Below, one piece after another: positions 1-22,273 of a stretch of 22,273 nucleotides of DNA (within the stretch, counting starts at the first letter, position 1; every line of letters begins with the position of its first letter). The notes below the pieces were generated by a model. The model had not been told where the DNA came from. It ran no database searches and saw only the letters and a list, made by a program, of their open reading frames with translations. The translations under genes and the position numbers were made by a program. The stretch is from a virus, in the IMG/VR virus record IMGVR_UViG_3300018080_000636, positions 1 to 22,273 of that record. The stretch is one strand, 5' to 3'.

Positions 1-319
1 AGTAGCTAGACGTTCTTCCGGAGGACAATCTAGTTCTGACTATGGGTATGCTAGTGGAGGGGATACTGGCTCTAATAGTAATGTCATAGACAAATTCAGT
101 TTCTCTACAGACGGCAATGCTACAGATGTGGGAGACTTGTTTGAAGGTAGAACGTATCCTGCTGGGCAATCTAGTACCACTCATGGTTATACTAGTGGAG
201 GAGATACGGGAAGTGCTAGTAATGTGATAGATAAATTTACGTTTGCCTCTGATGCTAATGCCACAGATGTAGGCGATCTTACTGAATCTAGATATGGTTC
301 AGCAGGGCAGCAATACTAA
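1..319 (+). CDS. Repeat-containing tail/adhesion protein, C-terminal end (5' partial)
   Basis: The reading frame is open from base 2, so the gene starts outside the window; an internal ATG at 128 lies within a repeat and is not the real start. The visible 105 residues hold two full copies and the edge of a third of a unit with the pattern YGYxSGG, then IDKFSFSTDGNATDVGDL, then a variable 3-4 residue patch and GQSS. It ends in SAGQQY, the same ending as the next gene, so the two are paralogues at least at the C-terminus. The repeat looks like a beta-rich, kelch-like blade (inference from the regular Gly/Tyr pattern). As a phage protein next to a LamG-bearing protein it is most likely a virion surface or tail-fibre component. 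Its N-terminal domain cannot be seen. Confidence 0.8.
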   Translation, partial: VARRSSGGQSSSDYGYASGGDTGSNSNVIDKFSFSTDGNATDVGDLFEGRTYPAGQSSTTHGYTSGGDTGSASNVIDKFTFASDANATDVGDLTESRYGSAGQQY

Positions 320-329
320 GGAGTAGTAT

Positions 330-1703
330 ATGCCAATAACGCCGGATTCAAAAATAGATGTTACTCCTAGTTCCGCCTTCAATCTAGGTACTAGTGACTT
401 CACCATAGAATGCTTCTTTAAAGCTGCCTCCACGCCTGCATATGAAATATTCTATGGCGATCATACTACTGGCGGCTCCATCTACATATCTCTCAATGAG
501 ACATATGCAATCACAGCCGAAGTAAAGGACACAAATAAAACACATACGGTTACGCTAACTTCAGGTACTACAGGCGATTATGGAGATTCTACGTGGAGGC
601 ACCTCGCTTTTGTTCGCAACAGTTCAATCTTCACTTTGTATATTGATGGTACTTCTGTAGCTACGGCCACAGATGCTACATTTACTAGCATTGATTTATC
701 CTCAGCAACCACATTACAAGCAGGGGCAGTTGCAGGGAGTACTTCTACGCTATACCTAGATGAATTCCGTATTAGTGATATAGCCAGATATACCAGTAAC
801 TTTACCGCCCCTATTACAGCTTTTCCTAATGTTGGTGCTGCTCCCCATACGTTCCAAGGAAGCAACTATGGATATATTAGTGGGGGTAGTACAGGCACTA
901 TCGTAAATACTATAGATAAGTTCAGCTTCTCTATAGACGGTAATGCTACTGATGTGGGTGACCTATCTACCATCCGCACTAGTGCAGCAGGGCAGTCCTC
1001 CTCTACTTATGGCTATACTAGTGGGGGATATGGTACCGCTAGAGTAAATACTATAGATAAGTTCAGCTTCTCTACAGATGGTAATGCTACAGATATAGGT
1101 GATTTGACTGTAATCAGGCAACGCCCTGCTGGACAGTCCTCCTCTACTTATGGCTATACTAGTGGGGGAGATACAGGAGCAGATAGTAGTGTCATAGATA
1201 AGTTTAGCTTCTCTACAGACGGTAACGCTACAGATGTGGGTGATTTGACTATAGCTAGAGACAATATGGCAGGGCAGTCTAGTACTACATATGGATACAC
1301 TAGTGGAGACACCAGTGTAGCGGGGACTATAGATAAGTTCAGCTTCTCTACAGACGGTAACGCTACTGATGTAGGTGATTTGACTGTAGCTAGGGAAGGT
1401 GCGAGAGGACAGTCTTCTTCTACTTACGGCTATACTAGTGGAGGTAGTACAGGCACTATCGTAAATACTATAGATAAGTTCAGCTTCTCTACAGACGGTA
1501 ACGCTACTGATGTGGGTGATTTGACTATAGCTAGGACAGTGCCTGCAACTCAGTCTTCTGTTGGCTACGGCTATACTAGTGGAGGTAGTACAGGTACTGT
1601 CGTAAATACTATAGATAAGTTCAGCTTCTCTACAGACGGTAACGCTACTGATGTGGGTGATTTGACTGTAGCTAGAGACAGTTCAGCAGGACAGCAATAC
1701 TAA
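330..1703 (+). CDS. LamG-like domain plus six 47-residue repeats, probable tail fibre/host-recognition protein
   Basis: A 457-residue protein that starts 10 bases after the previous stop, with AGGAG upstream of ATG 330. Residues about 8-166 look like a concanavalin A/LamG fold: FTIECFFK near 24, WRHLAFVRN at 89, LYIDGTSVA at 103, and the typical closing stretch LYLDEFRISDIARYTSNF at 141-158. Residues about 177-457 are six repeats with YGY at 180, 227, 274, 321, 366 and 413, a spacing of 47 (once 45). Each holds a near-invariant IDKFSFSTDGNATDVGDL core. The repeats differ mainly after SGG and after the Arg that follows the core (TSAA, QRPA, DNMA, EGAR, TVPA, DSSA). LamG domains commonly bind glycans; six repeats could close a beta-propeller (inference). 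A role in receptor binding fits the + strand virion module but is not proven. Confidence 0.85.
   Translation: MPITPDSKIDVTPSSAFNLGTSDFTIECFFKAASTPAYEIFYGDHTTGGSIYISLNETYAITAEVKDTNKTHTVTLTSGTTGDYGDSTWRHLAFVRNSSIFTLYIDGTSVATATDATFTSIDLSSATTLQAGAVAGSTSTLYLDEFRISDIARYTSNFTAPITAFPNVGAAPHTFQGSNYGYISGGSTGTIVNTIDKFSFSIDGNATDVGDLSTIRTSAAGQSSSTYGYTSGGYGTARVNTIDKFSFSTDGNATDIGDLTVIRQRPAGQSSSTYGYTSGGDTGADSSVIDKFSFSTDGNATDVGDLTIARDNMAGQSSTTYGYTSGDTSVAGTIDKFSFSTDGNATDVGDLTVAREGARGQSSSTYGYTSGGSTGTIVNTIDKFSFSTDGNATDVGDLTIARTVPATQSSVGYGYTSGGSTGTVVNTIDKFSFSTDGNATDVGDLTVARDSSAGQQY
858..1700 (+). repeat. Six tandem ~141-bp coding repeats
   Basis: DNA encoding the six repeats of the LamG-like protein. The core that encodes IDKFSFSTDGNATDVGDL is almost identical in all copies at the nucleotide level (for example ATAGATAAGTTCAGCTTCTC recurs), while two short patches differ. 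Related units occur at 2-316 in the upstream gene. Such identity invites recombination between copies and between the two genes. Confidence 0.9.
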
Positions 1704-1712
1704 GAGGGTCTT

Positions 1713-1889
1713 ATGAAGTGCACACATTGTGACCACCTTATACACAGGAATGAGTGGAAGCCTTTTGACGCTTTGTGTGCTCGATGCAGGGAAGAAGAAT
1801 ATAGAGAACAAGAGGAATCAAAGTGGTGTACTATACACTTTGTTCACATAGAAACAGGGGAGTCGTCCCCCTCCCCTGTTTCATCTTAA
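1713..1889 (+). CDS. 58-residue zinc-ribbon-like protein
   Basis: A short gene 9 bases after the stop of the repeat protein, with AGAGGG just before ATG 1713. It encodes MKCTHCDHLIHR at the N-terminus and LCARCREEE at 21-29, so CxxC pairs at Cys3/Cys6 and Cys22/Cys25 could bind one zinc ion. A charged EEEYREQEE stretch and a Ser/Pro tail follow. The last 11 or so codons lie in a perfect inverted repeat (1851-1882). It is the last + strand gene and ends one base before the convergent - strand operon. Function unknown; small zinc ribbons of this type are common in phages. Confidence 0.7.
   Translation: MKCTHCDHLIHRNEWKPFDALCARCREEEYREQEESKWCTIHFVHIETGESSPSPVSS
1851..1882. terminator. Perfect 12-bp hairpin between converging operons (possible two-way terminator)
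   Basis: GAAACAGGGGAG (1851-1862) and CTCCCCTGTTTC (1871-1882) are exact complements around an 8-base loop. It sits at the meeting point of the + and - transcription units, where a bidirectional terminator is expected. Neither side has a good run of T, so intrinsic termination is uncertain; it could also be an RNA-stabilising or processing hairpin. Confidence 0.5.
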
Positions 1890-1890
1890 G

Positions 1891-2190
1891 CTAAATTTTC
1901 TCAGCTAATGTGTAATTACCCTTCATTCGATCACCTCTCTCCCTAACTTTGCTGGGGTTGAAGTTTTCTATCTTAGCATAATAACCTATCACTCGTGTCA
2001 TAGTATGCAGTGGCTGTTCTCCGTGCACCCTACCATACAATTCATCCCACTCTAGATTAAGTATATCCTTGTACTTAATTAACACACCCTTATCTAAGTC
2101 CTTATGTATTACCATCAGCCCATCTTTAGTTAGATATTTGTCCAGATAGTCTAACTCATCCATCTTTATATAAAATTCCTTGGTATTCAC
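1891..2190 (-). CDS. Stand-alone protein resembling the C-terminal segment of class III ribonucleotide reductase (NrdD)
   Basis: A 99-residue protein whose ATG overlaps the stop of the glutaredoxin gene by four bases (ATGA), so the two are probably co-translated. The N-terminal half is charged with no motif I recognise. The C-terminal part TRVIGYYAKIENFNPSKVRE followed by DRMKGNY resembles the end of anaerobic NrdD proteins, where a R(V/I)xGYY...NxxK...E...DR pattern is known. It lacks the catalytic barrel and has no cysteines, so it cannot be a reductase alone and lacks the zinc site of the NrdD C-terminus. Pairing with a redox protein supports a link to nucleotide reduction. It is the last gene of the - strand block. 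The similarity is from memory of the family. Confidence 0.6.
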   Translation of the reverse strand: MNTKEFYIKMDELDYLDKYLTKDGLMVIHKDLDKGVLIKYKDILNLEWDELYGRVHGEQPLHTMTRVIGYYAKIENFNPSKVRERGDRMKGNYTLAEKI

Positions 2191-2444
2191 TTTTGTACTC
2201 CCTTTAGTAGCTTCATAGCCTCACTATACTTCATAGGGTGCCCATCAATTGTTATTATAGGCATTGTCTGAATTTCTGTGTACTTAGCTAAAACTGCTAC
2301 TGAATTATCCTCTCTCCACCCTTCGTGATACTCTGTATAATCAGATAATGTTAGTTTTTCGTACGCGAAGCCCATTCTCTCTAGTTTATCCACAGCACTT
2401 TCACACAACCCACACCCTACCTTACCATACACTTTAATGTCCAT
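2187..2444 (-). CDS. Glutaredoxin/NrdH-like thiol-disulfide protein
   Basis: An 85-residue protein of thioredoxin fold. It opens with a beta strand MDIKVYGK, then the redox motif C11-G-L-C14, a helix, and TMPIITIDG with the cis-proline at about 62, followed by GHPMKYSEAMKLL, the usual C-terminal helix. Length fits glutaredoxin/NrdH. The start has AGGAG nine bases upstream. It follows a strong terminator, so it probably has its own promoter or is reached by read-through. It may supply electrons to the host ribonucleotide reductase, in line with its partner gene. NrdH versus classical glutaredoxin cannot be decided; CGLC is not the usual CPYC. Confidence 0.85.
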   Translation of the reverse strand: MDIKVYGKVGCGLCESAVDKLERMGFAYEKLTLSDYTEYHEGWREDNSVAVLAKYTEIQTMPIITIDGHPMKYSEAMKLLKGVQK

Positions 2445-2474
2445 GAATCTCCTAACTATATATAAGTAAAGAGG

Positions 2475-2507
2475 TTAAAAAAGAACAGGAAAATGAACTC
2501 CTGTTCT
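2475..2507 (-). terminator. Rho-independent terminator
   Basis: Read on the - strand: AGAACAGGA, an 8-base loop, TCCTGTTCT, then TTTTT. A perfect 9-bp stem (2482-2490 with 2499-2507) followed by a T run is a textbook intrinsic terminator. It lies between the HAD phosphatase and the glutaredoxin gene and marks the end of the long replication-recombination-sigma operon. Confidence 0.8.
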
Positions 2508-2543
2508 AACGATATATGTTCCTCTATATTATATTATTAGGGT

Positions 2544-3068
2544 TTACAATAATGTTTCCCTAACTTTTTCCCAAGAAAATCCGATAGCTCTGTCATCGAC
2601 ATAGTAGTCAGCAGATATCTTCCTACAATCTCCACCAAAATAATTGGTACGCTCTGGTAAATTACAATTAATAGTGTTAAAATACCCGTACAAGTTATTT
2701 TTTTGTAGGAATAGAATAGCGTCCTCTAATGCTTTGCCTTCCCTACATGTATTGAGTACAAGGTCGTACTTCTCAGATAGAGCAGGTATTGTGTCTGCCG
2801 CATCTTGTATTAGCTCTCCTACATTAGGCCATGCACCGGCAGTTGCTATAGTTCCATCAAAATCTATAGCAACGGCTTGGCGAAATTCTAGCTGTTCTCT
2901 GTCCTTTTTTAGTAGCACATACATTTCTCTATATGTCTCTAGTACATCTTCCGGTGGGCACGTGTATACTGCTTCAAAAAGACAGCCACTGCAATCCTCT
3001 TTAACCAGACACCGTTCCGCTACATCTACATACTTCTGTGCAATCCTCATTAGCTTTTCGTAAGTCAC
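2544..3068 (-). CDS. HAD-superfamily phosphatase with Cys-rich N-terminus
   Basis: A 174-residue protein. Residues 66-174 are a HAD hydrolase: motif I AIDFDGTI with D69 as nucleophile and D71, motif II LNTCRE (Thr107), and motif IV YYVDDRAIG (D158/D159). This small cap-less form resembles the BT0820-like HAD group often found in phages; substrate is probably a nucleotide or sugar phosphate, not determined. The N-terminal 65 residues carry Cys20, 26, 29 and 37, which could bind a metal. The start is GTG with AAAGGA nine bases upstream. It overlaps the sigma-like gene out of frame by 68 bases, unusually long here; a later start at residue 50 would avoid this but has less support. Confidence 0.8.
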   Translation of the reverse strand: MTYEKLMRIAQKYVDVAERCLVKEDCSGCLFEAVYTCPPEDVLETYREMYVLLKKDREQLEFRQAVAIDFDGTIATAGAWPNVGELIQDAADTIPALSEKYDLVLNTCREGKALEDAILFLQKNNLYGYFNTINCNLPERTNYFGGDCRKISADYYVDDRAIGFSWEKVRETLL

Positions 3069-3549
3069 GTTGTATAATCCTTTCTATTTTACTTTTTACG
3101 GGTTTAAGGAGTTGATCTATACGTTGTCTTGTACAACCAAGCATACTACCTATCTCAGGGAAAGAATACCCTTTATACCTATTGAGAACTATAAAAGTCT
3201 GTGTAGTGTTTAATACTTTTAGTATTTGCTCTACCTTATCTTTAGCACAGACTATATCAAAGGGAGTATTTTGTATACATCCATATTTAGCTACGTCTTC
3301 TTTACACTCTGATGTAGCTTTTTTATGCTCATTTACCCTACGCAATTCTCTGTAGAGGCTACCTCGCACACATTGGTACATATAAGTGTTGAAAGAAGCA
3401 CCTTCTTGCTCCACATATCTCTTCGCTGCCCTGTACAGTGCTATCCAACCTTCCCCAATAAAGTCTTCGTATTGCACTCTATACGACATACAAAAATCTT
3501 TAACAATACCGTCTAGATCGTTAAGATAGTTATTAGGGTCTACTCTCAT
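3001..3549 (-). CDS. Sigma-70-like factor (distal of two)
   Basis: A 182-residue protein with sigma region 2 at about 28-72 (FIGEGWIALYRAAKRY then FNTYMYQCVRGSLYRELRR, the core-binding and -10 recognition pattern) and region 4 helix-turn-helix at about 112-160 (YSFPEIGSMLGCTRQRIDQL). Region 3 seems absent and region 1 is missing, as in ECF and phage sigma factors. It starts three bases after the previous sigma-like gene with AGGAG upstream. The last ~23 residues, rich in Cys and Glu, are encoded within the overlap with the HAD gene. Likely redirects RNA polymerase to phage middle or late promoters, such as those of the + strand virion genes (inference). Confidence 0.85.
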   Translation of the reverse strand: MRVDPNNYLNDLDGIVKDFCMSYRVQYEDFIGEGWIALYRAAKRYVEQEGASFNTYMYQCVRGSLYRELRRVNEHKKATSECKEDVAKYGCIQNTPFDIVCAKDKVEQILKVLNTTQTFIVLNRYKGYSFPEIGSMLGCTRQRIDQLLKPVKSKIERIIQRDLRKANEDCTEVCRCSGTVSG

Positions 3550-3552
3550 TGT

Positions 3553-4089
3553 TTACACCTCTCCTAGTTTTTTAAGTTCTTTGTTGTATTGTTTTATGAC
3601 TTTTTTTATTGCATCATTATATATTCTGCTTACTTTGGCGTTGTCTATCCCTAGTGTTTCTCCTATTTCTACGTTAGAATACTCATTTTGTACCCTTTCT
3701 AATACAATGTATCTTTCTAATGCAGTAAGTTTAGTGGCTTCATATAATATATACTCTATAAAATCCATAAAGTCAATATCTGTTATAGAAAAAACTTCAT
3801 TTTCTTTAGTCGCAATGTACTTAAGTTCATCTATTTCAGGGGGTTGGTTCAGGTTGTATAATTTGTAAATTTCACTGAGCACTCCATAGTAAATATAAGG
3901 ATATAAAAAAGTAAGGCGAGTACACCCATAGGATGGGTCATACCTGTCCCATACCTCTAGTAGTCTCATGTACCCCCCACTCTCTAGTTCGTCCATTGAC
4001 ACTCTCTTAACATTCCACTTACGAACTAATTTATAACATATCGCTTTGACTAGCGCGATATAATCTTCAGGTGTCCTCTGTATGCACAT
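3553..4089 (-). CDS. Sigma-70-like factor (proximal of two)
   Basis: A 178-residue protein beginning MCIQRTPEDYIALV. I chose ATG 4089 over an upstream TTG at 4110 because GGGGGAG stands at the right distance before it. Region 2-like sequence (MDELESGGYMRLLEVWDRY, later FLYPYIYYGVLSEIYKL) is followed by region 4 HTH (LTALERYIVLERV then YSNVEIGETLGIDNAKVSRI). It is clearly divergent from the neighbouring sigma-like gene, so the pair is not a recent duplication. The start overlaps the Rad50 C-terminal gene by 23 bases. The two could act at different times, or together as a two-part factor as described for SPO1 gp33/gp34 (inference). Confidence 0.8.
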   Translation of the reverse strand: MCIQRTPEDYIALVKAICYKLVRKWNVKRVSMDELESGGYMRLLEVWDRYDPSYGCTRLTFLYPYIYYGVLSEIYKLYNLNQPPEIDELKYIATKENEVFSITDIDFMDFIEYILYEATKLTALERYIVLERVQNEYSNVEIGETLGIDNAKVSRIYNDAIKKVIKQYNKELKKLGEV

Positions 4090-4651
4090 ACTTATCTCCC
4101 CCAACCCCAATAGACTTGCCTATACATAAACCTTCTTCGTGTGTGATCATTATAAACTGAATACCTAGGTTATCTCTAAAGTATAGCAGTAATTCACTTA
4201 CTTTACTGTGTAGATCCTTTTGGATATCTTTAAATGGTTCGTCTAAAATAAAGAGCTTCCTAGGGCACGTTGGATCAGCAAGCAGCGCAGCAATACGTAA
4301 AGCAAAATCAGCGATATCTCTAATGCCGCCCCCAATATCGTCTTTAAGGTCTAATTTATGCTGACCGTCATATATCACTAACTCTACTTCAGGATTACCT
4401 CGTTTAATTTTAAAATCCATATCAAACCTATAGGGTTTATTGGTAATTCCTTGGATCGCCTGTGTAACTATCTTACACAGCCTATGTTGCACCTGCTCCT
4501 GCACCTTCTGTCCTGCTTCTTGTGCTATTCGCAAGGCTTCCTCTGCGTGTGCTAATCCTTTTTGTTCCTTTGTGGTATTAACTTTGTTGTGTTCTATTAG
4601 GAATTCTAGTTCCTTTAACCTACCTTTTTGTTCTACAAGATGTTCTCTCAT
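4067..4651 (-). CDS. Rad50/SbcC-like ATPase, C-terminal piece (signature motif and Walker B)
   Basis: A 194-residue protein that completes an SMC-type ATPase head. Residues 1-65 are coiled coil. Then DIGGGIRDIADFALRIAALL is the ABC signature region, and RKLFILDEPFKDI the Walker B and D-loop (D followed by the catalytic Glu). FIMITHEEG holds the switch His. No Walker A is present; that lies in the gene at 5718-6728. ATG 4651 overlaps the stop of the small coiled-coil gene (ATGA) and has GGAG seven bases upstream. Must pair with the N-terminal piece to form an ATP site; the combined length (336+75+194) is close to T4 gp46. Confidence 0.88.
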   Translation of the reverse strand: MREHLVEQKGRLKELEFLIEHNKVNTTKEQKGLAHAEEALRIAQEAGQKVQEQVQHRLCKIVTQAIQGITNKPYRFDMDFKIKRGNPEVELVIYDGQHKLDLKDDIGGGIRDIADFALRIAALLADPTCPRKLFILDEPFKDIQKDLHSKVSELLLYFRDNLGIQFIMITHEEGLCIGKSIGVGGDKYVHTEDT

Positions 4652-4875
4652 AGATATTCTCCATACAATTTGTTAAACAAAGCGTACTTCTCTTCGAGTT
4701 CAGCTTTTTTTTCTGTTAGTTCGGAATCAAGTAGTTGTCTCATTTCTTCCGCTTGCTCTATTGTAGAGCAGCCGTAATTTTCTAGTTCCTTTCTCGCTTG
4801 TTCTAGCTTTCCTTTATTCTCTAGGAGAGATTCTTTAGCCTTGTCTAGCTTTACTTTAATATCCACAAGATTCAT
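4648..4875 (-). CDS. Small coiled-coil protein, middle piece of a split Rad50/SbcC
   Basis: A 75-residue, almost wholly helical, Lys/Glu-rich protein (KLDKAKESLLENKGKLEQAR and later ELTEKKAELEEKYALFNKLY). It lies between Mre11 and the Rad50 C-terminal piece, has GGAG six bases before its ATG, and ends with an ATGA overlap into the next gene in another frame. In an intact Rad50 this would be the ascending coiled coil after the zinc hook. One Cys (Cys35) is present in NYGCSTIEQ, but no CxxC. It may be a true separate gene or the product of a frameshift in an ancestral C-terminal half; own RBS on both sides favours the former. Confidence 0.75.
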   Translation of the reverse strand: MNLVDIKVKLDKAKESLLENKGKLEQARKELENYGCSTIEQAEEMRQLLDSELTEKKAELEEKYALFNKLYGEYL

Positions 4876-4878
4876 AAT

Positions 4879-5721
4879 TTACTCCATCGCTTTATCCACA
4901 TATTTTCTAGTTTCAACACATGTTTTTTGTTCGGCCATAATTTCATTTACGGTGTCTTTAAATGAAATATCTTTAGTTGTTTCAGTCTTAAAGTTATCTA
5001 TTGTTTTTTGTACCTTAGTTGTTAATACATGCTCATCACTAAACCATTCTGTAGATTGGTCTAGGTAAATAGGGGTACACACATTATCCTTATTTATCCT
5101 CCATATGCGTCCTTGATAATCCTTTTGTGTGGCGGTTCTCCTATAGACACCTCCACAGTTTAGGAAGGTGTAGTCCTTTTCATGTACGTAAAACGGGGTG
5201 TGGTTATCCCCACATATGTACAGTTTTTGTCCCTGTATTTGTTTTACTACATTTAAGTAGTTTCCTTTGGTTGGAGCATTGGGAAATGGTTTATGCATAT
5301 ACACTAGGTCATGGATAAGCACAACCCCTGATTTGTTTGCGTTATGAGGCACCCATGCTCTACTGTAGTCGTACCCCTTATGTCCGGCATACCCCCACTG
5401 ACAAGCCCTAGCTAATGTCCATAGAGGGGACAATCGAGCAAATTCAATGTTATTGTTTGGTAAGTCATGATTACCAAAGATATACTCCACGTTCTTTAGT
5501 GGGTACTGACTAAACCAGTTAATTACCTCATTAACAAATGATACTGAAGGAGTACACGAATCAAATACATCACCTGCTATATACACCTTGTTTGCATTCT
5601 CTGCTTGTGCACTTATCCACTGCACTACATTTCGTTGATACTTCATCCAATCAACCTCCCCTGCACGACACAAGGGAGGTTTTTCGGATAAATGAAGATC
5701 AGCAAAGGCTATTCTAGTCAT
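4879..5721 (-). CDS. Mre11/SbcD-like nuclease (T4 gp47 type)
   Basis: A 280-residue metallophosphoesterase. From ATG 5721 (AGGAA upstream; ATGA overlap with the Rad50 N-terminal gene) it shows FADLHLS (D8, H10), YIAGDVFDS (D51), IFGNHDLP (N84, H85), LIHDLV (H137) and ICGDNHT (H174), the phosphoesterase metal ligands in order. The C-terminal 60 residues are helical and charged, as in the Rad50-binding part of Mre11. Expected to act with the split Rad50 in double-strand-break end processing and recombination-dependent replication. It sits between the N- and C-terminal pieces of Rad50. An upstream TTG (5748) is less likely as a start. Confidence 0.9.
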   Translation of the reverse strand: MTRIAFADLHLSEKPPLCRAGEVDWMKYQRNVVQWISAQAENANKVYIAGDVFDSCTPSVSFVNEVINWFSQYPLKNVEYIFGNHDLPNNNIEFARLSPLWTLARACQWGYAGHKGYDYSRAWVPHNANKSGVVLIHDLVYMHKPFPNAPTKGNYLNVVKQIQGQKLYICGDNHTPFYVHEKDYTFLNCGGVYRRTATQKDYQGRIWRINKDNVCTPIYLDQSTEWFSDEHVLTTKVQKTIDNFKTETTKDISFKDTVNEIMAEQKTCVETRKYVDKAME

Positions 5722-6728
5722 GCTATTTCCTTTATAATTTGACCACAAGTAGGGCAGACAGAGCTATACGCTGTTTCAATCTCTTTATTCAACTGACTAA
5801 TTGTTTTTTCTATCCTACTTATCTCTTCTGCCTTCTGATTTATTACGTAGGTAATACTACCCAACAACCTATGTCTTACTTCTAGTGCGTCAGAGGCTTC
5901 TTTTATGTGTGTCAGTTCAAAATAAAATTCGTGCATGTCATTGTATGGTATTGTCTTTGTAGTCAACACCGTAAGGGCATTTACGATCCTCTGTTTTTGT
6001 TCTTCAATAGCTTCTATTTGTTCTAGGGTATCCTGTAGTACCCTTAGGTCGTTAGAAGCTCTCAGAATGGCTAAGAATGCGTTATTTAAGGTAATCTGTG
6101 TTTGTAGCTCCCGTGCATATTCTGTTTTCTCGGTTACTTCAGCTTCGATTCTCTCTAATTCGACTAAATGCTCCTCGTATGCTGCTAAGTAGGACAGCCC
6201 CTTGATACGTTCTGTGTACTCTTTATTCTGTTTATTTAATGTGCGTACCTGATCCCTGTGCCTTTTAACATCTAGTTTGATATTTCTAATTGTACTATCT
6301 ACTATAGTTAAATTCACAATTTCATTAAGCTTTTTACCTATTTCTGAAGGTGTGTCATTAACCAGAAAACGAGGATCATCTTGTCTCTTAGTGGAAGTAG
6401 TACTTAAATTTAGGATGTCAGTTACTTGCTTAGGCACCTTATTCCCAAAAGCTGTAAGTTCAACGCCATCAACGACATACTTATTCTCCTTTTTGCTTCT
6501 TATACGTTGTATTGTGTGATCATCTACAACTATCGTCACTACGCATTCGTCTTCCCCGTATGTGTTGTACTTCTTCCCCAATGGAGTGTTATAGAATACC
6601 CAGTCTAGCGCACGCAAGATAGCTGTCTTACCACTATCAGTAGCCCCTGTGATAGTAACGGACTCACTTAAATCTATAGTTAAGTCTTTGTGTATCTGAA
6701 AGTTACGTAAAGTTATGGACTTAATCAT
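5718..6728 (-). CDS. Rad50/SbcC-like ATPase, N-terminal piece ending at the zinc hook
   Basis: A 336-residue protein. MIKSITLRNFQIHKDLTIDL opens like SMC/Rad50; Walker A is GATDSGKT at 28-35. Residues ~150-320 form coiled coil. The chain ends VCPTCGQIIKEIA: Cys325-Pro-Thr-Cys328 is the zinc-hook motif found mid-protein in Rad50. So the gene stops eight residues after the hook, at the hairpin tip of the molecule, and lacks signature and Walker B motifs, which lie in 4067-4651. AGGA precedes ATG 6728; start overlaps the nuclease gene by eight bases, and the end overlaps Mre11 by four. Probable partner of Mre11 in end resection. Confidence 0.9.
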   Translation of the reverse strand: MIKSITLRNFQIHKDLTIDLSESVTITGATDSGKTAILRALDWVFYNTPLGKKYNTYGEDECVVTIVVDDHTIQRIRSKKENKYVVDGVELTAFGNKVPKQVTDILNLSTTSTKRQDDPRFLVNDTPSEIGKKLNEIVNLTIVDSTIRNIKLDVKRHRDQVRTLNKQNKEYTERIKGLSYLAAYEEHLVELERIEAEVTEKTEYARELQTQITLNNAFLAILRASNDLRVLQDTLEQIEAIEEQKQRIVNALTVLTTKTIPYNDMHEFYFELTHIKEASDALEVRHRLLGSITYVINQKAEEISRIEKTISQLNKEIETAYSSVCPTCGQIIKEIA

Positions 6729-7329
6729 TTTTACATCCTAATACGCTTTTAAGCAGCTCTGGGTCTACCCAATTAAGGAACGAGTCTAGCTGTGTAGATA
6801 AGATGTACACACTCCCTTCGTCAGTGTATTCCCATTTGTCTACTATAGAAATTGCTGAGGAATCCATAAACTCCCTATTCCCTGTGTGTGGTATAAGAAT
6901 GTGAAGAAACCCAGAAGGAATATGAATAATAGGCTTTCTCTTATCTCTTCTTGTGATCAACCAGAACCATTTAGTTCCATCTGTAGACATGTCTTCAAAT
7001 ATCTGATCAAACCACTTCTCATATTCCTGTGCTGTAGCGTTAGGTTTGTCCACTATATCATACGGGGTGTCCTTATTATACCCCCTTTTAAGTTCAATGT
7101 GTACATTATCAGTTAACACCATTCCGCTAGGATGTGTTGCGGTAATATCTCCTGATTGCCCATACGTCGCTAACCCTGCTGTTCTACGCCTATTAGTAGC
7201 TCTAGCACCAGAACCAGAAGTAAGCCAAAATATATCATCCTGCTTTCCGTTTGACCACCACATAGACAACATCTTGGCTATTTCTCGCTCAAAAGCCCCC
7301 CCTTTTCTCTTTTGTCCACCCTTCTTCAT
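6721..7329 (-). CDS. PD-(D/E)XK nuclease, possible Holliday-junction or recombination nuclease
   Basis: A 202-residue protein. A basic start (MKKGGQKRKG) is followed by FEREIAKML with Glu14/16, then GQSGDITATH with Asp61 and VHIELKRG with Glu79 and Lys81. The spacing E...D...ExK matches the PD-(D/E)XK core, and the FERE helix plus basic N-terminus recall Hjc-like resolvases. The C-terminal half is not recognised. It is joined by a 4-base ATGA overlap to the Ntn hydrolase and by 8 bases to Rad50, within the recombination block, which fits a role in resolving or trimming DNA junctions. Exact substrate unknown. Confidence 0.75.
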   Translation of the reverse strand: MKKGGQKRKGGAFEREIAKMLSMWWSNGKQDDIFWLTSGSGARATNRRRTAGLATYGQSGDITATHPSGMVLTDNVHIELKRGYNKDTPYDIVDKPNATAQEYEKWFDQIFEDMSTDGTKWFWLITRRDKRKPIIHIPSGFLHILIPHTGNREFMDSSAISIVDKWEYTDEGSVYILSTQLDSFLNWVDPELLKSVLGCKND

Positions 7330-7904
7330 ACTTCGCTCCTTTCCAGTATATCAATTGTGCCTTGCCTACTGATACGCCAGACATCAAACGGTGCATCAAC
7401 AGAGGGGCATAGCTTAGCCGCCGTATGTAAGGCCATCTTTATCTTATACACAGGTTTACCCTTAACGTGTTCTAATGCTGCTAAAGCGTACATATTACCA
7501 CTTCCTGTAGCAGCGTACTCCCCTATAGGTATCGGATATGCTTCGTACCACTCAGTTATTTCCCATAGAGTTCCTTGGTAGCACAATAAGCAATAAATAG
7601 AATTAGTATCCGAATCATTATCTGAGGTATACCCATAGGTTGCTAAGGTGCTGCGGAATGCTTCCATTACATCTACCTTAATATACGCTTCTATAGAACG
7701 TGTGGTTGCTCTTTCTGGAGGAACAAAAGCGTGTTGTAGGATGTCCGTCTGTCTAACTGCTCCACTCCATCCAATAACGATATCGCCATGCACAGATAGT
7801 TTACTTGCTTTTCTAGTGGTGTAGTAACCACCCCTAGTAATACACGTATCTGCTCCGAGGTACACGTTGCTCGTGCCATCTACGTAGCCTATAATACAGG
7901 TCAT
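7326..7904 (-). CDS. Proteasome beta/HslV-like Ntn hydrolase
   Basis: A 192-residue protein starting MTCIIGYVDG, then VYLGADTCITRG and RKASKLSVHGDIVIGWSGAV. After removal of Met, Thr2 would be the N-terminal nucleophile, with Asp19 and Lys35 at the places of Asp17 and Lys33 of the proteasome; Cys3 is next to it. IGEYAATGSGNMYALAALEH matches the later GSG region that closes the site in this fold. Phage homologues starting MTCI(I/V)G are known, mostly as uncharacterised Ntn-hydrolase or HslV-like proteins. No ATPase partner of HslU/ClpX type is seen. Embedded in the recombination operon with ATGA overlaps on both sides. Peptidase activity is likely by family, substrate unknown. Confidence 0.8.
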   Translation of the reverse strand: MTCIIGYVDGTSNVYLGADTCITRGGYYTTRKASKLSVHGDIVIGWSGAVRQTDILQHAFVPPERATTRSIEAYIKVDVMEAFRSTLATYGYTSDNDSDTNSIYCLLCYQGTLWEITEWYEAYPIPIGEYAATGSGNMYALAALEHVKGKPVYKIKMALHTAAKLCPSVDAPFDVWRISRQGTIDILERSEV

Positions 7905-8968
7905 AAAAATCTCCGTTTTCTGTCAGCAAATTCTTTTTGCGTCTCTGTGATAATAGTGTTGTGTACATCCTCTACTAACTTTTGAAGATCTTCCGTGAGA
8001 TTATTTTCTTCGATGTGTTCTATAAGCTTTAGTATTCCGGCCTCTATCTCAAATTCAGGCGCAACAATAGTTTGCTTAACTACAGACCAATGCTTAGTTG
8101 CAACAAGGTACTCGATACATTCTCTGGTATCATCAATACCATACGCATTGTATATCTTAAAGTTAAACCTACTATATCTTCCGTTTAGGTGGTTCTTCTT
8201 AATAGCGCACTGTATCTCAGACCCAATACCATATTCCTTCCCCTTAACGGTTTTCTTAAGAATACCTACTCGTTTAAGCCATATCTGCATACGAGTACTG
8301 AACTTAAGAGCGTGTCCGCCAGACACTGATTTGCCGGCATAAGTACCATTAGGGTTGTCTATAGTCTGTGAGATAGCGAGTAATACACTATTAGTTAGCT
8401 CTAACCCATCCCCGCAACGCCTGAAAAATGCCTTATTAGACTTGGCAGCTTCCATCCCGTACGTACCAGAAGTCTCTTTTCCTTTGCGTCTAGCCGCTTT
8501 TTCCTCCTCGTACTTGGCTAAGCTAGCTAAAGAAGCTAACTGGTCTAAGCTATCAACGACATAAATGAATGGTTTACCTGACTTAATATAGTCATCGAAA
8601 TGATCATAAAACGACTCTAGGGTAGTAGAGGATTGTGGTTCTCCCTCCTCATTTACGGAAGGTGCTTGAATACGACTAGCTAACTTGGTGCCGTAGTATT
8701 TAACCATATCCATATTAATACCGCTCTCTACATTGTCATATATGAGCAAATAATCATCAAATTTAGGATTATTTGCAGCAGCGGCTAATGTAGTCAACGC
8801 TAACCATGTTTTACCTGCATCGGAATCACCCACTAGATGTGTGTACTGGCCGAGTTTGAAAGCCCCTTTGTATGTACCTGTAGCATGTACGTTCAATATC
8901 GTGCACCCACTATCTAGGTAGTCAGCTTTCTTACGGTCTTTTAGATACCCCGGGAATTCTTCACTCAT
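7901..8968 (-). CDS. RecA/Sak4-like recombinase ATPase
   Basis: A 355-residue protein from ATG 8968 (MSEEFPGYLKDRK), chosen because GAGG lies six bases before it; upstream ATGs at 8974 and 8995 are poorer. The RecA core shows Walker A GDSDAGKT (47-54), a Walker B strand FIYVVDSLDQL with Asp139, and AISQTIDN...GKSVSGGHALKF, matching the loop-2 area after the conserved Gln of RecA-type proteins. Later KEYGIGSEIQCAIKKN fits the last strands. It lacks the RecA C-terminal domain, as do phage UvsX/Sak4 forms. It probably does strand annealing or exchange with the SSB at 9195-9839. Its start overlaps the small membrane gene by eight bases. Confidence 0.85.
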   Translation of the reverse strand: MSEEFPGYLKDRKKADYLDSGCTILNVHATGTYKGAFKLGQYTHLVGDSDAGKTWLALTTLAAAANNPKFDDYLLIYDNVESGINMDMVKYYGTKLASRIQAPSVNEEGEPQSSTTLESFYDHFDDYIKSGKPFIYVVDSLDQLASLASLAKYEEEKAARRKGKETSGTYGMEAAKSNKAFFRRCGDGLELTNSVLLAISQTIDNPNGTYAGKSVSGGHALKFSTRMQIWLKRVGILKKTVKGKEYGIGSEIQCAIKKNHLNGRYSRFNFKIYNAYGIDDTRECIEYLVATKHWSVVKQTIVAPEFEIEAGILKLIEHIEENNLTEDLQKLVEDVHNTIITETQKEFADRKRRFL

Positions 8969-9140
8969 ATTCATCCTCATCCTGTATAATAGCAAGGAAG
9001 GCTGCTACATGAATAGCTATAGGCCACAGAAAGCTAAAAATAGCGCAAAGCACTTTAGACTCGTGTGGTCTATTTTTAGAATTTAAGGTGTACACGCAAA
9101 AAGCTGTTGTCAAGTAAAAACAAAGTACTATTAAATTCAT
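8961..9140 (-). CDS. 59-residue membrane protein
   Basis: A short gene between SSB and the RecA-like gene. AGGAGA stands seven bases before ATG 9140. Two hydrophobic stretches (residues 1-18, LIVLCFYLTTAFCVY, and 31-52, including FSFLWPIAIHVAAFLAII) suggest two membrane helices with a short Lys/Asn/Arg loop; the tail QDEDEYE is acidic. The stop overlaps the RecA-like start. Function unknown; one of several tiny membrane proteins interleaved with replication genes here. Confidence 0.75.
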   Translation of the reverse strand: MNLIVLCFYLTTAFCVYTLNSKNRPHESKVLCAIFSFLWPIAIHVAAFLAIIQDEDEYE

Positions 9141-9157
9141 GTCTTCTCCTAAGAGTA

Positions 9158-9181
9158 AGGGGGAGTCCTATTACTCCCCCT
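9158..9181 (-). terminator. G/C-rich hairpin after the SSB gene
   Basis: AGGGGGAGT (9158-9166) and ACTCCCCCT (9173-9181) form a perfect 9-bp stem with a 6-base loop, 14 bases after the SSB stop on the - strand. There is only a short T stretch after it, so it could be an attenuator or mRNA 3'-end stabiliser for the abundant SSB message rather than a full terminator. Confidence 0.5.
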
Positions 9182-9194
9182 GTTTACTTCTATG

Positions 9195-9839
9195 CTAGAA
9201 AGGAGTATCTTCTATTTCGGACTGAGGAATAGCGTCATTTGTATCAGCTTCTACCTGATCTATCATATCATCAGCAGCATCTTTCTTAACGAGGTCTGCC
9301 TCGTTAAATTGATAGCCTCCTTCGATTGGAGGAAGTGTGCTGAGACTACTGTCGGCAGAGGTAACAAGCGAGGCAATCTGCACCTCCTGTAAGTACGATG
9401 TAACACCTACTACCTTTTGTCCCATTGCGTTGCCAAGATATGTCTTAAGCAGCCCGCCCAAACGTACTTCACTCCCCTTACGAACCTTCGGACACGCTGG
9501 GAGCACCATACCTGTTGCGTCCAAGGTTTTAAAATCAAACTTGGTCTTAGTACGGAACTGAAAACATCCAGTATCTACAGGATTATCGTCCTCATCCAAA
9601 GTACGGTGTGGTGGGAACATATGCTGCGCTTCATTCTCATTAGCAAATATCCTTACAGCAGCCATAAAATCCGCATGTTCCGGTTTATCTGGGTCAAGGA
9701 TAATACCTACCTTATATGCAGGAGGAGCTTCTTTCCCTGTATCCGGGTCTATGTATGCTTCCATCTCATCCAGATAAGCCCATGCCACTTCACAAACTGG
9801 TGTAACAAAACTCTGATATGCTTCCTTAAACTTAACCAT
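9195..9839 (-). CDS. ssb: Single-stranded-DNA-binding protein (DUF2815/Enc34 type)
   Basis: A 214-residue protein beginning MVKFKEAYQSFVTPVCEVAWAYLDE, the usual opening of DUF2815 proteins, shown for phage Enc34 to bind single-stranded DNA. Further on, YKVGIILDPDKPEHADFM and RKGSEVRLGGLLKTY fit the OB-fold strands. The last 35 residues are very acidic and end in DTPF, the aromatic-tipped acidic tail used by phage SSBs to recruit replication proteins. AGGAG precedes ATG 9839. A hairpin just downstream may raise or isolate its expression. It lies directly upstream of the RecA-like gene, the expected recombination pairing. Confidence 0.85.
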   Translation of the reverse strand: MVKFKEAYQSFVTPVCEVAWAYLDEMEAYIDPDTGKEAPPAYKVGIILDPDKPEHADFMAAVRIFANENEAQHMFPPHRTLDEDDNPVDTGCFQFRTKTKFDFKTLDATGMVLPACPKVRKGSEVRLGGLLKTYLGNAMGQKVVGVTSYLQEVQIASLVTSADSSLSTLPPIEGGYQFNEADLVKKDAADDMIDQVEADTNDAIPQSEIEDTPF

Positions 9840-9849
9840 AGTAATTCTC

Positions 9850-10266
9850 CTATTCTGTTTCTCTGATTTCTGAAAAGTACCCTATTTTAAACAAACTAAC
9901 AAGTTCTTGCAACATAGCTTTTCTATTCGCAACAGCGAATACGTACCCCTGTAGTTTATTAGCCTTATACTGTAGGTCAATAAACTCGTTCTTTTTTTCT
10001 TGATACTCCGGTGTTCGTTCTATAGCAGCGTTAGTAGCGTCCACAGACAATTTACTTATGCCATACAGTCTGGGGTCATCACTAATATTTTTGTATAGCC
10101 TAGCTTTAATAAATTTAAGTTGTGCCTCGGCCTTGGTGGCTTCATGTTGTGCGTCAGTATACAAATCTTGTATATACCCAGTAAGACTAGGTTGCTCTAA
10201 ACAACCCTTATCTAGATTAGTCTCGTCGATATGCAACCTATCCACAATATCTTCCGACACTTCCAT
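9850..10266 (-). CDS. Helical protein of unknown function, upstream of SSB
   Basis: A 138-residue, mostly helical protein (QHEATKAEAQLKFIKARLY, then TPEYQEKKNEFIDLQYKANK and NRKAMLQELVSLFKIGYFS). Not recognised with certainty. Genes of this size and helical make-up often precede the DUF2815 SSB in phages, so a replication or recombination accessory role is possible (inference from position). GGAG is found upstream of the ATG, inside the preceding 56-residue gene, with which it overlaps by 29 bases. Confidence 0.65.
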   Translation of the reverse strand: MEVSEDIVDRLHIDETNLDKGCLEQPSLTGYIQDLYTDAQHEATKAEAQLKFIKARLYKNISDDPRLYGISKLSVDATNAAIERTPEYQEKKNEFIDLQYKANKLQGYVFAVANRKAMLQELVSLFKIGYFSEIRETE

Positions 10267-10408
10267 CCTCTATCTCCTTTATCTTATCCCAAATAGCTCC
10301 TAGTTCTTGGTTCACAGCTCTGTCATCTTCATCAAGCCTTTCTTTGAGTTCTTTGATTTCATTGGTAAGTGCCCCCATCGCTTCAAAAAGCTGTCCGTCA
10401 TACGTCAT
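10238..10408 (-). CDS. 56-residue coiled-coil protein
   Basis: A short gene with GGAGG eight bases before ATG 10408; the start shares one base with the stop region of the upstream membrane gene (TAATG). The sequence MTYDGQLFEAMGALTNEIKE continues with LKERLDEDDRAVNQELGAIW, a likely coiled coil with leucines at heptad spacing. The C-terminus overlaps the next gene. Function unknown. Confidence 0.65.
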   Translation of the reverse strand: MTYDGQLFEAMGALTNEIKELKERLDEDDRAVNQELGAIWDKIKEIEDGSVGRYCG

Positions 10409-10674
10409 TAGTTAATCCTCCCGAGTGGTTTGTAGTGATAGATAAAGTTACCTACTCGCATACTGTGGTGCGTTACATATCCATCCACGTTATACTCAAA
10501 GTAGACCCGCCCGTCTTTTATAGATTGTACTATAACTAAAGGTGCTGAAAAAGTAGTATCTGCTGCTGTCCACATCGACCCTATAGTAAGGGCTTTACGT
10601 CTACGCCGATCAGTACGAGCACCACTAACCAATACAAGGACAATGCAGAGTACCAAACCCCCAACAATATACAC
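10408..10674 (-). CDS. Membrane-anchored small protein, third member of the SxW/GxV/YxPL family
   Basis: An 88-residue protein with a GTG start; AAAGGAGG five bases upstream decides it. The N-terminus (IVGGLVLCIVLVLVSG) is one membrane helix, followed by a basic RTDRRRRK stop-transfer. The remainder, with TIGSMW, IKDGRVYFEY and FIYHYKPLGR, matches the pattern of the proteins at 20541-20894 and 20891-21220 (S-hydrophobic-W, then (K/R)(D/G)G(W/R)V, then F-x-Y-PL) but lacks their NPFDP. The soluble part resembles a small beta-barrel family common in phages. Function unknown; probably lies at the cytoplasmic face of the membrane. Confidence 0.7.
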   Translation of the reverse strand: MYIVGGLVLCIVLVLVSGARTDRRRRKALTIGSMWTAADTTFSAPLVIVQSIKDGRVYFEYNVDGYVTHHSMRVGNFIYHYKPLGRIN

Positions 10675-10693
10675 CTAAGCCTCCTTTCCCCCA

Positions 10694-11371
10694 CTAATAT
10701 TCATCATCCGCTTCCTTACCTTCTCTAAGGATCATACATGCCGCAGCTAGGTAATTGATAGCCCCATGTAGCTCATGTATTTGTGCTTCTGTGCCCTTTA
10801 GCTCACCAATAGTAATTGACTCTTCAATCTTCTTAACTGCTTGACCTAGTGGGAAGCCTGTGCCCACGCTACGTGTAATCTGTGCAATCGGTTGTGCATC
10901 GAAGGGAAGATTATTAGCGTGTCTTTCCTTACCTTTACCTGCTGAGGCTTGTACTAGGGCTTCTTTTAGTTCATTAAATAGTCCTAGATAACCAGAAGGA
11001 CAAGTCATATACGCATTTACCACATATTCTGTTTCACAGTCTGTTACCATATTTGGTTCAGTATTAGAGAAGAATCTATTATAACCGTGCACAGCTTCTT
11101 GAATCTTTCCATAAACGTTAGTGTCAACAGTAATGCTGACCTCATCGCATTCTTTATCGACCCCCTGCACCCAAAAATTACCGGGCTCCGCCCGCCACTC
11201 AGGAGAACCACTAGATATTAACGTAATACCGTTGTCGTGGTCGTAATAGTCTGCACCACACTCCCCGAATGCCGAGTTTCTATGTGTCTGTTTAGCTATT
11301 TTAAATGTTGTGGTGTATTCTATATCCTCCGTAGAAATTACCTCTAATTCAATCTGCTTTGCTTCATTCAT
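10694..11371 (-). CDS. Conserved phage protein with RHANNLPFDAQPI motif
   Basis: A 225-residue protein coupled to the polymerase gene by an ATGA overlap, with GGAGGAG upstream. The N-terminal two-thirds is beta-rich, with no motif I can name. The C-terminal third GKGKERHANNLPFDAQPI then TGFPLGQAVKKIEES and IHELHGAINYLAAACMIL is a pattern seen in many uncharacterised phage proteins and may form a small helical domain reminiscent of MazG/dNTP-hydrolase-like folds (uncertain). Its place next to DNA polymerase suggests a role in nucleotide or replication metabolism, by context only. Confidence 0.65.
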   Translation of the reverse strand: MNEAKQIELEVISTEDIEYTTTFKIAKQTHRNSAFGECGADYYDHDNGITLISSGSPEWRAEPGNFWVQGVDKECDEVSITVDTNVYGKIQEAVHGYNRFFSNTEPNMVTDCETEYVVNAYMTCPSGYLGLFNELKEALVQASAGKGKERHANNLPFDAQPIAQITRSVGTGFPLGQAVKKIEESITIGELKGTEAQIHELHGAINYLAAACMILREGKEADDEY

Positions 11372-12756
11372 AATTTAATCTCCTCCATTTCGTACCAAGT
11401 ACCATTTACAGGACTTGCTTCTGCTTCAACTTCGATTGGCACAGTAAGCCAATCGAATTCCCTTTGTGTTCCTTCTGTCATGTACTTTAAGGTTATACTC
11501 ATGAAATCGTCATATTCATCTTTATGAACATCTGCCACTAGACTATCGTGTATTTGTCCGATAATCTTGGATTTCATATTACGTTTTTTTATTTCATTTC
11601 CAACTTGAGTTACAGCCCACAACAGCACATGAAAACTACTTCCTTGAATAGGACAATTCACAACGAAGTTACGTTTAAAATTACCGTGTACTCTAAAGCC
11701 AGTTTTAGTATCAAACCAACCTCTTTGACAGTACCTCCAGTAAAATTCCTCTTTCCACTTCTTATATCCGGCAAATCGTTTATCCCAAAAGATATTCTCT
11801 GTGTCCTGTATGTGCTTACAAAAAGTGTTTGCTTTAGGGTACCTTTCTTTACCTTTAGGTAGACCTAAACAATTAACCCCTTTATCTACCAAATGGTCAA
11901 TAACTTTTTTCCCATTTTTTAAAGTTAATGTAAAACTATCTTCCCATAATGACGGTGCTATGGCTTTCCAATAACTCCCATAGAACTCTGGGAACGTAAA
12001 ATTACCCTTGGCTGTACTACGAATATCTTTTGTTACGTCCTCATCACTTAACATATAAGCGTCTTTGATAACATCCCTATGCATGTCCGTTCCGGGCTGT
12101 GTTAGGTAACGGATCATATTTTTGTCGTTATGATACGCCGCTCCTACTGTTACTTCAGCCCCTTTAAAATCGAACTCAACTAGCATATGATCTTGTCTGG
12201 GTATGATACACGAACGTATTATACGCTTCATATAGTCGTCACGCTTAGGAAAGTTCTGAAAATTAGGGCTATCACTGCTTGACCTATATGTACTTACTGT
12301 GTGTAAATTTAGGAATGTATGTACGTGCCCGTCTACACATTCGCCAGATAAGCCCTTTAAGTAAGTATCGCTTAGCTTTTGAGCTTGTCTATATTTTAAG
12401 TAGGCATTTGTAAAGTCGGTTCCTATTTTCTCAAGAGCAGCAACATCAGTAGAGGGTTGCCCCTCCGCTGTCTCCACCAGTATTGGGTAATCGAGTATAT
12501 CATAGAGGAGCTTACGCAATTGGGTAGTTGAGGTAAGTTTAAGTTCTTCTTCCCCCACCATGTCTTTCCATGTTTTATACTCAGGAAAGGATTTAAGGTA
12601 CTCTTCTGCCTCTACTTTAATCTGTCTTATTTCTGCGACAGATGTGTTAAGTTTTTCCGTATCTATCCTAAACCCAGCTTGTTCGATGTCAGCGAACACA
12701 GGCAAAGCATTGTGTAGTAATTCATAGCCTTTATGTGTTATAGGTTGTATTTGCAT
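11368..12756 (-). CDS. Family A DNA polymerase, polymerase domain only
   Basis: A 462-residue protein with the thumb-palm-fingers part of a PolA enzyme and no exonuclease. STYRSSSDSPNFQNFP (155-170) is the conserved RxSSxxPNxQN region. Motif A is VEFDFKGAEV (Asp196), motif B is RSTAKGNFTFPEFYG (Arg246, Lys250, Tyr259) and motif C is IGQIHDSLVAD (His402-404 region, catalytic Asp404), where the usual HDE is HDS. QGSSFHVLLWAV at 371-382 is the helix before motif C. The proofreading domain is a separate gene at 13736-14878, so the two probably assemble. GAGG stands eight bases before the ATG. It makes the leading enzyme of the phage replisome. Confidence 0.92.
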   Translation of the reverse strand: MQIQPITHKGYELLHNALPVFADIEQAGFRIDTEKLNTSVAEIRQIKVEAEEYLKSFPEYKTWKDMVGEEELKLTSTTQLRKLLYDILDYPILVETAEGQPSTDVAALEKIGTDFTNAYLKYRQAQKLSDTYLKGLSGECVDGHVHTFLNLHTVSTYRSSSDSPNFQNFPKRDDYMKRIIRSCIIPRQDHMLVEFDFKGAEVTVGAAYHNDKNMIRYLTQPGTDMHRDVIKDAYMLSDEDVTKDIRSTAKGNFTFPEFYGSYWKAIAPSLWEDSFTLTLKNGKKVIDHLVDKGVNCLGLPKGKERYPKANTFCKHIQDTENIFWDKRFAGYKKWKEEFYWRYCQRGWFDTKTGFRVHGNFKRNFVVNCPIQGSSFHVLLWAVTQVGNEIKKRNMKSKIIGQIHDSLVADVHKDEYDDFMSITLKYMTEGTQREFDWLTVPIEVEAEASPVNGTWYEMEEIKL

Positions 12757-12759
12757 AGA

Positions 12760-12966
12760 CTAGTCCTCATCCAAAATAACACCTTGTGCTACGCCTGCCT
12801 TATAGTACTCTTGTATTATAGAAATGGCTTGGTTAACAATTTCTACCTGTACAGGATTAGCTAATAGTTTATGTGGGGATATATAACCACCCGTTGTAAT
12901 TTCATACCAAATATCATCACAGAAAATAAGCTCTTCTTGCTCTTTAAAACTCCAATTAATAGGCAT
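12760..12966 (-). CDS. 68-residue hypothetical protein
   Basis: A short acidic protein (MPINWSFKEQEELIFCDDIW, ending VILDED) with a likely helix at 42-58. It ends three bases before the polymerase start, and its end supplies the polymerase RBS. AAGGGG stands before its ATG, inside the end of the preceding membrane gene. Not recognised. It is one of the small genes lying between the exonuclease and polymerase halves. Confidence 0.65.
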   Translation of the reverse strand: MPINWSFKEQEELIFCDDIWYEITTGGYISPHKLLANPVQVEIVNQAISIIQEYYKAGVAQGVILDED

Positions 12967-13126
12967 CCTCTTTCCCCCTTCCCGTTAATGTAAGATGAGT
13001 GTGCACGGTATACACAGTATTAAAAATAAGCAGTACCCGTGTTGTGTCATCACATATGGTAGAAAATAAGGTGAGAGCCAGAAATACAATCGCCCCACTC
13101 AAAAATAGACCTACGTAGTATTCCAT
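12956..13126 (-). CDS. 56-residue membrane protein
   Basis: A short gene with GGAG seven bases before ATG 13126 (MEYYVGLFLSGAIVFLALTL), giving one clear membrane helix at residues 4-24, and a second weaker hydrophobic stretch VLLIFNTVYTV. The tail is basic then acidic (GRGKEDAY). It overlaps the next gene by 11 bases. Function unknown. Confidence 0.65.
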   Translation of the reverse strand: MEYYVGLFLSGAIVFLALTLFSTICDDTTRVLLIFNTVYTVHTHLTLTGRGKEDAY

Positions 13127-13152
13127 ATTATTTCTCCACTCATATTATCCAA

Positions 13153-13320
13153 CTAACAAAATATATGAAATAAGAATACTAATGCTATAATAAATAACCC
13201 CAGTGAAATAATAGGGGAGAATACCCATACCCAAGACCAAGGAAAAAACCCACATAACTTTAAACAGAAGAATAAAAACGTAAGTACTACGGAAAACAAA
13301 ATCATAAGACTATCACTCAT
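13153..13320 (-). CDS. 55-residue two-helix membrane protein
   Basis: AGGAG stands seven bases before ATG 13320. The protein is almost wholly hydrophobic: MILFSVVLTFLFFCLKLCGF, a Trp-rich turn FFPWSWVWVF, then a second helix ISLGLFIIALVFLFHIF. Size and make-up resemble a small holin-like or accessory membrane protein, but its place among replication genes argues against lysis. Function unknown. Confidence 0.65.
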   Translation of the reverse strand: MSDSLMILFSVVLTFLFFCLKLCGFFPWSWVWVFSPIISLGLFIIALVFLFHIFC

Positions 13321-13408
13321 TGCACATCTCCTTCGTGTCTATATTGACTATAAAAGATATTTCTTCAAAAGTTACTTCAACACTATCAGCCTCTGCTGGA
13401 CAGGTCAA
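13313..13408 (-). CDS. Possible 31-residue peptide (weak)
   Basis: An open frame with a TTG start and only AGG as a possible RBS; it encodes a coding-like, acidic peptide (TCPAEADSVEVTFEEISF and on to CNE) and ends by overlapping the next start. It could be a real micro-gene or the remains of a longer one; the frame is closed by a stop just upstream. It fills most of the gap between 13321 and 13428. Confidence 0.25.
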   Translation of the reverse strand: MTCPAEADSVEVTFEEISFIVNIDTKEMCNE

Positions 13409-13428
13409 ACAAAGCCTAACTTACTCCG

Positions 13429-13749
13429 TTACAAAAACGCTAGCTCTTTCATTTGCCTCTTTATGTCTTCATCAGTTATTACAGGAGCGTCTTTAAACCG
13501 CTCATAATCATCAGCGGTAAACTCTATATACTCTAGATTTCCCCAATAGTCACTAGGGCTATCGTTAGTATGGTGCCGCACTAGTTCGCTAATCTCATCC
13601 GACTGACAGTATATTATAGCGGACGCTGTATTATCTAGCCTAATTCCCACTATAACAGAATTACAACCCACGTCTACACCCATTATAACCCCGTATTCTC
13701 CGGTATCTAGGCGTACCTCATCCCCCACGGTAAAATCATGTATGCCCAT
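13429..13749 (-). CDS. 106-residue protein with an SH3/KOW-like N-terminus
   Basis: FTVGDEVRLDTGEYGVIMGV at 6-25, followed by a beta-rich stretch (SVIVGIRLDN), looks like a small SH3-like barrel of the kind found in KOW or Tudor proteins; the C-terminal half is acidic and helical. GGAG lies seven bases before ATG 13749. It overlaps the exonuclease gene by 14 bases, and is the first gene after a consensus promoter (13817-13845). Function unknown. Confidence 0.65.
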   Translation of the reverse strand: MGIHDFTVGDEVRLDTGEYGVIMGVDVGCNSVIVGIRLDNTASAIIYCQSDEISELVRHHTNDSPSDYWGNLEYIEFTADDYERFKDAPVITDEDIKRQMKELAFL

Positions 13750-14878
13750 TTGGTTTCTCCATTAAACGGGAAAGTTGCAATTCTGCTAATCTATACTCCA
13801 ACAAACTATCTAGTCCATTATACAACAAAAGAATGTCTTTGTCAAGTTTTTCTAACCTATTTTTTCCGTTACTACTGTCAGCTTCGTCTTCTGTTTTTAT
13901 ATATTTGACTACTGCCTCTTCGTATCCGTTAATACCGAAGTTAACGTATGACTGAAACTTAAGACCTGTACCCCCCTTCGCATTATTAAGTACATGAGCA
14001 CCTATCATAGTGTCATAGTACCACCCTTTTACCTCCGTATTTAACTTAGATAGTGACCACCTATGTTCGTACTTAAGATTTGCTGCTATTTTCTTAACAT
14101 GATCAGCCTTAAGAAATTCCTTAAAAGTGGCAACAATGTCAGGAGTAAATGAAAACGCTATGGTTTCTTGTCCTTCCCAACATATTGAGGCTGAAAGAAT
14201 CTTATGGTACTCTCTATCTGGTTTAAGACCAGTAGTTTCATAGTCAAAAGCACAGGTACATGACCCAGATATGTATTTATTAAGTTTATCATTTACTGTG
14301 TCTGGGTCATGTACTAGTTTTATCTCATCTTCCTCGTAAGGGACTTCATTAAGTATAGACCCATCTTCCTGTATTATATATGGATACGGTCTACCCTTTA
14401 ATTCTAGGGCTTTTACTAAGTTGCCTCTGAGGATATGATGAGCCGCTTTATATCTCCACCCCAACTCATCTATCCTCAAGGGGCAGCGTAGACACGATAC
14501 CCAACAATTTAAATCCCTGTTGGGTATATTAGTGCCATACCACCTATCCATACCAAAGGTACCCCATGCCCCCATATAGTGCGGCAGCACAACAGCCTTA
14601 ATAGCCTCTTCCCCGAATAGCAGAATATGTGTAGGGTTTAGGGTGTTAATAGCTTCCTGTATACGCAGAGTCTGTTCAGATATGCGCTTAGGGGTATGGG
14701 GACATCTACCTTTTTTAAGCGCAGGGTAATTCCCTCTTTCCTTATCCGGAAAGACAGCTATCCTGTGGAAAGTGTCGTCTTTAGATAAACCTTTCCTAAA
14801 GCACTCACTTATTAATTTACAGTGTGGTTCCCTACTAGTCAAAAAAGGATACGCATATACAATCAGGAAGTTCCCCAT
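13736..14878 (-). CDS. DnaQ/PolA-type 3'-5' exonuclease with UDG-like N-terminal domain
   Basis: A 380-residue protein. Residues ~205-370 are the proofreading exonuclease of a PolA enzyme: Exo I AFDYETTGL (D212, E214), Exo II IAANLKYEHRW (N267 with Glu271 in place of the usual Asp) and Exo III YNGLDSLLEY (Y353, D357). Residues 1-165 resemble a uracil-DNA-glycosylase fold, with ILLFGEEAIKAV at 85-96 as the best match and Cys20, 59, 125, 130 and 132 present; the active-site GEAPG-type loop and HPS motif are not seen, so it may be structural. Such an extra N-terminal domain is known in some large phage polymerases. The polymerase domain is the separate gene at 11368-12756. TAATG overlap with the gene upstream. 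Confidence 0.82.
   Translation of the reverse strand: MGNFLIVYAYPFLTSREPHCKLISECFRKGLSKDDTFHRIAVFPDKERGNYPALKKGRCPHTPKRISEQTLRIQEAINTLNPTHILLFGEEAIKAVVLPHYMGAWGTFGMDRWYGTNIPNRDLNCWVSCLRCPLRIDELGWRYKAAHHILRGNLVKALELKGRPYPYIIQEDGSILNEVPYEEDEIKLVHDPDTVNDKLNKYISGSCTCAFDYETTGLKPDREYHKILSASICWEGQETIAFSFTPDIVATFKEFLKADHVKKIAANLKYEHRWSLSKLNTEVKGWYYDTMIGAHVLNNAKGGTGLKFQSYVNFGINGYEEAVVKYIKTEDEADSSNGKNRLEKLDKDILLLYNGLDSLLEYRLAELQLSRLMEKPNGHT
13817..13845 (-). promoter_or_regulatory. Consensus sigma-70 promoter inside the exonuclease gene
   Basis: On the - strand TTGACA (13840-13845), a 17-base spacer and TATAAT (13817-13822): both boxes match consensus in full with the best spacing. It lies over the codons for the Exo III motif (KLDKDILLLYN), near the gene's 3' end, about 60 bases before the next start at 13749. 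It could drive the small genes, polymerase and SSB as a separate unit. Confidence 0.7.
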
Positions 14879-15093
14879 TAATTCACCTCTTCTAGTGCCT
14901 TACGAAAAGAATCCGCTGTCAGCCAAATATGAAAATTATCTTCCACTTCTATAGCATCTATTCGTAGCTCTGGGTATTTCTCGCCTTCTATTAAGCCCAC
15001 TACCGCACTGTATTCGTTAAATAAATCATGTTGTTTCTGTAGAAATTCACGAACTCTTGTTCGATCTTCTTTTTCTTCGTTTTGTGTAGTCAT
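14878..15093 (-). CDS. 71-residue hypothetical protein
   Basis: MTTQNEEKEDRTRVREFLQK opens a charged helix, followed by a small beta region (YPELRIDAIEVEDNFHIWL). AAGGA stands nine bases before ATG 15093. It overlaps the previous gene by 47 bases in another frame and touches the exonuclease start (TAATG). Not recognised. Confidence 0.6.
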   Translation of the reverse strand: MTTQNEEKEDRTRVREFLQKQHDLFNEYSAVVGLIEGEKYPELRIDAIEVEDNFHIWLTADSFRKALEEVN

Positions 15094-15298
15094 AATACAA
15101 TTCCTTTATATCTTCCCTAATTACTTCTTCCCACCCACTCTTTGTTTTTCTTTGTATAGCTATATAGTTCTTGCGAAATACATACCTGTACATTACACCT
15201 TGTAGATCGTATGTTATGTGTCCTCGGTCAGACAAATAAGCTCCTTCAGTTGAGTCAAGAAGCCATTTCTCTAACTGAGAAGCTTGCTTATCTGTCAT
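15047..15298 (-). CDS. 83-residue hypothetical basic protein
   Basis: MTDKQASQLEKWLLDSTEGA then two or three beta strands (GHITYDLQGVMYRYVF, NYIAIQRKTKSGWEEVI) and a highly basic tail (TKRRKRRSNKSS), which may bind nucleic acid. ATGA overlap with the metallophosphoesterase. Part of the basic tail lies in the overlap with the next gene. Not recognised. Confidence 0.6.
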   Translation of the reverse strand: MTDKQASQLEKWLLDSTEGAYLSDRGHITYDLQGVMYRYVFRKNYIAIQRKTKSGWEEVIREDIKELYYDYTKRRKRRSNKSS

Positions 15299-16068
15299 AC
15301 CCTTATTTCCTTCCCTCCGGGCAGTACCACCGAATTGCCCTTGATATCTACCGGGTACACACTGTCAGAATGTTTCCCCAAGTACCCAACAACAAAACCA
15401 TTTACCCAATCCACAGGATTACCGATGCCATATAAGGGTATTCGTTTACATATACAACCGACTCCTATTGCCCTTATATTATCCTTACCCCAGAGATTCT
15501 GTATACACACATTGTCCATACGATGTGCGTGACCAAATAGGACCGACTTACCTTGGCTAAGTTGTAGGTGACTTCTAGCGACAGCCTTAGCGTAAGACCA
15601 ACCATGCACAGCAATCATACGATTATTCAGCTTATAATGTGGGTAGTCCCCACCTACAGCCCCATACGGAATGTGAGTGATTCTCTTTCTACCACGTACC
15701 AAATTAGTACGAGGACAGAGCATAGTATACGTACCCTTACCTTCAGTAGTTTTAGCAGCCCACCTAGCTATACGAAATTCATGATTACCTTCAATAATTA
15801 CTGTTCTATCCAGTGTATTTTTCTGAACAAAATCTAAAAATTCGTTGGCTTGCCTAAGGTCATCTAGGTAGTCCGTTTGTGGCAACCCATGTGTTGGAGG
15901 GTGATCTGAAAATTGACCGCAGTCTAACAAGTCACCTAAATCTAATGATACATGTGGTTTAAAATGATGTATCGTTTTTTTAAGTAGCTCTAAGGCGGTG
16001 CTATTTTGGTATGGAAAATGTACGTCGCCCCATGCTATAAAACGTCTACTCAATTGTATTCCCTCCAT
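15295..16068 (-). CDS. Calcineurin-like metallophosphoesterase
   Basis: A protein of up to 257 residues with the full set of metal-binding motifs: GDVH (D15, H17), LDLGDLLD (D46), IIEGNHE (N95, H96), AVHGW (H155) and GHAH (H180, H182). It is a single-domain phosphoesterase, not an Mre11 like the other such enzyme here. Substrate unknown; candidates are phosphoprotein, cyclic nucleotide or DNA ends. Two starts are possible: ATG 16068, with GAGG only three bases away, and TTG 16053, with GGAGGG at an ideal seven bases and starting right before the first strand. I keep the longer form but find the TTG more likely. It overlaps the zinc protein by 8-23 bases. Confidence 0.85.
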   Translation of the reverse strand: MEGIQLSRRFIAWGDVHFPYQNSTALELLKKTIHHFKPHVSLDLGDLLDCGQFSDHPPTHGLPQTDYLDDLRQANEFLDFVQKNTLDRTVIIEGNHEFRIARWAAKTTEGKGTYTMLCPRTNLVRGRKRITHIPYGAVGGDYPHYKLNNRMIAVHGWSYAKAVARSHLQLSQGKSVLFGHAHRMDNVCIQNLWGKDNIRAIGVGCICKRIPLYGIGNPVDWVNGFVVGYLGKHSDSVYPVDIKGNSVVLPGGKEIRV

Positions 16069-16339
16069 TCACCTCTTTATTTACGTTTCTTAGAAGGTAT
16101 TCCTCTTCCCACAAAAGTTGGGCGTATGTATCGATCAACTCATCTACTTGTTCGCTAAAACTAGTGTCTAATTCAACTTGGCAATGCACACATATTTCAA
16201 AAGCGTTTCCTTGTAAAGTTGTATAGTGGCACTTATGGTCTTCAAAGCAACTGCGGCACATATGGTGGTTACAGATATAGCACTCTCGTCCTTCCCAGAT
16301 GTCAAGTTTTGTGCCACAGTAAATACATTTTTTATTCAT
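16046..16339 (-). CDS. Cys/His-rich zinc protein with RING-like ligand order
   Basis: A 97-residue protein. MNKKCIYCGTKLD gives Cys5/8; RECYICNHHMCRSCFEDHKCHY gives Cys20/23, His25/26, Cys28/31, His35, Cys37 and His38. This spacing can hold two zinc ions in a crossed arrangement like RING, B-box or FYVE domains. A further CxxC (Cys50/53, ICVHCQ) and an acidic helical C-terminus follow. AAGGGG stands about eight bases before ATG 16339. In a phage it may simply be a double zinc ribbon; whether it is a true RING fold needs structure prediction. Sits between helicase and phosphoesterase genes. Confidence 0.7.
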   Translation of the reverse strand: MNKKCIYCGTKLDIWEGRECYICNHHMCRSCFEDHKCHYTTLQGNAFEICVHCQVELDTSFSEQVDELIDTYAQLLWEEEYLLRNVNKEVNGGNTIE

Positions 16340-16490
16340 TTGTTGTCCCCTTATTCGGTCGTTCTATAAGCGAGTCCATCCAATCCCCGTCATATATAGG
16401 GGCATATTTAGATGGTATGTATAAATCAACGTCACATTTGTTGAACTCTTCTTCAGACATAGAATTTTTTAATTCAGTAAATTTATCCAC
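16332..16490 (-). CDS. 52-residue acidic protein (GTG start)
   Basis: The best start is GTG 16490, because GAGGAG lies six bases before it and the helicase stop (16502) falls just upstream; longer starts at 16544 or 16553 would overlap the helicase by up to 52 bases. The product begins MDKFTELKNSMSEEEFNK and ends in a region rich in Asp, Tyr and Trp (YAPIYDGDWMDSL). Eight-base overlap with the zinc protein. Function unknown. Confidence 0.6.
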   Translation of the reverse strand: MDKFTELKNSMSEEEFNKCDVDLYIPSKYAPIYDGDWMDSLIERPNKGTTNE

Positions 16491-16501
16491 AATAATCTCC
16501 T

Positions 16502-17914
16502 CTAGAATATACTTTGCATAACGGGTCGAGCTAATGCTAAGCATTGAGTACACCTAACACACTTAGCTGTAATGAAGTGGTCTTCTCGAACTACCACACT
16601 GTTGTATCTCACAATACCTACCTCTTTTTCATCGTCATTTTGGTTAATGCCGATCATTCCGGTGACGTGTGCTAACTTACGTTTATCTTCAGATACACTA
16701 CCTTTGTGTTGTGTACTAGAATCAAAACCATCGCTGTTAGTTTGAGTAGCCGTAACAACTAGAGCGTGTCGTTCTGTACTTAAGCTACGTAATTTTTTCC
16801 ACGTGTCGTTAATTTGATTTCTGTAATCAAGTCTGGTAGTAGAAGGTCTAAGAATATCAGCGTAGTCGATAATGATTACGTCAGGCATAAAGCCTTCCGC
16901 TTCCCACTCAATAAGCTGTGTGTGTATGTCTAGTACAGAGACAGTGTCCGATGGGTGACAAACCATCTTAAACTGGCTATCCTTCTTATATTTAGTCCAA
17001 AAGGAATCTATTTTACTCTTAACTACGCTGATAGGGATTTCCTTATCCACCAATATCTCATCATCTTCTATCTCTATATCTAGATGTGTGATATCAGATA
17101 CCTCAATTCCCTCAAGTTTTTCTAGTGTTCTTGGGATTCTATACGTAGCTCCTTTTTTAGTCATCAAAGGAAGTCCTGTTATCCTAGTGGATAGCCTACG
17201 AAGACTCTGGTTCTGGCTCATATCTCCTACTTCAAACAAGGCAACTTTTCTACCCTGTTCTATTGCGCGTATAGCGACATCATATAACATAAATGACTTA
17301 CCAGACTTCGGTGGGGCTAAGAAAGACACAAAACCATCCCGTACAAATAAAGGATTAAATAGAGCACCGAAATCACCGGGGTACTTGATTAATGGTTCAA
17401 AAGACTCTGCAAATGCATTTTCTATATAAGTAAAATCATTAAATGGATCAATACCTTCTGCTGCGGTGAGTCTTACTGGTGTAAAGTTTAACCTTTCTTC
17501 GTCTGCTTTAATAAAGTGCTTGTTATCAACTAGATCTTTCATATAATCTACGTGCTTCTTTAGTACTACTTGATTAAAATGTCTCTCCGCATACTCAAGC
17601 ATGTAGTCCAAATTAGCTGCTGCGTCATCCAATGTTTTCTCTACTTGTTCCAGAAATGTAGGCAACAGCTTTATTAGTCCTTCGTTTCGTGATGTCTCCT
17701 TGTATTCTAAAAATATATCGTGTATATAACTTTTAGGAGCTACCTTGTATTCTCTATAATATTCTACACACCATTCGGATACTACTTGTGCTAGTTCCGT
17801 CCTAAACAGAGTATCACTGTATATCTTTACTATCCTACCTAAGAATTCATCAGAAGTTATTAAGTACATAACAATCTGATTTTCAGAGGTAGTGTTGACT
17901 TTTCTTATCCGCAT
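16502..17914 (-). CDS. DnaB-type replicative helicase (SF4)
   Basis: A 470-residue protein. Residues 1-180 are helical, fitting a DnaB-like N-terminal domain without a recognised primase-binding motif. The RecA-like motor holds Walker A APPKSGKS (200-207), ALFEVGDMSQ (motif 1a area), Walker B DVIIIDYADIL (Asp350) and VVTATQTN with Gln391, the sensor position after the H3 motif. The chain ends with CVRCTQC (Cys452, 455, 458), unusual for DnaB. GGAG stands five bases before the ATG. The helicase is separate from the primase (19688-20554), unlike the fused T7 gp4. It should unwind DNA at the phage fork. Confidence 0.88.
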   Translation of the reverse strand: MRIRKVNTTSENQIVMYLITSDEFLGRIVKIYSDTLFRTELAQVVSEWCVEYYREYKVAPKSYIHDIFLEYKETSRNEGLIKLLPTFLEQVEKTLDDAAANLDYMLEYAERHFNQVVLKKHVDYMKDLVDNKHFIKADEERLNFTPVRLTAAEGIDPFNDFTYIENAFAESFEPLIKYPGDFGALFNPLFVRDGFVSFLAPPKSGKSFMLYDVAIRAIEQGRKVALFEVGDMSQNQSLRRLSTRITGLPLMTKKGATYRIPRTLEKLEGIEVSDITHLDIEIEDDEILVDKEIPISVVKSKIDSFWTKYKKDSQFKMVCHPSDTVSVLDIHTQLIEWEAEGFMPDVIIIDYADILRPSTTRLDYRNQINDTWKKLRSLSTERHALVVTATQTNSDGFDSSTQHKGSVSEDKRKLAHVTGMIGINQNDDEKEVGIVRYNSVVVREDHFITAKCVRCTQCLALARPVMQSIF

Positions 17915-17976
17915 AAGTGCTCCTGTAAGATGAGATATCTACTACTTACTTCAATAGGTACTTAACACAAACCTTT

Positions 17977-18819
17977 CTAAACTTGATATGTAGTATAAAA
18001 ATAACGGTCTAGTAAATCATTAGAAACGAAAGCTTTCATATTCCCATTCCAGTTACGCCATGATTCTATACTTTTACACGTGTGGTCTATAAAAGCAAGT
18101 AGCTTTGTCGGATGCTCATTCAAAAATTTACGTGCCTTATTAATATTGATTTTATCCTGCACAGATTTTGGGGGAGTTTTTAGTATCCTCGTACATAACG
18201 TCTTTTTCTCATCTAACTTATTTAAATAGATAATACAATACTCTGTAAAGCCTTGACTAGTAACCACTTCCGGATGCCCTAGACTAGCAAACTTCTTAGC
18301 TATGTAATCTAGGATATCACCGTACTCCTCTTTGTATGCAGAGGTGAGTTCTACTTCTTCTGCTTGTTCTCTTCCCTTCATAAGAAGCAGCTTATCATAC
18401 TTCTGTACAAAATCAGTAACCGTAGCTACTAAGGGAAGATATTTAGAGTCCTTGTTTGATAGGTACCAATCTAGTGTATCTTTCACATTATCCACCCTAG
18501 AAGCTAATTCAGCTAAAGCAGCGTCAGCAAATGGGCTTTGCCAATGATGATTGAATACAACTCCAGTGTTTTGTAAGTGTTTAGTTAGATTAGTATAGTA
18601 ATCCATGCGAATAATAAACAAACCGAGAGGATGTCTTTGTGGAGCATAGTCCATATTAGAAAAATACAATTGAAAGGCAAGCTGTATGGAACACCCCTCT
18701 GGGAATTTATTGGCAATATTCTTGGCTATTCCTGCATCCTTCTTGGTAACGGCATACGTCTCATTATATGCTTCTTTCCAACAATCGCAGTACGCTGCGA
18801 GTACGGTACGTGAGTTCAT
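17977..18819 (-). CDS. Unknown 280-residue protein, first gene after the candidate origin
   Basis: Mostly helical, with many Cys, Tyr and His (MNSRTVLAAYCDCWKEAYNE at the start; ESWRNWNGNMKAF near the end). I recognise no motif. It is the first gene downstream of the consensus promoter at 18861-18889 and lies 62 bases upstream of the helicase gene, the usual place of a helicase loader or origin-binding protein; size also fits. That is inference from position only. GGGG/GGTG lies before the ATG. Confidence 0.7.
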   Translation of the reverse strand: MNSRTVLAAYCDCWKEAYNETYAVTKKDAGIAKNIANKFPEGCSIQLAFQLYFSNMDYAPQRHPLGLFIIRMDYYTNLTKHLQNTGVVFNHHWQSPFADAALAELASRVDNVKDTLDWYLSNKDSKYLPLVATVTDFVQKYDKLLLMKGREQAEEVELTSAYKEEYGDILDYIAKKFASLGHPEVVTSQGFTEYCIIYLNKLDEKKTLCTRILKTPPKSVQDKININKARKFLNEHPTKLLAFIDHTCKSIESWRNWNGNMKAFVSNDLLDRYFYTTYQV

Positions 18820-18860
18820 ATAGCACCCCTACTTAAAATGGTGTATTTCCTGTATGTTAC

Positions 18861-18889
18861 AATATACCCTATTTTTGTTCTTTTGTCAA
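18861..18889 (-). promoter_or_regulatory. Near-consensus sigma-70 promoter
   Basis: On the - strand TTGACA (18884-18889), 17 bases, TATATT (18861-18866). It points into the gene starting at 18819, giving a leader of about 35 bases, and probably drives the helicase operon with host RNA polymerase early in infection. Confidence 0.8.
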
Positions 18890-19047
18890 GTAGAAAATTA
18901 TTTTTTATTTTTTCTAAAAAAGTTTGTGATCCATCCCTAAAAATCCTAATAATACTTAGTAGAGCCAGGGTAAACTATATATATCTATAGATAGCTAAAT
19001 CTCCTTAGGTTCTATGCCTAAGTTCTTTTAAAAGTATATTTCTCCTA

Positions 19048-19068
19048 GTAAATTACTTCGTAATTTAC
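19048..19068. repeat. Perfect 9-bp inverted repeat, 3-base loop
   Basis: GTAAATTAC, TTC, GTAATTTAC. AT-rich hairpin inside the gene-free region, close to the iteron-like repeats. Confidence 0.75.
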
Positions 19069-19086
19069 AATATAGTATATTATAGA

Positions 19087-19153
19087 TACTTAGTTATGCC
19101 AAACTACTTAGATATCTATAGTACTTAGTTATACTATAGTATACTTTAGTTAT
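19087..19153 (+). repeat. Iteron-like direct repeats of TACTTAGTTAT
   Basis: Four copies: TACTTAGTTAT at 19087 and 19122, TACTTAGAT at 19105, and TACTTTAGTTAT at 19142, starting 17-20 bases apart, roughly two helical turns. An extra TACTTAGT is at 18953. Regular spacing on one face of the helix suggests binding of a protein, as at plasmid and phage iterons. Confidence 0.6.
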
Positions 19154-19304
19154 TATTACTAGTTTAGGCGACTTTTCACAAGAAAAATCATAATTCGGCA
19201 AAAATTTCTGTAGTTTTTTCCGTTCCGTACATATATCTGGTGTATCCTCTACCTAGCGTCGGCATACAGATTCTAATTTCCTTTTTAATGCCTCTTACAG
19301 GCTC

Positions 19305-19367
19305 TCTACGCGATTCTTTTCCTTTTAGGGTAGTTAGACACCCCTTAGCTAAAAAGAATCGCGTAGA
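19305..19367. repeat. Perfect 16-bp inverted repeat around a 31-base loop
   Basis: TCTACGCGATTCTTTT (19305-19320) pairs exactly with AAAAGAATCGCGTAGA (19352-19367). It is less AT-rich than the surroundings and lies 24 bases beyond the stop of the PGDYG-like gene. The loop holds a smaller AGGG/CCCT pairing. It may end the primase operon's transcript, form a structured RNA, or bind a protein at the origin; there is no T run after the stem on the - strand. Confidence 0.8.
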
Positions 19368-19391
19368 ACGGCTTAAAATGCGTTATCGGTT

Positions 19392-19643
19392 TTACACTCT
19401 AATTTTCTCAAAATGTTCCTCAAATGCTCTCTGTGTATATACATGAACCCTTCCTACCGTATCAGTGACTATATAGTCCCCTGATAAAATTCGTTGGCTC
19501 CCTTCCGTAGAATGAACGTAGTCGTACCTTACATTGCCATTCGTACTTAAGGGGGTTGACCTAACTAAATTAAGTTCTCTAGCTTGTTCTTCTGACCCAT
19601 CCCATTGTATCGCAGTAATGAATATACTTTTTTGTCTGTACAT
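19392..19643 (-). CDS. PGDYG-like small phage protein
   Basis: An 83-residue protein. ITAIQWDGSEEQARELNLV at the start and SGDYIVTDTVGRVHVYTQRAFEEHFEKI at the end follow the layout of the PGDYG-type family (AIQW...GDYIV...G.v.v...F...FE), widespread in phages, of unknown function. AGAGGG stands before the ATG. Last gene of the primase unit. Confidence 0.7.
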   Translation of the reverse strand: MYRQKSIFITAIQWDGSEEQARELNLVRSTPLSTNGNVRYDYVHSTEGSQRILSGDYIVTDTVGRVHVYTQRAFEEHFEKIRV

Positions 19644-19687
19644 TACTTTCCCTCTATATCTTAGATTTGTTCAATAAGGCTTAGTAG

Positions 19688-20554
19688 CTATAACCCTAGC
19701 CTTCTCTTAAGTTTAGATATGTCTAGAGCGCTCATTTCACCTAGGTCACCTGTAATTACTGCAATATCTACAGAGCAGCCAAGTATGCTCAGACAATCTG
19801 CCAGTTCCTCTGCCCTTTCTTGCGCTTTGTTTCCTTCGTCAAAACATACTACTATTTTTTTCCACCGGCTTAGGCACATTACCTGTTCCTTACTATAGTC
19901 AATTCCAAAGGTACATACAGCACCAACCCCAAAATTCCAGACATCTGTAACTCCTTCTGTAACTAGAATCTTAGATTTGCCCAATGCTTGATCATGGCCG
20001 TACACAGTGTGTTTGTGGAAGTACGCTTCCTCTGTTGGTCGTGCAGTCAAGTACTTGCTTTTTGCTTTGTCTGTGATATCTCTCCCTTGATAACTCACTA
20101 GTTCACCATTATAGTATATCGGAATAATAATTCTGTTACCCCATATACCTGCTTTAGTTGTGGCTTTTATGCCCCACACGTTTACCAGTTCATCTGCATT
20201 AAAACCACGCTTGGCTAAATATTTCTTATGTACAGACGTAAGTTCTGTGGTACCAAAGGGTAATATACATTTCTTGGCAAACTGCCTAGGTTTTTTGAAC
20301 GTTAGTTTAGCTCCCTTAATTTTCTGAAGTACATTGTGTACTTCATGACTAGGGAATAATTTATGTATTGTTGGTATTAGTGGATGTGCTCCACATTTCC
20401 AGCAATTAAAATACTTCCCCTCTTCGTTAAATCCAAGTAGCGCACTTGTAGATTCACAATAGGGGCATTGTGTGTTTACCCATCCGTTTAATGCATAGCT
20501 CCCCTCGGTGGGGTAGGGTACTCCACACTTATCATACATATCACGCATCGACAT
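19688..20554 (-). CDS. DnaG/T7-type primase (zinc finger plus Toprim)
   Basis: About 288 residues from ATG 20554. Zinc-binding motif: QCPYCE (Cys30/33) and NCWKCG (Cys51/54), the template-reading domain of primases. Then NRIIIPIYYNGELVSYQGRD is the linker typical of Toprim primases, ILVTEGVTDVWNFG carries the Toprim Glu, and KKIVVCFDEGNKAQERAEEL the Asp motif, with DEGN instead of the usual DxDxxG. No helicase domain follows; that is a separate gene. The start is not certain: upstream frame continues to 20632, inside the previous gene, and no strong RBS is seen at 20554, 20548 or 20539. Makes RNA primers at the phage fork. Confidence 0.87.
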   Translation of the reverse strand: MSMRDMYDKCGVPYPTEGSYALNGWVNTQCPYCESTSALLGFNEEGKYFNCWKCGAHPLIPTIHKLFPSHEVHNVLQKIKGAKLTFKKPRQFAKKCILPFGTTELTSVHKKYLAKRGFNADELVNVWGIKATTKAGIWGNRIIIPIYYNGELVSYQGRDITDKAKSKYLTARPTEEAYFHKHTVYGHDQALGKSKILVTEGVTDVWNFGVGAVCTFGIDYSKEQVMCLSRWKKIVVCFDEGNKAQERAEELADCLSILGCSVDIAVITGDLGEMSALDISKLKRRLGL

Positions 20555-20894
20555 ATTTACGATATCTTTCAGGTAATGGTTGGTAAACTGTACGGAACTC
20601 TGCCATAGTACATGTTTTTTCATCGTTCCCAAGACTATGCCACATTGGTTCTTTGTTTATAGAGGATAATACGTACTTAACCCACCCACCCCTTACTTCA
20701 TTAACAATAATGACTTCTTTAGTGGGGTCAAATGGGTTGACTCTGAAGGGCTTATGTGCTAATGGTGGGCACGGTTCCTCCCATATAGGTATCCATAAAC
20801 TACCCTTCTGTACTTCTATCGGATCTTTTTCTAGATACCCCCACGTATAGAATAATAGGAAAACTACAAAATAAACAAGGACTATTATAATCAT
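20541..20894 (-). CDS. Membrane-anchored protein of the NPFDP/GWV/YxPLP family (copy A)
   Basis: A 117-residue protein from ATG 20894, set by GGAGG ten bases upstream and an ATGA overlap with the previous gene; the longer open frame is an artefact. MIIIVLVYFVVFLLFYTWGY is a membrane helix, followed by KGSLWIPIW, VNPFDPTKE, VRGGWVKYVL and FRTVYQPLPERY. The same order occurs in the next gene upstream, so they are tandem paralogues. The soluble part resembles small phage barrel proteins with a NPF...V(K)xGWVxY pattern. Function unknown. Confidence 0.75.
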   Translation of the reverse strand: MIIIVLVYFVVFLLFYTWGYLEKDPIEVQKGSLWIPIWEEPCPPLAHKPFRVNPFDPTKEVIIVNEVRGGWVKYVLSSINKEPMWHSLGNDEKTCTMAEFRTVYQPLPERYRKYVDA

Positions 20895-21220
20895 GGCGTA
20901 TATTCCTCCGGTAATGGTTGGTATTCCCAGACAAACTTTGTTATCTTTTTGTCCTGCGTCCTTTTTCCGTCCGTGTACCGCACCCACCCGTCTTTAATAT
21001 CAAGTACTTTTACTGAACTTTTGTATGGGTCAAACGGGTTTATCTCAAATCTATCGCTGCACGTATCCAACCACACCCACCTAGGAATCCATACGCTATT
21101 TATAGTCATTTGTGTTGTATTCTTATCTGGTACCTCCCACAGTAGTACCCAAAGTACAAGCAGCAATACAATGAGTATGTCGCAAATAAAAAGGAATACA
21201 CCACTAAATATATAGCCCAT
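20891..21220 (-). CDS. Membrane-anchored protein of the NPFDP/GWV/YxPLP family (copy B)
   Basis: A 109-residue protein; AAAGGAG six bases before ATG 21220. A long N-terminal hydrophobic stretch (FLFICDILIVLLLVLWVLLW) is followed by NSVWIPRW, INPFDPYKS, IKDGWVRYTD and FVWEYQPLPEEY, matching copy A box for box. The tandem order and shared boxes show duplication; sequence between boxes has diverged well. Likely at the cell membrane with its barrel in the cytoplasm. Confidence 0.75.
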   Translation of the reverse strand: MGYIFSGVFLFICDILIVLLLVLWVLLWEVPDKNTTQMTINSVWIPRWVWLDTCSDRFEINPFDPYKSSVKVLDIKDGWVRYTDGKRTQDKKITKFVWEYQPLPEEYTP

Positions 21221-21223
21221 CTC

Positions 21224-21427
21224 CTACTCCTTTCTACGGTCTTTCATTATTTTTTCTATCCTTTCTACACTCTGTTTTAATCTTGTCATACTACATTCTA
21301 ATTCCGTGGGTTCTCTTGCTACGTTGAAAAGCACGTCCACTATGTAAAACCAGACTAGGCACCCTAGGTATCCTATAACGATGTAGTATTCCCATATTAT
21401 TATCGTGTAGAATGTACTAAGAGTCAT
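21224..21427 (-). CDS. 67-residue membrane protein with coiled-coil tail
   Basis: Residues 5-36 are hydrophobic (IIIWEYYIVIGYLGCLVWFY), enough for one membrane helix; the C-terminal half (MTRLKQSVERIEKIMKDRRK) is a short basic coiled coil. Its overall plan recalls small spanin or inhibitor-type proteins, but no motif supports a function. AAGG precedes ATG 21427. Three bases separate it from copy B. Confidence 0.65.
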   Translation of the reverse strand: MTLSTFYTIIIWEYYIVIGYLGCLVWFYIVDVLFNVAREPTELECSMTRLKQSVERIEKIMKDRRKE

Positions 21428-21435
21428 TGGAAACC

Positions 21436-21798
21436 TTACGGAGTTTCTTTTGGGTACTTTTCAATCGTACCATCTATATAGTGTACAAAGGCAAATTCTT
21501 TGTTCTTCATATAGGACTTAGGTACCCCCTCTTCTATATGTGTATCTCTAATTTGGGGATACCCCGACTTAGCATACTCTTCCATGTCCTCCGCATCCAA
21601 AAACCACCGTTCTCCACAGCAGTTACAATAATCATGCAGCCCTATTACGTCCTCTCCAATTTTCTCTAGTGTAGCTATGGCTTCTTCCGCGGTATGTGCC
21701 TGTATAAAAATATGCGCACCAATACCTACATTATCATTGGTTATCCAGTAACCTCCTGCGTTGTTCTGGCTAATATAGTAGAACATTGTGGTTGTCAT
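21436..21798 (-). CDS. Conserved phage protein with CxCCGERW zinc-like motif
   Basis: A 120-residue protein. FYYISQNNAGGYWITNDNVG then AHTAEEAIATLEKIG and DYCNCCGERWFLDAEDMEEY is a pattern I know from uncharacterised phage proteins (DUF7296-like). Cys58, 60 and 61 with His55 could bind metal. AGGGG stands about nine bases before ATG 21798. Function unknown. Confidence 0.7.
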   Translation of the reverse strand: MTTTMFYYISQNNAGGYWITNDNVGIGAHIFIQAHTAEEAIATLEKIGEDVIGLHDYCNCCGERWFLDAEDMEEYAKSGYPQIRDTHIEEGVPKSYMKNKEFAFVHYIDGTIEKYPKETP

Positions 21799-21817
21799 TG
21801 TGTTTTCCCCTTAAATT

Positions 21818-22273
21818 TTAGTTTTCCGTACAAGACTTAAGAAATTCTACTACCCCAAAATGACCATTATTAGCAGCCCACCTAAGAGCCTCGTCATCTT
21901 CAGCATGAATATCAGCTCCTTGTTCTACTAAGTATTCTACTACCTTAAGATGACCATTATGAGCAGCCCGCCTAAGAGCATAGCCACCACAAGCATGAAC
22001 ATTAGCTCCTTGTTCTACTAAATATGTCACTACCCCAAAATGACCATTATGAGCAGCCCGCCTAAGAGCATAGCCACCACAAGCATGGACATCAGCTCCT
22101 TGTTCTACTAAGTATTCTACTACCTTAAGATGACCACTACTAGCAGCCCGCCTAAGAGCATAGCCATCACAAGCATGAACATTAGCTCCTTGTTCTACTA
22201 AGTATTCTACTATCTTAAGATGACCATTCTCAGTAGCCCACCTAAGAGCACAGTCATCATCAGCATGGACATC
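21818..22273 (-). CDS. Ankyrin-repeat protein (5' partial), 30-residue giant-virus-style repeats
   Basis: The frame is open to the right edge of the window, so the N-terminus is missing; an ATG at 22030 is inside a non-matching repeat junction and is not the start. The visible 151 residues are five ankyrin units, each exactly 30 residues, built as (D/N)(V/I)HAxxxxALRxAxxxGH(L/F)xxVxYLVEQGA. The 30-residue length and the LVEQGADIHA wording are typical of ankyrin proteins of Mimivirus-like viruses rather than the common 33-residue form. The C-terminus is short (FLKSCTEN). Ankyrin arrays bind proteins; target unknown. First gene seen of the - strand block. Near-identical DNA repeats suggest recent expansion. 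Confidence 0.88.
   Translation of the reverse strand, partial: DVHADDDCALRWATENGHLKIVEYLVEQGANVHACDGYALRRAASSGHLKVVEYLVEQGADVHACGGYALRRAAHNGHFGVVTYLVEQGANVHACGGYALRRAAHNGHLKVVEYLVEQGADIHAEDDEALRWAANNGHFGVVEFLKSCTEN
21833..22273 (-). repeat. Tandem 90-bp ankyrin-coding repeats
   Basis: Five 90-base units in phase with the ankyrin repeats, very similar at the DNA level (GGAGCTAATGTTCATGCTTG and GTAGAATACTTAGTAGAACA recur with few changes). The changes alternate between two forms of the unit (HLKVVEY and HFGVVxY), which suggests duplication of pairs. Confidence 0.9.

Follow-up and report, generated by a model that had tools for sequence, protein, structure and literature searches.

Results

The window, by which we mean the whole stretch of 22,273 bases analysed here, is an entire IMG/VR virus record, and four of its genes, read on the minus strand in the order N, Mre11, s and C, appear to encode a Mre11 nuclease and a Rad50 in pieces. 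The Rad50 N-part (5718-6728, minus strand) is a protein of 336 aa with a Walker A lobe, an outgoing arm and a C-terminal zinc hook; Walker A was read from the sequence as GATDSGKT (6624..6647, minus strand; residues 28-35), and the predicted hook, CPTC (5745..5756, minus strand; residues 325-328), occupies the far end of the outgoing coil, as in Rad50/SbcC, with the stop eight residues on. The Mre11/SbcD nuclease gene (4879-5721, minus strand) was taken to start at the ATG at 5721, the TTG at 5748 of the mechanical ORF list being rejected as falling within N. The third gene, s (4648-4875, minus strand), encodes a 75-aa coiled-coil protein, either a third Rad50 piece or a dedicated subunit, and the Rad50 C-part, C (4067-4651, minus strand), comprises 194 aa with a short coil, the ABC signature region DIGGGIRD (4316..4339, minus strand; GGGI is residues 107-110), Walker B (LFILDE of LFILDEP; 4238..4255, minus strand; D137 and E138) and ITH, the H-loop of Rad50/SbcC. 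Stop and start codons overlap as ATGA at the junctions of N with Mre11 (four bases, 5718-5721, minus strand) and of s with C (4648-4651, minus strand), and a gap of three bases separates Mre11 from s. This locus thus does not encode a single-chain Rad50 whose antiparallel coiled coil is intact.

The surroundings are phage replication and recombination genes, which by Pfam and PHROGs include a primase, a DnaB-like helicase, a Gp2.5-like SSB, UvsY-like and UvsX-like proteins and a RusA/PDDEXK resolvase. Directly downstream of C lie two adjacent sigma-factor-like genes (3001-3549 and 3553-4110, minus strand), one of which overlaps the end of C, and a gene for an HslV/proteasome-like peptidase (7326-7904, minus strand; phrog_1040, 3e-22) sits inside the recombination cluster. 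The DNA polymerase of the window likewise comes as two genes (11368-12756 and 13736-14878, minus strand) with small ORFs between them, both of which match phrog_17, at profile positions 834-1236 and 646-829.

Database comparisons assigned N and C to Rad50. The window N-part matched AAA_23 of Pfam (4e-14) and phrog_16465 of PHROGs (4e-26), with SbcC-like families among its matches, and the N profile had Rad50 as its best PDB match (3.9e-17) and also matched the solved hook 6zff (6e-4). An AF2 model of the window N-part (pLDDT 85) gave Mre11-Rad50 as its fold match in the PDB (7.5e-6), and this model and that of N from another locus, L093, both resemble Rad50 heads. The window C-part matched phrog_15167 of PHROGs, annotated 'ATPase' (4e-19), and Rad50 was again the best PDB match of the C profile (3.1e-15). 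In an alignment of 49 N-parts, G28, G33 and K34 of Walker A, Q116 of the Q-loop and the hook cysteines C325 and C328 are invariant, with P326 kept in >90%; G107 and G109 of the signature and D137 and E138 of Walker B are invariant in 44 aligned C-parts. The ATPase motifs, some on N and the others on C, are thus invariant, which supports a Rad50 in pieces. Every NCBIfam match of the window pieces, including any to curated single-chain SbcC/Rad50 models, is far below the cut-off, and s has only coiled-coil-level similarity to Rad50. The window Mre11 matched Metallophos_2 of Pfam (6e-8) and TIGR00619 sbcD (1e-5), and six of the eight metal-binding positions checked in the five phosphoesterase motifs are invariant in 145 homologues, which we counted as conservation of the site; the N of motif III (GNHD) is replaced by Q in 40 of these homologues and the first H of motif V (GHxH) by D in 57, the window (GDNH) included. 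By eye, the C-terminal 40 residues of the window Mre11 appear helical.

N homologues were found by a profile scan on 161 viral contigs and by a genome scan at 141 cellular loci, mostly in Firmicutes, and 80 of each were retrieved. When viral contigs were pooled with bacterial genomes, a CxxC lay within 40 residues of the C-terminus in 139 of 142 distinct complete N-parts, the hook being missing from three viral ones, and separate complete genes for N, Mre11, s and C are present at 114 loci. The claim of the sequence-only reading that Rad50 is divided into three pieces with a break at the hook is therefore borne out by its relatives, and the same counts, together with the invariant cysteines, rule out chance, a frameshift or a sequencing error. 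Nearly all viral N-parts stop a few residues past CPxC. Among viral loci with enough sequence, the order noticed in the window, N-Mre11-s-C with each as its own gene, proved to be the usual one; other genes can intervene between viral s and C, which are then separated by as much as 1.3 kb. A DNA-level search of phage records returned nothing, and viral scans that used C or Mre11 as a single sequence gave no relatives, so that alignments had to be used. Only two isolate phages with a split Rad50 were found. In Microbacterium phage Magritte (OR553905.1; our loci L089 and L090), the record is 133 kb long, with N at 93.8 kb and C at 0.3 kb, and the hook has been lost from N. Two viral contigs have between s and C a gene that starts MERRNF/MKRRKF and has a signal-like N-terminus (L073:9115-9705 and L078:9262-9780). 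No s was found in L063 and L116, and at the expected position of s in L116 there is a short remnant-like reading frame (L116:8437-8525), with N and C intact. The ATPases near recT in temperate phages (Diva, YPHTV-1 and Mimir87) are distant single chains and were rejected as members.

The cellular loci mostly have the order Mre11-N-s-C, with an N of 357-495 aa whose hook is close to its end and with N-s-C junctions of a median of 1-2 bases, and this order is collinear with intact Rad50. Thus, the nesting of Mre11 between the Rad50 pieces, which the sequence-only reading had stressed, is a property of the viral order and not of the cellular one, and the split form is not confined to phages but is a chromosomal cluster in many Firmicutes. 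The arrangement recA-Mre11-N-s-C-rny is present at 51 of 80 loci, and both recA and rny flank 45 of the 60 loci that have sufficient flank; the identity of RecA, RecX and RNase Y was confirmed with NCBIfam in sample loci. This location indicates that the cluster is chromosomal in Firmicutes and probably vertically inherited in the group. The Moorella locus (L167) appears to be prophage-borne. Among 299 genomes from the phylum, C is present in 49 and canonical sbcC in 122, and the two occur together in 2 genomes versus 20 expected (Fisher p=5e-10, a statistic that ignores phylogeny); in seven of eight split-form genomes checked, there was no sbcC match, only the split form. Relatives with a single intact Rad50, which would speak against a true split, were not found, and C is a separate gene in 48 of the 49 Firmicutes genomes with a C match. 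The remaining genome encodes a 700-aa fusion of Mre11, the Rad50 N-lobe and the C-lobe (L186:4652-6754, minus strand) with almost no coil and without a hook; by eye, it adjoins an AddB-like gene. The fusion supports a joint function of Mre11, N and C, and since it is without arm or hook, neither is strictly required in the family and the hook can be lost.

Mre11, N, s and C are all under purifying selection, with a pairwise dN/dS of 0.00-0.22 for s homologues, and this, together with the same break in homologues, agrees with the earlier view that the split is stable and not decayed. A tree of N-lobe and C with T4 gp46 as outgroup gave a viral clade (support 0.95), with the window inside, and a cellular clade (support 0.997), which contains Bacillus phage vB_BboS-125 and the L186 fusion. 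Because both clades are split, the split probably predates their separation.

Arm length, measured from the lobe end to the hook, is about 151, 198 or 245 residues in the viral clade and about 254 or 301 in the cellular clade, which corresponds to the series 104 + 47n and 113 + 47n. Arms deviate from these series by no more than 3 residues in 47 of 61 and 72 of 78 cases versus 9 and 12 expected, with offsets picked after seeing the data; the arm of the window (185 residues; 185-189 in its subclade) is about 12 residues under the n = 2 value. Hydrophobicity autocorrelation has its maximum at lag 47 (0.20-0.24) in every arm class except the shortest. In the AF2 model of the window N the arm is one long helix, and in that of L093 the arm helices are broken about every 47 residues. 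Arm-length class changes 17 times on the tree versus 47 in shuffles, and the changes are recurrent. Neither s (mostly 75-100 aa) nor the coil of C (mostly 53-75) tracks arm length, and the return coil is constant at about 135-150 residues, which in most members is much less than the arm. As the arm grows in 47-residue steps and the return coil is fixed, a simple two-strand arm does not fit the majority of members; matching lengths were rejected as proof of pairing, since s and the C coil together equal the N arm only in the shortest class. The arm is poorly conserved save for its two ends. Identity of cellular s is 0.48 versus about 0.15 for the N arm, about threefold, and s equals Mre11 and C in conservation; the s family profile (A7), built from 47 loci, picks up the window s at E 8e-16. 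Higher conservation of s than of the arm would fit a dedicated subunit no less than a fragment.

Discussion

We consider it likely that the products of the four genes form a single DNA-end processing complex of the Mre11-Rad50 (SbcDC) type, with a Rad50 that would consist of three chains and an ATPase that would be assembled in trans; from the sequences we infer its assembly, its ATPase and nuclease activity, its zinc dimerisation and the position of s. The Walker A lobe would come from N, together with the CPxC hook and the helical arm that leads out to it; C would contribute the lobe with signature and Walker B plus the final stretch of the returning coil, and s an 80-residue helical piece packing with the arm and/or the proximal coil. 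The ATP-binding head may then be built in trans from N and C and bound by Mre11, and two heads would close on ATP and gate Mre11, as in Rad50. One zinc would be common to two N hooks and would join the arms N to N; it cannot link N to C, because CxxC is present only on N and absent from s and C. With the chain broken past the hook, the return strand would not be covalently attached to the tip, and N and C would meet via their ATPase lobes, Mre11 and helix pairing. The sequence-only reading had proposed arms tied only by zinc or by helix pairing; of this, zinc is left with the N-to-N contact, and pairing of s and C with the arm fits the shortest arms only. The phage complex, encoded next to genes for UvsX-, UvsY- and resolvase-like proteins, probably serves recombination-dependent replication by processing ends. 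Beside recA in Firmicutes, the split complex likely takes the place of SbcCD.

Split genes on single metagenomic contigs are frequently artefacts, and the pieces might be what decay or mis-assembly has made of an ordinary Rad50 gene; since 139 of 142 homologues are broken at the identical place, the split recurs in isolate phages as well as in bacterial genomes, every piece is under purifying selection and other genes intervene between pieces, we give this explanation almost no credence. A role different from SbcCD-type end processing, such as anti-phage defence or a RecN-like function, is suggested by the weak similarity of N to many defence ATPases (LmuB, AriA and GajA among them); however, the PADLOC matches are weak, mostly concern the ATPase lobe and form no complete system, Mre11 is in the same cluster at nearly all loci, phage copies sit among replication and recombination genes, and both the recA location and the near-exclusion with sbcC point to end processing, so that we regard such a role as improbable.

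The position of s within the proposed complex allows a further choice. It may be an added third subunit, a cofactor or regulator on the heads, Mre11 or the proximal coil, in which case Rad50 proper would be N plus C and the arm largely single-chain. The conservation of cellular s, like that of Mre11 and C and far above that of the arm, the independence of its length from arm length and its ability in phages to stand apart from C with other genes between all favour such a subunit, but in cells the s gene fills the collinear position between those for N and C nearly without a gap, its product is a simple coiled coil in which no other domain was found, and s plus C coil comes near the shortest arm class (about 140 versus 150 residues). 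We find an added subunit plausible while leaning somewhat against it. We also put forward, tentatively and as rather doubtful, that the arm, in place of a fixed two-strand coil, consists of 47-residue modules (n = 1 to 4) that make up a single-chain rod or bundle with a hook, and that s is a detachable return element of constant size. If this modular arm is true, the Mre11-Rad50 ring could open or change length along the arm while the zinc hook stays closed, and arm length could evolve one module per step.

The arms and hook of Rad50 are usually regarded as a continuous chain through the tip. On the three-chain interpretation that we prefer, a natural Rad50 cut at the tip would separate hook dimerisation from arm continuity, and its pieces can be expressed, mixed and removed singly. 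The split form is apparently the sole SbcCD-type Rad50 in many Firmicutes, which explains the seeming absence of SbcC, and the finding corrects several 'exonuclease', 'ATPase' and 'hypothetical' annotations. NCBIfam and PHROGs handle the pieces as unconnected: PHROG 16465 (exonuclease), 18563 (unknown) and 15167 (ATPase) are separate families with matches to N, s and C from cells, and the PHROG output links them neither to each other nor to one split Rad50. In the open-access papers searched, we found no description of a Rad50 divided among three genes with the cut at the hook. The best NCBIfam match of the window N (5.7e-13) is the archaea-specific SMC-related protein ASRP (NF045487), a single 593-position model whose cut-off is far above the score of the window N (48 versus 300 bits).

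Bacillus phage vB_BboS-125 (MH884509) likewise has a hook-ended N (471 aa, CPLC plus 9), a 78-aa coil, a C of 211 aa and an unannotated Mre11, with pieces annotated as two 'chromosome segregation proteins'; it differs from the window in its order, N-(AP2 gene)-s-C-Mre11, its long arm and its place in the cellular clade. The AP2-domain gene occupies the hook break, with N on one side and s on the other (L002:7407-7979), and a similar gene was seen at L088:4888-5589. Fusion proteins of Mre11 and Rad50 are known (Mimivirus R555 and others) and attest to a plastic Mre11 and Rad50 gene architecture in viruses and Firmicutes (PMC3175470); they are the rearrangement opposite to the split, and neither 'split' nor 'hook' occurs in that paper. 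With T4 gp46/gp47 and SbcC/SbcD, the split form has in common the succession of Walker A lobe, coil, CxxC hook, coil and signature/Walker B lobe, a nearby gene for the Mre11 partner and the phage recombination context. T4 gp46, however, is an intact chain of 560 aa with its CxxC mid-chain at residue 288, whereas the split form has three chains and a C-terminal hook.
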